Source: Exiguobacterium antarcticum DSM 14480
GTDB lineage: Bacteria; Bacillota; Bacilli; Exiguobacteriales; Exiguobacteriaceae
DNA length: 64,000 nucleotides
NCBI RefSeq assembly: GCF_000685865.1
Contig: NZ_JMKS01000006.1
Coordinates: forward strand, 1-64,000
Direction of reading: 5' to 3'
Shown here: positions 1 to 64,000 of the stretch, piece after piece
How positions within the stretch are numbered: position 1 is the stretch's first letter
Layout of the letters: each line of letters starts with the position of its first letter
Position numbers and translations under genes: made by a program
The notes under the pieces: generated by a model
What the model was told of the DNA's origin: nothing
Databases searched by the model: none
Seen by the model: the letters and a program-made list of their open reading frames with translations, nothing else

Positions 1-675
1 GAGCACAGCGATGAGTGGTGAGCCGTCAAATCCGTACCGGATCACGACTTGCGGCAACAGGTAAGCCAGCAGTCCGAGCGGCAAGACCCAGGTCTTCGCC
101 CGGTACGCACTGTATCCGATGAGGAGGAAGGCGATAAGTCCGATGATCGAACTGGTCAACCAGGAAAAATGGATTGTCGGCGACGTGATCTGCGAATCGG
201 TTAAAAACAGTCCCATTAACAACAAGAAAATCACACCCGTGGATAGACCAAACAACAGGAATGGACGTTTCGAAGGGGCGTGCGTCGCGCTGTAACGTAA
301 ACATCGACTCAAAACGATCAGTAAAGAACTGATCAAGAGGATAAAGCCGACTAAAAAGTACAGACTGTAGGACAGCGGTCCGTCGAGCAAGTCTTGAAAC
401 AACAGAAAACTGAACACACCTGCGAGAATTTGAAACAGCAGCCAAAACGATTCGTGGTAATCGGTCGTCATTTCCGTGGCGATCGATTGAATATAGGCGG
501 CCGGACTGTCACCGGTGATGGCTGCAACCGATTTGCCGTCCGACTCGGCTTCCTGTAAATGATTCTCAAGTTCGGTCACGATGTCCTGCGTCGCCTTTTC
601 ATTTTTTCCGGACGCAAGCAAGTAGACCTTTAAGTCTTCTAGAAATCGTCTTGATTCGTCGGATAACGTCTGCAT
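1..675 (-). CDS. HAAS-domain multi-pass membrane protein, C-terminus cut by window edge
   Basis: The N-terminal ~70 residues are soluble and helical (starts MQTLSDESRRFLEDL) and resemble the HAAS/DUF1700-type domain encoded beside PadR regulators. At least four hydrophobic segments follow between about residues 85 and 220. 225 residues are visible and the reading frame is still open at base 1. The ATG directly follows the TAA of padR (TAAATG), and its AGGAGG-like ribosome site lies inside the end of padR, so translation is coupled. In such pairs the PadR protein commonly controls the membrane protein, whose molecular role is not established. The HAAS assignment comes from context plus general appearance. 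Confidence 0.7.
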   Translation of the reverse strand, partial: MQTLSDESRRFLEDLKVYLLASGKNEKATQDIVTELENHLQEAESDGKSVAAITGDSPAAYIQSIATEMTTDYHESFWLLFQILAGVFSFLLFQDLLDGPLSYSLYFLVGFILLISSLLIVLSRCLRYSATHAPSKRPFLLFGLSTGVIFLLLMGLFLTDSQITSPTIHFSWLTSSIIGLIAFLLIGYSAYRAKTWVLPLGLLAYLLPQVVIRYGFDGSPLIAVL

Positions 676-999
676 TTAAGACTCCTCCTTTAATATATGA
701 TGAACGCTTGCCGATAATTGACGCCATCGTGCCGTGAATGCCGCGAGTTCTTTGCGACCGTTTGGTGTAATGGCATAATACTTCCTTTTCGGTCCGCTCG
801 GTGAGACTCGTTGTGTCGCTTCGATCCAGCCTAGTTTTTGCATCCGCATCAACAACGGATAGACCGTCCCTTCACTGACGTCGGCAAAACCGTGGGCGGC
901 GAGTTTAGTTGCCAGTTCATAACCGTATACTTCTTCCTCTGCAATCAAGGCGAGGAGACAACCGTCAAGAATGCCTTTTAACATTTGGGTGGATGACAT
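676..999 (-). CDS. PadR-family transcriptional regulator
   Basis: A 107-residue winged-helix protein. It has the PadR core: LKGILDGCLLALIAEEEVYGYEL, then an SEGTVYPLLMRMQKLGWIE recognition-helix and wing region, and a C-terminal RKYYAITPNGRKEL wing. I start it at the ATG at 999, preceded by GAGGAA at good spacing; an upstream in-frame ATG exists but lacks a ribosome site. It probably represses itself and the coupled membrane gene. The only inverted repeat nearby is at 1050-1070. Confidence 0.88.
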   Translation of the reverse strand: MSSTQMLKGILDGCLLALIAEEEVYGYELATKLAAHGFADVSEGTVYPLLMRMQKLGWIEATQRVSPSGPKRKYYAITPNGRKELAAFTARWRQLSASVHHILKEES

Positions 1000-1049
1000 C
1001 GCGATTCCTCGTTTCACTATCATGTAATACAAGGTAAGTGTATCTCATG

Positions 1050-1070
1050 CTATCTTGCAAAACAAGGTAG
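1050..1070. promoter_or_regulatory. Inverted repeat upstream of padR, candidate operator
   Basis: CTATCTTG and CAAGGTAG form an inverted repeat with one mismatch around a 5-base centre, about 50 bases upstream of the padR start. The position fits PadR autoregulation; assignment is by inference. Confidence 0.35.
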
Positions 1071-1157
1071 TATAGGAAAATCATGATTATTTTTATCGGA
1101 AACGCGGTAAATAACATGTAAAAGTAAGGTCAGCCGAATTCTGAGGAGGGAATTCGT

Positions 1158-1931
1158 ATGGAGAAACGTATGATCATCATTTCAGCTGCTGTTGTCGTCC
1201 TGATTATGGCAATCGTCATGGTCGTCTCCGCCTACGGCTTTGGGATTTCGTATGGAGAACCGGAGTTGTTACGCATTGCGATTTTTGGAGAAGTCCTGAC
1301 AGCAATTTTCTTAGTGTGGTTTATCCGCCGCAACAGTTCGTTTGAAGCAATCGGTTTTTCCACATTAAAAATTCGGGGACTCGTCTGGTACCTGCCGATT
1401 CTGTTGATCGTCCTGTATCAAGTCGTCCTCGTCGTCAATGCGTTGGTTGCTTCCTATGACAATCTGTCTGCCGCAACGATTCAGCTTGTCGCCATCGTCT
1501 TCGTGACGACCTTGTTCGTCGGCTTTAACGAGGAAGTGTTGTTCCGTGGCATCATCTTGCGCAATCTCCATCCGGAACAGCATCCGTACCGGGCGATTCT
1601 GATCAGTGCCGCCTTGTTTTCCTCCTTCCATCTCATTAATTTGATTGCTTTGGTTCCATTGACGTCGATGATTGTTCAGCTAGCGAATACCTTTTTGTTT
1701 GGTCTGTTTTTTGCCCTGATTGCGCTGAAACTCAACAATCTGTGGCCATTGATCATTTTTCACGCCTTATGGGATTTTTCGAACATCGCAGCCGACGTCT
1801 TGAATGTCGATCTCGCCATTCCGACCTTGATCACCCAAGTGTTTGTCGCGATTGCGATTCTTGTACAACTGATTTTGCTGAAGCAGCATGATCTCAGTCA
1901 CTTAAAAGGACCGTTGACACCGAATGTGTAA
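1158..1931 (+). CDS. CPBP-family intramembrane metalloprotease (Abi/CAAX protease type)
   Basis: 257 residues and about seven or eight hydrophobic segments. It carries the three CPBP/Rce1 motifs: EExxxR at E125-E126-R130 (FNEEVLFRG), FHL with H158, and the third motif HALWD with H202, which together hold the catalytic glutamates, arginine and histidines. Bacterial members act in bacteriocin immunity, protein maturation or regulated proteolysis; the substrate cannot be read here. The start has GGAGGG upstream. A terminator follows at 1947, so it is monocistronic. Confidence 0.88.
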   Translation: MEKRMIIISAAVVVLIMAIVMVVSAYGFGISYGEPELLRIAIFGEVLTAIFLVWFIRRNSSFEAIGFSTLKIRGLVWYLPILLIVLYQVVLVVNALVASYDNLSAATIQLVAIVFVTTLFVGFNEEVLFRGIILRNLHPEQHPYRAILISAALFSSFHLINLIALVPLTSMIVQLANTFLFGLFFALIALKLNNLWPLIIFHALWDFSNIAADVLNVDLAIPTLITQVFVAIAILVQLILLKQHDLSHLKGPLTPNV

Positions 1932-1946
1932 CATAGGAAAAAAAAT

Positions 1947-1975
1947 GAAGCATCTCATGACGGGATGCTTCTTTT
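1947..1975 (+). terminator. Rho-independent terminator after CPBP gene
   Basis: GAAGCATC and GATGCTTC arms with a short loop, followed by T's. Confidence 0.75.
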
Positions 1976-1987
1976 GCTGGAAAAAAA

Positions 1988-1999
1988 TACTGTACAGTA
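1988..1999. promoter_or_regulatory. Perfect 12-bp palindrome upstream of GntR gene
   Basis: TACTGTACAGTA is a perfect palindrome placed where a -35 box would lie relative to a TAATAT -10 at 2012-2017. It is a plausible autoregulatory operator for the adjacent GntR/FCD protein. Confidence 0.45.
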
Positions 2000-2026
2000 A
2001 TAATTGATATGTAATATATTAGTTGT

Positions 2027-2695
2027 ATGAAAACTCAACCGATTCAACGAACTTCCTTAAGTGAAGAAGTGTATCAACGACTGCAACAGCAAATCATCAC
2101 CTTAACCTTGGCACCGGGTCAAAAACTGAACGATCAGCAACTCGCGGAAACGTTTGGCGTCAGCCGGACGCCGGTCCGCGAAGCGTTGAAAAAATTGGAA
2201 GAGGAGGGACTCGTCGTCACGAAACGGGGATCACGGACGAACGTCACGATGCTGGATGCGACGCAGGCCCGGCAGACGTTTCCGATTGTCGCGACACTGC
2301 ATGCGTTAGCGGCGCGTGTCGCATTTCCCTTATCGGAAACGGACATCATCCGCTTAATTAAAATCAATCAATCGTTTCAGGACGCGATAACACGCGAAGA
2401 CGCGGAGTCGGCGTTACAACTCGATGATGCCTTTCATGGTCTGTTCCTCGAACGGAGTCAAAACGGTCAACTGACGGAAACACTGAACCGGTTGACGCCG
2501 CTGATCCGTCGGCTCGAGTATGCCCAGTTCAGCCGTCACGGTCATGATTCGGTCACGGATCATCAAACGATCATCGAAGCCTGTCAAAGCGCGAATATCG
2601 AAGCACTCGTCCGTGCGACGGAACACAACTGGAACGGGCTCGGACGACATCTGATCGCGGCCTTAGAGGAGGAATTACCATGCGACCCATCCTGA
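2027..2695 (+). CDS. GntR-family (FCD subfamily) transcriptional regulator
   Basis: 222 residues. The N-terminal winged helix contains the GntR signature (LAPGQKLNDQQLAETFGVSRTPVREALKKLEEEGLV, about residues 28-62). An all-helical FCD-type effector domain follows, with the acidic/His positions typical of metal-dependent acid sensing (DDAFHGLF, TDHQTII). Its end overlaps the start of the downstream exporter by 16 bases, so it probably controls that exporter. No Shine-Dalgarno is visible before the ATG, and the -10-like box lies about 10 bases upstream, so the mRNA may be leaderless. Confidence 0.9.
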   Translation: MKTQPIQRTSLSEEVYQRLQQQIITLTLAPGQKLNDQQLAETFGVSRTPVREALKKLEEEGLVVTKRGSRTNVTMLDATQARQTFPIVATLHALAARVAFPLSETDIIRLIKINQSFQDAITREDAESALQLDDAFHGLFLERSQNGQLTETLNRLTPLIRRLEYAQFSRHGHDSVTDHQTIIEACQSANIEALVRATEHNWNGLGRHLIAALEEELPCDPS

Positions 2696-3603
2696 TCGGG
2701 ATATTCGCGGCGCTGTTTTTTGCCGTCACCTTCATCTTGAACCAGTCGATGCAAGGGAGCGGGGGGCACTGGATCTACAGTGCGGCCTTACGCTTTTACC
2801 TGATGTTGCCGTTATTAATACTGATTGTCGCCTACCGGCGCCGGCTCGGTCGTGTCTGGTCGGCACTCCGGGAAGCGCCGCGCTTTTGGCTGACCTACGG
2901 GACGATCGGCTTCGGGATTTTTTACAGCGGGATTTGTCTTGCTGCTGACTATTCACCCGGCTGGCTGATTGCCGGGACGTGGCAAGTGACGATTCTCGCC
3001 GGACCGTTGCTGGCGCCACTCTTTAAGCAATCGATTCCCTGGGCGTCACTGCGCTATTCGTTGTTAATCGTCGCCGGTGTCTGCCTGATGCAACTGTCGG
3101 TCGCACAAGGGGTGTCCATTTCGGCATTGCTGCTTGGTGTCCTTCCGGTCCTCTGTGCCGCGATCGCGTATCCACTCGGCAACCGGAAGATGATGGAACG
3201 ATACGGGGACGAACTCGATGTCTTTGACCGGATTCTCGGGATGACGGTGGCCAGTCTGCCGTTTTGGCTGGTTTTATCGGGCCTCGCATACGTGCAGGTT
3301 GGTTTACCGTCCGCAGGGCAAGTCGGGCAGTCGGGACTGGTTGCCTTATTTTCCGGCGTCATCGCGACATCATTGTTCTTTTATGCGACGACACTCGTCC
3401 GGACCGAACCGATTCGGTTGGCGGCTGTCGAAGCGACCCAGTCGTTTGAAATTTTGTTTACCGTGCTCGGAGAGATGCTTTTTTTACATACGGTCTTTCC
3501 GACCGGGCTCGCCTTAGTTGGCATGCTGCTCGTCATGCTTGGTATGACCATTCACAGTGTCAAACAGGCCCAGTCCAAACGAGTACCAGAACTTGAACTA
3601 TAA
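2680..3603 (+). CDS. DMT-superfamily exporter (EmrE-type multidrug transporter family)
   Basis: 307 residues with ten predicted hydrophobic segments in two repeats of about five, the usual EamA/DMT layout. It begins MRPILIGIFAALFFAVTFILNQSMQ and ends in a short polar tail. AGGAGGAA lies 6 bases before the ATG, inside the end of the GntR gene. The family exports metabolites, amino acids or toxic cations; the substrate is unknown. Co-transcription with a GntR/FCD regulator suggests a small organic acid or amino-acid-like inducer. Confidence 0.85.
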   Translation: MRPILIGIFAALFFAVTFILNQSMQGSGGHWIYSAALRFYLMLPLLILIVAYRRRLGRVWSALREAPRFWLTYGTIGFGIFYSGICLAADYSPGWLIAGTWQVTILAGPLLAPLFKQSIPWASLRYSLLIVAGVCLMQLSVAQGVSISALLLGVLPVLCAAIAYPLGNRKMMERYGDELDVFDRILGMTVASLPFWLVLSGLAYVQVGLPSAGQVGQSGLVALFSGVIATSLFFYATTLVRTEPIRLAAVEATQSFEILFTVLGEMLFLHTVFPTGLALVGMLLVMLGMTIHSVKQAQSKRVPELEL

Positions 3604-3655
3604 TTATTTCAATTACCGAATATAAATGTATTTACTTAGAAAAGAGGACAACAGT

Positions 3656-4366
3656 ATGGTCTTAACCGGCACACTCGTCAACACAGGATTAATCATTATT
3701 GGTACATTACTCGGATTACTGTTTCATAAAATCCCCGAACGGATGAAGGAGACGGTCGTCCAGGCAATTGGTCTCGCCGTCGTCGTGCTCGGTGTCCAGA
3801 TGGGATTGAAGAGTGAAAACTTTCTGATCGTCATCGGTAGTCTCGTCTTAGGCGGGGCAATCGGTGAATGGTTACGGATTGCCGAAAAACTGAACCGGGT
3901 CGGCGAATGGCTCGAACTGAAGATCGGTCGGGGCCGTCCGTCAAATATTGCCGAAGGGTTCGTCACGGCAACCTTGATTTTCGTCATCGGAGCGATGGGC
4001 GTGCTCGGGGCGCTCGACGGCGGCTTACGTCAGGATCATGACGTGCTTTATACCAAAGGTCTGATTGACGGTTTTACGGCGCTCGTCCTCAGTTCGACAC
4101 TCGGGATCGGTGTCATCTTTTCGGCGATTCCGGTTCTCGTCTACCAAGGGGCGATTGCGCTTGGCGCCGTCGCGATCACTCAGTTCGTTCCGGACGCCAT
4201 CTTGCAACAGTTCATCGTTGAGATGACGGCGACGGGTGGCGTGATGATTTTAGCCATCGGCTTGAATCTTGCCGGCATTACGAAAATCCGGGTTGCTAAT
4301 CTGTTGCCTGGTATCGTGATGGTCGGTTTGATTGTGACCGGCTTGGAACTGTTTGGTTTTAACTAA
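3656..4366 (+). CDS. DUF554-family membrane protein (YdfK/YqgA type)
   Basis: 236 residues, about seven hydrophobic segments. The sequence begins MVLTGTLVNTGLIIIGTLLG and contains the conserved GGAIGEWLRI stretch and the glycine-rich FVIGAMGVLGALDGGL motif of DUF554. The start at 3656 has AGAGG upstream; an in-frame ATG 30 bases earlier lacks a ribosome site. The function of the family is not established; a transport role is commonly suggested. It ends at a shared terminator with the convergent NUDIX gene. Confidence 0.87.
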   Translation: MVLTGTLVNTGLIIIGTLLGLLFHKIPERMKETVVQAIGLAVVVLGVQMGLKSENFLIVIGSLVLGGAIGEWLRIAEKLNRVGEWLELKIGRGRPSNIAEGFVTATLIFVIGAMGVLGALDGGLRQDHDVLYTKGLIDGFTALVLSSTLGIGVIFSAIPVLVYQGAIALGAVAITQFVPDAILQQFIVEMTATGGVMILAIGLNLAGITKIRVANLLPGIVMVGLIVTGLELFGFN

Positions 4367-4370
4367 AAAA

Positions 4371-4427
4371 GACGTCTCTCCGCTCGGTTGACCTTTTTCG
4401 TCAGCAAGCGGAGAGACGTCTTTTTTT
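4371..4427. terminator. Bidirectional terminator
   Basis: A 14-bp perfect inverted repeat (GACGTCTCTCCGCT and its complement) flanked by A-run and T-run, serving the convergent DUF554 and NUDIX genes. Confidence 0.9.
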
Positions 4428-4905
4428 AACGGATTTCCTGTTCTAAAGGGACAACATGATAATCAAGTAACCGGTGTCCGTCATACTCAAACGTATGTTG
4501 CTGTAGTGTTGTCTGTTCCAGGACACGTGGCAAGTACGCTTTCAGATTACTGATGACACCGATGTTGTCCGACTCAAGGATCCAGTCGAGCCGTTTCCAG
4601 TCAAGAATTCCTTCGCGGGTCGCGAAGGGTGTCGTCAGTTGCTGATCTGACGGCAAATCGGCAAGGAACAGATAAATCCCGGCCGTCTCCTCCGCCCGTA
4701 AGAGGATTGTTCCGGCGAACTGGACATCTGGTATTGTAAGCCCAGTCTCTTCGAACGTCTCCCGGATGACAGAGTCCGCCGGTGACTCGCCGGCTTCGAT
4801 TTTCCCGCCGACGCCGTTCCACATGCCCATCGCCGGCTGTTTTTGGCGGTTCAGTAACAACCACTGATCCGCTTTTCGGATTAAACATAGTGTATATCGA
4901 TACAA
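4426..4905 (-). CDS. NUDIX hydrolase (8-oxo-dGTP diphosphatase-like)
   Basis: 159 residues. The NUDIX box is complete: GGKIEAGESPADSVIRETFEETGLT fits GX5EX7REUXEEXGU. It begins near YRYTLCLIRKADQWLLLNRQKQPAMGMWNGVGGK, which is like the MutT/YtkD subgroup that cleaves oxidised or other nucleoside triphosphates. The start codon is TTG with AAGGATG upstream. It lies 14 bases downstream of the N-acetyltransferase gene and is probably co-transcribed with it. Confidence 0.88.
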   Translation of the reverse strand: MYRYTLCLIRKADQWLLLNRQKQPAMGMWNGVGGKIEAGESPADSVIRETFEETGLTIPDVQFAGTILLRAEETAGIYLFLADLPSDQQLTTPFATREGILDWKRLDWILESDNIGVISNLKAYLPRVLEQTTLQQHTFEYDGHRLLDYHVVPLEQEIR

Positions 4906-4919
4906 GCGCTATCACATCC

Positions 4920-5681
4920 TTAAAAGAATTCGTGTTTCCACACAGCATACTGGTCGTCGGACGTGACCGGTCGAATTGTTTTCTTTCCGTCCGTCCACGT
5001 CGTCAACGCCTGTTGGGTCAAAATTCGATGACCGTCCGGTGTCCGGATGGCAAGCAGGCTGCGTTTGTTAAACGGAGACGCCGGATGGTCCTGGATGACG
5101 TGTTCGATTTCTGCCAATTGTTCTGGCCGTAATGTCTGTTGCGTGTAGAAGTGGTAACCGATGACGAACTCCTCGTCCTGACCGGTCCGTAACATCTCGA
5201 GCTGGTAACCGGCGCCGTTTGGGGCAATCCGGAAGCTGCCGCTTGCTGAACTGATTGTTTCTCCAGTCAACGGAATCGGACGTAAGGCGAGATTAACACC
5301 AAACCCGGTGTCGACAACGTACGTGTCTCCTTGATGCTGGAGCAAAACAGCGACGTGTGTCGGACCCGTCGCGGACCAGACTTCATTTTCCTGATCGAAG
5401 ACGGTCGCTTTGACGAGGGAGACATCAAACCCTTTGATCCGCAAGACTTCGTATAGTAGATAATTCAAGTCGTAGCAGACGCCCCCGGTCTGATCCGTCA
5501 CGAATGTCTGTTCAAGACGACTCTGGTTAAATGGGGCAGTTCGTTTTGACAGGACCGCCTGGTTATCAAACGGGAGATGGTAGGCAAACGCTTCGAGTAA
5601 CGCGGGTAAATCGTCAAACGAGATGACGTGTCCGAGTGGATACTTGATCCGGACGGCAATCTCTTTTATGAGTGATGACAA
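4920..5681 (-). CDS. nat: Arylamine N-acetyltransferase
   Basis: 253 residues. The Cys-His-Asp catalytic triad of NAT enzymes is visible: Cys in TGGVCYDLN, His in GPTHVAVLL, Asp in VVDTGFGVN. These enzymes move an acetyl group from acetyl-CoA to arylamines, arylhydroxylamines or hydrazines. I place the start at the TTG at 5681, because AAAGGAGG sits 8 bases upstream; the frame is open further upstream with no ribosome site. Length fits the family (250-280). It forms a two-gene unit with the NUDIX gene. Confidence 0.9.
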   Translation of the reverse strand: MSSLIKEIAVRIKYPLGHVISFDDLPALLEAFAYHLPFDNQAVLSKRTAPFNQSRLEQTFVTDQTGGVCYDLNYLLYEVLRIKGFDVSLVKATVFDQENEVWSATGPTHVAVLLQHQGDTYVVDTGFGVNLALRPIPLTGETISSASGSFRIAPNGAGYQLEMLRTGQDEEFVIGYHFYTQQTLRPEQLAEIEHVIQDHPASPFNKRSLLAIRTPDGHRILTQQALTTWTDGKKTIRPVTSDDQYAVWKHEFF

Positions 5682-5912
5682 CGGGAATTCCTCCTTTTTC
5701 GTCTTTTCATTATCGCACAATCTGTCCAAAAACTAGTATATGTAAATTCCCATCGTTTTGCTCGGTTGGAACCGGTTCTGTTTTCTCGGTTCTCATGTTC
5801 CGGTTTGGTCTCATTTCTCTATTGAGGATATGGTAAAATGGAATTCTTACGATGAGGATGAATAGAAATAGGCAAACGAAATCTCTAAAACTATGACGTA
5901 TCGAGGTGCCGG

Positions 5913-6869
5913 ATGAATATACAATTTGAAGAATTGAAGATGTATACGAAATTTGATGATTTAGCCGAGGATTTACTTAATCTGGCTAAAGAAATTCTGC
6001 CGGAACAACTGTTTTATTTATCGGTAATCAATGAATCCGAGCAATTGATCATTAAACTGTCCGACGAGCAGACCCGTATGCCGGTCGCAGAAGGGATGGT
6101 CATTGATTTGAATTATTCGCTTTGCCAGCGAATCGATTTTCAAACGAAACAACCGTTAGTGTATGAGGACGTCACAAAAGAACCGGGTCTCGATGGAATG
6201 AAAGAATTGCTCGAGCAGGCTAACGTCCGGTCCTATTTAGGGATTCCGATTTCACTGACGAATGGAGAAAAGTTCGGTACTTTGTGTGCTATCAATGATG
6301 AAGCCAGTCTGTTTGAGAGCAAGAGTATCGAGTTACTGCAACGAATTGTCCGTCTGTTCTCGTATTATCTGGAACTGGAACGGTTCGTCTGGCGCGATAC
6401 GTTGACCGATCTCTACAACAGACGGTATTTGATGAACCGCTTCGATACGCAACCTCACGAAGCGGGAGCACTCTTTTTCCTCGATTTGGACGGTTTCAAG
6501 AAAATCAACGATGTTTATGGACATGACGCGGGTGACACGGTATTACAAGAAGTGGCAAGACGGCTTCAATCGCTGATTGCGGGACGAACATCAGTTTGCG
6601 CCGTTCGCTTGGGCGGAGATGAGTTCGTGCTCCATTTTGCCTGTTGCGACAGTCAGGAAACGTTGGTCCGGCAAGCAGACGAAATCCTTTCCTGTCTGAG
6701 TAAGTGGGATGCGTATGACCTGACGGCGAGTATCGGAATCGTCTCGTATACTGCTGCGAAGGAAACCAGTTTAAAAAATCTCCTGCGGCAGGCAGATATC
6801 GCGTTATACGAGGCCAAGTCGTCCGGTAAGAACAGGTACAAATGGTTTAACGCACAACAAGAGACCTGA
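5913..6869 (+). CDS. GAF-GGDEF diguanylate cyclase
   Basis: 318 residues. Residues ~20-155 look like a GAF sensor domain. Residues ~160-315 form a GGDEF domain with the intact signature GGDEF at 234-238 and the metal/substrate DLDGFKKINDVYGHDAGD motif. It should make cyclic di-GMP from two GTP. The inhibitory I-site RxxD that normally lies five residues before GGDEF reads RTSV, so the Asp is missing and product inhibition by that site is unlikely. No membrane segment, so it is probably cytoplasmic. Confidence 0.9.
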   Translation: MNIQFEELKMYTKFDDLAEDLLNLAKEILPEQLFYLSVINESEQLIIKLSDEQTRMPVAEGMVIDLNYSLCQRIDFQTKQPLVYEDVTKEPGLDGMKELLEQANVRSYLGIPISLTNGEKFGTLCAINDEASLFESKSIELLQRIVRLFSYYLELERFVWRDTLTDLYNRRYLMNRFDTQPHEAGALFFLDLDGFKKINDVYGHDAGDTVLQEVARRLQSLIAGRTSVCAVRLGGDEFVLHFACCDSQETLVRQADEILSCLSKWDAYDLTASIGIVSYTAAKETSLKNLLRQADIALYEAKSSGKNRYKWFNAQQET

Positions 6870-6888
6870 CCGCATGGACTTACGATCT

Positions 6889-6951
6889 AAAAACACCATC
6901 CGTCTGCATGGCCGCTTCTGCGAGAAGGGCATGAAGACCAATGGTGTTTTT
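6889..6951. terminator. Bidirectional terminator
   Basis: AAAAACACCAT and ATGGTGTTTTT arms between the convergent cyclase and VOC genes. Confidence 0.8.
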
Positions 6952-6959
6952 GTTTGTCG

Positions 6960-7340
6960 TCAGACGGTCAGTTCAATCGTCAGACCTTCCGGATCGAGAA
7001 AAACACTTTCATAATAGCCGTCTCCTGTCAGACGCGGACCGTCGAGCCGGGTATAGCCGTCCTGTTCGAGTCGGTTCGTCAACTGATCGACAGCGAAGCG
7101 GCTCCCAAGTGAAAAGGCGATGTGGGCATAACCGAACCGGTCGCGCGGGGCTTCGTGACCGATATCCGTCCGGTGCATCAATTCAAGCCGGGCTCCTGAT
7201 TTAAAGTGCAGGAAATAAGACGAAAACCCTTTTGCCGGATTGTGGTACAACGCATTGGCCTGAGCCTCAAAATACGTTTCATAAAAGGTTCTCATTCGTT
7301 CGAGATCCTTGACCCAGATGGCGATATGTTCAATTTTCAT
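6960..7340 (-). CDS. VOC-superfamily protein (glyoxalase/dioxygenase fold)
   Basis: 126 residues starting MKIEHIAIWVKDLERMRTFYE, the classic VOC opening, with paired beta-alpha-beta-beta-beta modules. Candidate metal ligands are His5 (KIEHIAIWV), His in YAHIAFSLG and Glu near the C-terminus (DPEGLTIELTV), a glyoxalase I-like set. AAAGGAG precedes the ATG at 7340. The substrate cannot be assigned. Confidence 0.85.
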   Translation of the reverse strand: MKIEHIAIWVKDLERMRTFYETYFEAQANALYHNPAKGFSSYFLHFKSGARLELMHRTDIGHEAPRDRFGYAHIAFSLGSRFAVDQLTNRLEQDGYTRLDGPRLTGDGYYESVFLDPEGLTIELTV

Positions 7341-7365
7341 GATAGAAAACTCCTTTTCTGATGAA

Positions 7366-8509
7366 TTAGGAAGCGCGCGACAACGCCCGTTTGGCGAGGA
7401 CACGATTGAGACGTTCGGAACAAAGCAACAGGAACAAAATCATCAGGAATCCTGTGACGGGGAACAACTGCAACGTCAAGAGCGAGGCGAGAACACCAAA
7501 CAAGGGCGGTAAAAACGTACTGCCGCTGTAGGCAAATGCCATCTGGATCCCCATCAAGCGTTTCGCCGCATCCCGTCCGAACCGGACCGGTGTTTCATGT
7601 AGCATCGCCGGATAAATCGGAGCGAGTCCAAGACCAATCAGGATGAAACCGGTGAACATCAGACCGTTGACCGGAATAAAGAACAACAGGCTGCCGAGCA
7701 GGGCGGTGCCTTGTCCCGTCCGGATCAACTGACGGTTCGTCATCCGTAGCGATAAGAAACCGCTTAAGAACCGCCCGACCGTGATGCTGCCGTAATAGAC
7801 GGAAATCCAGGTCGCTGCCGTCTGGACCGAAAACGACTGTACTTGAACAAGATAACTGCTGCCCCATAAACCAATCAAGGCTTCGGCACCGCAATAGAGG
7901 ACAAATGAAGCTAACGCAAACGGTAGTCCGACTAACCGTTTCGACGGAGTATCGGTTAACGCCAAATTGTCTGGTGCATCCGAGACAGCAACCGGTGCCT
8001 GTTTCCAAAGCGGCAAACTGAGAAGAAGCAGGAGGGCAAGACCGAACTGGGTCAAGGCGACGGTCAAATACCCGCTGCGCCAGTCTCCGGATTCGCTCAC
8101 CAACGCCCCAAAAACAATGGAGCCAGTTCATATGATGGGCTTTGTAGCGCGTCGCAACAAAATGATTCAGGGCCGCGTCAACGACGCCGGCTCCGAGTCC
8201 AAGCGGGATCGCAAGTAGAAACAGCCAGATCAACGACGGGGCGACATAAAAACCGAGCAGGCTACTCGCTGTGATCGCCGCGCAAAACGCTGTGACATGA
8301 CTCGTCTCGAACCGGTTGAGAATCTTGCCGCTGAACAGACTCGAGATGATCGTTCCGCCGGCAATCGTCATGAACAACCAGCCGGCGACTTCGAGATCGG
8401 CCCCGAACTCCGTCCGCATGACGGGCCAGGCGACCCCGAGCAACGAATCCGGTAACCCTAAACTGATGAATGCCAGATAGATGATGCTGAGTAATAAGAC
8501 ACCACTCAT
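7366..8509 (-). pseudogene. MFS sugar-type permease with internal deletion and frameshift
   Basis: The N-terminal part (8509 down to about 8110; starts MSGVLLLSIIYLAFISLGLPD) and the C-terminal part (about 8110 to 7366) are both recognisable as one FucP-like MFS transporter, but in different frames. The break is at about 8090-8115. There the DNA ATTGTTTTTGGGGCGTTGG can be read as the expected HCFWGVG of the first part or as the expected IVFGALV of the second part. This indicates a small deletion that collapsed two similar stretches. The ATG overlaps the ROK gene's TGA (ATGA). The permease is probably inactive, unless the assembly is wrong here. Confidence 0.8.
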
Positions 8510-9522
8510 GAAGAACTCCTCCTGTTCGCTGATAAAGGTTGTTCGGTCAGAAGCTGTAATCCGATTCGGGTCAAACCGTTCAGGTAATCGGTTTCCCAGT
8601 TACTCCGGATCAAGAGCGGGATATGTGCTTCCGGGATGTATTCGGTTGTCTTGAACCGGATTTGTTCCAAATCGTGCTCCGTCAGTTCCTCCCCGTTAAA
8701 GATCAACAGACGCGGATTCAATGTCGCGGCAAACGTCGCCGTCAAGCGGCTGATCGCATCAATCGTCTGGGCGTCTAAGGTAGCTCTCCGCTTGGCGATT
8801 GCCTGTCCGAATGTCATCTTGTCGTATTGCGGGACGACGGAGATTTCACCGGCAAAATGACTGCTTCCGCGGACGAGTTGTCCGTTGATCAAGATCCCGG
8901 AACCGGGACCGTTTTTTCCTAAGTACAAATAGATCAACGATTGTTGACGGTTCTGATCTGCTTCGTGGAATCCGACCACAGCCGAATTCATGTCGTTTTC
9001 GATGACGACCGGTAACCGGAACTCGGACTCGAGCGTCTGTTTCAGATCGACCTGTTGCAGGGACGGATAGTCCGGTGCAAAAAAGACTTTTCCGTCTTCG
9101 ACCGATGCCGCCACCCCGATACTTAAAAAAGTGATGCGCGGGTCTTGCGCAAGCAACCGGTGAATCAGGCGGACGAGAGCCGGAACATGCGGCTGCTGAC
9201 GGGGAACGGATACCGTTCCGTTCGTTAGCAACGTGCCGACTGCGTCGAATATCCGGTAACCGATGGCATCGAGTTCGAGATAAAGTGCCAGTCCGTGGGT
9301 GTGATCGGCCCGGTACCGGTATCGTTTGGCCGGACGTCCGCCGCTCGATACATCCGAGTCCTGTTCGTCGACCTCACCATGCTCGATTAAAATGTCCAAA
9401 TGTTTTTTGATCGTCGGGAAACTGGTCGAAAGAGTACGGCTCAGTTCCGGAATCGTGTGAAGCCGTTCAAATAAAAGTGCTTGCCGCACCAGGGTTAATA
9501 AATACGTGTTCATACCAGCCAT
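8506..9522 (-). CDS. ROK-family transcriptional regulator
   Basis: 338 residues. An N-terminal winged helix (residues ~5-65, PELSRTLSTSFPTIKKHLDILIEHGEV) is followed by a ROK/sugar-kinase-fold domain with ENDMNSAVVGFHEADQ and LGKNGPGSGILINGQLVRGSSHFAGEIS. The usual zinc-binding CxCGxxGC cluster of ROK proteins is absent. It probably senses a sugar. Its stop overlaps the MFS gene start, so the regulator and permease were one operon. Confidence 0.85.
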   Translation of the reverse strand: MAGMNTYLLTLVRQALLFERLHTIPELSRTLSTSFPTIKKHLDILIEHGEVDEQDSDVSSGGRPAKRYRYRADHTHGLALYLELDAIGYRIFDAVGTLLTNGTVSVPRQQPHVPALVRLIHRLLAQDPRITFLSIGVAASVEDGKVFFAPDYPSLQQVDLKQTLESEFRLPVVIENDMNSAVVGFHEADQNRQQSLIYLYLGKNGPGSGILINGQLVRGSSHFAGEISVVPQYDKMTFGQAIAKRRATLDAQTIDAISRLTATFAATLNPRLLIFNGEELTEHDLEQIRFKTTEYIPEAHIPLLIRSNWETDYLNGLTRIGLQLLTEQPLSANRRSSS

Positions 9523-9618
9523 CAGGCACCTTCCTTATACTTCTTAAAATATTTTAATAAGTACTCGGGTTGAGTGTAGCAAGCGAGGACACAAATGGCA
9601 AATGGTTTAAAAGATTTC

Positions 9619-9665
9619 TATACAAAAAATACGCCAAGGTAATCGATTTGATCGAAAACCTTGGC
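9619..9665 (-). terminator. Terminator of the chbG unit
   Basis: On the minus strand, GCCAAGGT and ACCTTGGC arms are followed by a T-run, 20-60 bases downstream of the deacetylase stop. Confidence 0.7.
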
Positions 9666-9687
9666 ATATTTTCAACAGCGGGGTTTG

Positions 9688-10392
9688 TCATCTGCTCATG
9701 AAGGTCATGTCGTCGGGCAATGCAAGTCTTGTTAATAACGCGAGTTCTTCTTCCCGTTGTGTCGTATACGAACTGACGTCTCGAAGATCCGCATCGACAT
9801 ACGCCGGGTGGACCATGACCTCAATCGAATTGCTATCGAGTAGACGAAGTTCTTCCCATAGGTCACGATAAATCCCTTCGCCATAAAAACCGGTATACAG
9901 CGTGTCCGTCAACAGATAGTCCGGATGAGCGGCAAGCGTCGGGGCAAAACGGACAGGCACCCCGTAACGACGGGCCAACTCTAACACGACTTCCTGCAGC
10001 GGTTCCCACCCGTGAATATGGTGATGACTGTCGAGATGATGTAACGGCAGACCGGTTGCTAAAAAAGCTTCGATTTGTGCCGTCCATTCCGTCAAGACGT
10101 CTTCTTGAGAAGGGGGGACCTGTTCCGCATATTGGTTAGTAAAGCGGAAGTGACCGGACGCGTTCGTTAATGTCGTGGTCGTCGTCGTCAATGGACGTCC
10201 GTAAGACAAGACGAGGTGAATACCAACCTGTAACTGTGGAAAACGTTTTGCTTGTTGCACGGCATACGGGACGGCCCGTCCATTCATCATCAGCGTCGTC
10301 GCATGAACGATTCCGTTTTGATATGCCTGAATGATGCCGTCTGTCACACCACGTGTCAAACCAAAATCATCGGCATTAATGAAAATGTTCAT
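9688..10392 (-). CDS. chbG: ChbG/HpnK-family carbohydrate deacetylase (YdjC type)
   Basis: 234 residues. It shows the YdjC-family metal motif NADDFGLTRGV near the N-terminus, HLVLSYGRPLT, the His-rich HHLDSHHHIHG cluster and VMVHPAYVD. Family members remove an acetyl group from diacetylchitobiose(-phosphate) or related oligosaccharides. It overlaps the GntR stop/start by four bases (ATGA) and is divergent from a GH4/PTS operon, so it likely serves uptake and breakdown of chitobiose- or cellobiose-like sugars. Confidence 0.88.
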   Translation of the reverse strand: MNIFINADDFGLTRGVTDGIIQAYQNGIVHATTLMMNGRAVPYAVQQAKRFPQLQVGIHLVLSYGRPLTTTTTTLTNASGHFRFTNQYAEQVPPSQEDVLTEWTAQIEAFLATGLPLHHLDSHHHIHGWEPLQEVVLELARRYGVPVRFAPTLAAHPDYLLTDTLYTGFYGEGIYRDLWEELRLLDSNSIEVMVHPAYVDADLRDVSSYTTQREEELALLTRLALPDDMTFMSR

Positions 10393-11123
10393 AAGGCGTC
10401 ACCCGCGGCATAATGGCGTTCAATGACGAAGTTCGTCTTGTCGCCTCTGAAATAGGAGCGGGAATATTCGATCGGCTCACCGTCCTTGTTTTCCGCGACG
10501 GTTTCAATATAAAAACAAGGCATGCCGAGTTCACAATCCAAATGGGCACTGATGCGTTCGTCTGCCAACGTGATTTCAAGTGATTCGGTCGTTTTGGCGA
10601 CGGAGATCGCAAATGTCTCGCGGAGCGTCGTGTAGAGGGAATGTTCCGCTTGTTTTTTCGTGATGCCGGGCGCAATGTGCCAGGGGATATAGGAAATCTC
10701 ATATTGGGTCGGTTCGTCATTGGCCCGGCGAATCCGCTCGATCCGTTGAATCGGATCATTCAGCGTGACATGCAATTTTGCGACGATGGCCGCATTTGCC
10801 GGAACGACTGTTAAATCGACGGCGGCGACATGACCCCGTTTGCCTTGGACGGCGAGCTGCTCGGTATAGGTGTTCGGTGTATCCGATAACGTTTGCCGTA
10901 CTTTTTGATCGGCGACGAATGTCCCTTTGCCTTGCTGGCGAATCAGGTACCCTTCGAGCGTCAATTGGTTCAAGGCGGCGCGGACGGTCGTCCGGCTGAC
11001 ATCAAAATCTTCACAGAGCTCATATTCGGTCGGTAATTGTTGGCCGGCTTGATAGAGTCCGGATTTAATCCGTTCTAACAACTCTTCTTTGATATAGGAG
11101 TGTAACGATTGGTTGGTTTCCAT
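10389..11123 (-). CDS. GntR-family regulator with UTRA domain
   Basis: 244 residues. Winged helix at residues ~8-75 (YQAGQQLPTEYELCEDFDVSRTTVRAALNQL), then a UTRA ligand-binding domain (~95-240) of the HutC/TreR kind that binds phosphosugars. The start has AGGAAGG upstream. It is transcribed divergently from the PTS/GH4 operon; the 190-base gap holds repeated palindromes, so it is the likely local repressor responding to a phospho-disaccharide. Confidence 0.9.
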   Translation of the reverse strand: METNQSLHSYIKEELLERIKSGLYQAGQQLPTEYELCEDFDVSRTTVRAALNQLTLEGYLIRQQGKGTFVADQKVRQTLSDTPNTYTEQLAVQGKRGHVAAVDLTVVPANAAIVAKLHVTLNDPIQRIERIRRANDEPTQYEISYIPWHIAPGITKKQAEHSLYTTLRETFAISVAKTTESLEITLADERISAHLDCELGMPCFYIETVAENKDGEPIEYSRSYFRGDKTNFVIERHYAAGDAL

Positions 11124-11206
11124 GACGGACCTTCCTTCACGATTTTTCTTTTATTGTAGCGATAAAAGACAACTGAATGCAAATGTTATAACAAGTTATG
11201 AAAATT

Positions 11207-11259
11207 TGTATTAATACATTTGATATTTGTATTTACATTTGTTCTTTTTGTATGATACA
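11207..11259. promoter_or_regulatory. Triple TGTA-TACA palindromes, candidate GntR operators
   Basis: Three related palindromes lie in the divergent promoter region: perfect TGTATTAATACA at 11207-11218, TGTATTTACA near 11229-11238, and TGTATGATACA at 11249-11259. Spacing is about two DNA turns. They suit cooperative binding by the adjacent GntR/UTRA repressor. Confidence 0.55.
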
Positions 11260-11276
11260 TTACAATCAAGAAAAAG

Positions 11277-11290
11277 AGAAAGCGTTTACA
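11277..11290 (+). promoter_or_regulatory. cre site (CcpA catabolite repression)
   Basis: AGAAAGCGTTTACA matches the consensus TGWAARCGYTWNCW at 13 of 14 positions. It lies 20 bases before the GH4 start, downstream of the likely promoter, so CcpA would act as a roadblock. Confidence 0.6.
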
Positions 11291-11310
11291 AACAGGAGGA
11301 GGTTTTTATC

Positions 11311-12639
11311 ATGGGCATCAAAGTTGTCATTATCGGAGGTGGATCAAGTTATACACCTGAATTAATCGAAGGATTCATCAAACGGTATGAATCCCTTCCC
11401 GTTTCTGAAATCATCTTATGTGACATCGAATCCGGAACAGCCAAGTTAGCCATCATTACCCGACTTGCAGAGCGGATGATTCACCGGTCCGGTTTGCCGA
11501 TTCGTGTCAGTTCAACATTAAATCGTCGTCATGCCCTGGAAGGAGCAGACTTCGTGTCGACGCAAATTCGCGTCGGAGGGTTGGAGGCACGGGCACTCGA
11601 TGAACGGATTCCGTTGAAACACGGATTTATCGGTCAGGAAACGAATGGCGCGGGCGGGATTTTCAAAGCATTCCGGACGATCCCCGTCCTGCTCGAGCTG
11701 TCAAAAGAGATGCACGAAATCTGTCCCCATGCCTGGCTGATTAACTTTACGAATCCAGCAGGCATCGTGACGGAAGCGCTATTGAAGCACGGTCCGCACC
11801 AAAAAGTCATCGGCGTCTGCAACATTCCGTTTAACATGCGGAACTCGACGGCCGAAGTCTTACACGTCGATGTCCAGCGCGTCTCAATCGAGTTTATCGG
11901 TTTAAATCATTTCGTCTTTGGACGCCGGGTCTTTGTCGACGGAAGCGACCAGACAGAAGAGGTGATGCAGCGATTGATGACCAAACAACTCGATTTTTCA
12001 CCCGCGAATATCGTCAGCCTCGGTTGGTCCGATGCCTTCTTGCAAGCCGTCAACATGTTGCCGAATCCGTACCACCAGTACTATTTCCAAACCACCGAGA
12101 CGCTCGAGAAGGACCTCGCCGCCTACAACACGAATGGCACACGGGCCGAGATTGTCCAGGAAGTCGAACGGACATTGTTCGAAGCCTATCAGGATGAACA
12201 GTTGGATGAAAAACCAGCTGAACTCGAATTACGCGGTGGCGCGTATTACAGTGATGCCGCCTGTTCCTTGATGGATTCGATTCACAACAACCGGGGAGAC
12301 GTTCAGACGGTCAACACGTTGAATCGAGGAGCGATTCCCGACTTACCGGTCGATGCCGTCATCGAAGTCAACGCCGTCATTACGAAAGAAGGTCCGCTCC
12401 CGATTGCGGTCGGACCATTACCATTATCCGTCAAAGGATTGATTGTGCAGATGAAGCAGATGGAAGAACTGACGATTCAAGCCGCGTTAAGCGGATCAAC
12501 CAAAGACGCTTACTTAGCCTTTTTGATGAATCCGTTGATTCAAGATGAAAAGCGAGCGCAACCGCTACTTGAGGAGATGTTGCTTGCGCACGCAGCATGG
12601 TTACCACAATTTCAATCCAAGGAGGCGCAACGGACATGA
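11311..12639 (+). CDS. licH: GH4 6-phospho-beta-glucosidase
   Basis: 442 residues. The N-terminal GH4 NAD-binding motif is VVIIGGGSSYTPELIEG. Other family blocks are GQETNGAGGIFKAFRTIPV, the metal-site CNIPFN (Cys) and GLNHF (His). GH4 enzymes use NAD+ and Mn2+ and hydrolyse by an oxidation-elimination route; this sequence resembles LicH/CelF, acting on phosphorylated cellobiose-type disaccharides delivered by a PTS. Start chosen at 11311 behind AGGAGGAGG. First gene of a four-gene operon with tiny overlaps. Confidence 0.9.
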   Translation: MGIKVVIIGGGSSYTPELIEGFIKRYESLPVSEIILCDIESGTAKLAIITRLAERMIHRSGLPIRVSSTLNRRHALEGADFVSTQIRVGGLEARALDERIPLKHGFIGQETNGAGGIFKAFRTIPVLLELSKEMHEICPHAWLINFTNPAGIVTEALLKHGPHQKVIGVCNIPFNMRNSTAEVLHVDVQRVSIEFIGLNHFVFGRRVFVDGSDQTEEVMQRLMTKQLDFSPANIVSLGWSDAFLQAVNMLPNPYHQYYFQTTETLEKDLAAYNTNGTRAEIVQEVERTLFEAYQDEQLDEKPAELELRGGAYYSDAACSLMDSIHNNRGDVQTVNTLNRGAIPDLPVDAVIEVNAVITKEGPLPIAVGPLPLSVKGLIVQMKQMEELTIQAALSGSTKDAYLAFLMNPLIQDEKRAQPLLEEMLLAHAAWLPQFQSKEAQRT

Positions 12640-13919
12640 ATAAATTCATTGAAATCGCAGGAAGAATCGGGGCCCAACGCCATCTCGTCGCGATACGGGA
12701 TGGATTCGTCGCCATTATGCCATTGATCATCGTCGGGTCGCTCGCGATACTGATCAATAACTTCCCCGCCATCGGCAGTCTTGATTTCGTCGGTTGGATG
12801 AACGGGTTGTTCGGGGAAGGAAACTGGCAAGGGTTAGGTGGGAATATTTGGAACGGATCGTTTGCGATTTTAGGATTGCTGGTGGCGTTTTCGATCGCTT
12901 ACAGCCTGGCTAAAAGTTACGACGTCGACCCGTTGTCGGCAGGGTTGATTTCCGTCGCCTCCTATATCATTCTTGTCCCGGTCACGAAAGACTGGGGACT
13001 CAGTTTTGCCTGGCTCGGCGCGCAAGGACTATTCGTCGCTATCATTCTCTCTCTTTTGACGACCGAGCTGTTCCGCACCCTACTGAAGACACGGTTGACG
13101 ATTTCGATGCCGGATGGTGTTCCGGATGGTGTCGTCCGCTCGTTCCAAGCCTTGATTCCGGCCACATTGATTTTGATTCTCGTCGGCGGATTCCAATTAT
13201 TCATGACACTTGCCATTGAATCGAGCCTGTTTGAAATCATCTTCAACAGTATTCAAAAACCGTTACAAGGGTTTGGAGACACACTTCCGGCTGCGATTGC
13301 GATTGCCTTTTTAAATCATATCCTTTGGTTCTTCGGCTTGCATGGGACGAACATCATCGGAGCCGTCATCGAACCGATTTATCTGCCGTTGATTCAGCAG
13401 AACCTGGAAGCATTCCAGGCCGGGACTTCGGCTTACGACGTCCCGAATACGGTGACGAAACCTTTCCTCGACTCCTTCGTATTCATAGGGGGTTCCGGTA
13501 CGACACTGGCTCTTCTCTTTGCCATTTTCTTTGTCATCCGTGAACAGAAAAATCATCCCTACCGCGAAGTCGCCAAGTTATCGACACCCGCTGGATTGTT
13601 TAATATCAACGAACCGGTGATTTTCGGCTTACCGATCGTCTTGAACCCGATCATGTTGATTCCATTCATCTTAGTGCCCGTCACATTGACGATCGTGTCC
13701 TATGTCGCGCTGTCGACCGGACTGGTGCCAAAAACCGTCGCGATTTTACCATGGACGACACCGCCTTTAATCAGCGGCTATCTCGTGACAGGCGGAAGTT
13801 GGCGTGGAATCGCACTGCAAGTCGTCAACTTGACGCTCGCGACAGCGATTTATGTCCCGTTCGTCGCAGCTGGCGTCCGAGCAATGAAAAAACAAACAGA
13901 AGGGAAGATGGCGAGCTGA
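12636..13919 (+). CDS. licC: PTS lactose/cellobiose-family transporter, subunit IIC
   Basis: 427 residues, about ten membrane segments. It begins MNKFIEIAGRIGAQRHLVAIRDGF, typical of CelB/LicC, and contains the substrate-site block LWFFGLHGTNIIGAVIEPIY and FNINEPVIFGLPIVLNPI. It brings in and phosphorylates a beta-linked disaccharide with IIA and IIB encoded next. The ATG overlaps the GH4 stop (ATGA) and has AAGGAGGCG upstream. Confidence 0.92.
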   Translation: MNKFIEIAGRIGAQRHLVAIRDGFVAIMPLIIVGSLAILINNFPAIGSLDFVGWMNGLFGEGNWQGLGGNIWNGSFAILGLLVAFSIAYSLAKSYDVDPLSAGLISVASYIILVPVTKDWGLSFAWLGAQGLFVAIILSLLTTELFRTLLKTRLTISMPDGVPDGVVRSFQALIPATLILILVGGFQLFMTLAIESSLFEIIFNSIQKPLQGFGDTLPAAIAIAFLNHILWFFGLHGTNIIGAVIEPIYLPLIQQNLEAFQAGTSAYDVPNTVTKPFLDSFVFIGGSGTTLALLFAIFFVIREQKNHPYREVAKLSTPAGLFNINEPVIFGLPIVLNPIMLIPFILVPVTLTIVSYVALSTGLVPKTVAILPWTTPPLISGYLVTGGSWRGIALQVVNLTLATAIYVPFVAAGVRAMKKQTEGKMAS

Positions 13920-14248
13920 TGACAGAAGAACTGCAAATCCTATCGTTTACGATGATTCTTCATGCAGGCAATGCCCGTTCGGCAGCAATGGAATCCATTC
14001 AGGCTGCTAAAAAAGGAAACCTCTCGTTGGCACAAACCAAACTGGAAGAAGCCAATCAAGAAAGTCTACAGGCGCATCGTGCCCAAACGACCTTACTGCA
14101 GGACGAAGCGAAAGGTCTTGAGACGCCGTTATCGATTCTATTGATTCATGCGCAAGACCATTTGATGACAGCGATGACCGTCAGAGATTTAGCTGTCGAG
14201 ATGGTCGAACTGTATACGCGACTCACACGACTGGAGGAAAAATCATGA
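13919..14248 (+). CDS. licA: PTS lactose/cellobiose-family subunit IIA
   Basis: 109 residues, all-helical. ILHAGNARSAAMESI near residue 13 and LLIHAQDHLMTAM near residue 75 are the signature blocks; the His of the IHAQDH motif (residue 77) is the likely phosphorylation site. It relays phosphate from HPr to IIB. The start codon overlaps the IIC stop (TGATG). Confidence 0.9.
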   Translation: MTEELQILSFTMILHAGNARSAAMESIQAAKKGNLSLAQTKLEEANQESLQAHRAQTTLLQDEAKGLETPLSILLIHAQDHLMTAMTVRDLAVEMVELYTRLTRLEEKS

Positions 14249-14553
14249 ACATTTTACTCGTTTGCTCGGCCGGCATGTCGACATCCATCTTAGTCCGGAA
14301 AATGCGTGAACAAGCTGAGGCACAAGCTCTTGATGTGACGATCGAAGCGATTCCCGAAAGTGAATTATCGCACCATCTGGATCAGACGGATGTGATTTTA
14401 ATCGGACCACAAGTCCGGTATTTAGAAACGAAGATTCGCCAAGTAGCAGAACCAAAAGGGGTTCGCGTCGCGATCATCAATCAGATGGCGTATGGTCTGA
14501 TGAAAGGGGACTTGGTCCTCGAACAGGCACAAGCACTACTGACTGAAGCATAA
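14245..14553 (+). CDS. licB: PTS lactose/cellobiose-family subunit IIB
   Basis: 102 residues starting MNILLVCSAGMSTSILVRKM; Cys7 is the phosphocysteine. It also has LIGPQVRYLETKIRQ, typical of CelA/ChbB. Last gene of the operon, overlapping IIA by four bases and followed by a terminator. Confidence 0.92.
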   Translation: MNILLVCSAGMSTSILVRKMREQAEAQALDVTIEAIPESELSHHLDQTDVILIGPQVRYLETKIRQVAEPKGVRVAIINQMAYGLMKGDLVLEQAQALLTEA

Positions 14554-14562
14554 TTTTAACGG

Positions 14563-14617
14563 CGTTAGCAATTAGACTGGGTTTGACCTACCTGTCGATT
14601 TGCTAACGTATTTTTTT
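14563..14617 (+). terminator. Terminator of the GH4/PTS operon
   Basis: CGTTAGCA and TGCTAACG arms followed by eight T's. Confidence 0.85.
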
Positions 14618-14673
14618 GTGAAATAAACGCATTACAAATACGTATAGGTGAGTGCTTCAAGTTTGTTTGGAAA

Positions 14674-15183
14674 TTAAAGCGAATAACGTTTAACTATTTC
14701 ATCGTTCAACAAATCACCAGCGTCACGCATATCAATAAAGTAAGGTACCTGCCATTTTTGAGTTGCTATTGCTTGTTTACTAGTTGGTGTATCCCAGCTC
14801 GGATATACGCGCATCGCCATCTTCCCTTGTGTTGAATCAGATGCAAGGATATTTTGTTTAAGAAGCACTTCTTTTGGAAAAATAAATTGCCCGAATTCAG
14901 TATCATTTTTAAAAGTCGTGATGACTAATAAATCAGGGGCTTCGTCATATGGATAGGGCTGATTCTTATTGTTGTTGTCTTTTTCCCAAAAGACAACAAA
15001 CTGTCCTAGTTTTGTAGGCGTTACATGTGCTACCCGAAAACGAACTGTTTTGGAAAATATTTTAAAAGTTCCAGCACCATAGTTCGAATTTTGTGGTTCT
15101 TCTTGTACCATATCTAGTGGTAAACGATTTGGTTCATAAATGATTTTATTTACATAATTCAATAGTTCAAAAAAATCCTGCAC
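14674..15183 (-). CDS. mepB: MepB-family protein
   Basis: 169 residues, no membrane segment. The run NYGAGTFKIFSKTVRFRVAHVTP, FVVFWEKD and FIFPKEVLLKQ match the MepB family named after the staphylococcal mepRAB multidrug locus, where mepB's role is unknown. No mepA or mepR is nearby. I prefer the GTG at 15183, with GAGGTG 8 bases upstream, over the GTG inside that ribosome site. The gene is AT-richer than its neighbours and may have been acquired. Confidence 0.75.
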   Translation of the reverse strand: MQDFFELLNYVNKIIYEPNRLPLDMVQEEPQNSNYGAGTFKIFSKTVRFRVAHVTPTKLGQFVVFWEKDNNNKNQPYPYDEAPDLLVITTFKNDTEFGQFIFPKEVLLKQNILASDSTQGKMAMRVYPSWDTPTSKQAIATQKWQVPYFIDMRDAGDLLNDEIVKRYSL

Positions 15184-15496
15184 TTTTAAGTTCACCTCTA
15201 AATGGATTTGAGTAGTCTGTAGTTAGTATAGAGTTACATATCATGAATCATGTTTGAATTTATTATAAAATAACGTTTCAAGTATAAAAAAGATTATCGA
15301 TGAGACAGTCTAAAACGAATTCAAAAAAAGAAATACCGACTTTCGGGCGGAGGTTTCCGGGACGATTGATGCTCTTTGTTGGAATGCGTTTTGCATTTTC
15401 ATGCTGTCCTGTCGGAACTGTGAGGTGAAAGCGATTCTTAAAAAGCGACATAAAAAGGTTGTTCTTCTTCGTTTAAGATGTTCATGATTCTTTCCA

Positions 15497-15535
15497 TTAA
15501 ATATGTTCATTTTTATAGCAAATGAACATATTTAA
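15497..15535. repeat. Perfect hairpin, 16-bp arms
   Basis: Arms at 15497-15512 (TTAAATATGTTCATTT) and 15520-15535 with a 7-base loop. It has no adjoining T-run and no partner gene close by. Part of an otherwise gene-poor ~450-base stretch (15196-15650) in which I recognise no coding sequence. Confidence 0.7.
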
Positions 15536-15568
15536 CAGGAAAATGAACTTATTAAACATAGTCAAAAA

Positions 15569-15611
15569 CGCTAAACATACTCAAAATCAATCAAAATGAG
15601 TATGTTTAGCG
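15569..15611. repeat. Perfect hairpin, 15-bp arms
   Basis: CGCTAAACATACTCA at 15569-15583 and its complement at 15597-15611, loop 13 bases. It lies 34 bases from the previous hairpin; the bases between also carry ATGAAC- and AAACATA-like words, so the two look related. Confidence 0.7.
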
Positions 15612-15650
15612 ATAAATGAGTTAATTAATAAGTGAAATTCCTTTGACTCG

Positions 15651-15755
15651 TTACCGTTCATATTCACGAAGTTTGTCCTCTGAAATCCGCAACCGTCTGT
15701 GCATATTATAAAAAATCGGCAAAAACGCTACTGTAACAATCAGTAAAATTCCCAT
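15651..15755 (-). CDS. Small single-pass membrane protein (34 aa)
   Basis: The ORF reads MGILLIVTVAFLPIFYNMHR then a basic/charged tail ending LREYER. AGGAGG is 6 bases before the ATG. One hydrophobic helix (residues 2-17) precedes a cationic amphipathic tail. Too short for most gene finders; size and layout resemble small regulatory or stress membrane peptides. Function unknown. It sits 130 bases downstream of cls on the same strand. Confidence 0.6.
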   Translation of the reverse strand: MGILLIVTVAFLPIFYNMHRRLRISEDKLREYER

Positions 15756-15884
15756 ATCCATCCTCCTATTTGTTGCTAAATAGCCAAGAAATAAAATAAG
15801 TTCAAAAATATTATTTCATAATTTTGACTATTTTTACAAGTTCTCCTTTTAAGTGAAGTTCTTTAATTCATAACCGAGCAAATT

Positions 15885-17324
15885 TTATAAAATCGGTGAC
15901 AATAGCCGCGAGATACTCTCCTTAAAGCGGATCATCCGTGGACGGGCGGCGTATTTTTCCCGGGTCAGCAAGGTACTGTCGGCAACGTCGGACAAAAAGA
16001 GCAGTTCCAGTTCTTCCGCAATCGTCGCATCGTACAAAATCGCATTCATTTCGAAGTTCAACCGGAAACTCCGGGCATCGATGTTCGTCGTTCCGACCGA
16101 GGCGATTTTCCCGTCGACGACAATTGTCTTCGCATGCATGAAGCCGATCTCATACGTGTAGACTTCGGCCCCGTGTTGAATCAATTCGCCGACCGCCGCA
16201 TACGTCGCCCAGTAGACAAAGGGATGATCCGGCTGGTTCGGAATCATGATTTTGAGGGAGACACCGGAAGCTAAGGCAATCCGGCAGGCATCCATGAAGC
16301 TGGCATCGGGAATAAAGTAGGGTGATTGGATGTAGATCGATTTTTCTGCCGTATGAATCATCTGAATCAGCATGTTTTTCAAGTATTCCGTTTCCGACGT
16401 TGGACCGGACGTCACGATTTGAACCGGTACCTGATCGGTCGCAACTTCAAGCGGTGGAATCGGGGCGGTCGACCAGTCCGTCCGCTCGTTGCTTGCGGCG
16501 TCCCAGTCCTGTTCAAAATGAAATTCGAGTTCTTCGACGACAGGTCCAAGAACACGGAGGTGTGTATCACGCCAGTAGCCGAAATGTTCGTCTTCTCCGA
16601 GGTATTCCGATCCGACGTTAAAACCGCCGATATACCCGATTTGCCGGTCAATCGTACAGAGTTTCCGGTGATTCCGGTTGTTGATCCGCAGGTTTAAGAT
16701 ACCGAGCGGCGAAGAGAAGAAGGAACGGACTTCACCGCTGTCTTGTTTGAACGCCGCGAAGTCCTTCGCTTTTAGTTTCCACGAGCCGACAGCATCATAC
16801 AGAATCCGGACTTTGACGCCACGTTTTGCCTGTTCGAACAAAGCGTTCAGTAGCCGATCGCCGAGCGGATCGCGTTTTAAAATGAAGTATTGAATGTTGA
16901 TTTCGACTTGGGCGCTCTGTATGTCAGCAAGCAACGTATCAAATTTTTGATGACCGTCGAACAGCGTCCGGACATCGGTCGCTTCCGTCAACAGGGCTCC
17001 TGACGAGCGGTTCGCTTGAATCAACTTCCGATACGGGTAAAGAGTTGCTTCGCGGGAGACTTCGTTGTTCGCTTGTGCCACAAGCTCTTCTTCGCGCGCC
17101 AATCGGCGTGCTTCCGGGACATGATAAAACGTCTCTTGTTTCAACGACCGGCCAAACAATAAGTAAATCAAAAAGCCGATGACGGGTAAGAAAAAGAGAA
17201 TCATCAGCCAGGCCCAGGTGGCACTGACGTCACGCCGTTCGAAAAACAGGATGGCGATTGCCGCAGCAACGTTGGCAAACAGGACAACATAGAGCAAAAC
17301 CGGCAAGATTAGGGTATAGTCCAT
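15885..17324 (-). CDS. cls: Cardiolipin synthase
   Basis: 479 residues. Two N-terminal membrane helices (about 5-65), then two phospholipase-D domains with HKD motifs: HRKLCTIDRQIGYIGGFN and HAKTIVVDGKIASVGTTNID. It condenses two phosphatidylglycerols into cardiolipin and glycerol at the membrane. The start at 17324 has GAGGTG upstream; the longer open frame is unlikely. Confidence 0.93.
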   Translation of the reverse strand: MDYTLILPVLLYVVLFANVAAAIAILFFERRDVSATWAWLMILFFLPVIGFLIYLLFGRSLKQETFYHVPEARRLAREEELVAQANNEVSREATLYPYRKLIQANRSSGALLTEATDVRTLFDGHQKFDTLLADIQSAQVEINIQYFILKRDPLGDRLLNALFEQAKRGVKVRILYDAVGSWKLKAKDFAAFKQDSGEVRSFFSSPLGILNLRINNRNHRKLCTIDRQIGYIGGFNVGSEYLGEDEHFGYWRDTHLRVLGPVVEELEFHFEQDWDAASNERTDWSTAPIPPLEVATDQVPVQIVTSGPTSETEYLKNMLIQMIHTAEKSIYIQSPYFIPDASFMDACRIALASGVSLKIMIPNQPDHPFVYWATYAAVGELIQHGAEVYTYEIGFMHAKTIVVDGKIASVGTTNIDARSFRLNFEMNAILYDATIAEELELLFLSDVADSTLLTREKYAARPRMIRFKESISRLLSPIL

Positions 17325-17378
17325 CAATACGAACACCTCGTTTTCAGAAAGAATGACTTCGATGGGAGGGAAGGCAGC

Positions 17379-17945
17379 ATGTTGTCGGAATGGATCCGGT
17401 TCATCTCGAGTATCTTGTTCATCCCGATTTCGGATGATTTGTTGGTCATCCGCCAAATCAGCAGCTGGTTACGCCAGGATCAAGCACTCATCCTGATTTT
17501 TTTATCCGTCTGGTCCGCCTGTTTCGTGTGTTTTAATCTGTTTTACGGCATTCCCCGTATTTTTCGCGAACTTCCCTTCTTTCAAAAGTTATTGACCAAT
17601 AAACATCTTGCGAAAGCCGAAGTGATTCTGCAGGAGAAAGGAACGGTCGCCATCGCCATGTCGTTTTTCCTGCCGGGTGTCCGGCGTCCGATTCATTATA
17701 TGGCAGGACTGCTCGCCTATCCGTTTCGCCCCTACGTGCTCGTGACGTTTGCCGGAACCGGCGTCTATGCGTTGCTGTGGACGATTCTCGTTAACCGGCT
17801 CGGTGCCTATGGTCTGTTGAACCGCTTTTCGACATGGTGGGCGACCCATGGCGGTGTCATCTTGTTGCCGGGACTACTAATCCTGTCTTGCTTGTTAGGT
17901 TGGATCTTCCGGGACACGATCCGGAACTGGTTTGTCCGTCCGTAA
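17379..17945 (+). CDS. DedA-family (SNARE-associated/VTT) membrane protein
   Basis: 188 residues with about five hydrophobic stretches. The conserved DedA block is present: FFLPGVRRPIHYMAGLLAYPF, with the essential prolines/arginines and glycine. The family supports lipid-carrier recycling and membrane homeostasis. GGAGGGAAGG precedes the ATG. It is divergent from cls and its 3' end overlaps the convergent AI-2E gene by 51 bases. Confidence 0.85.
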   Translation: MLSEWIRFISSILFIPISDDLLVIRQISSWLRQDQALILIFLSVWSACFVCFNLFYGIPRIFRELPFFQKLLTNKHLAKAEVILQEKGTVAIAMSFFLPGVRRPIHYMAGLLAYPFRPYVLVTFAGTGVYALLWTILVNRLGAYGLLNRFSTWWATHGGVILLPGLLILSCLLGWIFRDTIRNWFVRP

Positions 17946-19037
17946 CGCCATTTTACGGAGTTGTGCGAGTTTAATGATGTTGAGCACCGTGACCTTCGCG
18001 ACGGCGTAAAACGGGACGGCCAGCAACATACCGAGAATTCCCGCCAGTTGACCGGCAACGAGCAGGACGACCGTAATCGTAATCGGATGCACTTTCAAGG
18101 ATTTTCCCTGAACGAGCGGGGAGATGACATTGGCATCAAGTTGCTGGACGATCGTGATGCCGATGATGACATATAAGCCTTTGATTGGTTCATCCAAGAA
18201 GCCGATCAAGACAGCCGGCGCAGCGCCAAGGAACGGTCCAAGGTACGGAATGATATTCGTCGCGAAGATGAACAGACCAAGCGGTAAGAAGTACGGGACA
18301 TCAAGCCACCATAGGACGAGTGTCGCGAGACTCCCGACGAATGTACAGACGATCAATTGCGCCCGGACGTAAGAGCGGATCGTCCCGTTCATGTCTTTTA
18401 GAATCAGCAGGGCTTCCTTGCGGTAACTGATCGGGATGAACTGGACAAGCGCATTCGGTAATTTTTTTCCGTCGACCAACATGAAGACGTATAAAAAAAG
18501 TGCGATGAATAACGTGAAAACGGTCGAGGCAATCAACTGAATCAGCCAAAGCACAGAGCCGGCAATCGAGGAAAAGACGTTCCCGAGGAGTGCAGTCGCG
18601 CTTTTCATCGAGCTGTCGACGGTTGAAAACTGATTGTCGAGCGACGGAATCGACGTCCCATACTTGGCATATAGCGACAGCGATTGGCGGTAGAGCCGTT
18701 CAGCAAAACCGGGTACGGCACTGATGAAGGCAAAAAGCTGTTTCGTGATCAGCGGGAATAAGGTCAAGAGAAATAAAATGACAAGGGCCAATAACAAAAG
18801 CAAGACGATAAAAATCGCCAGTTTGCGCGACCGGAGACGACGTTCGAGTGAATCGACGAAACCAACGGAGAGGTAAAATAAAATTCCGGCGATGATGAAC
18901 GGGGTGAAAATCGTCGTAAACAGGACGAGTAACGGATAAAAAAGAAAGTCGACCTGTCGCGCCATATAAATGATGCCGAGAACGAGTAGGATGAACAGAC
19001 CGATACGAAAGGAACGATTGGAAATCAATCCGGACAA
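17895..19037 (-). CDS. AI-2E-family transporter (TqsA/YtvI type)
   Basis: 380 residues, seven to eight hydrophobic segments, with the family block PYLGPFLGAAPAVLIGFLDEP and the C-terminal VHPITITVVLLVAGQLAGILGMLLAVP. Members export autoinducer-2 or act as Na+/H+ antiporters, so substrate is uncertain. Start codon TTG at 19037 with GGGAGGAG upstream. Confidence 0.88.
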   Translation of the reverse strand: MSGLISNRSFRIGLFILLVLGIIYMARQVDFLFYPLLVLFTTIFTPFIIAGILFYLSVGFVDSLERRLRSRKLAIFIVLLLLLALVILFLLTLFPLITKQLFAFISAVPGFAERLYRQSLSLYAKYGTSIPSLDNQFSTVDSSMKSATALLGNVFSSIAGSVLWLIQLIASTVFTLFIALFLYVFMLVDGKKLPNALVQFIPISYRKEALLILKDMNGTIRSYVRAQLIVCTFVGSLATLVLWWLDVPYFLPLGLFIFATNIIPYLGPFLGAAPAVLIGFLDEPIKGLYVIIGITIVQQLDANVISPLVQGKSLKVHPITITVVLLVAGQLAGILGMLLAVPFYAVAKVTVLNIIKLAQLRKMALRTDKPVPDRVPEDPT

Positions 19038-19261
19038 GAGTATCTCCTCCCTCGAAAATGAACCATATGCTGTATCCTTTCCCCGAAACTGCTGTAAATA
19101 GCGTGAAAATTCTGAAAGATATGTGCTTTTTCACATTTAATTGTTATTTGCTTCAAAAAAGGGGTAATCATAAATTAACTTCGATTCATTGTTCAGAGAT
19201 GTGTCATGCCGTCATCGTTCAGTAAACCTGAAGGCCACTTCCGTTAAGGGAGGTGAAGCGG

Positions 19262-20182
19262 TTGGCGCAAGTGAAAGATCCGGTCATCGAAGACCGGTTG
19301 TTGCAACATTCCATCTTTAGTTCTCTTTTCTTATCGGTGTTTGGCATTGCCGCCGGATTCCTTCTTTCTTCCTCCTTTGTTCTGTTTGACGGACTTTATG
19401 CTTTGTTGAGTGTCGTCTTAAGTGTTTTTTCGCTTCGAGGTGGTCGGTTCATCACCGTCAAGGATGATGTCCACTTCCCGTTTGGCAAAGAATCATTGGA
19501 ACCCATTCTTGTTTTCTTTCAATATCTCATCGTCTTTCTCCTACTTATTTACGCATTTGTCGCTGCCATCGACACCATTCGGTCGGGTGGTGATCCGGTC
19601 GAACTGGGATTTGTCATCGGCTATCTGACGATCAGTGCCTTGATTGCGCTTATCGTGTACCGCCATCTGAAGCAACTCAACCGGTCCGCACGCTCGATTT
19701 TAGCGACAGCGGAAGTTGAACAATGGCGTCTGACCGTCATCATGGGCGTCGGTGCAGTCGTCGGTTACGGAATCGCCGGAATGGCAACTTGGTTGTCTTT
19801 TGAAAACGTCGCCCGTTACGTCGATCCGGTCATGCTGATGCTGATCGTCTTGTTTTTGATCCGTTATCCGGTCAAGGAGATGGTTCAAGCGATGCGGGAA
19901 ATGTTAGGGATGTCGACAAGTGAACGGTTGATGATCGACATCAAACAGAGTGTCGCTACAATCGTCGATGAATACGAAGTTGATGATATGTACCTCCGGA
20001 TTTCCAAGACAGGCAGTCTGATGTTCATCGAAATTGATTTGATTGTCCCGAAAAATTATCGCTATGACTCGATCATCGAACAAGATTTGATTCGTGAACA
20101 GATTGATGTGGCGCTTGATTGGTTGCCGCAAACGAAATGGCTGACCGTTGCTTTTACCGCTAACCGCAAATGGGCGGAGTGA
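19262..20182 (+). CDS. Cation-diffusion-facilitator-like transporter
   Basis: 306 residues, six hydrophobic segments. It shows FDGLYALLSVVLSVFSLRGGR, HFPFGKESLEPILVFFQ and YVDPVMLMLIVLFLIRYPV, equivalents of CDF conserved blocks, and a C-terminal cytoplasmic alpha/beta domain. The usual HxxxD metal site of helix 5 is not evident, so metal choice is unclear. I prefer the TTG at 19262, with GGGAGGTG 6 bases upstream. Confidence 0.8.
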   Translation: MAQVKDPVIEDRLLQHSIFSSLFLSVFGIAAGFLLSSSFVLFDGLYALLSVVLSVFSLRGGRFITVKDDVHFPFGKESLEPILVFFQYLIVFLLLIYAFVAAIDTIRSGGDPVELGFVIGYLTISALIALIVYRHLKQLNRSARSILATAEVEQWRLTVIMGVGAVVGYGIAGMATWLSFENVARYVDPVMLMLIVLFLIRYPVKEMVQAMREMLGMSTSERLMIDIKQSVATIVDEYEVDDMYLRISKTGSLMFIEIDLIVPKNYRYDSIIEQDLIREQIDVALDWLPQTKWLTVAFTANRKWAE

Positions 20183-20197
20183 ATGGGAGGGAATCGA

Positions 20198-21328
20198 ATG
20201 TCAACAACACGACTGATCCAGACATTTCAGGAGCTCGTGCAAATCGATTCAGAATCGTATGCGGAAGGTCCGTTTCAACAGGAACTGATGAAGCGGTTCC
20301 AAACGCTTGGTCTGACGATCCTCGAGGACGCGACGAAAGAACAGACGGGACTCGGTGCGAACAATTTCATTGCCCGGTTGGATGGTGATCCGTCAATTGA
20401 ACCGGTCTTTTTTTCGTCACATATGGATACGGTCTCACCGGGACGGGGCATTCGTCCGCAGGAACAAGACGGACGGATCGCGTCTGATCAGACGACGATT
20501 TTAGGCGCGGATGATAAGGCGGGCATCGCCATCATGCTGGAACTGATTCAACGCCTGCAGGAACAGCAGATTCCGCACGGGTCCATCGAATTCATCCTGA
20601 CAGCCGGCGAGGAAGTCGGGTTGCTTGGAGCGAAGGCAGTCGACATGTCGACCTTACAGGCGACGTATGGATACGTCCTCGATAACGGGGGACCGGTCGG
20701 CGGCATCATCACGACGAGCCCGTCGATGTATCGCTTGGATATCCGTCTGACCGGTCGCGCTGCCCATGCCGGACTTGAGCCGGAAAAAGGGATTTCGGCG
20801 ATTGAAGTCGCGGCCCAAGCGATCAGCCGGATGAAACTGGGGCGCATTGATCACGAAACGACGGCGAACATTGGTCAGATAAAAGGGGGGACGGCGATGA
20901 ATGTCGTCATGGAACACCTCGAGCTCGTCGCGGAAGTCCGTTCCTTTGATCACCAAAAGTGTCTCGATCAAGTCAAGGAGATGGAAACGATTCTGACCGA
21001 GGAGGTGACACGATACGGCGCGACACTCGATTTCAAGGCAGTCCCATTGATCACCGGGTATCAATTCGAAGAGTCCCATCCGTTGCTGGTGCATGCAGAA
21101 CGGTGTTTGGAAGGACTGGGACGTCCCGTCCGTTTTGAACGAAGTGGCGGCGGGACGGATGCCAACGTCTTTAACGAAAAGGGAAAAGTTGTCGTCAACG
21201 TCGCGATTGGCTACGAAGAAATTCACACCGTCCACGAATATATCCCGATTGCTGAATTTGAACAGGCCGTGCTGTTTGCAGAAGCGCTTGTCCGGCAGAT
21301 GCCTTTCTTCCCGAATCCGTCAACGTAA
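20198..21328 (+). CDS. M20-family metallopeptidase (PepT/YqjE-like)
   Basis: 376 residues. Metal ligands of M20 are visible: H75 and D77 (SSHMDT), D105/D106 (GADDKAG), E138/E139 (AGEEVG), Asp in VLDNGGPVGG and a late His in IHTVHEYI. A dimerisation lid lies between. It resembles tripeptidase-T-like enzymes. GGGAGGG precedes the ATG at 20198. The next three genes follow at 12-16 base spacings. Confidence 0.88.
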   Translation: MSTTRLIQTFQELVQIDSESYAEGPFQQELMKRFQTLGLTILEDATKEQTGLGANNFIARLDGDPSIEPVFFSSHMDTVSPGRGIRPQEQDGRIASDQTTILGADDKAGIAIMLELIQRLQEQQIPHGSIEFILTAGEEVGLLGAKAVDMSTLQATYGYVLDNGGPVGGIITTSPSMYRLDIRLTGRAAHAGLEPEKGISAIEVAAQAISRMKLGRIDHETTANIGQIKGGTAMNVVMEHLELVAEVRSFDHQKCLDQVKEMETILTEEVTRYGATLDFKAVPLITGYQFEESHPLLVHAERCLEGLGRPVRFERSGGGTDANVFNEKGKVVVNVAIGYEEIHTVHEYIPIAEFEQAVLFAEALVRQMPFFPNPST

Positions 21329-21340
21329 GGGGGAAGAACG

Positions 21341-22177
21341 ATGAAGCTGTTTCGTGAAACCGTGTTCATTATTTTAGCGATTTTTGTTCTCGCCGCCGGG
21401 ATCAATTTGTTTTTAGGTCCACACCATGTCGCAGCGGGTGGCGTGACCGGGATCGGGATTCTGCTCGAAGAAGTGCTTGGGATTGACCGCTCCATCGTCG
21501 TACTGGTGTTGAACGTGTTGATGTTACTATTTGCGTTTATCTTTTTAGGTAAGGAAGTGTTCTTGAAATCAGTCCTTGGCAGTCTGATGTTGCCGCTTGC
21601 CCTCGGTATCATCCCGGAGACGATGATTATGTCGGACCGGTTCTTTTCCGTCGCCTTTGGCAGTGTCCTCTTTGCAATCGGCGTCGCGACGCTTTACTGG
21701 TTTGGTGCGTCAAGTGGCGGGACAACGATTCCGCCGCTGATTTTCCACAAATACTTTAAGCTGAACACGTCCGTCGGTTACTTTTTGACGGATGCGACGA
21801 TTGTTGTCTTCAACATCTTTGTGTTTGGTCTGGAAGAATTTTTGTTTGCCGTCGCCTCGATTGTCATCACGACGTTTGTGATGGGGTATATCGAAATCGG
21901 ATTGGAACGCAAAAAAGCGATCTTCGTCACAAGTGAGTTGCATACGGACGAGATCCGAAACTATCTGCTGACGTCGCTCGACCGGGGAATGACAATTTTT
22001 ACAGTCGAAGGCGGGTACTCGGGCGAACAGAAAAAAATGCTGATGGTTATCATGAAACGTTCTGAATACGCAGGGGTCATCCGGGCGATTCACCAGATTG
22101 ACCGGCATTCCTTCATCATCGTCTACAATGTCGCCGATGTTCATGGTCTCGGGTTTAGCTACCAACCGGTCGTCTAA
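21341..22177 (+). CDS. YitT-family membrane protein (DUF161 plus DUF2179)
   Basis: 278 residues. The first ~190 residues hold five hydrophobic segments with AAGINLFLGPHHVAAGGVTGIGILL and GASSGGTTIPPLI. The C-terminal ~85 residues are a soluble DUF2179 domain (LDRGMTIFTVEGGYSGEQKKMLMVI). Function not established. AGGGGGAA upstream. Confidence 0.88.
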   Translation: MKLFRETVFIILAIFVLAAGINLFLGPHHVAAGGVTGIGILLEEVLGIDRSIVVLVLNVLMLLFAFIFLGKEVFLKSVLGSLMLPLALGIIPETMIMSDRFFSVAFGSVLFAIGVATLYWFGASSGGTTIPPLIFHKYFKLNTSVGYFLTDATIVVFNIFVFGLEEFLFAVASIVITTFVMGYIEIGLERKKAIFVTSELHTDEIRNYLLTSLDRGMTIFTVEGGYSGEQKKMLMVIMKRSEYAGVIRAIHQIDRHSFIIVYNVADVHGLGFSYQPVV

Positions 22178-22192
22178 AAGGGAGGAAACCGT

Positions 22193-23362
22193 ATGCAACC
22201 GATTATCGCCTTTACGATTATCATGCTCATCTGGACGGTCAGTGATTATATCTCGAAAAAAACGAAGGCCTTATTATCTTCCTTGTTTGTTGCTTCCATC
22301 ATTTTCTTGATCGGCTTCAAGACCAACCTGTTTCCGGAAGACCTCTTGCCGACGTCGTCCTTACTACCACTCGGACAAACCGTCGTCGGGATGATCATCG
22401 TCCATCTCGGAACGCTCATCAGTCTCGATGAATTTAAACGGCAGTGGAAAACGTTTCTGATCGGGGTATCAGCGGTGATCGGGATCAGTGTGTTGCTCTT
22501 TACGATCGGTCGGCTGTTCCTCGATACGAACTATGTCCTCAGCGCGATTGCCGCGGTCAGCGGCGGAACGATTTCCGTCATCATCGTTCAGGAACAAGCG
22601 TTGAACGCCGGATTGATCTCGGTCGCTGTCTTTCCGGTCTTGATCGCGGCGTTGCAAGGCTTGATTGGTTTTCCGCTGACGTCGGTCATCCTACGCAAGG
22701 AAGCATTACGGATCCGGGATGGCGTCCGGGATGGCAGCATCACGAAAAAAGCCGCCCTTGATCCGGCGGAATCAGCGGAAAAACAAACGATTTTGCCGGA
22801 GCCGTTCCAAACGACGGCCGGAACGTTGTTTGTCGTCGGTGTCGTCGTCATCGTCTCGTCGTTCCTGAGCGGCTTGACGAATGGCTGGCTCAATACGTTT
22901 GTCATCGCCTTGTTACTCGGGATTGCCTTACGGGCGACCGGCGTCTTGAAACCAAACGTCTTGAACGGAATTGATGCGTATGGTTTGATGATGCTCGCGA
23001 TTCTATTGATCATCTTCGGACCACTCGCAACCACGTCATTTGCGGATCTCGTCGAACTGTTTGTGCCACTGTTGATCGCCTTCATCCTTGGTGTACTCGG
23101 GATCGTGTTGTTCGCGATGCTTGCCGGGAAATTCCTCGGTTATTCGTACCCGATGGCGATCGCAATCGGTTTGACGTCACTATATGGTTTTCCAGGTACA
23201 TTGATTCTCAGTCAAGAAGCGGCTAAAAATATCGGGGAGACGGAAGACGAGGTCCAGATCATCGAAGACGAAATTTTACCAAAGATGGTCGTTGCCGGCT
23301 TCTCGACGGTCACGATCACATCCGTTTTCATCACCGGTATTTTAGCGTCATTCATCTACTAA
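22193..23362 (+). CDS. Unassigned multi-pass permease-like protein
   Basis: 389 residues, about eleven hydrophobic segments with a polar loop near residues 165-200. Pattern features such as GTLISLDEFKRQW, SGGTISVIIVQEQ and YSYPMAIAIGLTSLYGFPGT recall ESS/AEC-like permeases with inverted repeats, but I cannot name the family. It lies in a row with an M20 peptidase and YitT protein, so transport of a small metabolite or peptide product is possible. Confidence 0.7.
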   Translation: MQPIIAFTIIMLIWTVSDYISKKTKALLSSLFVASIIFLIGFKTNLFPEDLLPTSSLLPLGQTVVGMIIVHLGTLISLDEFKRQWKTFLIGVSAVIGISVLLFTIGRLFLDTNYVLSAIAAVSGGTISVIIVQEQALNAGLISVAVFPVLIAALQGLIGFPLTSVILRKEALRIRDGVRDGSITKKAALDPAESAEKQTILPEPFQTTAGTLFVVGVVVIVSSFLSGLTNGWLNTFVIALLLGIALRATGVLKPNVLNGIDAYGLMMLAILLIIFGPLATTSFADLVELFVPLLIAFILGVLGIVLFAMLAGKFLGYSYPMAIAIGLTSLYGFPGTLILSQEAAKNIGETEDEVQIIEDEILPKMVVAGFSTVTITSVFITGILASFIY

Positions 23363-23377
23363 CAGGAGGTTATTCAG

Positions 23378-24130
23378 ATGGGTCTAGGAGAAGATATCAA
23401 ACGGTTAAAGGGATTTGATGGTTCGACACACGTGCTGTCCGTCTATCTCAGTACGGCACCGGATAAACGGAACCAGTGGGAAACGATTTTACGGAATGAG
23501 AAAAAACGCCTTTTGATGGAGCAGGAGAATAAAAAAGATGTTGAATCGGCTTTTACGAAACTCGAACAAGCAATCAATAACGAGCGGACGAGTTTACTGC
23601 GCAGCATCGTTACTTTTGTTTCGAGCGATGATTCATTGCATGAAGTCTATTTCCTGCAACTCGATGTGACGGATGAAATCACTTATCATCCAAAACCAAA
23701 TCTCAATCAGCTCGAAGTGCTCGATCAACAGTTCCCACGAACCGGTATCGTGTTGACGAACCTTGATTCGGCAACCGTCCTTGACGTCCGGTTGGGTGAG
23801 GTCGACGCGACCCATGACTACGAACTGGATCTCGATACCGGACAATGGCGGCGTTATCAAGGACGAAGCAGCCGGAGTGGGGCTTCAAGCAGCAGTCAAA
23901 CCGATGATTTCCGGGACCGGGTCGAAAAACAGGCGGAACGGTTTTACCGGGAACTGTCCGGTGAGGTCGAAAAACTGAACCGGTCGCTCGGTTGGGAACA
24001 GATCATCGTCATCGGTGAACGCTCGCAAGCGAACTTCCTCGAACAGGCGTTAACGACAAAACCAAAAGAAGTCATTCATAAAAATTTGTCGCAATCGAGC
24101 CATCAACAGATTCTTAAGCAGGTATTTTGA
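23378..24130 (+). CDS. VLRF1-type (baeRF family 10) eRF1-domain protein
   Basis: 250 residues, soluble. It opens MGLGEDIKRLKGFDGSTHVLSVYLST, has a central beta-rich region and a helical part with a serine-rich loop (RSSRSGASSSSQ). This matches the bacterial archaeo-eukaryotic release factor-like group (VLRF1/baeRF), thought to act in ribosome rescue. Assignment is from overall pattern. AACAGGAGG upstream; last of the peptidase-YitT-permease row. Confidence 0.7.
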   Translation: MGLGEDIKRLKGFDGSTHVLSVYLSTAPDKRNQWETILRNEKKRLLMEQENKKDVESAFTKLEQAINNERTSLLRSIVTFVSSDDSLHEVYFLQLDVTDEITYHPKPNLNQLEVLDQQFPRTGIVLTNLDSATVLDVRLGEVDATHDYELDLDTGQWRRYQGRSSRSGASSSSQTDDFRDRVEKQAERFYRELSGEVEKLNRSLGWEQIIVIGERSQANFLEQALTTKPKEVIHKNLSQSSHQQILKQVF

Positions 24131-24136
24131 GTGTAA

Positions 24137-24161
24137 ACGTCTAAAGTATAGCTTTAGACGT
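24137..24161 (+). terminator. Hairpin after the VLRF1-type gene
   Basis: A 10-bp perfect stem (ACGTCTAAAG) with 5-base loop and no T-run, so a weak terminator or an mRNA end-stabilising hairpin. Confidence 0.45.
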
Positions 24162-24180
24162 ACATAGGGAGTGACGAAAC

Positions 24181-24765
24181 ATGTTCATGCAGCACATCAC
24201 GGACCAACTGAGTCTGAAATTAATCGAACGTCAGGACGCCGATGTGCTCTACGCCTTGATCGACGCCAACCGGGAACACTTACGGGAATGGCTCGGCTGG
24301 GTCGACGCGGCGACCGGACCGGACGTATACCGGGATGAGATCATTCCGGCGTGGTTAACGGACTATGCGAACGGAAACGGATTTGCCTGCGGGATTTACT
24401 TTGAAGGAGAACTCGTCGGGACGATTGCCTTACACGAAATCAATCAGAAGTTACGCCAAACCTCGATCGGGTATTATTTGACCGGGAACGGGCGCGGGCA
24501 AGGGTTGATGACGACCGTCGTCGCTTTCATCACCAACTATTGTTTTACGACGCTCGACTTGAACCGGGTCATCATCGAATGTGCGGTCGGCAACACCCGG
24601 AGCCGAATGATTCCGGAACGCCTCGGGTATCAGCAGGAAGGAATCCTCCGGGATGCGGAGAAGTTATACGGGGCGTATCATGATATTGCGGTTTACGCGA
24701 TGCTTGCACGGGACTGGTCAGATGTTTTGGTATCGGATCGACACACGAGCCACCGCTCGAACTGA
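24181..24765 (+). CDS. GNAT-family N-acetyltransferase (RimJ/RimL type)
   Basis: 194 residues. Opening LKLIERQDADVLYALIDANREHLREWLGW is typical of ribosomal-protein-serine acetyltransferase relatives (RimL/YdaF). The acetyl-CoA loop is IGYYLTGNGRGQGLMT, followed by ECAVGNTRSRMIPERLGY. The target is unknown. GGGAGTGA upstream. The next GNAT follows after 19 bases. Confidence 0.88.
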   Translation: MFMQHITDQLSLKLIERQDADVLYALIDANREHLREWLGWVDAATGPDVYRDEIIPAWLTDYANGNGFACGIYFEGELVGTIALHEINQKLRQTSIGYYLTGNGRGQGLMTTVVAFITNYCFTTLDLNRVIIECAVGNTRSRMIPERLGYQQEGILRDAEKLYGAYHDIAVYAMLARDWSDVLVSDRHTSHRSN

Positions 24766-24784
24766 CGTGAAAGGGAGAGGGACG

Positions 24785-25258
24785 ATGGTTAAATTTGAAA
24801 AAATGTCGGAAACGGCCTACGCAGCGTATTTACCGGAAGCCATCAAAGAATATGCCGAAGAGAAAATCAAGGCAGGAACATGGGCAGAAGTGGAGGCCGT
24901 TGACCGCTCGACAGCGGAGTACGGGCAACTATTGCCGGATGGGATTCAAACGAAACAGCATTATCTGTTTTCGATTTTGGACGACGCTGAACAGACACCC
25001 GTCGGTATGATCTGGTTTCAAGTAAGCGAATCGACGCATGGGCGGACGGCCTTTATCTTTGATTTCAACATCGAAGAGGGTCATCAAGGAAAAGGCTATG
25101 GACGGCAAGCGATCGAGATGCTCGAACAGATCGCACGACGGATGAACATCAAAAAAATCAAATTACATGTCTTCGCGCACAACGCCCGTGCGATTCATCT
25201 CTACGAAACGACAGGATTCATTACGACGGATTTACATATGACCAAAACATTGAACTGA
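24785..25258 (+). CDS. GNAT-family N-acetyltransferase
   Basis: 157 residues. The acetyl-CoA-binding loop is EEGHQGKGYGRQAIEML and the C-terminal motif HNARAIHLYETTGF. The ATG at 24785 is preceded by GGGAGAGGG. Probably co-transcribed with the previous acetyltransferase; substrate unknown. Confidence 0.87.
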   Translation: MVKFEKMSETAYAAYLPEAIKEYAEEKIKAGTWAEVEAVDRSTAEYGQLLPDGIQTKQHYLFSILDDAEQTPVGMIWFQVSESTHGRTAFIFDFNIEEGHQGKGYGRQAIEMLEQIARRMNIKKIKLHVFAHNARAIHLYETTGFITTDLHMTKTLN

Positions 25259-25263
25259 CAAAC

Positions 25264-25305
25264 AAACACCTCTGCGATCCGTTTTCCGGACCAGTAGAGG
25301 TGTTT
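25264..25305. terminator. Bidirectional terminator
   Basis: AAACACCTCT and AGAGGTGTTT arms between the convergent GNAT and C45 genes. Confidence 0.75.
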
Positions 25306-25313
25306 TACTGTCT

Positions 25314-26366
25314 TCAGCGCCATGTCTGAAGGGTATTCGCGAACTGGATATCGGTCTCGATTTCGCCGTGGACGTGCGTCGAGGTAAAGTCGTTACCGGC
25401 CAGCCAGTCTTTAAAGTCAAACTCAACCGGTTCCTGATCACCGCCAAGGGCGAACCAGACTTTCATGTCGGACGGGAAATAGGCCGACGTATGGATCGTA
25501 CCTGCCCAGTGACTGTACAAGTCGGAAAAGACACCTTTATCGGAGTCGTTCAGTAGCCGGAACGCCGATTCCGCATCCTGGATCAGATGCTGGTGGGTCT
25601 TCAGTTCCATCATCCGTCGTTTCGAGTCGTCGAGATGGAAACGATTTTCGTGTTGCAATAAATCAAAGTGATTCGTACAGATGTTCGTCTCGCGGACTTC
25701 GATGTCCCGTGCCGTGGCTTCGATGACGAATGAACGGTTCGATTGGTCGTGGACGACATAACTGAACGAACCCCGGTGCGGCATCTCTTTGACAAGTGAT
25801 ATCGCGTCTTCGACCGACGTACATGTCTCGAGGATGATGCGCCCGATCATGAAACTGACGAAGCCGTCTCCCGGACGACGGCGGTTGATGAAGTTATAGC
25901 CCATCGCGAGACCATGTTCGTTCATCCCGTCCATCCGTCCGGTGACGCGGGACGCTGGTCCGATAATGGCGGAACCGCCGTCCGTCGGTTGGAAGACGGA
26001 AAACCGTCCGTCGTATGTCATCGGGTGATAATCGTAGTTTCGGACGAGGAAATTATCGCCGGTCATGATCGAACAGCCACTTTTCGGTCCTTCGACCCGG
26101 TAGTGACCAAAATGGAGCAACGTATCGGCGAGGGATAATTCGAGTTCGTCCTGTAAGCCGAGTAATTCGTCCCAGATGTGGGGGGCATATCGCAAAAACA
26201 TCTCTTTTGTCTCGACAGGATCGACCTGAAAACGTGGAACACGAATCTTCCAATTGTCTTCGCGGTTATGAAGCAGTTCGTTCCGTTTGACGTAACGGCC
26301 TTGTTCGCGACCCAACTCGTAATGGGTCCCACGGAACTGTGTGATTTCGTTTGACACAGACTGCAC
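25314..26366 (-). CDS. C45-family N-terminal-nucleophile amidohydrolase
   Basis: 350 residues. FRGTHYELGREQGRYV near the start and the block GPKSGCSIMTGDNFLVRNYDYHP match the acyl-CoA:6-aminopenicillanate acyltransferase/C45 group, in which the Cys of SGCS becomes the N-terminal nucleophile after self-cleavage. It likely hydrolyses or transfers a linear amide. The start is GTG at 26366, eight bases after AAAGGAG; the open frame continues ~100 bases upstream without a ribosome site. Confidence 0.8.
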   Translation of the reverse strand: MQSVSNEITQFRGTHYELGREQGRYVKRNELLHNREDNWKIRVPRFQVDPVETKEMFLRYAPHIWDELLGLQDELELSLADTLLHFGHYRVEGPKSGCSIMTGDNFLVRNYDYHPMTYDGRFSVFQPTDGGSAIIGPASRVTGRMDGMNEHGLAMGYNFINRRRPGDGFVSFMIGRIILETCTSVEDAISLVKEMPHRGSFSYVVHDQSNRSFVIEATARDIEVRETNICTNHFDLLQHENRFHLDDSKRRMMELKTHQHLIQDAESAFRLLNDSDKGVFSDLYSHWAGTIHTSAYFPSDMKVWFALGGDQEPVEFDFKDWLAGNDFTSTHVHGEIETDIQFANTLQTWR

Positions 26367-26526
26367 AGCTTTCACTCCTTTGGTTTCTGTATGATTCTGA
26401 TTATATCGAAATGGACATCGACTGTCGTAACCAAGAGCTTGGAGCAACACATTGCTCATACCAATCATGAAAAAACACTGAATAATTTGAATAAGTTACC
26501 GATAAAGGAGGTGGAGGGATGAGAAG

Positions 26527-28233
26527 ATGAAAAATTTAACGGTACGAAAAAAGATTCAACTGTTGATCGCGACAGCGATCATCGCCATGATTTTACTGGC
26601 AAGCGCCGGGCTTTATTTCTTGAATCAGATGTCAAAGGCGTCGGAAGCGATGTATCAGGAAAATCTGTTGCCGGTCCAGGAAGTTGCTCAAATCCGGATC
26701 GATACGCGGGCACTCGACTCGTTTCTGGTCGAAATGATTCTAACGACGGATCCGAAACGCATCGAAGAATTGGGAGGCGAAATTGATACACGTCAAGCCC
26801 AAATCCGGTCGTCTCTAGATACATACGAACGTACGGCTAAGCTGACGGAACAATCAAGCAAACAATTGGCAATCTTAAAGGATAATGTACTGGCCTATGA
26901 TAATGGGATGAGTATGGTTCAAGACTTTGCCTCACGAAATGAAAATGAAGATGCCTATAAGAGTTATTCAGAGAACCTGGAGCAAGTTCGGGAGAACGTC
27001 GCGAACTCGGCGAAAAGTTTGATGAAGACGATGACGAAACAAGCAAAAGACATCAATGCGTTGAACCAGCAGGAACAACAAACGGCGTTTTACATCATGC
27101 TTGGGATTTTTGTCATCGCCCTGTTATTGTTCGTAAGTCTCGCACTTTACATCACGCGTCTGATCACACAACCGATTCGTTCACTCCAAGGCTGGATGAA
27201 ACAATCCGGTGAAGGTGATTTGACTGTTCGCGGCGATTACGTGTCGAAAGACGAGCTTGGTCAATTGACGACATCCTTCAACACGATGACGGAACAATTA
27301 CATGGAGTCATCATCGAGATGACGGATACGTCACAACATGTCGCGACAGCATCGGACGAATTGAGTACGAATGCGGAAGCGACGACCAAAGCAACAGAAA
27401 TGGTCGCTGTGACGATGGAAGAGATCGCAAGTGGTGCAAGTCAACAGTTAAACCAAGTCTCGGGTGCATCACGGACCGTTCAGGACTTGACGGCAGGCGT
27501 CAGCCAAGTCGCCGGAAACGCCCAACAGATGACGGACGCGACGAGTGACGCGATGAGTAAAGTCACCCACGGCGGACAAGTCGTCAGTCAGCTTGGTCAG
27601 CAGATGGAACGGATCAACACCGACTTCACGGAACTGGGGCAAGTCATCGTCGGCCTCGGAAACCGGTCGCAAGAAATCGGTCAGATCACGGACTCGATCA
27701 CGGGCATTGCCGCACAGACGAATCTATTAGCGCTGAATGCCGCCATCGAAGCGGCCCGGGCCGGTGAACAAGGACGCGGATTTGCCGTTGTCGCAGCGGA
27801 AGTCAAGACGCTTGCGGAACAGTCGGCCCTTGCTGCGAAACAAATCGAAAGCTTGATTCAAGTCATCCAGCGCGAAACGGAACAATCCGTTGTCTCGATG
27901 GAAAAGGTGACGGCACAGATGACGAACGGCATTCAAGTCGCCGGGGAAGCCAGTGCGTCGTTCAATGCGATCGAACAGTCAATCGGGGAAGTGACCGGAC
28001 AGGTCGAAGAAGTCTCCGGTGCCGTTCAGGAAATGGCGGCCGGCAGTGAACAGATTGCTGCCGTCATGCGTGAGATTCAATCAGTTACGGAAGGTACTGC
28101 TGCCGGGACGGAAAACATCTCCGCTTCGACGGAAGAACAGATGGCCTCGATGGAAGAAATTTCATCTGCTTCGCAATCGCTTGCGACGATGGCCGACGAT
28201 TTAAAACGGTTATCGAGCCGCTTTCAAGTGTAA
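26527..28233 (+). CDS. Methyl-accepting chemotaxis protein
   Basis: 568 residues. A first membrane helix at ~10-32, an extracytoplasmic four-helix-bundle sensor at ~33-190, a second helix at ~190-212, HAMP to ~265, then the signalling domain with the invariant hairpin tip [20 protein letters not shown] and [32 protein letters not shown] precedes the ATG. An element resembling a sigma-D -10 (ACCGATAA) lies at 26498-26505, with TGAA 15 bases earlier, but it sits very near the ribosome site. Confidence 0.95.
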
Positions 28234-28241
28234 GGAGTCAG

Positions 28242-28272
28242 ACAGGTATCCCCAGCGGATACCTGTTTTTTT
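28242..28272 (+). terminator. Terminator of chemoreceptor gene
   Basis: ACAGGTATCC and GGATACCTGT arms, loop of five, T-run. Confidence 0.9.
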
Positions 28273-28340
28273 ATGGAAAAAGCAGGGGTTTTTAAGACGA
28301 AACCGTAATATATAGCAATAGTGAAAAGGAGGTTATCGAC

Positions 28341-28841
28341 ATGGGACCATATGAAATCATTGAAGCCATGATGTTGTTCGCTGTCGTGATTCCAATCATC
28401 GTGTTGGGCATGAAATTAAAAACGAAATCGAGAGGACTCGTCCTGACGTTTAGCCTGGCTGGTGTCATCTGTATCGCGTATGGAGCTTACCTGATGATCT
28501 ATCCGTATTATCTTGATCAACGAAGTGCGAGCAATGCTGAGCAGGTCGAGATGTATCTCGAGAAGAACTATCCGGGTGAACGTTGGACGACAATGACTGT
28601 TCCTTATTGGGAAGAACAATATAAGCATCTCAATCCGTATAAAATCGACGTCGTCTTTGCCAATGAACCGGATGCCGTATATACATACGCTGTAAATGAT
28701 AAAGAAAACGTGGAGTTCGTCGGATTTTCAACCAAAAATGATCAAGATAGTTTTAAGCACTTGGAGGAAAACCAGTCATCAACGGAAAAAACAGTCCCGC
28801 CTGATGGCGAAACTGTTTCAGAAGTTCAGTCAAGACGTTAA
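28341..28841 (+). CDS. Two-helix membrane protein of unknown function
   Basis: 166 residues. Two membrane helices (about 5-24 and 33-53) precede an outside or cytoplasmic domain with YLEKNYPGERWTTMTVPYWEEQY and a polar Glu/Lys-rich tail. I do not recognise the family. AAAGGAGG is 9 bases before the ATG. Its stop codon overlaps the convergent rhodopsin gene's stop by 12 bases. Confidence 0.75.
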   Translation: MGPYEIIEAMMLFAVVIPIIVLGMKLKTKSRGLVLTFSLAGVICIAYGAYLMIYPYYLDQRSASNAEQVEMYLEKNYPGERWTTMTVPYWEEQYKHLNPYKIDVVFANEPDAVYTYAVNDKENVEFVGFSTKNDQDSFKHLEENQSSTEKTVPPDGETVSEVQSRR

Positions 28842-29588
28842 CGTCTTTCCTTTTTGCGATGACATGGTCGACATCGTTTTGACAGCGAAGAAGGCGATCA
28901 AACCGAACCCGACTTTGTTCGTCAAATCGGCAAAGTTGTAGATCAGTTCACGGACGAGCTGGATTTCGACCCCCGGCGCAAACAACGTGACGGCATAGCC
29001 AATCGGATAAATCGCCCAACCGATCAGGATGAACAACCGCATCTTCAACAGCGCATCACGAATCGGCGCCGGTTTGTTTTCAGCAGCTTTCGTGACGTTC
29101 GTAAACAGCAGATAGATGATATAAATCCAGGCGAGACAACCGATCAGATACGACCATAATCCGAGTTGTGTGAAACCGCCGGCGATGTTGATCGACGATT
29201 CCCCGATATAGCCCCCGACGATCATGATGATGTCGGCGATGATCAGTTTCGTTAACAACGAACGGCCAAGCCGACCTTTCAGACCAAGCAGCAAGGGAAA
29301 CTTGACGAGCAACAGCGGCGTCGTGACGAGCCAGTCGATGTAGCGGATTTCTGTTGGGAAACCATCGATTTCCGATAACAGACCGGACGTTCCGACGGCG
29401 TCCTTCATGAAATAATAATGGATGGCAGCGACAAAGGTGACGAGTGCGGCGACGGTGGCGGTGGATCGGTATTCCGGTGCAAGGGAATTCCGTTCGACTA
29501 AAAAGTAGAGTGTCCCAGCGGCCATTCCGACGAAACCGACCCAAAACATATACTGCGTGGCAAGGACGAGTAAATTGACTTCTTCCAT
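28830..29588 (-). CDS. Light-driven proton-pumping rhodopsin (E. sibiricum rhodopsin type)
   Basis: 252 residues, seven hydrophobic helices. Counting from the ATG at 29588, the residues known for the Exiguobacterium sibiricum rhodopsin (ESR) line up: H57, proton acceptor D85 (RYIDWLVTTPLLL), K96 where other pumps have a carboxylic donor, counter-ion D221 and Schiff-base K225 (FADLTNKVGF). Another ATG lies 6 bases upstream, but AAGGAG is only 3 bases from it and 9 from the chosen start. No carotenoid or retinal synthesis gene (for example blh) is in the window. It is transcribed alone. Confidence 0.95.
   Translation of the reverse strand: MEEVNLLVLATQYMFWVGFVGMAAGTLYFLVERNSLAPEYRSTATVAALVTFVAAIHYYFMKDAVGTSGLLSEIDGFPTEIRYIDWLVTTPLLLVKFPLLLGLKGRLGRSLLTKLIIADIIMIVGGYIGESSINIAGGFTQLGLWSYLIGCLAWIYIIYLLFTNVTKAAENKPAPIRDALLKMRLFILIGWAIYPIGYAVTLFAPGVEIQLVRELIYNFADLTNKVGFGLIAFFAVKTMSTMSSQKGKTLTS
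28832..28847. terminator. Palindrome over two convergent stop codons
   Basis: AAGACGTTAACGTCTT is a perfect 16-bp palindrome, followed by CCTTTTTG on the plus strand. It contains or touches the stop codons of both the unknown membrane protein and the rhodopsin gene, and may work as a compact terminator. Confidence 0.5.
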
Positions 29589-29774
29589 GAACATTCACTC
29601 CTTCATCACACAAAACACGCGCTTCTATATGTTTAGTATAGAGCGATGGACGCAAGAACAAGTTGTCTCAATCGTTAGCAAATGTGCCGATTCCTGTTCA
29701 AAAGACACAAGTTAGACGTAAATTTTGAAGCATTCAAGACGAAAAAATCCAACACAGTAACTGGAGGAATACCA

Positions 29775-30350
29775 ATGACTTTTCCCGCTTTAGACACGAC
29801 ACGTTTACGGCTCATTGAGGTAATGCCCGAGCACGCGCCAGCCATTTTCCACATCTTGTCGAATGAAGACGTCACCCGCTTTTACGGGATGGATCCGTTA
29901 CGTGAAACATCCGATGCCTTGAACATCATTGACTCGTTTAAACAGACGTATGACAGCGGTCAAGGAATCCGCTGGGGTATGGTCATCCGGGAAGCGGGTA
30001 CGTTCATCGGGACGCTTGGTCTAAATCATCTCAGTCTGTACAGTAAAAAGGCGGAAATCGGCTTTGAGCTTGACCCTGCTCACTGGCGGTATGGCTATGC
30101 AGCAGAAGCGATTCAAGCTGTTTTGGAATATGCGTTTGAGACACTTGCATTACACCGCATGGGTGCGGTGACGTTTCTACAAAATCGAGCTTCGATCGAG
30201 CTGCTGACTCGGCTTGGATTTGAAGAAGAAGGGGTGTTGCGCGGCTATCTCTATCAGGGGGAGACGTCGCACGACGGGCGGATTTTTTCTTTATTGCAAC
30301 CCGACTGGGCCATGCTGATTCAACAAGGAGACACCGGACATGTTTCGTAA
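29775..30350 (+). CDS. GNAT-family N-acetyltransferase (RimJ/RimL type)
   Basis: 191 residues beginning MTFPALDTTRLRLIEVMPEHAPAIFHIL, with the acetyl-CoA loop ELDPAHWRYGYAAEAIQAVLEY and FLQNRASIELLTRLGF. GGAGG precedes the ATG at 29775. Its end overlaps the next small gene by 11 bases. Target not known. Confidence 0.87.
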   Translation: MTFPALDTTRLRLIEVMPEHAPAIFHILSNEDVTRFYGMDPLRETSDALNIIDSFKQTYDSGQGIRWGMVIREAGTFIGTLGLNHLSLYSKKAEIGFELDPAHWRYGYAAEAIQAVLEYAFETLALHRMGAVTFLQNRASIELLTRLGFEEEGVLRGYLYQGETSHDGRIFSLLQPDWAMLIQQGDTGHVS

Positions 30351-30609
30351 TTCAAATGGCAGTACCCAAGTCTGGCTGAATGATCTCGGTGTCTGTCTGT
30401 TTGTCTTGATTGGTTTGACGCTTGCGACGCATCCGGTCTCAATCACGGCATCAGGACGTTTGATGTATGATGAATCGATTTGGTTAAGTACGGATGAGTT
30501 GAGCGACTTCATCAATTTTTTCTTTCCCGTGTTCATCCTGTACTTTTTGATCGTCAATCAACTGTATCCACGCTTTTTCAAGCGACAAGCCCCCAAAAAA
30601 CTTGAATAA
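30340..30609 (+). CDS. Small two-helix membrane protein
   Basis: 89 residues with hydrophobic segments at ~14-30 and ~58-78 and a basic C-terminus. Not recognised. AAGGAGA is placed before the ATG inside the preceding acetyltransferase gene, so it is translationally linked to it. Confidence 0.6.
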   Translation: MFRNSNGSTQVWLNDLGVCLFVLIGLTLATHPVSITASGRLMYDESIWLSTDELSDFINFFFPVFILYFLIVNQLYPRFFKRQAPKKLE

Positions 30610-30616
30610 CAAAGAG

Positions 30617-30642
30617 GTTATATAATACAATCGTTATATAAA
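30617..30642. promoter_or_regulatory. ArsR-type operator before arsC
   Basis: GGTTATATAATACAATCG followed by TTATATAAAC: two copies of TTATATAA, 13 bases apart, overlapping a TATAAT -10 at 30621-30626. Resembles ArsR boxes; the second box lies before arsD. Confidence 0.6.
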
Positions 30643-30660
30643 CAGCGAAGGAGGCAAACT

Positions 30661-31083
30661 ATGACACGACCAGTCATCTATTTTCTTTGTACAGGAAACT
30701 CATGTCGGAGCCAACTTGCGGAAGGGTTTGCGAAACAGTATTTGCCGGACTGGGACGTCTATTCAGCCGGGATTGAACAACATGGCTTGAATCCGAAAGC
30801 CGTCCGGGCGATGCAGGAACAGGACATTGATATTTCCGAGCAAACGTCCGATTTGATTGATCTGGATCTCTTAAAGCGGGCAACAATCGTCGTGACGTTG
30901 TGTGGGGATGCGCGTGATAATTGTCCTGTCATTCCTCCGCATGTCCGCCAAGAACATTGGGGATTCGATGATCCGGCACGCGCGACTGGGACGGAAGCCG
31001 AACAATGGGCTGTTTTCCAACGTGTCCGTGATCAGATCGGGGAACGAATTCAACGGTTTGCCAAAGAAGACGCAAGTAACTGA
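30661..31083 (+). CDS. arsC: Thioredoxin-coupled arsenate reductase
   Basis: 140 residues. The low-molecular-weight phosphatase loop is CTGNSCRS (C10, R16), and the redox pair C81/C88 in [10 protein letters not shown] matches the thioredoxin-type ArsC of Bacillus and Staphylococcus. It reduces arsenate to arsenite in the cytoplasm. GAAGGAGG upstream. First gene of an arsC-arsR unit. Confidence 0.95.
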
Positions 31084-31103
31084 AATTGAAAGGAGGATCA
31101 TCT

Positions 31104-31418
31104 ATGATCGAGACAACGAACCGTGTCGACGAGATGAGTCAGTTCTTAAAACTGCTCAGCGATGGCACACGTCTTGAAATTTTACGACGATTGCACGTCC
31201 GGGAACATTGTGTTTGTGATTTTGTTGAGATGTTTGATATCTCACAACCCGCCGTCAGTCGCCACTTGAAACTATTACGCCAGTCGCAGATCATCCTGGA
31301 GCGGCGTGAACGGCAATGGATTCATTTTCGAATCAATCCGGATCATCCGCAGCATGACTTACTGCTGACGATTTTGAACGCAATGGAATTGCCGGCGATT
31401 CCGAACAAAAGTTGCTGA
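31104..31418 (+). CDS. arsR: ArsR-family arsenite-responsive repressor
   Basis: 104 residues. Winged helix with LLSDGTRLEILRRL and the recognition helix SQPAVSRHLKLL. The arsenite-binding motif of this repressor class is present: HCVCDF with C36 and C38. A terminal Cys (KSC) may add a ligand. AAGGAGG precedes the ATG at 31104. It should release both TTATATAA-type boxes when arsenite binds. Confidence 0.93.
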   Translation: MIETTNRVDEMSQFLKLLSDGTRLEILRRLHVREHCVCDFVEMFDISQPAVSRHLKLLRQSQIILERRERQWIHFRINPDHPQHDLLLTILNAMELPAIPNKSC

Positions 31419-31470
31419 GAGGTTATTTAGCAATGGGGGACAGTTTCCCTTGCATCCCACATAACAATAA

Positions 31471-31503
31471 GGTTATATTATATATAACGAATTGGTTATA
31501 TAA
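31471..31503. promoter_or_regulatory. Second ArsR-type operator, before arsD
   Basis: GTTATATTATATATAAC (arms GTTATAT/ATATAAC, 31472-31488) followed by GGTTATATAAA. Shares sequence with the arsC operator, suggesting that arsD-arsA-arsB have their own ArsR-controlled promoter. Confidence 0.6.
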
Positions 31504-31523
31504 AGAGAAGGAGCTGATTGAAG

Positions 31524-31883
31524 ATGAAGGAAATTGAGATTTATGATCCGGCGATGTGTTGCCCGACCGGTTTATGCGGACCTTCGATTGATCCGGAACT
31601 GACCCGGATGGCGACGGTCGTCCATGCCTTGAAACAACAGGGGTATCCGATTAAACGGTTTAATTTAGCGAATGAGCCGGCTGCGTTCGTCTTGAATTCA
31701 TTGATCAAGGAAGCGATCACGGACGGAGTCGACATTTTGCCGATCACGCTTGTGGATGGTGCAATCGTCCGTCGCCGCGGCTACTTGTCGAATGCGGAAA
31801 TCGCGGAGTTGACAGGATTAGAAGAAAAAAGTTTTGCAGTCGTTGATGGTCAAAAACCGAAAGTTCGCCTGACTCTAAAATAA
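31524..31883 (+). CDS. arsD: ArsD arsenite metallochaperone
   Basis: 119 residues. The As(III)-binding cysteines C12, C13 and C18 are present in DPAMCCPTGLCG, at the same numbering as in the well-studied E. coli plasmid ArsD, which supports the ATG at 31524. The distal Cys pairs of some ArsD proteins are absent. It delivers arsenite to ArsA, encoded 13 bases downstream. Confidence 0.94.
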   Translation: MKEIEIYDPAMCCPTGLCGPSIDPELTRMATVVHALKQQGYPIKRFNLANEPAAFVLNSLIKEAITDGVDILPITLVDGAIVRRRGYLSNAEIAELTGLEEKSFAVVDGQKPKVRLTLK

Positions 31884-31896
31884 GGACGTGACGAAG

Positions 31897-33654
31897 ATGG
31901 AACCGTTAACTCTGGAAGGCCTACAATTGACCCGTTACTTGTTTTTGACCGGAAAAGGCGGCGTCGGCAAGACGTCGACCGCATCCCTTCTCGCGATCGA
32001 ACTGGCGGACCTCGGGAAACACGTACTGCTTGTCTCGACGGATCCGGCAAGCAATCTCCAGGATGTCTTTAAGATGGAACTGACAGAAGAACCGGCTGCT
32101 GTTCCCGGGGTCGAGCACCTGTTCGTCGCAAACTTCGACCCGGAACAAGCGGCAGCGGATTATAAGGAAGCGGTCGTCGGACCGTACCGGGGGATTTTGC
32201 CGGATACGGCCGTCCGGTCGATGGAAGAACAATTGTCCGGTGCCTGTACCGTCGAAATCGCCGCCTTTGATCAATTTACCGGATTGTTGGCAGCACCTGA
32301 CGCCAAACAGACATACGATCATATCATTTTTGATACGGCACCGACGGGACATACGTTACGCTTGCTCAGTCTGCCAAATGCTTGGAACGTCTACCTCGAT
32401 GAGAACACGACCGGCACGTCTTGTCTCGGTCCGCTGGCAGGGTTGACGGAGAAGAAGTCACAGTATAAAGAAGCGACAGAGCTGCTGGCCGATCCGGCAG
32501 AGACGACCTTAATTCTGGTCGCCCGGGCGGAGTCATCCACATTGACGGAAGCAGCCCACGCCTATCAGGAACTGCGTACGCTCGGGATTCAAAATGCCCG
32601 TTTGATTGTCAACGGCATATTGCCGGTGACAACGAGTCACGATACGTATTACCAGGCCTTTTTGCATCGTCAGCAAGCAGCGCTTGCGACGTTACCGGAT
32701 GTTTTTTTACGAGAAGTCCCGTTGTTTAGTTTACCTTATGCGCCAACAAGTTTGATTGGTGTCGATCAGCTCCGCAACTGGTTGACGGTAACCGAACATC
32801 CGTTGGAATCGATGAAGCGGGAGCAAATCGACGTCCCGACGTTATCTCGTTTGATTGATCAACTGGATGCAGCTGGACCAGGTGTCATCATGACGATGGG
32901 GAAAGGCGGGGTCGGAAAAACGACGATGGCCTCGATGATTGCGATTGCTTTGACGGAACGGGGACACGACGTTGTTCTGACGACGACGGACCCGGCGGCG
33001 CACCTTGAACTGACGATTGAGACGAACGCAAACCGGCATCTTGAAATCAGCCGGATTGATCCGAAGGTTGAAATTGACCGTTATACGGACCAAGTCTACG
33101 CAGCAGCGGGTGAACTGACGGATGAAGCCCACGCGTTACTCGCAGAAGACTTAAAATCGCCTTGTACAGAAGAAATTGCCGTCTTCCGCGCCTTTGGCGA
33201 TACGGTTGCCCGGGCAAACGACCGATACGTCGTCATCGATACGGCACCGACGGGTCATACGTTATTGTTACTCGACGCGACGGAAAGTTACCATCAGGAA
33301 ATGGAACGGGCGACCGGAGATGTACCGGAAGCGGTCAAAACGTTATTGCCGCAACTGCGTGACGCCAACCGGACGCACGTCATCATCACGACACTGGCAG
33401 AAGCGACACCCGTCTTTGAAGCCGGTCGTCTCCAGGAAGATTTACGGCGTGCCGGGATTGAGCCGATGGCCTGGATTGTTAATCAATCGTTTGCCGCGAC
33501 GGCAACGCATGATCCGATTCTCGGTCATAAAGCGGAAGCGGAACGCCCTTGGTTGGAAGAAGTCGACCGATTGAGCCAACAGATGGCTGTCGTAGCCTGG
33601 CAACCCGAACCGGTTTCCGGATATCACCACCTACTCGCACTTTCGAAAGGATGA
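31897..33654 (+). CDS. arsA: ArsA arsenite-stimulated ATPase (two-halved)
   Basis: 585 residues in two homologous halves, each with a deviant Walker A: GKGGVGKTSTA near the N-terminus and GKGGVGKTTMA near residue 335. DTAPTGHTL occurs in both halves. The metalloid-site cysteines are seen in GACTVEIAAFDQF, GTSCLGPL and SPCTEEIAVF. It energises ArsB with ATP. The ATG at 31897 has AAGGA upstream. Confidence 0.95.
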   Translation: MEPLTLEGLQLTRYLFLTGKGGVGKTSTASLLAIELADLGKHVLLVSTDPASNLQDVFKMELTEEPAAVPGVEHLFVANFDPEQAAADYKEAVVGPYRGILPDTAVRSMEEQLSGACTVEIAAFDQFTGLLAAPDAKQTYDHIIFDTAPTGHTLRLLSLPNAWNVYLDENTTGTSCLGPLAGLTEKKSQYKEATELLADPAETTLILVARAESSTLTEAAHAYQELRTLGIQNARLIVNGILPVTTSHDTYYQAFLHRQQAALATLPDVFLREVPLFSLPYAPTSLIGVDQLRNWLTVTEHPLESMKREQIDVPTLSRLIDQLDAAGPGVIMTMGKGGVGKTTMASMIAIALTERGHDVVLTTTDPAAHLELTIETNANRHLEISRIDPKVEIDRYTDQVYAAAGELTDEAHALLAEDLKSPCTEEIAVFRAFGDTVARANDRYVVIDTAPTGHTLLLLDATESYHQEMERATGDVPEAVKTLLPQLRDANRTHVIITTLAEATPVFEAGRLQEDLRRAGIEPMAWIVNQSFAATATHDPILGHKAEAERPWLEEVDRLSQQMAVVAWQPEPVSGYHHLLALSKG

Positions 33655-33659
33655 ATTCT

Positions 33660-33938
33660 ATGCAAATCACACCTGAAGCAGTCACGTACCTAAAAGAACA
33701 AGTAGAACACGAACAAGAACCCGGCATTCGTCTCTATCAAGCCGGACAAGGCTGTTGCGGACCGAGCTTCGGACTTGGATTCGGTGCCGGCGAAACCGGT
33801 GATCAAGTTAAAGACTTTGACGGATTGGCACTTGCGATTGACGGGAATTTAACGGATGTCAGTCATGGCATCACGCTTGCGCTGGAAGAGACGGACCAGG
33901 GTCCGCAAATCGTCCTCCTCGGCGCATCAAATTGTTAA
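33660..33938 (+). CDS. HesB/IscA-like small protein of ars operon
   Basis: 92 residues, starting MQITPEAVTYLKEQ. The motif QGCCGPSFGLGF is the Cys version of the GUCGPS-type motif of HesB-like selenoproteins, and the protein ends GASNC. It differs from true IscA by lacking the usual spacing of three cysteines. A role in holding iron, sulfur or arsenite is possible. AAAGGATG lies before the ATG, overlapping the arsA stop. Confidence 0.75.
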   Translation: MQITPEAVTYLKEQVEHEQEPGIRLYQAGQGCCGPSFGLGFGAGETGDQVKDFDGLALAIDGNLTDVSHGITLALEETDQGPQIVLLGASNC

Positions 33939-33969
33939 ACGGAAATTCGAAATTTAATACAGAAATGAA

Positions 33970-35274
33970 GTGAACGCATTGACCGGCACACATCTACTTG
34001 CGATCGGGATTTTCCTGATCACGTTATTTTTAATCATCAAACAACCAAAAGGTCTCGGCATCGGCTACTCCGCGATGGGGATGGCACTGATTGCCTTACT
34101 GACCGGCGTTGTCAATCTGGATGATGTCTCGACAGTCTGGGGCATCATCTGGAACGCGACGTTTACCTTCATCGCCCTGATCATCATCTCCTTGATATTG
34201 GATGAGATCGGTTTCTTTGAATGGGCAGCACTCCATATGGCACGGATCGCCAAAGGCGGCGGTGTCAAACTATTTGTGTACATGACACTGCTTGGTGCCG
34301 TCGTTGCCGCCTTGTTTGCGAATGACGGGGCTGCTTTGATTCTGACGCCGATCGTCCTCGCGATGGTCCGGCATCTGAAGTTACCGGATTATGTTGTCTT
34401 GGCGTATGTCTTTGCCTCGGGCTTCATTGCCGACACGGCAAGTCTACCGTTTGTCGTCTCAAACCTTGTCAATATCGTCTCGGCCGACTTCTTTGACATC
34501 GGCTTTACGGAATACGCCTCACGGATGGTGTTCGTCAACGTCTTTTCTGTCATCGGCAGTCTGCTTGTCTTGTATCTGTACTTCCGGAAAAGTATTCCGA
34601 AGACCTATGATGTGACACAACTCGTCGCGCCGAGTGCGGCAATCAAGGATCACCGGATGTTCAAGTTATCGTGGCTGGTGCTTGTATTGCTTGTCGTCGG
34701 CTACTTTACGAGTGACCTCATCGGGATTCCGGTCAGTTTGGTTGCCGGCGTCATCGCCTTATTCTTCCTGTTAATGGCACGTCGTTCACCGAGTGTACCG
34801 ACGAAAAAAGTCATCGCCGGCGCACCATGGGCAATTGTTTTCTTCTCGCTTGGGATGTATATCGTCGTCTACGGTCTCCAAAATGCCGGATTGACGCAAG
34901 TTCTCGCCGATGTCATTGATGGTTTCGCGACGAATCTCGCGGCAGCGACGTTCGGGATGGGCTTCCTCGCCGCCATTCTGTCATCAATCATGAACAATAT
35001 GCCGACCGTCATGATTGATGCGCTGGCGATTGATCTCAGTCAAGCAACCGGAACGATTCGGGAAGCCTTGATTTATGCCAACGTCATCGGATCCGATCTT
35101 GGACCAAAAATTACACCAATCGGCAGCCTGGCGACCTTACTCTGGTTGCACGTTTTGCGCTCAAAAGGTGTCAAAATCGGTTGGGGACAATACTTTAAAA
35201 TTGGAACGATTCTAACGATTCCGACACTGACCATCACGTTACTCGGGTTATACATCAGCTTGTTACTTTATTGA
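33970..35274 (+). CDS. arsB: ArsB arsenite efflux permease
   Basis: 434 residues, about eleven to twelve hydrophobic segments. It has the ArsB/NhaD family blocks [34 protein letters not shown] and [15 protein letters not shown], and [20 protein letters not shown] near the end. It extrudes arsenite and antimonite across the membrane, with ArsA as optional ATPase. The start (GTG at 33970 or TTG at 33979) is uncertain. Confidence 0.94.
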
Positions 35275-35293
35275 TTTTTAGGAGGAAATGCAC

Positions 35294-36955
35294 ATGAAAT
35301 TATTGATCATCGGATCCGTCGCCGCCGGGACATCGGTCGGCGCAAAAGCACGCCGGAATAATGAAGACTTACAGATTACAATCTACGACCGCGATCAGGA
35401 CATCTCCTATTCCGGTTGCGGGATTCCGTACTTCGTCGGCGGTGAGATTGCCGACATTGACGAATTGACACCGCGCGATGCCGCGTTCTTCAAAAAACGG
35501 TATAACATCGATATTCATACCCGGCACGAAGTCGAATCGATTGATCATGCGACGAAAACGGCGACCATCGTTAATTTAGCGACAGGCGAGCGATTGACGG
35601 ATACGTACGATACCCTGGTGCTCGCGACCGGTGCGTCAAGCATCGTTCCGCCGTTCCCGGGTGTCGATCACGACAACGTCTTCACGGTCCGGAATGTCCG
35701 GAATGCCGATGCGATCCGTTCGTACATCGACGCCCATGATCCGAAAACGGCGACAATCGTCGGCGGCGGCTTCATCGGTCTTGAAATGGCCGAGCAGTTG
35801 ACGTACCGCGGAATTCAGGTGACGCTTGTCGAACGTCTGCCGCAAGTCATGCCGCCGCTTGACCGTGACATGGCAGAACGGGTTGCCGATCATTTAAGAG
35901 ACAAAGGGGTTTCCCTGTTACTGGGTGAATCGGTGACGGCATTCAACGGAGAGTCACGCGTCACGGAAGTTGCGCTCGAGAGCGGCAAATCGATTGAAAC
36001 AGACCTCGTCATCCTGTCCGTCGGAGTTAAACCGAATACCGAACTCGCAAAACAGATTGGTGTTGAGATGGGTCAGACGGGTGCAATTGCCGTTAACCGG
36101 AAGATGCAGACGAATCTGACCGATGTTTATGCCGTCGGTGACGTCGCGGAAAGTTTCTCTGTCATTACCGGGGAAGCGATTTACCGTCCGCTTGGCTCGA
36201 CCGCCAACAAGATGGGGCGGATTGCCGGTATGGTCATCACCGGAGAAGAAGCGGAACACCGCGGGATTCTTGGAACCGGTATCTTCAAAGCGTTTGATTT
36301 GACGGTCGCACAGACCGGTTTGACGGAAAAAGAAGCGCGGGAAGCCGGATATGATATCGAAGTTCTCCATAACATCAAACCGGATCGCCCGGAATACATG
36401 GGTGGAAAAGAGATGGTCATCAAAGCGATTGCTGACCGGGCAACGGGACGGGTACTCGGAGCACAGATTGTTGGTCCGCAAGGGGTCGACAAGCGGATTG
36501 ATGTCCTCGCGACGGCAATCACCTTCAAAGCAAAAGCAGAGGATCTGTTCCATCTCGATCTCGCCTATGCGCCGCCATTTTCGACGACAAAGGATCCGGT
36601 TCTCTATACCGGGATGGCACTTGACAATGCGATCAAAAAAACAGCACGCTTGCTGACGCCAAATGAATTGATGGAACAGGTCGCCGGCGGCAAGTCGTTC
36701 CAAATCATCGATACGCGCTCGAAAGCCCAGTTCGAAAAAAATCATGTCGACGGCGCGATTCATATTCCGCTCGGTGAACTGCGGACACGGGCGAAGGAAC
36801 TTGATCCGACGTTGCCGACGATCGTCTATTGCAACAAAGGGGTGACCGGAAACGCCGCTCAAAACGTCTTAAAAAATCTTGGATTTACGGATGTCTGTAA
36901 CTTATCCGGCGGGAATAAGAATTACCAACACATCAAGAAATGTCTGGCAAACTGA
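35294..36955 (+). CDS. cdr: CoA-disulfide-reductase-like FAD/NAD(P)H oxidoreductase with rhodanese domain
   Basis: 553 residues. FAD-binding N-terminus (LLIIGSVAAGTSVGAKARR), active Cys42 in SYSGCGIPYFVGG, NAD-binding GGGFIGLEMAEQL, dimerisation domain, and a C-terminal rhodanese domain (~465-553) with the catalytic Cys in VYCNKGVTGN. Enzymes of this fused type reduce CoA-disulfide, polysulfide or persulfide. In the ars operon it may supply thiol reductant. Start at 35294 behind AGGAGG. Confidence 0.88.
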   Translation: MKLLIIGSVAAGTSVGAKARRNNEDLQITIYDRDQDISYSGCGIPYFVGGEIADIDELTPRDAAFFKKRYNIDIHTRHEVESIDHATKTATIVNLATGERLTDTYDTLVLATGASSIVPPFPGVDHDNVFTVRNVRNADAIRSYIDAHDPKTATIVGGGFIGLEMAEQLTYRGIQVTLVERLPQVMPPLDRDMAERVADHLRDKGVSLLLGESVTAFNGESRVTEVALESGKSIETDLVILSVGVKPNTELAKQIGVEMGQTGAIAVNRKMQTNLTDVYAVGDVAESFSVITGEAIYRPLGSTANKMGRIAGMVITGEEAEHRGILGTGIFKAFDLTVAQTGLTEKEAREAGYDIEVLHNIKPDRPEYMGGKEMVIKAIADRATGRVLGAQIVGPQGVDKRIDVLATAITFKAKAEDLFHLDLAYAPPFSTTKDPVLYTGMALDNAIKKTARLLTPNELMEQVAGGKSFQIIDTRSKAQFEKNHVDGAIHIPLGELRTRAKELDPTLPTIVYCNKGVTGNAAQNVLKNLGFTDVCNLSGGNKNYQHIKKCLAN

Positions 36956-37012
36956 TTCGACAGCATGCGGGTTCTAGGGAATGACTGGTAAGAAATTACG
37001 GTTGAAAAGATC

Positions 37013-37044
37013 GGGGTTGACTCAAAAGTCAGCCCTATTTTTTT
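37013..37044 (+). terminator. Terminator of the ars operon
   Basis: GGGTTGACT and AGTCAGCCC arms followed by a T-run. Confidence 0.8.
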
Positions 37045-37128
37045 GTTCAATGGATAAACAGCGCGCATATCCAAACGATTATCAACTTTTTCATTCGGGG
37101 ATAGTCAAAAAAAGAGAGGGGGCATGAA

Positions 37129-37632
37129 ATGAAAAAAACGTACCTCGTACCGGTTCTTGGGTTAGCTTTGTTCGCGGCAGGATGTGGCAACTCGGACAAT
37201 CAGGAAACGGAAAAAGTTGAAGAAACGACCACGACGGATGATAATTCGATGAATGATGACAGCACGATGAAGGATGATTCGTCGGGTACACAAGATCAAG
37301 ATATGGTGACGGAAAATGCCGACAAGGATTACGGATTCGTCAGTCTGTCGGTCGAGGCAGACACGGCAGATATGATGGATATGGTCGACATCAGTTACGA
37401 CCGGGACAATGACGGGACGGAAGCAGATTACAAAATGGACGGTGAACGGTCTCAAGGCAATGAAGCGATGAAGATCCTTGATCCGAAGCTCGACGAACTC
37501 AACATGGATGCCAATACGTCAAATGATGACGCGATTGCAGAAATCGAGAAAGTATTTGACATCAAGGATGCGACCCGGCTTGAAGTCGAGATTGAGTTTG
37601 CCAATGGTACGGAAAAAGAGTTCATGAAGTAA
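37129..37632 (+). CDS. YusW-like lipoprotein
   Basis: 167 residues. Signal peptide with lipobox LFAAGC (Cys at about 20), then a Thr/Asp-rich, methionine-containing linker (~22-65), and a small C-terminal domain resembling YusW (EVEIEFANGTEKEF). The acidic linker is unusual. Function unknown. GAGGGGG upstream, terminator downstream. Confidence 0.75.
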   Translation: MKKTYLVPVLGLALFAAGCGNSDNQETEKVEETTTTDDNSMNDDSTMKDDSSGTQDQDMVTENADKDYGFVSLSVEADTADMMDMVDISYDRDNDGTEADYKMDGERSQGNEAMKILDPKLDELNMDANTSNDDAIAEIEKVFDIKDATRLEVEIEFANGTEKEFMK

Positions 37633-37663
37633 AAAAAGAGGTGCCAAGCGGCTCCTCTTTTTC
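37633..37663 (+). terminator. Terminator after lipoprotein gene
   Basis: AAAGAGG/TCCTCTTT arms, with GCC/GGC extension, and T's. Confidence 0.7.
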
Positions 37664-37735
37664 TTTTGACAAAATATTCAAATTGACGTGTTATCATGAG
37701 ATGAGAATGTAAAATTTTTCAATCGGGGGGGGTGG

Positions 37736-38155
37736 ATGATGGAAATTACTATCGGTACAACGGAAGACGGGCAATGGATCCGGGAACAGCTGATTGCCTA
37801 CAATCGTCAGCATGTTCCGACGTCAGTTTATACAGAAACGGAAACCTATTGCTTTTTGGCATGGGACGAAGAGGAAGAGCTCCTTGGCGGTGTTACGGCA
37901 AGTTATATGTGGAATCATCTGCAGGTGCACTTTTTGTGGGTCGACCCGGAAAACCGAACAGGCGGTGTTGGAAAACAGTTGATGGAAAAAATCGAATCCA
38001 TTGCCGAAGAGAAATCATGCAGTAAGATTCTACTCGATACGTTCAATTTTCAGGCACCGGGATTTTATGAAAAGCTCGGGTTTGAAGAGTACGGTCGCCT
38101 CGCCGATCATCCGGCGGAAGGGCAGACCCAGTACTTTTTCGTCAAGTATTTATGA
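37736..38155 (+). CDS. GNAT-family N-acetyltransferase
   Basis: 139 residues. Acetyl-CoA loop WVDPENRTGGVGKQLMEKIE, C-terminal block APGFYEKLGFEEYG. Two adjacent ATGs follow GGGGGGTGG. It resembles small GNATs similar to PhnO or Bacillus YjcK relatives; substrate not assigned. Confidence 0.85.
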   Translation: MMEITIGTTEDGQWIREQLIAYNRQHVPTSVYTETETYCFLAWDEEEELLGGVTASYMWNHLQVHFLWVDPENRTGGVGKQLMEKIESIAEEKSCSKILLDTFNFQAPGFYEKLGFEEYGRLADHPAEGQTQYFFVKYL

Positions 38156-38159
38156 GCTT

Positions 38160-38636
38160 TTAGCGTTGGTAATGATAGACCCAGGCTGTCATATAGGAAA
38201 AGGTTCCTGCTGTTAAGACGAGTGCAATGGCATAAAACGCAAAGTTTGGAAATACCGACATCAGCGGAACATCAAATAAAAAGCCAATCATTAATATGGG
38301 TAAAGTGATTAAAAAAGTCACATATGAGGCACGAGTTGCTTTTCCTGTAATCACTTCTTCCCGTTCATCTTGATCAGAAAACTCCGTCGTCGACGACGAC
38401 CACTTGGAAAAAGAACTTTTCTGATCTGTCCGCATCCAGTAGCCGGTGATTGAAAGACCGATTGCGACCAATAAAACGGGAAGAATAATTGAAAGGTCCA
38501 GTGTCAGGTTAAAACCGGTGCCGTTGAGCGGGTCATTTTGAAAAACATTTAGTTGATCATGAATCGAACTAATGAAAACAGCTCCCAAAAAATACATACA
38601 AATGTTCAAACACGATTGAATGATGACACGTTTCAT
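38160..38636 (-). CDS. Four-helix membrane protein paired with XRE regulator
   Basis: 158 residues, four hydrophobic segments with a polar loop at ~75-100 (SSSTTEFSDQDEREEV). Its start overlaps the XRE regulator by four bases. Such XRE-membrane pairs are common in Bacillales; the function is unknown. Confidence 0.75.
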   Translation of the reverse strand: MKRVIIQSCLNICMYFLGAVFISSIHDQLNVFQNDPLNGTGFNLTLDLSIILPVLLVAIGLSITGYWMRTDQKSSFSKWSSSTTEFSDQDEREEVITGKATRASYVTFLITLPILMIGFLFDVPLMSVFPNFAFYAIALVLTAGTFSYMTAWVYHYQR

Positions 38637-38842
38637 TCCGATTCCTCCTCTAGATAAAAAATCGATTCGACAGGTCGTTCGAATACCCGTGCAATTTGCA
38701 TCGCGAGCAACAGAGACGGCGTGTAACTTCCTTTTTCAAGCGAGATGATCGTTTGACGCGTGACACCGATCATCTGAGCAAACTGTTCCTGTGTCCATCC
38801 GTTGCTGCTGCGCAACGATTTAACCCGATTGGTCAGCTTCAT
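38633..38842 (-). CDS. XRE-family transcriptional regulator (69 aa)
   Basis: A single HTH_3 domain: VKSLRSSNGWTQEQFAQMIGVTRQTIISLEKG. Close in size and sequence to small YvaO/YozG-type regulators. AAAGGAGA before the ATG. An inverted repeat at 38887-38901 may be its operator. Confidence 0.9.
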   Translation of the reverse strand: MKLTNRVKSLRSSNGWTQEQFAQMIGVTRQTIISLEKGSYTPSLLLAMQIARVFERPVESIFYLEEESE

Positions 38843-38886
38843 CGCAGGTCTCCTTTAATAATTGATACTTAGATTGTATAGTCTGT

Positions 38887-38901
38887 TTTACATTTTGTAA
38901 A
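38887..38901. promoter_or_regulatory. Candidate operator for XRE regulator
   Basis: TTTACA-TTT-TGTAAA, a perfect inverted repeat; a further TTTTACA follows 13 bases on. Located 45 bases upstream of the regulator. Confidence 0.45.
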
Positions 38902-39058
38902 GTTTATTTTACATTTCGGCGTGATGAGACTGTTATTTTTTTTAGACTATTTATCAAAAATCATCGAAACCCTTGAATTTTCGGAATATTCAACCGATAA
39001 TCGGGTAACTAACACAAAACGAGGATGGTTGGCTTAGAGAGAGAAAGGAGGCGCCGAT

Positions 39059-39235
39059 ATGATGCCGGAATTGTTGCCTGATGAACGTGAACTGGAGCGA
39101 AGGATTCGAATCGTCCATACGTTGCGTAAACTCGGGAAATCCGACGAAGCCATCGCGAAATCATTATTTGTCTCCCAAGAATGGGTCCAGTCGGTCTTCG
39201 ATGAAGACGATTGGCAGCATGCGCAATCATCTTAA
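39059..39235 (+). CDS. Small HTH-like protein (58 aa)
   Basis: Begins MMPELLPDERELERRIRIVHTL and includes SDEAIAKSLFVSQEWVQSVF, which looks like a helix-turn-helix. GAAAGGAGG lies 7 bases upstream and a terminator follows. Highly charged and soluble. I do not know the family; it may be a DNA-binding or anti-sigma-like regulator. Confidence 0.65.
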   Translation: MMPELLPDERELERRIRIVHTLRKLGKSDEAIAKSLFVSQEWVQSVFDEDDWQHAQSS

Positions 39236-39245
39236 GATGGAGCGG

Positions 39246-39274
39246 CAGAGTGTCGGATGACGCTCTGTTTTTTT
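39246..39274 (+). terminator. Terminator after 58-aa gene
   Basis: CAGAGTGTC and GACGCTCTG arms (one T-G wobble), eight T's. Confidence 0.85.
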
Positions 39275-39355
39275 GTTTGCTTATTTTAAAGAGTAGGCGG
39301 TCGAATTGTTTTTCGGTACACTGAGAAGGAAATCACTGGAAAGAAGGAACTTATC

Positions 39356-40429
39356 ATGAAACAAGTCGCAATTATCGGTGCCGGCATCACCGGTCTGTAT
39401 GCCGCTTGGCGTCTGCAGAAATCGGGATACGACGTGGCCATCTTTGAAGCCCGTGACCGGATTGGTGGACGGATTCTGACCAAAACGTTGTCTTACGAAG
39501 GGCAAGCGTATGCTTTTGATCTCGGACCGACCTGGTATTGGCCGGAATCGGAATCGTTGATGACGAAGCTCGTGGAGAATTTAGAACTTCCGACACTCGT
39601 CCAGGCGACGGCAGGAACGATGATGCTCGAACGATCACCGGGACAAGTGGAACAACATCAGTTACCGGACGGGCAAACGGTCTTGTCGCATCGACTGGTA
39701 AATGGAATGGAAAGTGTGCCGAATGCATTGGCCGGAAAACTTGCTCCGGATACGATTCGTCTGTCACACCGCATCACTACTATTTTGAAAAAGAAGCAGA
39801 TCGAACTGACGATCGAGCATCAAGGGAGACAGATGCAACAGTCGTTTGATCATGTCCTGTTGACCGTTCCGCCCCGAATTGCTTCTCAATTCACATGGTT
39901 CCCAGAATTGCCGGAATCCGTCCATCGTCAACTGGATGAAACCCCTACCTGGATGGCCGGACAGGCGAAAGTCGTTGTCGTTTACGAAACACCGTTTTGG
40001 CGGCAAGCGGGTCGGTCCGGTTTTGCCATCAGCTGGTCAGGGGTTTTGCAGGAAGTCCATGACGCATCCCCTCTGACCGGACCCGGGGCGTTATTCGGAT
40101 TTTTCCGTCTGACGGCATCAGAACGCAAGGCTTTCAGCGAAGCGGAATTAAAGCAACAAGCCGTGGCGCAGATGACCCGTTTATTCGGAGAGGAAGCCGG
40201 TCATCCGATTGCCGTTTTTTATCAGGACTGGGCAAATGAACCGGAGACCGCGACGATTGCGGATGCTGATCCATTAACAGACTTCCCCGCGTATCGACCG
40301 ATTCTCCTTGATGAGCCATGGCGTGAACATGTCACGCTGCTCGGGACAGAAAGTGATTCGACATTCGGTGGACACTTGGAAGGGGCGTTGCAATCGGTGG
40401 AACGATGGCTAAGCGAGCAATCGATATAA
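39356..40429 (+). CDS. FAD-dependent amine oxidase (flavin monoamine oxidase family)
   Basis: 357 residues. Dinucleotide fold VAIIGAGITGLYAAWRLQKSGYDV, then FEARDRIGGRILTKT, typical of the amine oxidase family. The C-terminal FAD block is TFGGHLEGALQSVERWL. It oxidises an amine to imine, making hydrogen peroxide; the substrate is unknown. GAAGGAAC precedes the ATG. Shorter than eukaryotic MAO, as usual for bacterial forms. Confidence 0.88.
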   Translation: MKQVAIIGAGITGLYAAWRLQKSGYDVAIFEARDRIGGRILTKTLSYEGQAYAFDLGPTWYWPESESLMTKLVENLELPTLVQATAGTMMLERSPGQVEQHQLPDGQTVLSHRLVNGMESVPNALAGKLAPDTIRLSHRITTILKKKQIELTIEHQGRQMQQSFDHVLLTVPPRIASQFTWFPELPESVHRQLDETPTWMAGQAKVVVVYETPFWRQAGRSGFAISWSGVLQEVHDASPLTGPGALFGFFRLTASERKAFSEAELKQQAVAQMTRLFGEEAGHPIAVFYQDWANEPETATIADADPLTDFPAYRPILLDEPWREHVTLLGTESDSTFGGHLEGALQSVERWLSEQSI

Positions 40430-40452
40430 TCCAATAGGAGGGACGAGCTGTT

Positions 40453-40503
40453 ATGACTGAAATATCATCCGTCCACCGTGCATTTGGTACATTGGGCATC
40501 TAG
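40453..40503 (+). CDS. Very short ORF with strong ribosome site (16 aa)
   Basis: AGGAGGGACGAGCTGTT precedes ATG; the peptide reads MTEISSVHRAFGTLGI. It may be a remnant of a truncated gene or a leader. The rest of 40430-40590 holds nothing I recognise. Confidence 0.3.
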   Translation: MTEISSVHRAFGTLGI

Positions 40504-40591
40504 TATAATGAAGGAAAACTACTCGTTATTCACAAAACATGAAATTGAAGCTTTTAAAAGTTTTCGACTAACGCTTATGATTAAATTAGAA

Positions 40592-40641
40592 AGCCCGAAC
40601 CTCTCGCGTATTCCGACTAGGATACACAAGACGTTCGGGCT
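40592..40641. terminator. Bidirectional terminator
   Basis: AGCCCGAAC and GTTCGGGCT arms, shared by the plus-strand unit and the minus-strand MFS gene. Confidence 0.75.
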
Positions 40642-40648
40642 TCGTTCA

Positions 40649-41833
40649 TTACGATGTTTTTTGTTCGATGGCTTCGTCAGCCGGCTCTTGTTCCCGCCAG
40701 ACGAAGGTCAAGGCGATGCCGATTGCAAGCATGACGGTCGCAAAGTAAAACGGATAGTTGAGATCGACGTCAAACAGGATTCCGCCGATGATTGGTCCGA
40801 GAATATTCCCGATACTCGTAAACATCGAGTTCATTCCGCCGACGAAACCTTGTTCATTTCCGGCGATTTTCGATAAATATGTCGTGACGGCAGGGCGCAT
40901 CAAGTCGAAACCGACGAAGACGACCATCGTCACGAGAATAATCGAGAGGTAACTTGTCACATAGGTCATGACAAGCACGAGCAGGGTCGAGCCAATCAGA
41001 CTGTAACGGATCAGACGAATCTCGCCGAACCGACGCGTCAGGCGTTCAAACAGTCCGACCTGAACGATGACACCGACGATCGCGCCGAGTGAAATCGCGA
41101 GCGCGATGTCTTTTGCCGTAAAGCCGAACTTCCGGTCGACGAACAGCGCAAACAGTGACTCAAACGACGCGAGTCCGAAGGAAGAAATCAGCAGGACCAT
41201 AAAAGCAATGAAGTAGAGTGGTGAAAAAACTTTCCGGAACCCGGTTTTCTGTTGGACCGTCGACGTTTCATGATAGTGGCGTTCCGGTTCCCGTAACGTG
41301 AAGACGGACAAAATCATCGCGACGAGTCCAAAGGCTGCGGCGAAGAAAAATGGGACGCGGGTGCCGATGTCGGCTAAAAATCCGCCGATGCCGGGACCGA
41401 TGATGAAACCGGTCGAAATCGCGGCCGACATATAACCAAGTGCTTTTGGTCGCGTTTCATTCGTCGTGATGTCGGCAATGAAGGCGGTGACGGCCGGCAT
41501 GATGAAGGCGGCACTGACCCCGCCCAGAATCCGAGACGCAAACAATACTTCGACCGTCTGACCAAGACCAAACAACAGTTCCGACATGCTGAAGATGAAC
41601 AGACCGATGATGATCATCGGTTTCCGACCGTATTTATCGACGGCGCGACCGGCAAGCGGCGAGAGAATCAGCTGGGCAAAGGCAAACGCCGAGACCATGT
41701 AGCCGACGGTCGAACCGGAAATAGCCAGTTCGTTCATGATCGTCGGGGTGACGGGGATGACGAGCCCGATGCCTAAAAAGGCGATGAAAAGATTGAGTAA
41801 TAAGGTACCTAAGATTAATTTGTTATTTTGCAT
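40649..41833 (-). CDS. MFS drug-type exporter (NorA/Blt/TetA-like)
   Basis: 394 residues, twelve hydrophobic segments. MFS motif A DKYGRKPMIIIG in the loop 2-3, and motif C-like GPGIGGFLADIG of DHA1 drug exporters. It is adjacent to a TetR regulator on the same strand, typical of drug efflux operons. Substrate unknown. Confidence 0.9.
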   Translation of the reverse strand: MQNNKLILGTLLLNLFIAFLGIGLVIPVTPTIMNELAISGSTVGYMVSAFAFAQLILSPLAGRAVDKYGRKPMIIIGLFIFSMSELLFGLGQTVEVLFASRILGGVSAAFIMPAVTAFIADITTNETRPKALGYMSAAISTGFIIGPGIGGFLADIGTRVPFFFAAAFGLVAMILSVFTLREPERHYHETSTVQQKTGFRKVFSPLYFIAFMVLLISSFGLASFESLFALFVDRKFGFTAKDIALAISLGAIVGVIVQVGLFERLTRRFGEIRLIRYSLIGSTLLVLVMTYVTSYLSIILVTMVVFVGFDLMRPAVTTYLSKIAGNEQGFVGGMNSMFTSIGNILGPIIGGILFDVDLNYPFYFATVMLAIGIALTFVWREQEPADEAIEQKTS

Positions 41834-41863
41834 GTTACCATCCTCTGTTTCTAATTTGACTTG

Positions 41864-42442
41864 TTACCGGACGAGTCCCCGCCAAAAAATTGGCCAGACG
41901 GCGGTGAAACGTCGTTGATAGGCTTCGACACCGTTGTAGACGAACTCCGTCATCGTGCCTTCCGTCACCGTCAAGTAGGCAAGGGCGGCACTAGCATAAT
42001 CATCTGAAAAAAGAAGCTGTTCCGTCCGGTCCCGTTCTCGTAGTAACCGAGTCAGGTGGCGGTGCAGCGAATCAAAAAACGGATTGATCAAGTCGGTCAC
42101 TTCCCGTTCGAGTTTGACGGGCGGGAAGTAGGAGATTCGTAAAATGAATTTCAACTGATCGTTTTGGGTGCTTTCTTCAAGAAACCACTCAAAAAAACCT
42201 TTCAGACTCTGCTCGAGTGAAAGATGCCGGGTTGAGATGAAGTAGGTGGCAAGATGTATTTTTTGCGTGTCAAGCGCATACGTCATCGCCGAGAGAAATA
42301 ATTCGTCTTTCCCCCGAAAATGGGCATAAATCGATGGTTTCTTAATGCCGACGTCTTGCGCAATCTCCTGTAGGGATGCTCCTTCATAACCATGTTGGGC
42401 AAAATGACGCAGCGCGGTGTGGAGTAATAATGTAGCTTTCAT
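41864..42442 (-). CDS. TetR-family regulator
   Basis: 192 residues. N-terminal HTH: LHTALRHFAQHGYEGASLQEIAQDVGIKKPSIYAHFRGKDELF. The remainder is an all-helical ligand domain. 30 bases before the MFS gene, so it likely represses this exporter. The palindrome at 42455-42468 is its probable operator. AGGAAGG upstream of the ATG. Confidence 0.92.
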   Translation of the reverse strand: MKATLLLHTALRHFAQHGYEGASLQEIAQDVGIKKPSIYAHFRGKDELFLSAMTYALDTQKIHLATYFISTRHLSLEQSLKGFFEWFLEESTQNDQLKFILRISYFPPVKLEREVTDLINPFFDSLHRHLTRLLRERDRTEQLLFSDDYASAALAYLTVTEGTMTEFVYNGVEAYQRRFTAVWPIFWRGLVR

Positions 42443-42454
42443 GTGTTCACCTTC

Positions 42455-42468
42455 CTAACGGTCGTTAG
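42455..42468. promoter_or_regulatory. TetR-type operator
   Basis: CTAACGGTCGTTAG: perfect 6-bp arms with a 2-base centre, 13 bases upstream of the TetR ATG; a further TCTAACGG half-site follows at 42476. Confidence 0.6.
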
Positions 42469-42715
42469 TTAACAGTCTAACGGATTAAAAACGATTGTCA
42501 AACAAAAAAAGCCAAAGGCCACGAGAGGACCTCCGCCTATACATTTCATTACTATTTTAACCAGATTATTCAGAATAATCATGTCATTGCCAAAGGCAAA
42601 ACAGTTGATATTCAGAAAACCGTCCGCTATGATTGTAACTATAACGTTCTACTGTACGGTTTTAGATTGTGGAATCATTTTTGCGATTCAAATTATATTA
42701 CTCGGAGGTGACCCC

Positions 42716-44038
42716 CTGTTTCAGGGGAATGAATTGGACATATTGTTGGTATTGAATTTGGCGTTGCTTGTATTGTTGATCGTGTTGACGGCGTTTTTCG
42801 TCGGATCGGAGTTTGCGGTCGTGAAGGTTCGGATGTCACGGCTCGATCAAATGATTCAGGAAGGAAACAAGGGGGCGGTCCTGGCAAAAAAAGTCGCCAG
42901 TGACCTGGACTACTACTTGTCAGCCTGTCAGCTCGGCATTACGATCACGGCACTGGGACTTGGGGCGCTCGGGAAGCCGACCGTCGAAAAGTTGCTTGGA
43001 CCGGTCTTTGATGAGTTTGGTGTCGCAGCAGCCCTATCGACGATTCTGTCGTACACGATTGCCTTCGTGTCGGTCACATTCCTGCACGTCGTCATCGGAG
43101 AGCTCGCACCAAAGACGCTGGCGATCCAGTATGCGGAACGCATGACATTGCTCCTCGCACCAGCGCTGTATGTCTTCGGTAAAATCATGTATCCGTTTAT
43201 CTGGGTGATGAACGGTTCAGCCCGTGTCTTCCTTCGTCTGTTCGGCGTTCAGCCGGCCGGGCATGAACAAGCCCATTCAGAGGAAGAGTTGAAGATCATC
43301 ATGTCACAAAGTTTTAAGAGCGGTGAGATCAATCAGACGGAACTCGCTTTGATGCAAAACGTCTTTGCGTTTGACGAACATGTCACAAAGGATATCATGG
43401 TTCCCCGGATGAACGTGACGACGTTGTCGCTCAGCATGACATGGCCGGAAGTCTTACAAATCATGACGGACAATCAATACACGCGTTATCCGGTCATTGA
43501 GGATTTTGATAAGGATCATATCATCGGGTACGTCAACGTCAAGGAAGTCTTGACCGATCAAGCAAATGATACGCAACGCGATTTACGAAAGTATATGAAG
43601 GAGATTCCTGCCGTTTCTGAGATGACACCGCTTCAGGAAACGTTACTGAAGATGAAAGTGACGCGCTCCCATATCGCACTTGTCATCGATGAGTACGGTG
43701 GGACTGCCGGAATGATTGCTATGGAGGATTTGCTTGAAGAAATCGTCGGTGAAATTCGAGATGAATTCGACGAAGATGAACAAGCTGACATCGAGACGAT
43801 TTCGAAGACGGAATATCGTATAGCGGGAACGGTCTTATTGTCAGACCTGGAAGAACGGTTTAATCTGTCGTTTGCTGATGCGGATGAAATCGATACGATT
43901 GGTGGATTCATCCAGGCGCAAGGGACGGATTATCAAGTTGGTGAGCGACTTGCGACGGAAACGTATGACTTGGAACTGTTGCATGTCGAAAACTATCAGA
44001 TTCAGCAAGTCAAACTAGTCTTGAAACAGTTATCCTAA
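42716..44038 (+). CDS. CNNM/CorC-family protein (hemolysin C-like, YhdP/YqhB group)
   Basis: About 440 residues. DUF21 (CNNM) transmembrane domain with AFFVGSEFAVVKVRMSRLDQ, LDYYLSACQLGITITALGLGALG and HVVIGELAPKTLAIQ; two CBS domains (~residues 215-335) with MVPRMNVTTLS; a CorC/HlyC domain at the end (YRIAGTVLLSDLEERF). These proteins take part in magnesium export. No ATG lies close to a ribosome site: GGAGGTG at 42704-42710 is followed by CTG at 42716 and TTG at 42734. The frame is open upstream to 42581, so the start is uncertain. Confidence 0.85.
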   Translation: MFQGNELDILLVLNLALLVLLIVLTAFFVGSEFAVVKVRMSRLDQMIQEGNKGAVLAKKVASDLDYYLSACQLGITITALGLGALGKPTVEKLLGPVFDEFGVAAALSTILSYTIAFVSVTFLHVVIGELAPKTLAIQYAERMTLLLAPALYVFGKIMYPFIWVMNGSARVFLRLFGVQPAGHEQAHSEEELKIIMSQSFKSGEINQTELALMQNVFAFDEHVTKDIMVPRMNVTTLSLSMTWPEVLQIMTDNQYTRYPVIEDFDKDHIIGYVNVKEVLTDQANDTQRDLRKYMKEIPAVSEMTPLQETLLKMKVTRSHIALVIDEYGGTAGMIAMEDLLEEIVGEIRDEFDEDEQADIETISKTEYRIAGTVLLSDLEERFNLSFADADEIDTIGGFIQAQGTDYQVGERLATETYDLELLHVENYQIQQVKLVLKQLS

Positions 44039-44045
44039 CAAGTAA

Positions 44046-44073
44046 GCCGCCCCTTGAGTCAAGGGGCGGCTTT
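44046..44073 (+). terminator. Terminator after CNNM gene
   Basis: GCCGCCCCTTGA and TCAAGGGGCGGC arms, then TTTG. Confidence 0.85.
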
Positions 44074-44129
44074 GCATCTGAATTATGAACTGAAACTGAT
44101 GTCGTCAGTGTTGATTTGATCGGTTCTAT

Positions 44130-45478
44130 CTAAATTAGGCGAGAGTACTCCCACTTCTAAACGAAGTGAAAGTGGGAGGTGAATCGCCCCCCCCCTTTCG
44201 GGTATAATACCTTTCAAGGAGGTGAAAATCATGTTGAAGCATAAGGCCTACAAATTCAGAATCTACCCGACAAAAGAGCAGAAAATCCTCATCGCGAAGA
44301 CGATTGGTTGTTCGCGCTTCGTCTTCAACCACTTCTTGGCGAAGTGGGATGAGACGTATAAAGCGACAGGTAAAGGACTCTCTTACGGTTCTTGTTCGAA
44401 AGAAATCCCGATGCTGAAGCAGGAGTTCGACTGGCTGAAAGAAGTCGATAGCCATTCGCTTCAATCGAGCGTCAAACACCTGACCGATGCGTATGACCGC
44501 TTCTTCAAGAAGCAGAACGAACGGCCTCGCTTCAAATCGAAGCGCAATCCCGTCCAATCCTACAAGACCAATATCGAGAAGAAGAACCAACTTCCCGAAG
44601 TCTCGATTGTCCGCAACAAGTTAAAACTCCCGAAGTTGAAGTGGATCCGTTTCGCCAACTCGAGGCAGGTAGTAGGACGCATCTTGAACGCCACGATCCG
44701 ACGTAACGCTTCAGGAAAATACTTCGTCTCCCTGCTCGTCGAGCAGGAGATCAATGAAATGCCAAAGAAGGGCTCATCCGTCGGCGTCGATGTCGGGTTG
44801 AAGAACTTTGCCATCTTGTCGGACGGCACGGTGTACAAGAATGACCGTTACTTCCGAACGCTTGAGAAGAAGCTCGCACGTGAACAACGAACGTTGTCCC
44901 GTCGTCAACTCATCGCCCTGAACAAGAAAGTAAAACTTTCCGAGGCAAAGAACTATCAGAAGCAGAAGCGGAAGGTCGCCCGCATCCACGAGAAGATCGC
45001 CAACAAGCGCACTGACTTCCTGCACAAGGTGTCGACCGAGATCGTCAAAAACCACGACGTCATCGGCATCGAGACCTTGCAGGTGAAGAACATGCAGAAG
45101 AATCGCAAGTTGAGCAAGGCCATCTCGGACGTCAGCTGGTCGGAGTTCTTCCGCATGCTGGAGTACAAGGCAGACTGGTACGGGAAGACCGTCGTGAAAG
45201 TCGGCAAGACCTTTGCTTCCAGCCAACTATGCTCCAGTTGCGGACATCAACACAAAGACGTGAAACATCTTGGTTTGCGTGAATGGACATGCCCGATTTG
45301 CGGCATCCACCACGATCGTGATGTGAACGCAGGACTGAATCTCAAACAAGAAGCAGAACGCATCTTAGCTTCTTCAACCGTCGGGACGACGGGGTTAGCC
45401 TGATCAGGTTTCGACCGTTAGGTCGGATAACTCAGGAATCCTCCACCTCTAAGCAAAGCGTAGGTGGAGGTAGTTCAA
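44130..45478 (+). mobile_element. Solo tnpB element (IS200/IS605 superfamily, IS1341-like), ends approximate at left
   Basis: Left-end hairpin: CTCCCACTT (44148-44156) and its complement (44170-44178). Right-end hairpin: CCTCCACCT and AGGTGGAGG (about 45439-45470), then TAGTTCAA; TCAA is a usual right cleavage motif in this superfamily and ends at 45478. No tnpA is present, so moving needs a TnpA in trans (one is encoded at 50080-50481). The right end is exact because a kinase gene reads in frame from 45479. The left boundary is a guess, about 20 bases before the hairpin. Confidence 0.75.
44231..45403 (+). CDS. tnpB: TnpB RNA-guided nuclease (OrfB)
   Basis: 390 residues. RuvC-like catalytic acids: D in [16 protein letters not shown] in [12 protein letters not shown] in [11 protein letters not shown]. 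Zinc ribbon [11 protein letters not shown]...CPICG. N-terminal [17 protein letters not shown] is typical. Full-length for the family and apparently intact. GGAGGTG before the ATG at 44231. TnpB proteins use an RNA from the right end of the element (omega RNA) to cut DNA. Confidence 0.95.
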
Positions 45479-45494
45479 CGAGTAGACTCTTCAA
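45300..45494 (+). ncRNA. Probable omega RNA (right-end guide RNA) of the first tnpB element
   Basis: In this superfamily the guide RNA overlaps the end of tnpB and the right end, and carries as guide the first ~16 bases of the flank. Here the hairpin-rich 3' part is at about 45404-45478 and the guide would start at 45479 (CGAGTAGACTCTTCAA), which lies in the sensor-kinase remnant. The 5' limit is approximate. Confidence 0.5.
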
Positions 45495-45634
45495 GAAATC
45501 GTGAAACGGGTGGTACAGGTCTTGGATTAGCCATTACGAAAGAAATAGTCGAGGCCCATAATGGGAGTATTTCCGCTGTTAATGTGGAAAACGGACTAAA
45601 GGTTGTCATCGATTTAAGGAGGATTCCGGTATGA
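45479..45634 (+). pseudogene. Sensor histidine kinase, C-terminal remnant
   Basis: Starting exactly at the right edge of the tnpB element, 51 codons encode the ATP-binding end of a kinase: [20 protein letters not shown] (G2 box), then [11 protein letters not shown] and a beta-strand tail. The stop overlaps the response regulator start (ATGA), as in a normal kinase-regulator pair. The rest of the kinase, including His box and sensor, is missing left of the element. Confidence 0.9.
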
Positions 45635-46305
45635 AAACAATCGCGCTGGTGGATGATGAAAAACGAATGCTAGAATTGATCGAACTTTATCTCCAACCAA
45701 CCTATAATTGCATCAAACTTAACAGTGGAAAAGACGTATTGGATTTGATTGAAACAGACGAACCAGAACTGATCATATTAGATGTCATGATGCCCGTAAT
45801 GGACGGATTTGAGACATGTCGGAAGATCCGCGAGGTCTCGAATGTACCGATCATCCTGTTGACGGCTCTCCATGGAAAAGAAAAAATCGTAAAAGGATTA
45901 CGCCTTGGTGCAGACGATTATATTGTTAAACCATTTGATGAGGAAGAGTTACAAGCTAGAATTCAATCCATTTTTAGGCGGACATCTGCAGAAATCGATA
46001 ACAAAATTGAGTGTTCCGGTTTGGTTTGGGATGAATTATCTCATGAATTATCTTATATTGGTCGTCAAGTGAAAGTCACACCGAAGGAATTTTCTCTACT
46101 GGGTAAACTATTAAAAAATCCTGGTAGAGTGTATTCAAGAGAGGAGTTGCTCGCAAGTTTATGGTCGGCCAGTGAATGGACGGATGAGCGAACGGTAGAT
46201 TCTCATGTTCGAAACTTAAGGGAAAAACTTAGAAAAATTGGTTTTCCGATTGAGAAACACCTCCAGACAGTTTGGGGAATCGGCTACAAATGGACTTCAT
46301 ACTAA
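45631..46305 (+). CDS. OmpR/PhoB-family response regulator (orphaned)
   Basis: 224 residues. Receiver domain: acidic pocket VDDE near residue 8, phospho-Asp in [13 protein letters not shown], Lys in [13 protein letters not shown]. Winged-helix output domain with [26 protein letters not shown] and [25 protein letters not shown] upstream. AT-rich like the rest of the copper island. Its kinase partner is destroyed, so phosphorylation would need a different donor. It likely controls the copper genes. Confidence 0.92.
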
Positions 46306-46336
46306 AAAAAGCGGAGGCATGTGCCCACGCTTTTTT
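46304..46336. terminator. Terminator after first response regulator
   Basis: AAAAAAGCG...CGCTTTTTT stem with an inner GGCA-TGCC stem; also faces the convergent ydhK gene. Confidence 0.8.
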
Positions 46337-46350
46337 AGTTTCTAAAAGTG

Positions 46351-46923
46351 TCATTCAGCGGTTAGTTCGTCTTCTGTGACCCATTTATGATTGGTCACCT
46401 GTTTACCCGACGTCGATTCAAAATCAATCATATAAACAGTCGTCTCTTTGGCTGAATCAATCGTTGCGGTAGCCTCTTGCATGCCCTTCATATGATCCGC
46501 ACTTACTTTGACTTCATCCCCAACATTATAAGGTGTTGACTTCGCTTCTACAATTTCCTCTTGGATGATCCATTTATGGTCTGTCACACGTTTTCCACCG
46601 TTTGTTGGATCATAAGAAATACTGTATGCCGTTGTATCGTATGCTCCTACGATGGTTGCTTCGGCGTCTTTCATCCCTTCCATATGGGCCTCTTTAATCA
46701 TCGCCATGTCTCCAACTTTGAACTTTGGATCTTTAGCATCGTTTAACCCTTTTGGAACTTCTTTAGAACCGGACATATCCATTGTTGAATGGTCCATGCC
46801 ATCCATATTTTTATCCATGTTACTATTCGACTTAGTATCGTCCCCACTGCTTCCGCATGCTGCGAGTGCTAAAGAGAGAGAAGCCACCATCGTTGTCGTT
46901 AAGAGCTTTTTGTTGAATTTCAT
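46351..46923 (-). CDS. ydhK: YdhK-family (DUF1541) lipoprotein
   Basis: 190 residues. Signal peptide with lipobox LALAAC, a Met/His/Asp-rich linker (DKNMDGMDHSTMDMSG) that could bind copper, then two DUF1541 repeats, each ending HKWxxxEE (DHKWIIQEEIVEA and NHKWVTEDELTAE). YdhK-like proteins often occur near copper genes. Cell-surface lipoprotein. AGGAGGCG-like site upstream (GGAGGCG). Confidence 0.9.
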   Translation of the reverse strand: MKFNKKLLTTTMVASLSLALAACGSSGDDTKSNSNMDKNMDGMDHSTMDMSGSKEVPKGLNDAKDPKFKVGDMAMIKEAHMEGMKDAEATIVGAYDTTAYSISYDPTNGGKRVTDHKWIIQEEIVEAKSTPYNVGDEVKVSADHMKGMQEATATIDSAKETTVYMIDFESTSGKQVTNHKWVTEDELTAE

Positions 46924-46977
46924 AAAGTATCGCCTCCGGTAATGTTGTAGTGTTTGGTATACACTGTAACATTAAAA

Positions 46978-46996
46978 TTTGCAGAAACTTTGCAGA
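46978..46996. promoter_or_regulatory. Direct repeat, candidate response-regulator box
   Basis: TTTGCAGA at 46978-46985 and again at 46989-46996, 11 bases apart (about one DNA turn), located in the divergent region between ydhK and the multicopper oxidase. OmpR-family regulators bind such head-to-tail repeats. Confidence 0.5.
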
Positions 46997-47143
46997 CGGT
47001 CATAAAAAAGCACATTCGAAAAATCTTTTTGTCTCATTTAATCATCATCCGCTTAACACATCATGCCATTCTGTAAAAACCACATTTTTTTCACAATCAT
47101 CCTTTACAGTGAAGCTAATATCAAACAGGAAGGAATGAGTGTT

Positions 47144-48673
47144 ATGAAAGGAAAATGGATTATCGTAATCGGAAGTGTGCTGGCATTATTGTTGATTGGC
47201 AGTATAGGTTCCTTCTTTTTTCTATCACGCATAGGTGTGGGAAATCTGAATCAGGGGGGCATGGGCTCCATGATGAATTCTTCAAATGAATCTTCAAGCG
47301 ATACCATGATGGGCATGGAAAACGGCGGAATGGGGCATGCTACGAATATAAAGTTGAAGAATTCTACTGAAAAGGAGAATCCTTTAGGTTTGCCTAAAGT
47401 ATTAAAACCCGATCAAGAGGATAAAGAGTCGATGCGTTACACGGTCGTCGCTCGAGAGGGAACAACACGCTTTTTTGCAAACGGTGATCAAACAAATACG
47501 TTAGGATACAACGGAAATTATTTAGGTCCTATGATTGAATTGAAAAAAGGAAAAACTGTCAGCATACGCACGATAAATCAACTTGGTGAGCCAACTACGT
47601 TTCATTGGCATGGGCTCGTCGTACCCTCACAAGTAGAAGGTGGTCCCCATCAAATCGTGAACCCTGGTGAGTCAAAAGACGTAACCTTTAAAGTAGAACA
47701 GAATGAATCGACACTTTGGTTTCATCCCCATCCAATGGGAAAAACAGCCAGTCAAGTGTATAAAGGATTGGCAGGATTGTTATATGTAAAAGAGGTCAAT
47801 CTAAAAACCAATCTTCCTCAAAAATATGGTAAAAATGATATCCCCTTAATTTTACAGGATCGACAGTTTAATAAAGAGAATAGCATGAATTATGATGATA
47901 TTGAAAAATCGGATGGGGCTTTAGGTGATACGTTGGTCGTGAATGGCACACTCAATCCGTATTTTGACGTAAAGTACTCTCAAATAAGAGTGAGACTGTT
48001 AAACGGATCTAATGCGCGTAACTATGTAGTGAAGTTATCAGATGGTGCAAGCTTCGAAAAAATAGCAGGTGATGGCGGTTATCTTTCCAAGCCTGAAAAA
48101 GTTCGGTCGGTTGCGCTAAGCCCAGGTGAGAGAACTGAGATTCTACTTGATTTTTCAAAACATTCAATAGGAGAACAGGTATCCCTGATAACAGATGGAG
48201 TAACGATTACCAAGTTTAAACTAAAAGAAAAGCAAGGCCGAAATTCGGAGATAACCAATGTCATTCAAAAGATGCCAAAACTGAATGATGCGGATTTAAA
48301 ACCTGATCGTAGACTAACGCTTTTCGGAATGGGGAAAATGGTTGAGATAAATGGAAAAACATTTGATGAAAATCGAATTGATATTAAGGTAAAACAAAAT
48401 CGGACGGAGACATGGGAAATATACAACAAAAAAGATATGATGGGTGGAATGATTCACCCATTTCATATACATGGGGTCCAGTTTGTTGTATTAGAACGAA
48501 ATGGTGTGCAAACCAATAGTCAAGAGAGAGGACTTAAAGACACTGTAGCTGTTAAACCGGGAGAACGAGTTAAAATTCGAATGACATTCAAGCAAAAAGG
48601 AGTGTTCATGTATCATTGTCATATACTTGAACATGAGGAAAATGGAATGATGGGACAATTAAAAGTAGATTAA
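47144..48673 (+). CDS. Multicopper oxidase (CueO/CopA-like)
   Basis: 509 residues. N-terminal membrane helix/signal (about 3-28), a Met-rich stretch (MGSMM, DTMMGMENGGMGH), three cupredoxin domains and the four copper motifs: HWHG, WFHPHP, HPFHIHGVQF and YHCHILEHEENGMM. The last holds the type 1 Cu site with an axial Met. It likely oxidises Cu(I) on the outer face. The ATG at 47144 has AGGAAGGA 9 bases upstream; another ATG is too close to it. Confidence 0.93.
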   Translation: MKGKWIIVIGSVLALLLIGSIGSFFFLSRIGVGNLNQGGMGSMMNSSNESSSDTMMGMENGGMGHATNIKLKNSTEKENPLGLPKVLKPDQEDKESMRYTVVAREGTTRFFANGDQTNTLGYNGNYLGPMIELKKGKTVSIRTINQLGEPTTFHWHGLVVPSQVEGGPHQIVNPGESKDVTFKVEQNESTLWFHPHPMGKTASQVYKGLAGLLYVKEVNLKTNLPQKYGKNDIPLILQDRQFNKENSMNYDDIEKSDGALGDTLVVNGTLNPYFDVKYSQIRVRLLNGSNARNYVVKLSDGASFEKIAGDGGYLSKPEKVRSVALSPGERTEILLDFSKHSIGEQVSLITDGVTITKFKLKEKQGRNSEITNVIQKMPKLNDADLKPDRRLTLFGMGKMVEINGKTFDENRIDIKVKQNRTETWEIYNKKDMMGGMIHPFHIHGVQFVVLERNGVQTNSQERGLKDTVAVKPGERVKIRMTFKQKGVFMYHCHILEHEENGMMGQLKVD

Positions 48674-48849
48674 TGGAGGAAGAAATTAAAGATGTCTGAA
48701 GTGACACTTGCTAACTTTCATCTTTTTTTCACAAATGGGGGAAATAACTCTTGTGTATCAAAATAAGTAAGATGGATAAATGGAGGGAATTGCGATGGCC
48801 CATGAAAACAATGAAATCATTAAAGCCTTACAAAAATGCATAATAACAT

Positions 48850-49010
48850 TTGACACTCCCACGGCTAAAGCCGCAAGCTCCCCCTTCGGGATGAGTGGGA
48901 TTCTGAAGTGCTTATGCGAGCGCAGTCCATTTCTGTTTTGCTCAAGCCTTCAGATGAGGGGGTGCCATCACCCCTCCTGAGACAGACCCTAAAGGTTCTC
49001 AGGCTGATTG
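48850..49010 (-). ncRNA. Probable omega RNA of the second tnpB
   Basis: The stretch between the tnpB stop and the right end is rich in hairpins, as expected for the guide RNA. The flank beyond 48850 (reading ATGTTATTATGCATTT on the minus strand) would be the guide, which matches the interrupted copper protein gene. Limits are approximate. Confidence 0.45.
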
Positions 49011-50075
49011 ACTATTACCATCAACCACAGGTGCGTATCTAATATTCATCGCACCGACTAAATCTCTGTGCTTTTTGAATCCACATGGACAAAAATAGGT
49101 TCGATCTTTCGCTTTGTTTCTTTTACCGCAAGAAGGGCATGTCTGAGATGTATAGGCCGGATTGACATACTCGACCTTGATTCCGTCCAGACTTGCTTTG
49201 TATTCAATGAATGTTGCTAGGCGATAGAACGACCATGTATGCAGATTCTTATTGTTTTTACGGCTTGTTCTTGCCGTCTGCCGGATGTTCGCCAGTCTTT
49301 CTAGGCGAATGACAGAAACGTTATTCTCTTTCGCAAATGAAACGATCGCACGACTTACCTTGTGATCTTTGTCTCTCATCCAGCGTTGCTCTTGATTATT
49401 TAGTTTCTTGATTGCGTTCAGCTTCTTCTTTTGACCGAGCTCTTTCCGTCTCGTACGAAACTTGCGTTTCATGTATTTGTTCTCGCGTCCGTTCCCGAAG
49501 AACCTCGCCTTGTCGCCATCATTCGTTGCGACTGCCGGGACTTTCAAACCCAGATCCACACCGAGAACCTTGGAGCCGGTCTTCTCGGTCGTGAGAAGCG
49601 TGACAGCGATCTGGGCAATCCATTTGTTCGACTTCTTCGTGATGCGTAGCGTTCCCAACTTATTATTCAGGAGTGAGAAATTGCGATTGTGTTTATCGAC
49701 CATTTCTGCTTTGATTGCCATCTTCTTTGCTTTACCGTCCATCATGATCGGGAGAGAAATCGACTCGAAATCGAACGAATAGTTCTGGTTGTTCCATGTG
49801 CAGTAGGGTTTCTTGAGAATAGGGATGATTTTGAATTTGGATTTCTTGACTTTCTTGAAGAGGCTTTGGGCGTCTTTGATGACTTGGTTCTTGACGGCGC
49901 TAGGCAAATGAGACTGGACATTCTTGCTCGTCAGCTTAAGCATCGTTTCTGCCTCTACCATATCTGAGACAAGTTGGTTGGCCGTGTGGATATAAGTTCC
50001 CATCATACGCTTCAAAATAGATTGTTGTACTTTGGTAGGACGAAGTTTGATGTTCACCGTTAATGTCTGATTCAA
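48999..50075 (-). CDS. tnpB: TnpB RNA-guided nuclease (OrfB)
   Basis: 358 residues. RuvC acids: D in VLGVDLGLKVPAV, E in IRLERLANIRQ, D in KHRDLVGAMNI; zinc ribbon CPSCGKRNKA...CPCG. Apparently intact. The TTG start at 50075 lies 8 bases after GGGGGTG; the open frame runs further upstream. It differs clearly from the first TnpB in the window. Confidence 0.94.
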   Translation of the reverse strand: MNQTLTVNIKLRPTKVQQSILKRMMGTYIHTANQLVSDMVEAETMLKLTSKNVQSHLPSAVKNQVIKDAQSLFKKVKKSKFKIIPILKKPYCTWNNQNYSFDFESISLPIMMDGKAKKMAIKAEMVDKHNRNFSLLNNKLGTLRITKKSNKWIAQIAVTLLTTEKTGSKVLGVDLGLKVPAVATNDGDKARFFGNGRENKYMKRKFRTRRKELGQKKKLNAIKKLNNQEQRWMRDKDHKVSRAIVSFAKENNVSVIRLERLANIRQTARTSRKNNKNLHTWSFYRLATFIEYKASLDGIKVEYVNPAYTSQTCPSCGKRNKAKDRTYFCPCGFKKHRDLVGAMNIRYAPVVDGNSQSA

Positions 50076-50079
50076 GGTG

Positions 50080-50481
50080 TCACCCCCTTGTTTTTTGTTG
50101 CTCGACATAACGCTTGATTGTTTCGCTCGACACATTTCCGGCGGTCGAAACGAAGTAGGAACGCGTCCAAAGACTTGGCAAGTGTTGAAGATGAGGAAAT
50201 TCCGCTCTTAATTTTTTAGATGTCACGCCTTTGATTTTTGCCATAATATCAGCAGGACTGAGTGTTGGTGGGGCATTGAGGAACAGATGTGTATGATCTT
50301 GATCGCATTCTAAGGCGATTGTATTGATTTCTAAGCTTTCACATATCTCATGCACCAATTCTTTGAAACGTCCTTCTACATCGTTTCGACGGAATATTTT
50401 CCTTCTATATCGAGGGCAAAAAACGAAATGATAATTGATCAGAGAAACGGTGGTCTGGGTTCTTCGATAGTTGTTTTTCAT
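50080..50481 (-). CDS. tnpA: TnpA single-strand transposase (Y1/HUH, IS200 type)
   Basis: 133 residues. HUH motif in CDQDHTHLFLN, catalytic Tyr in SSETIKRYVEQQ, N-terminal YHFVFCPRYRRKIF. It transposes single-stranded DNA using the end hairpins. No clear ribosome site before its ATG (TTGTAAAT precedes it), so expression should be low. Its stop lies 5 bases before the tnpB start. Confidence 0.94.
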   Translation of the reverse strand: MKNNYRRTQTTVSLINYHFVFCPRYRRKIFRRNDVEGRFKELVHEICESLEINTIALECDQDHTHLFLNAPPTLSPADIMAKIKGVTSKKLRAEFPHLQHLPSLWTRSYFVSTAGNVSSETIKRYVEQQKTRG

Positions 50482-50932
50482 ATTTACAATGTATCATTTC
50501 AAATAACTTACTGCAACGCAAAAAAAGATTTTCGGATACATGAAGTGCCAGAACCTTCGGCTTCTTTGTGGGCACTCCGTATCCGACCGAGCTTTCATCC
50601 CACCCCTAAAGGAGTGGGCTTTCCCGCTCAAAAATTCTGTAATGAATGCTTTGACGCCTGTTTAAAGGAGTCTCATGTATCTTCGATGACAGACTGTATA
50701 CGATTGAATCGAGATTGTGCAGATATCTGCAGCTTACTGGTACAAGCTATTTCTCGAAATAGTAATCAACTTAGTGCTCTCGCTAAAAGTTGCGTAGAAA
50801 TTTGTAGGAAATGTGCGGATGAGTGTTCAAAACATGATCATGAACACTGCCAAAGATGTGCAAAAGCATGTACAGAATGTGTAAGTAAATGTCAAAAAAT
50901 TCTTGCGTAGACGATTAGAAAGATAGAAAACC

Positions 50933-50977
50933 TGCCTATACCAATCAAAAGAATATGATTAGTGTAGGCATTTTTTT
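50933..50977. terminator. Terminator after copper-storage gene
   Basis: TGCCTATACC/TGTAGGCA arms with inner AATCA/TGATT pairing, then seven T's. Confidence 0.75.
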
Positions 50978-50999
50978 CTATTCAAAAGGGAAGTTTGAC

Positions 51000-51101
51000 T
51001 TAAAGATGAAAAAATTCATAGGCTCGATATACTAACATTACTGAGAATGAAAAAAGTGATACATATAAAATGACGAGCAAAATTTTTGAAAGAAGGTTCA
51101 T
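51000..51101 (-). CDS. Small single-pass membrane protein (33 aa) in copper island
   Basis: Reads MNLLSKILLVILYVSLFSFS then VMLVYRAYEFFHL. GGAG lies 9 bases upstream. One long hydrophobic helix, then Tyr/Arg/His-containing tail. It is antisense to its neighbours, between the copper-storage gene and the second regulator. Function unknown; it might modulate the copper ATPase. Confidence 0.55.
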   Translation of the reverse strand: MNLLSKILLVILYVSLFSFSVMLVYRAYEFFHL

Positions 51102-51202
51102 GGTTTCAACTCCATTTCTAATCGTTTAAGTCAATGATAAAAAGAAAATGTGAAATTTTTTTGAAAAAATTTTATATTTTGAATTGAGAGGAGGGCTAGA
51201 AA

Positions 51203-51880
51203 ATGAATAGAATTTTAATTGTTGATGACGAGATCAGAATGAGACAACTCTTAAAGCTTTACCTAGAACCGGTTGGCTATGACTGTAGTACAGCGCATGA
51301 TGGCATCGAGGCGCTTGAGAAGGTGAAGAAAGAATCATTTGATCTCATTCTACTTGATGTCATGATGCCCTTGTACGATGGTTTTGAGGTATGTAAAAAA
51401 ATAACGGATGCCCATCCAGATATTCCAATCATCATGATCACTGCTTTAGACGATGCTGAATCCATCGTAAAGGGATTAGACGCGGGAGCGACAGATTATG
51501 TTTCGAAGCCTTTTAATGGAGAGGTGTTATTAGCGAGAGTCCGTTCGGTCATGCGGCGAAAGCCGAAGGAACATGTCATGTATGAAGGGTTGGTACTGGA
51601 TGAAAACAACGATTTCATTTTACTCGATGGGAATGTGATTGATTTTACTCCTAAAGCCCATGCGTTGTTGCGACTATTTCTCCAACATCCAGGACGGTTA
51701 TTTAATCGATTAGAACTTTATGACTTTGTCTGGTCCTATACTTCAGAATCGGATCCGCGAACGGTAGATTCTCATATTAAGATGATTCGAGAAAAGTTGA
51801 GAGATTTAAATTATCCAATCGATCGTCATCTGAAAACCATTTGGGGACGTGGATATCGATGGGTTGAAGGAGAGGAATGA
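51203..51880 (+). CDS. OmpR/PhoB-family response regulator (second)
   Basis: 225 residues. Receiver: VDDEIRMRQ, phospho-Asp in LILLDVMMPLYDG, Lys in YVSKPFNGEVL. Output winged helix: FTPKAHALLRLFLQHPGRLFNRLELYDFVW and DPRTVDSHIKMIREKLRD. GAGAGGAGG before the ATG. It is only ~45% identical-looking to the first regulator of the island. Its stop overlaps a start codon (ATGA) that opens a broken reading frame. Confidence 0.92.
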   Translation: MNRILIVDDEIRMRQLLKLYLEPVGYDCSTAHDGIEALEKVKKESFDLILLDVMMPLYDGFEVCKKITDAHPDIPIIMITALDDAESIVKGLDAGATDYVSKPFNGEVLLARVRSVMRRKPKEHVMYEGLVLDENNDFILLDGNVIDFTPKAHALLRLFLQHPGRLFNRLELYDFVWSYTSESDPRTVDSHIKMIREKLRDLNYPIDRHLKTIWGRGYRWVEGEE

Positions 51881-51960
51881 AAAAAAATTCTCCAAGAATA
51901 AAACGATGCTTCACAGAATCTTGTTAGATATTTTGTATGTCTTTTGGTTGATTGTCTAAA
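51877..51960 (+). pseudogene. Possible N-terminal remnant of a second sensor kinase
   Basis: An ATG overlapping the regulator's stop has GAAGGAGAGG upstream and encodes MKKNSPRIK before a short run to a stop. In the next frame comes MLHRILLDILYVFWLIV, a typical first transmembrane helix, also followed by a stop. One added base would join the two. A kinase is normally encoded here. No ATPase or His-box sequence follows, so most of it would be deleted. Confidence 0.35.
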
Positions 51961-52025
51961 AAGGTAGTAAGCGTTAGGCAGGATTCTGTTTCTTCTCTAT
52001 ACACTAGCTACAGGGAGGGTTCTTC

Positions 52026-54029
52026 ATGGAACATAATCAGCATCATGATAATGAAAATACTACGTATTCCTCTCATCATGAACATGCAGGGCATGAAGGG
52101 ATGATTGAAGATTTTAAAAAACGATTTTTTGTATCGTTAGGTTTAACGATTCCAATTTTGCTATTGTCAAAAATGATTCAAGAATGGTCCGGTCTAAGCA
52201 TTAATTTTCTATACGATGACTTTGTGTTACTTACATTGTCTACGATAGTCTATTTTTATGGAGGGTGGCCTTTTTTAAAAGGTAGTTTGGATGAGCTTCG
52301 CAACAAAAATCCTGGCATGATGATGTTGATTGCTTTGGCAATCAGTGTTGCCTATTTTTACAGTGTTGCAATCGTACTCGGATTTGGAGAAGGACATGAT
52401 TTCTTTTGGGAACTGGCGACACTTATCGATATTATGTTACTAGGACATTGGATTGAAATGAAGTCAATCATGGGTGCTTCCAATGCCTTACAAGAACTTG
52501 TGAAGCTACTCCCCAGTATCGCGCATCGTATCAATAAAGATGAGGTAGAAGATATTCCTGTATCCGAACTAAATACGGGAGATACGATTCTCATCAAGCC
52601 AGGCGAACAAGTCCCCGTAGATGGAAAGATAATAAAGGGGACGACGACGATCGATGAATCGATGTTGACAGGCGAATCGTTACCGATCGAAAAGCAAAAA
52701 GGTGACATGGTGATTGCTGGTTCTATCAACCAAGAAGGAAGTGTGACAGTCGAAACCAATGATACTGGTGAAGGTACTTACCTTTCAAAGGTGATTGATT
52801 TAGTCAGTGAAGCACAGGAATCAAAATCAAAAACACAAAATTTAGCAAATCGTGCAGCAAAAATGCTCTTCTACGTTGCAGTTGGTGCAGGCATTCTGAC
52901 GTTCATTATCTGGTTAGCACTAGGGTACTCAGTCAGTACCGCAATTGAGCGGATGGTGACGGTCATGGTTATCTCATGTCCTCATGCATTAGGATTGGCA
53001 GCGCCTCTCGTCGTTTCTGTGTCTACTGCGATATCGGCTAAGCGAGGATTGTTAATTCGAAACCGTACGCAGTTTGAGGAGGCACGTCGTTTGGATGCGA
53101 TTATTTTCGATAAGACCGGAACTTTAACGCAGGGAAACTTCGGGGTCACAGATATCATCCCTGTCCAGGATTCCTCTCAGAATGAATTACTAGGACTTGC
53201 TGCAGCTGTAGAGCAATCATCGCAACACCCTCTCGCACAAGGGATACTTGCAAAGGCAAATGAACTTGATCTCTCTTTTCCAACAGTTGAAAATTTTAGT
53301 TCTATGACAGGAGTAGGATTGAAAGGAGAAGTGAATGGACTGTCGGTTCGTGTTGTGAGTCCTCGATATGTTCGTCAAGAAAAACTAGCAATCGATGAAG
53401 AAACATTTGAGAAGTTGTCCGAGGAAGGGAAGACTGTCATTTTTGTCTTGAAGAATGAACGTTTATCAGGAATGATTGCATTAGCTGACTTGGTTCGAGA
53501 AGAAGCCAAGGATACAGTCACTGAGTTGAAAAATAGAGGCATCCGCTCCATCATGCTCACGGGTGATAATGAAAAAGTGGCACAGTGGGTCGCTAAACAG
53601 CTTGGTATTGATGAAGTCTATGCTGAAGTATTACCTGATGATAAATCGAGACAAGTAAAAACTATCCAGGCCGAAGGAAGAAAAGTAGGTATGGTAGGAG
53701 ATGGCATTAACGATGCACCAGCCCTTGCACAAGCTGATGTAGGTATAGCAATCGGAAGCGGTACTGATGTAGCAGTAGAGACAGCAGATATCGTCCTCGT
53801 CAGAAGTAATCCAAATGATGTACTCTCTATTCTGGATCTCTCGCGAAATACGTATAATAAAATGATTCAAAATTTATGGTGGGCTGCTGGATACAATATT
53901 ATTACGATTCCGCTCGCAGCAGGTGTGTTAGCTTCTTATGGTATCATTCTGTCTCCGGCAATCGGAGCGGTACTGATGAGCTTGAGTACGATTATTGTCG
54001 CTGTGAATGCTAGGATGCTCAAGATATAG
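52026..54029 (+). CDS. copB: CopB-type copper-translocating P-type ATPase
   Basis: 667 residues. N-terminus His-rich (HNQHHDNENTTYSSHHEHAGHEG) without CxxC domains. The membrane metal motif is CPH (C318-P319-H320, VISCPHALGLAAP), typical of the CopB class rather than CopA's CPC. Phosphorylation D362 in DKTGTLTQG, TGES in the actuator, MLTGDNEKVA and VGDGINDAPAL. It likely exports copper (or silver). GGGAGGG before the ATG. Complete for its class. Confidence 0.95.
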   Translation: MEHNQHHDNENTTYSSHHEHAGHEGMIEDFKKRFFVSLGLTIPILLLSKMIQEWSGLSINFLYDDFVLLTLSTIVYFYGGWPFLKGSLDELRNKNPGMMMLIALAISVAYFYSVAIVLGFGEGHDFFWELATLIDIMLLGHWIEMKSIMGASNALQELVKLLPSIAHRINKDEVEDIPVSELNTGDTILIKPGEQVPVDGKIIKGTTTIDESMLTGESLPIEKQKGDMVIAGSINQEGSVTVETNDTGEGTYLSKVIDLVSEAQESKSKTQNLANRAAKMLFYVAVGAGILTFIIWLALGYSVSTAIERMVTVMVISCPHALGLAAPLVVSVSTAISAKRGLLIRNRTQFEEARRLDAIIFDKTGTLTQGNFGVTDIIPVQDSSQNELLGLAAAVEQSSQHPLAQGILAKANELDLSFPTVENFSSMTGVGLKGEVNGLSVRVVSPRYVRQEKLAIDEETFEKLSEEGKTVIFVLKNERLSGMIALADLVREEAKDTVTELKNRGIRSIMLTGDNEKVAQWVAKQLGIDEVYAEVLPDDKSRQVKTIQAEGRKVGMVGDGINDAPALAQADVGIAIGSGTDVAVETADIVLVRSNPNDVLSILDLSRNTYNKMIQNLWWAAGYNIITIPLAAGVLASYGIILSPAIGAVLMSLSTIIVAVNARMLKI

Positions 54030-54171
54030 TTTGCAATTTGATTAAAAAAGAAGCAAAAAGTGAAATGCGCCTTTCAAGTGTCTACTGTTTGGATGGAAGA
54101 AATCGTATTGTAAGATACGGTGAACTACTGTCTGTTAACTCAACTAAGTGTTATTCTGAATAATTAAAATT

Positions 54172-54202
54172 AACGGTCTCTCATTCAAGGGACCGTTTTT
54201 TT
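54172..54202. terminator. Terminator
   Basis: ACGGTC and GACCGT arms plus T-run, at the right edge of the copper island. Confidence 0.65.
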
Positions 54203-54204
54203 GC

Positions 54205-54531
54205 GTAATCATGTAATTATTCCGCCCACCATAAGGCATCTTCCAGTTTTTCGCGATGGCGTGCAATTCTTTTTCTGTCGAGACGGTTGGATGAGAACCT
54301 TTTAAGGCCTTGCTCGATGTATTCTTGAAGAAGAACGTGACGAAGCTGATCACGCTGACCGCTGTCAGGGAATAAGCCGGTGCGAGCGGTTTTTGTGTCG
54401 CTGAGTTTCCCGAAGAAGGAAGCGAACGGAATCATGATGACCATCACACCGGCGAACAAGATCGTACTGATTGATCTGACGACGTTTGACGACGAATTGT
54501 CGGTCAAGTCAGCGACACAGGCGGGAATGAA
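54205..54531 (-). pseudogene. Decayed permease fragment
   Basis: On the minus strand one frame shows VRSISTILFAGVMVIMIPFA with FFGKLSD, and the next frame continues as QKPLAPAYSLTAVSVISFVT then FFFKN. Both look like membrane segments of one transporter (MFS- or GPH-like), joined by a frameshift near 54395. No start or remaining segments are found. GC is like the host, not the island, so this marks the right junction. Confidence 0.5.
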
Positions 54532-54540
54532 TCACTAAAA

Positions 54541-54575
54541 CAAGCGGTGTCCCGGGGAAGAAGGGACACCGCTTG
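54541..54575. terminator. Bidirectional terminator
   Basis: CAAGCGGTGTCCC and GGGACACCGCTTG, perfect 13-bp arms. Confidence 0.75.
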
Positions 54576-54584
54576 TTGCTGTAA

Positions 54585-55027
54585 TCAATTGGCATAAAGC
54601 AATTTTTGGGTTTTGCTGTCATAGACCTGATAATCGATCTCGAATGCTTGATTTCGTGTCGTCGTCACCCGACAGTAGTACGGGTGTGTTTTACCGACGA
54701 TTTTAAAATCAGTGCATTACGGAAGGAAAACGTTTTGTTTGTTTCCGATAAGGTGATTTCGATTGCCGTGCCCTTGGACTCAACGGATTTTAGAATACAC
54801 GTACCTTCTGACACCCGGTAATCGCGGAAAACCATCTCAGTGGTGAAACTGGGTACCGTCATCCATAGACACAGCAGCCCGAGCAACAGAACAACTGTCC
54901 ATTTGAGCTTTTTGAAGAACGGATACTGCTTGTTGCCAAATTGAATCACAAGAAAATAACAGGCCGGTAATACAAACAACACACCTAAAACGAAGATGAC
55001 GAAATAGGTAGCAATCTCGTAATTCAT
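54585..55027 (-). pseudogene. Single-pass or two-pass membrane protein with frameshift
   Basis: From the ATG at 55027, two hydrophobic helices (~8-30 and ~43-60) and an outer domain with SEGTCILKSVESKGTAIEI. Around 54700-54720 the reading frame changes: the current frame ends within ~15 codons, while the neighbouring frame continues FKIVGKTHPYYCRVTTTRNQ and ends naturally at 54585. A one-base indel or sequence error explains this. Family not recognised. Confidence 0.65.
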
Positions 55028-55066
55028 TCAGTCACGTCCTTTTTTAGAGGAGTGAGCATCATGCAA

Positions 55067-55522
55067 TCAGTCAGGATCACGGCAAGACCAGTGGATCCAG
55101 GTGTCAGATACCCTTATTTTTTTGAAGCCGATATTCTCCAAAACGCGAATCGAGGCACTGTTCGTTGCCGTTGTTTTTGCTGAGACAGTCGCAACGTCCG
55201 GTCGGGACAATGCCCAATCGACGAGAGCACGAACTGATTCCGTTGCATAGCCCTTGTTTTGATAACAATCCAGCAACCCGTACCCAATCTCAACTGTCCG
55301 ATTGGCGGAAGGGAGTCCTTTAAAGCCGATGTCTCCAATGATGTTACCGTCGGCTTGGTGGATGACGAGCCAACTGCCCCAGTGGAGAAGGGTAGGATTT
55401 TCTGCCAGTCTGGTCAAGTGATGATCAAGTTCAGGACCGTTATCGTAATGTTGTGCTTCAACAAGAGCGGTCAATTCATCGGTGAATGGAATTAGACGTA
55501 ATCGGCTGGTCTTCAGCATCAT
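55067..55522 (-). CDS. GNAT-family N-acetyltransferase (RimJ/RimL type)
   Basis: 151 residues starting at MMLKTSRLRLIPFTDEL after AAAGGAGA. Acetyl-CoA loop IGYGLLDCYQNKGYATESV, then TNSASIRVLENIGF. Target unknown. Confidence 0.87.
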   Translation of the reverse strand: MMLKTSRLRLIPFTDELTALVEAQHYDNGPELDHHLTRLAENPTLLHWGSWLVIHQADGNIIGDIGFKGLPSANRTVEIGYGLLDCYQNKGYATESVRALVDWALSRPDVATVSAKTTATNSASIRVLENIGFKKIRVSDTWIHWSCRDPD

Positions 55523-55547
55523 ATTCGTCTCCTTTTTGATCATGTAG

Positions 55548-56258
55548 TTAGAGATACAGCCCGTTCGCCTGAACGACGAATTGCGAGTGCTCATAATGAT
55601 AGGTGATGACGGAGTAGTCGAACGGACGACCGTTCGTTAAATGAAAGACCGTCTCGATCGTCAGTCCGGGATCACCAGCTTCTAGTTTTAAGTGCCCGGC
55701 GATCGATGCCGTTAATTTACCGACGTGCATGTACATGTCGGAGAAGCCGATGTTCAGTCCGAGTGCCGTCTCGAGGTACTCGAAGATCGATTGTTCGATG
55801 ATTTCCCGGTTCAGGTAAGGCACGATTGCCTGACGGTAATACGATTCCTCGAGACAGAGGATATTGCCGTCGATGTAGCGGATCCGTTTGATGTAATAGA
55901 CCATCTCACCGGGTGATGAACCGACGTTTTGGGCAATCTCGTCCGGGCACGGGATCAATTCGAACGTCAGGACGTTCGACGCGATGTCATGATCAACCAG
56001 GTTTTGTTTAAAACCTTGGGTAGAAAACAATTTGATATAACCTTTTCGGTTCGTCTTCCGGACAAAAATCCCGCTGCCGCGAACTTGAAAGATGATTCCT
56101 TTCCGTTCGAGCAGTTCGAGCGATTTTGTCATCGTCGTTTTACTGACTGCAAATTGTCGGATCAATTGTTCGAGAACCGGTAATTTATCTCCTTGTTGTA
56201 ACGTATGTTGTTCGATATAGGCTTCGATTTCCGTTGCCGTCTGTTGGTATTTCAGCAT
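55548..56258 (-). CDS. GntR-family regulator with UTRA domain (beta-glucoside locus)
   Basis: 236 residues. Winged helix (residues ~10-70, LEQLIRQFAVSKTTMTKSLELLERKGIIFQV) and UTRA domain (~85-235). GGGTGAG-like site upstream. Divergent from bglP-bglA; it is the probable repressor sensing a phospho-beta-glucoside. Not closely alike to the GntR/UTRA protein at 10389. Confidence 0.9.
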   Translation of the reverse strand: MLKYQQTATEIEAYIEQHTLQQGDKLPVLEQLIRQFAVSKTTMTKSLELLERKGIIFQVRGSGIFVRKTNRKGYIKLFSTQGFKQNLVDHDIASNVLTFELIPCPDEIAQNVGSSPGEMVYYIKRIRYIDGNILCLEESYYRQAIVPYLNREIIEQSIFEYLETALGLNIGFSDMYMHVGKLTASIAGHLKLEAGDPGLTIETVFHLTNGRPFDYSVITYHYEHSQFVVQANGLYL

Positions 56259-56359
56259 GGCTCACCCTCATTTTCCAGTAATTGTTCTACTTTTTTACTA
56301 TAGCATAAGACGATTTTGAACTAAATAATATGAATAATTAAATTAAATATGGATTGATA

Positions 56360-56377
56360 AATTGTGCATGTACAATT
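56360..56377. promoter_or_regulatory. Candidate operator of the bgl operon
   Basis: AATTGTGCATGTACAATT, an 18-bp palindrome with one mismatching pair, in the 168-base region between the GntR gene and bglP. Confidence 0.55.
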
Positions 56378-56426
56378 ATAATGAGAATGTACTATTCGGA
56401 TTGAAAAAAACAAAGGAGGTTGAGGA

Positions 56427-59812
<3,386 letters not shown>

Positions 59813-59815
59813 TCA

Positions 59816-59850
59816 AACAGACCTCCATCCGAAGCGGGTGGAGGTTGTTT
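59816..59850 (+). terminator. Terminator of the bgl operon
   Basis: ACCTCCATCC and GGGTGGAGGT arms, TTGTTTG. Confidence 0.75.
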
Positions 59851-59979
59851 GTGTCTAAAAAAAGTTTGCCTGAACAACGAAAAGACGTATGATAAAGAAG
59901 GTGGTATCCAGTATTTGTATGGATAACCAGATATCATCCCAAGTACAGGATGTTCAGAACAGTAATGGAGGTAATACCT

Positions 59980-60477
59980 ATGTTTACAGTTGATGAGTAT
60001 TTAGCTTCAATCCAAACGAATCTTGCGCAGCACACAGACGTGCTGGTCAACAATTTGAAGGCAATCGCGGGGGCAACCTTTGCACCGGATGTCGAACTGC
60101 TAGATTTTTCTGCGTTTATCGAACCATCGCGGCATGATCTATCAATCATGTTCTTTTCGATGGACCGAGAAGCCAATGAAGTGTTTGAAGAAGATGGGAC
60201 ACCGGGGTTTGCCGGCAGTAAATCGATGCTTGACGAGGCGGTGTATTATCACGTCACACCGAAGTTATCGGATGACTTTGATGTATTCCATGAAGAAAAT
60301 GAAGAAATCTTGATCGAGCAGGAACGACAACTCTTTGCGGATTGGTTCGGCATGTGTTGGCAACAAGCCGGCGGAGAGCGGGTTCAACTGCCAGCCTATT
60401 TTAATGTCCACGACGAAGGAGAAACGTTTGACTTGAAGCGGCGTATTTGGATGGATGAAGAGGAAAAATGGGATTGA
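59980..60477 (+). CDS. Protein of unknown function
   Basis: 165 residues, soluble and acidic (starts MFTVDEYLASIQTNLAQHTD; ends WMDEEEKWD). No signal or membrane segment. I do not recognise the family. GGAGGTAAT before the ATG at 59980. It overlaps the nucleosidase gene by ten bases, so the two may work together. Confidence 0.75.
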   Translation: MFTVDEYLASIQTNLAQHTDVLVNNLKAIAGATFAPDVELLDFSAFIEPSRHDLSIMFFSMDREANEVFEEDGTPGFAGSKSMLDEAVYYHVTPKLSDDFDVFHEENEEILIEQERQLFADWFGMCWQQAGGERVQLPAYFNVHDEGETFDLKRRIWMDEEEKWD

Positions 60478-61178
60478 GTTCGGAGACGGTTGGTAAGAAT
60501 CGCTTCATGGTGGGTGTCAGCATCGCGACGGTATGGGAATTTGAGGCGACGCTGGATTACTTTCATGTACAAGAAACGGAACGGATCACGTACCCGTATG
60601 GGGAATACTTTTGTCGGACAATCAACGGGACGCCGGTCGTCTTTTACAGTACCGGTGTCCGGAAAGTGAATGGTGTCGGTGGAAACCAGTACATGCTGGC
60701 GCATTTTCCGCTTCAAAAAGTGCTTGTCATCGGGACGTGTGCCGGAATCGACGAACGGTTTGACGTCCTCGACATCATTATTCCGAATCGTGCCGTCCAA
60801 TATGACTGTACGGTGAAGGAAGTCGAGCCGTTACTTAAACCGTCGTTCATCGTTGAAATGGATGTCGCGAAATACGGGAACGATTATCAGACCGGGACGA
60901 TCGGAACGGCGGACCGCGCCGTCGTCATGTGGAAAGATTATCTGGAACTGCAGGAGAACGGCATCACGATTGCCGATACGGAAGCCGGGGCAATTGCCTA
61001 CATCTGTCTTAAAAATGATGTCGAATGCATCATCATTAAAGGGATTTCGGATGTTCCGACGGATGAGACGGATCTTGATCCGCTTCAGTCGAACCAGGAA
61101 CAGATCAACGTCTACATCGAAAACACACCAAAAGTCATGACGCGGATTTTTGACGAGTATCTTCCGTTATTTATTTAA
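60468..61178 (+). CDS. Nucleoside phosphorylase/nucleosidase-like protein
   Basis: 236 residues. The fold motifs are VLVIGTCAGIDERFDVLDIIIPNRA (glycine-rich site and strand) and GITIADTEAGAIAYICLKN with the catalytic D/E region, then IIIKGISDVPTDETD where the final Asp would be the MTA/SAH nucleosidase acid. Close to the MTAN/PNP family, but substrate uncertain. Its start overlaps the preceding gene. Confidence 0.8.
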   Translation: MGLSSETVGKNRFMVGVSIATVWEFEATLDYFHVQETERITYPYGEYFCRTINGTPVVFYSTGVRKVNGVGGNQYMLAHFPLQKVLVIGTCAGIDERFDVLDIIIPNRAVQYDCTVKEVEPLLKPSFIVEMDVAKYGNDYQTGTIGTADRAVVMWKDYLELQENGITIADTEAGAIAYICLKNDVECIIIKGISDVPTDETDLDPLQSNQEQINVYIENTPKVMTRIFDEYLPLFI

Positions 61179-61190
61179 AGGAGTGGCAAT

Positions 61191-61724
61191 ATAAAAAAAC
61201 GACTTCTTTGTTTGATTCCGCTGACCCTCATGCTCGGTGGATGTGGGATCGGACAGCCAAACGAGCCAAACTTTCCTCAGTATACGGGTGAACCGTTGAA
61301 CATTGCCTATATCGGAAAAACACCGGAAGTCCGGGAAGATAACGTCCGTCTAAAGAAGATTTCGTTCGGTGAATTAAAGAATCGCAAGCAGATCGCTTCA
61401 ACGTTCGACGCTGTACTGATCATGCCGAACAAGTTACTGGAAGCGGATCAAGGGGAGTATGCTGACATCTATCTGAAGATGAGAATTCCAACATTTTTCA
61501 TCGGATCGAACAAGGGCCACGTGCCGTTCATCGCGGACTGGATTTCTTATAAGGAAGCAGCAGGTGAAACGACGGATTATGCAGCCGGTTACTTGAACGG
61601 GAAAACGACCTTGTTTTGGACATACGGGTTATACAACGATGTTAAAACGAAGGGACATATTACCGCCATGTATTCGAATGTCTTTCAAACGGTGGAAACG
61701 GTCAAGAACAAACGGCAGCAGTAA
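61191..61724 (+). CDS. Lipoprotein with apparent ATA start codon
   Basis: A signal peptide with lipobox (KKRLLCLIPLTLMLGGC) is encoded from 61194, but the codon in front is ATA, preceded by AAGGAGTGGCAAT at correct spacing. The next in-frame start-like codon is the TTG at 61212, which would remove the lysines and arginine of the signal. The mature part has about 160 residues (GIGQPNEPNFPQYTGEPL) and no recognised domain. It lies 12 bases after the nucleosidase gene. Confidence 0.7.
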   Translation: MKKRLLCLIPLTLMLGGCGIGQPNEPNFPQYTGEPLNIAYIGKTPEVREDNVRLKKISFGELKNRKQIASTFDAVLIMPNKLLEADQGEYADIYLKMRIPTFFIGSNKGHVPFIADWISYKEAAGETTDYAAGYLNGKTTLFWTYGLYNDVKTKGHITAMYSNVFQTVETVKNKRQQ

Positions 61725-61728
61725 CAGG

Positions 61729-61765
61729 AAAACGCCATTCCGGTATAAAATTGGAATGGCGTTTT
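61729..61765. terminator. Bidirectional terminator
   Basis: AAAACGCCATTCC and GGAATGGCGTTTT arms. Confidence 0.85.
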
Positions 61766-62234
61766 ACGTATGAGATTGTGTCATGATGAGAAACGTGGCA
61801 TGAGCAGTCGAAAAAGTCGTTTGCCGTCGAAATCCAAGCTGTTCATACAGGTGAATCGCCCGTTCGTTAAATGTCGCAACGGTCAAACGGAAGGGGAAGG
61901 AAGTCTGGGATTTGACGGTATCGAGGACAAATGAACAAAACGTAAATCCTGTTCCTTGTCCGGTCAGTTCAGGTTGACGGCCAAGCCCGATATCCAAGTG
62001 GTCATCTGGATACAAATGGAGTGAACGACCGGGTGGTACTTGCGCGGACCGGCCGGCACAGAAGAAGCCGGCGAGTTGTTTTTGAGCGATGACGGCCTGG
62101 TAGGAACCGTCAAGCAGTTCAGCATATGCCTCCTCCGACGTTTCCATATTGTAAAAATCGTACGGCGGCGGATAGGTCCACTTCAGAATGGCAGTTGCCT
62201 GATCAACTGTCATTGGGACAGCTTGAAATATCAT
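61764..62234 (-). CDS. GNAT-family N-acetyltransferase
   Basis: 156 residues. Starts MIFQAVPMTVDQATAILKWTYPPPYDFY; contains LGRQPELTGQGTGFTFCSFVL (acetyl-CoA loop, QGTG) and FNERAIHLYEQLGF. GGAGG precedes the ATG at 62234. Related to small-molecule GNATs of Bacillales; substrate unknown. Confidence 0.87.
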   Translation of the reverse strand: MIFQAVPMTVDQATAILKWTYPPPYDFYNMETSEEAYAELLDGSYQAVIAQKQLAGFFCAGRSAQVPPGRSLHLYPDDHLDIGLGRQPELTGQGTGFTFCSFVLDTVKSQTSFPFRLTVATFNERAIHLYEQLGFRRQTTFSTAHATFLIMTQSHT

Positions 62235-62377
62235 AATGCATACCTCCGGATATATTTTTTTCACTGTATCGCATTCCTGTTATTTTTTCTATATAATGGT
62301 AAAAAGAAGGCTCATCACCATAAGGTGTGGTTGACACATAAAATCCATCGGATTTTAAATCGAACATAGAAAAAAAG

Positions 62378-62432
62378 CGAAAACCCCGGTATCGTAATTG
62401 TTGTCTAGACAAACCACGATTGGAGTTTTCGC
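62378..62432 (+). promoter_or_regulatory. Hairpin covering the transposase ribosome site
   Basis: Nested complementary arms: GCGAAAAC (62378-62385) with GTTTTCGC (62425-62432), ATCGT with ACGAT, and a TTGTCTAGACAA palindrome (62401-62412). The stem includes the TGGAG ribosome site just before the TTG start, so read-through transcripts would be poorly translated. Confidence 0.55.
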
Positions 62433-62433
62433 C

Positions 62434-63588
62434 TTGTCCCAACAGTTTATCAAATTAATTCTTCCGCTTCCAGCCCTTTTTCAAATCCAGATGTCGTCCG
62501 ATGAAGAACCGCACGTATTTCCTGTCATTCCTGATACACATGAAATCCCTTGTCCGCTATGCGAAAAAAAGACCATCCTGCATTCGAAAAAGCGTCGTCG
62601 TTTTCGACACGGTCATGCGTGGGGAGTCGGTGCCTTGTGGATCGAACTGGATGTCCCACGTCAAAGATGCCTCTCTTGTGATTTGACGTTCGTATATGAC
62701 TACGGTCTCGGACTCGTCCGTACTTCTACCGAAGTGTTCCGAAAAGGCATCACAGAACGGTGCCATGGCCGGACAATTTCAGATGTTGCGCATGAATATG
62801 AACTTCCTTATACGACTGTGGAACGGTGGTTTTATCAGTACGCTTCAGTGGATACAGTGGGACAGGCGACACACATCCTCGTCGATGAGTTCGCCACGAG
62901 AAAAGGACACCACTATGCGACGATCGTTCTTGATGCCAAGACTGGACGTCTTCTGTCTATCGTCCCGGGCCGGGACGTATCGGCGATTACGGCTGCGCTT
63001 CAAGGTGTACTGGGAGATGTTCGTTCTGTCGTCAGTGATTTTGCACCTGCGATGGCGAAGGCAACTACTCGTGTCTTCCCGAATGCAGCGCATGTGCTGG
63101 ATCGTTTTCATCTCATCCAGTTCTTTACGGATGCTCTTCGCCGCCGGCGTCGTTTTTTGAACGAGGCAAGACGCCATCATCATGTTCGTGTGATTGATCG
63201 TGCTCTCGCTTGTCGTCCGGAAGCATTGGCTCTTGAAGATCGAGAGGTCGCCCATTCTTGTATTCTAGAAGACTCGTTTACCCGGGATCTTTATCAAGGA
63301 CTCCAACATATTCGATATGTGTTGAAAGCAACGTGCGACGGGCAGGCATGCCGAAGACTGAAAGACTGGCTGGAACGTTATCAATTTCATCCATGCGGAC
63401 CTCTTGCGAAAATCGCGAAAGCGATTCGTGGCCGTGAAGAAGCGATGCGTCAAACCATTGTATCGACACTATCGAATGGGAAAATGGAAGGGACGAACAA
63501 TAAGATTAAGCTCATTAAACGTCGTGGTTATGGCTACCGAAACCTCGAACGATTCTTTTTGAGATTGCGCCTTGAGCTTGGTCGTTAA
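62434..63588 (+). CDS. ISL3-family transposase
   Basis: 384 residues. N-terminal zinc-binding cysteines (CPLCEKKT and CLSCDLTF), HTH region, then DDE-type catalytic core: ILVDEFATRKGHHY (first D), VVSDFAPAMAKA (second D), VLDRFHLIQF and a C-terminal TLSNGKMEGTNNKIKLIKRRGYGY (Glu in MEGTNN). TTG start at 62434, 8 bases after TGGAG; the frame is open upstream. Full length for ISL3. Confidence 0.93.
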   Translation: MSQQFIKLILPLPALFQIQMSSDEEPHVFPVIPDTHEIPCPLCEKKTILHSKKRRRFRHGHAWGVGALWIELDVPRQRCLSCDLTFVYDYGLGLVRTSTEVFRKGITERCHGRTISDVAHEYELPYTTVERWFYQYASVDTVGQATHILVDEFATRKGHHYATIVLDAKTGRLLSIVPGRDVSAITAALQGVLGDVRSVVSDFAPAMAKATTRVFPNAAHVLDRFHLIQFFTDALRRRRRFLNEARRHHHVRVIDRALACRPEALALEDREVAHSCILEDSFTRDLYQGLQHIRYVLKATCDGQACRRLKDWLERYQFHPCGPLAKIAKAIRGREEAMRQTIVSTLSNGKMEGTNNKIKLIKRRGYGYRNLERFFLRLRLELGR

Positions 63589-63640
63589 AATAGCAACCAC
63601 GTGTTATGGTGATGAGCCAAAAAGAAACGAGGGAACTGAC

Positions 63641-64000
63641 ATGACGATAACGGAATTTTACCAATACTTACCGGTCCTTGAGACCAAACGATTGATCCTG
63701 CGGCCGCTTCAAGCAAGCGATCGCGATGACTTATTCGAATATACACAAGACGAGGAAACCGCTCGATACGTGACGTGGAATGCCAATCAGACGATTGAGC
63801 AGGCAGAACAGTTTCTGAACTACGTCCTGTCGAACTACGAACAGGGGAAAGAAGCACCATGGGCGATCGTTTGGAAGGAAACCGGTAAGATGATTGGAAC
63901 GATTGACTTCATCCATTTGTTGCTCGATGACACTAAACAAGCGGAACTCGGTTATGCGATATCGCGTCAGTTCTGGGGCAAAGGCATCGTCACGGAAGCC
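63641..64000 (+). CDS. GNAT-family N-acetyltransferase, cut by window edge
   Basis: 120 residues visible: MTITEFYQYLPVLETKRLILRPLQ, then ELGYAISRQFWGKGIVTEA (acetyl-CoA loop). RimJ/RimL-like. GAGGGAAC precedes the ATG. The promoter -10 (TATAAT at about 62292-62297) was separated from this gene by the ISL3 element. Confidence 0.85.
   Translation, partial: MTITEFYQYLPVLETKRLILRPLQASDRDDLFEYTQDEETARYVTWNANQTIEQAEQFLNYVLSNYEQGKEAPWAIVWKETGKMIGTIDFIHLLLDDTKQAELGYAISRQFWGKGIVTEA

Follow-up and report, generated by a model that had tools for sequence, protein, structure and literature searches.

An IS608-Type Element Splits a Predicted Copper-Storage Gene of Exiguobacterium antarcticum at a Site That Is Empty in a Close Relative

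Results

A Gene of 108 Codons Is Divided by a Complete Element

The window analyzed here (64,000 nucleotides of Exiguobacterium antarcticum DSM 14480, from the start of contig NZ_JMKS01000006.1) holds one reading frame of 108 codons in two pieces (48795–50910), and between them lies a complete IS608-type element of the IS200/IS605 family, 1789 bp long (48850–50638). Comparative evidence supports the interrupted gene as csp3 (DUF326), related to the cytosolic copper-storage protein Csp3. We are highly confident that an IS608-type insertion split csp3, that the element could leave precisely, and that its TnpB would be expected to favor the occupied allele. The element lies on the minus strand within csp, so that its left end has the higher coordinate, and its terminal tetranucleotides TTAC (50642–50639) and TCAA (48853–48850) are both read on that strand. 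The features of the locus are as follows.

47063–48673, plus strand: multicopper oxidase, upstream of csp, which provides the syntenic context
48795–48849, plus strand: 5′ piece of csp3, codons 1–18 and the first base of codon 19, aligned to the intact allele of Exiguobacterium sp. KRL4 (L037:1444–1498)
48830–48849, minus strand: putative TnpB guide in host sequence, about 16–20 nt 3′ of TCAA and antisense to csp codons 12–19, placed by the ISDra2 reRNA layout given in PMC8612924
48850–50638, minus strand: complete IS608-type element, left end at 50638 and right end at 48850, with tnpA and tnpB matches and a second copy with identical ends
48850–48853, minus strand: TCAA, right cleavage site (CR), the final four bases of the element
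48850–49000, minus strand: right end and presumed omega/reRNA scaffold of about 150 nt, from its position 3′ of tnpB; boundaries drawn after those of ISDra2
48900–48903, minus strand: GAAT, the guide of the right end (GR), located 5′ of the hairpin region there, as the IS608 GR given in PMC5934647
48999–50135, minus strand: tnpB, encoding an RNA-guided nuclease of the TnpB type with at most 378 aa
50080–50481, minus strand: tnpA, 133 aa, Y1/HUH transposase
50599–50618, minus strand: left-end hairpin, stem of 8 bp and loop of 4 nt
50619–50622, minus strand: AAAG, the guide of the left end (GL), immediately 5′ of the hairpin there, as the IS608 GL given in PMC5934647
50639–50642, minus strand: TTAC, target and left cleavage site (CL); on the plus strand it lies within the Cys19–Asn20 codons of csp
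50639–50910, plus strand: 3′ piece of csp3, coding to 50907 and with its stop codon to 50910

The boundaries of the insertion were fixed from both sides. A second complete copy in the same genome (G000:C3:1168648–1170436) matches the csp copy from first base to last (99.78%; 4 of 1789 positions differ), and this confirms the ends of the element independently of the csp gene. When the csp flanks were joined and compared with KRL4 (G007), 744 of 763 positions were identical; the gap positions, four in all, were confined to the csp leader, and the join itself was gap-free, which confirms it independently of the element. The KRL4 allele encodes an intact protein of 108 aa and gave a 100% match to NZ_MOLV01000031.1. 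The site of the C3 copy is likewise empty in KRL4 (800 bp joined, 99.4% identical, gap-free). Since both sites have an empty allele, the boundaries and the absence of a target-site duplication are shown for both copies, with the empty site exactly restored in KRL4 at each. No instance of the empty-site pattern was found in viral contigs. A preliminary description of this DNA, made from the sequence alone, had placed an insert at 48850–50638 in a gene of 108 codons, and the second copy and the KRL4 allele show that placement to be exact to the base. It had suggested a search for an empty site in relatives, which KRL4 provides, and had named two findings that would count against it: related strains lacking the flanking homology, and a junction matching no intact homologue. 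Both were checked, and neither was found.

The element is repeated in the genome, and repeats commonly cause misjoins; a repeat copy could have been misplaced into csp during assembly. The probability of such an artefact is close to nil. Each copy has flanks of its own, four private differences set the csp copy apart, both joins fit exact target-site logic, and the 244 kb contig runs on both sides of the element, collinear with KRL4.

The Element Has the Proteins and End Signals of IS608

NCBIfam names the tnpA product an IS200/IS605 family transposase and that of tnpB an RNA-guided endonuclease of the TnpB family; both are full-length open frames. TnpA matched PF01797 (E 7.6e-39) and NF033573, and among solved structures it matched the ISHp608 transposase (2a6m, E 6.7e-26). 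In the alignment to 2ec2, a His-x-His motif and a C-terminal Tyr of TnpA are aligned, and we take these to be the catalytic residues. TnpB fits the profile of its family, which has RuvC-type motifs and a zinc ribbon: it matched NF040570 (202.5 bits, cut-off 100) and PF07282 (82.6 bits, cut-off 26.3; E 2.2e-23), and PF01385 was slightly below its cut-off (30.3 bits against 30.5). Its structure matches were Cas12f/TnpB chains, and the Cas12f alignment covers GVDLG and Glu stretches that are presumably RuvC-type motifs. The length given for TnpB assumes the listed ATG start, and the true start may be downstream.

TTAC before the left end and TCAA closing the right end were present in all ten copies with both ends aligned, as was AAAG at the same left-end offset. 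GAAT lies 54–55 from the right end in nine of the ten; the exception is G015, where a later GAAT arises through a base change and the rightmost-match search measured a different position. The set comprises five close copies and five at about 72% identity. Two copies of 81–82% identity with only the right end fully aligned (L060 and L061) were excluded from the count, as were partial matches; the right ends of these two are also TCAA. All four motifs are signals printed for IS608 (PMC5934647). The element shares with IS608 (ISHp608 of Helicobacter pylori) the TTAC target, the TCAA right end, the AAAG and GAAT guides, the left-end hairpin, a Y1 TnpA, the lack of target duplication, and the order tnpA then tnpB. 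It differs in its host, and the kinship of its TnpA to 2a6m is at the level of the E value given above. The preliminary description had recognized an IS608-like element with the TTAC/TCAA pair. That identification was upheld, with the tetranucleotides read on the minus strand, and the two guides, absent from it, can be added.

Like the ISDra2 TnpB/reRNA (OMEGA) system, the element combines a protein of the TnpB family with a right end that lies 3′ of tnpB and adjoins the host flank; unlike ISDra2, its predicted TAM is TTAC instead of TTGAT. A search for catalogued guide RNAs gave no Rfam match at E values up to 1 across 43500–54500. A single-sequence fold of the right end had a z score of −1.53, and structure alone carries no evidential weight here.

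Some match to the element was found in 11 of the 19 genus genomes searched (its own included). Close full copies are present in KRL4 (two, 98%) and in G009 (one, 97%), and further species carry relatives of 72–82% identity. Two records of the plasmid collection (73–74% identical) matched nearly the whole element, stopping no more than a few bases from its ends, and had no match to csp. We also noted short elements of about 400 bp, two in the E. antarcticum genome (G000:C3:1639639–1640059 and 755330–755719) and others at L084–L087, that by eye have left-end-like hairpins and TCAA ends. Over a stretch of 137–138 bp they share 84–95% identity with the part of the csp element presumed to give the guide RNA, and are likely to be nonautonomous relatives with their own guides.

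The Interrupted Gene Resembles csp3

The 3′ piece of the gene matched PF03860 (E 1.6e-10). The intact KRL4 protein, a Cys-rich sequence of the four-helix-bundle type, aligned with Csp3 of Bacillus subtilis (5fig, E 1.4e-24) ungapped over 100 residues, of which 48 are identical. Each of its 16 cysteines is matched by a cysteine in Csp3, and the aligned stretch of Csp3 holds three extra ones (positions 8, 12, and 67). The two pieces in the window jointly hold 16 cysteine codons, and no difference from KRL4 alters a cysteine. On the KRL4 allele, the NCBIfam model of Csp1 type (TIGR04401) scored 56.6 bits, below its cut-off of 100. The earlier assignment to the Csp/DUF326 family is borne out by these matches. 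B. subtilis Csp3 binds many Cu(I) ions and protects against copper (PMC5171941). At E ≤ 0.001, the search of the E. antarcticum genome gave no other DUF326 gene and the remnant was the sole match; a relative of the 3′ piece occurs in 16 of the 19 genus genomes (its own included). Read from its own start, the csp frame meets a stop at the 62nd codon, inside the element, so the original protein of 108 aa cannot come from that start. We infer that copper storage has been lost, though perhaps not completely.

Among the best 80 of 414 relatives found, Cys19 is present in all 80, a count that is partly by construction because one search pattern covered this motif, and GTAA, which is TTAC on the other strand, is present in 45. 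The motif of the Csp family itself often supplies the TTAC target; we do not claim a preference.

The insertion might have swapped the N terminus of Csp rather than abolished the protein, if translation started in the element and left it in frame through the left end into csp. The last plus-strand base of the element, T, restores Cys19, and 15 of the 16 cysteines are left. The outward frame is open before the junction for 102 codons in four of the ten copies, for 48 in one, and for 42 in five. In-frame starts are found at 50350, 50428, 50545, 50566, and 50614; GAGGG lies 11 nt upstream of the start at 50428 (read by eye), and there is a promoter-like match upstream of the starts (50220–50247, plus strand). 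However, promoter-like matches do not exceed chance, with 3 found where 5.1 were expected. Between the promoter-like match and the starts stands a terminator-like match (50300–50321, plus strand), of a kind also found about as often as expected (2 against 2.1). Part of helix 1 would be gone, and the codon changes described below hint at relaxed constraint. We regard a swapped N terminus as highly unlikely and favor the disruption of csp3 by the insertion.

The Insertion Is Probably Younger Than the Split from KRL4

In each of five further loci that were fetched (L089–L093), csp is uninterrupted beside the multicopper oxidase; these five amount effectively to two distinct csp sequences, as four of them differ mutually by only 0–1 of 324 bases. 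The consistent lack of the insert makes the empty state the likelier ancestral one. The opposite polarity, an ancestral insertion with KRL4 as the precisely excised state, would fit a family that excises precisely (PMC5934647) and a KRL4 genome that holds two other copies of the element. Besides the insert-free loci, it has against it that only 4 differences separate the two copies of the E. antarcticum genome, whereas 27–34 separate them from the KRL4 copies, and we give it very little credence.

Identity to KRL4 in the flanks of the element is 97.7% over 3375 bp on one side and 98.6% over 414 bp on the other, a difference of 1.4%–2.3%. If the empty state is ancestral, the insertion would thus be younger than the split from KRL4. 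It does not appear to be brand new, because at all four positions at which the csp and C3 copies differ, the C3 copy, the two KRL4 copies, and the G009 copy agree and the csp copy is the odd one out. The statement that the gene was "lost recently" in the preliminary description is accordingly sound in relative terms, given the insert-free KRL4 flanks and the four differences between the copies. The private substitutions (48881, 48914, 48961, and 49035) all lie within the final 186 bp, which cover the end of tnpB and the presumed guide-RNA region. The chance of such clustering is (186/1789)^4, or about 1e-4, by hand arithmetic on a pattern that was spotted post hoc. The changes might weaken the guide RNA. 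No gene conversion donor carrying all four was seen when the alignments were inspected by eye.

The csp pieces differ from KRL4 by four amino-acid-changing and two silent codon differences. Three neighboring genes differ by 13 changing and 31 silent in total (oxidase, 3 and 7; response regulator, 8 and 19; DUF1541 gene, 2 and 5). The contrast is not significant (one-sided Fisher p = 0.093). Two of the four changes in csp were polarized to the E. antarcticum lineage, none to KRL4, and two had no polarity call. We consider this pattern suggestive of relaxed constraint on csp.

Discussion

Proposed Mechanism of Insertion and the Expected Role of TnpB

We propose that an IS608-type element carrying tnpA and tnpB transposed in single-stranded form into a TTAC that lies on the antisense strand of csp3. 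This TTAC is the complement of the Cys19–Asn20 codons, TGT-AAT; the insertion divides csp3 between the first and second bases of codon 19, and no target duplication was made. The element could also excise precisely, because TTAC and TCAA, the two guides, and a TnpA of full length are all retained. Excision and insertion in the IS608 group proceed by way of single-stranded circles. In the IS200/IS605 family, excision is described as resealing the donor exactly (PMC5934647).

The second protein complicates this prospect. In ISDra2, TnpB works with an RNA from the right end whose last ∼16 nt are flank sequence, and it cuts the donor joint beside the TAM, and this cutting has been proposed to favor repair from a copy that still carries the element (PMC8612924). 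A plasmid gene-drive effect of such elements has been reported (PMC11870625). By analogy, the guide RNA of the csp element would run past TCAA and end in the csp sequence next to it, and the TAM would likely be TTAC. TnpB would then be expected to cut an excised or never-invaded csp allele and so favor the occupied one. It would probably be guided to the TTAC-flanked site that excision leaves, and precise reversion may be opposed. Since TnpB should oppose reversion, the possible reversibility that had been attached to the disruption needs qualifying. The preliminary description was otherwise right in what it observed and essentially right in how it interpreted it.

The site in KRL4 has TTAC and a single mismatch (position 11) among the 25 bases compared. 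In a stronger version of the proposal, the occupied csp is a self-favoring null allele: TnpB is guided to the csp sequence that the element interrupted, and the element cuts intact csp genes and copies itself into them. We think this rather unlikely. If it were true, the intact csp targets would be excised alleles or alleles from near relatives such as KRL4, and the system would act on a copper-storage gene as a natural homing drive.

Within a limited literature search, we found no prior report of IS200 together with copper in Exiguobacterium, or of a DUF326 or copper-storage gene disrupted by an insertion sequence. The event itself is ordinary, another example of a well-known kind, and the useful additions are the exact empty alleles and the consideration of TnpB. 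Two closely related Exiguobacterium species offer a clean occupied/empty pair, with full-length TnpA and TnpB. The pair could serve as a natural test bed for whether TnpB holds an IS608-type element in an otherwise revertible gene, and for whether loss of Csp3 alters copper handling.

The Surrounding Copper Cluster

The copper cluster in the window has decayed further, to judge from its comparison with KRL4: the sensor kinase is lost. In KRL4, a histidine kinase (L082:3489–4904; HisKA and HATPase_c) precedes the response regulator, and the kinase is also kept in L090. Homology of the window to the KRL4 cluster begins at 45479, which corresponds to the 3′ end of the kinase. Most of the kinase, and a gene of 457 aa that is present in KRL4 and has no confident Pfam match, are replaced by a tnpB-only segment (44115–45478) that encodes a TnpB of 393 aa (NF038281, 578.8 bits). 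The response regulator at 45631 is thus left without the kinase found in KRL4.

At the end of the KRL4 contig, just downstream of csp, L082:8528–8754 is a 93% inverted match to window positions 45252–45478, and a similar tnpB-type segment may border the KRL4 copper cluster on the other side. In another species (G016), a different insertion interrupts the multicopper oxidase of the same cluster (L089:5342–6952). The frames of this insertion encode 231 aa (HTH_Tnp_1) and 240 aa (rve integrase core and HTH_21), and we assume it to be an IS3-type element. Elsewhere in the window, 30661–35274 contains an arsenic-type cluster with an ArsR-family HTH protein, an ArsA ATPase, and an ArsB pump by Pfam, together with a possible ArsC, a protein of the low-molecular-weight phosphatase family.
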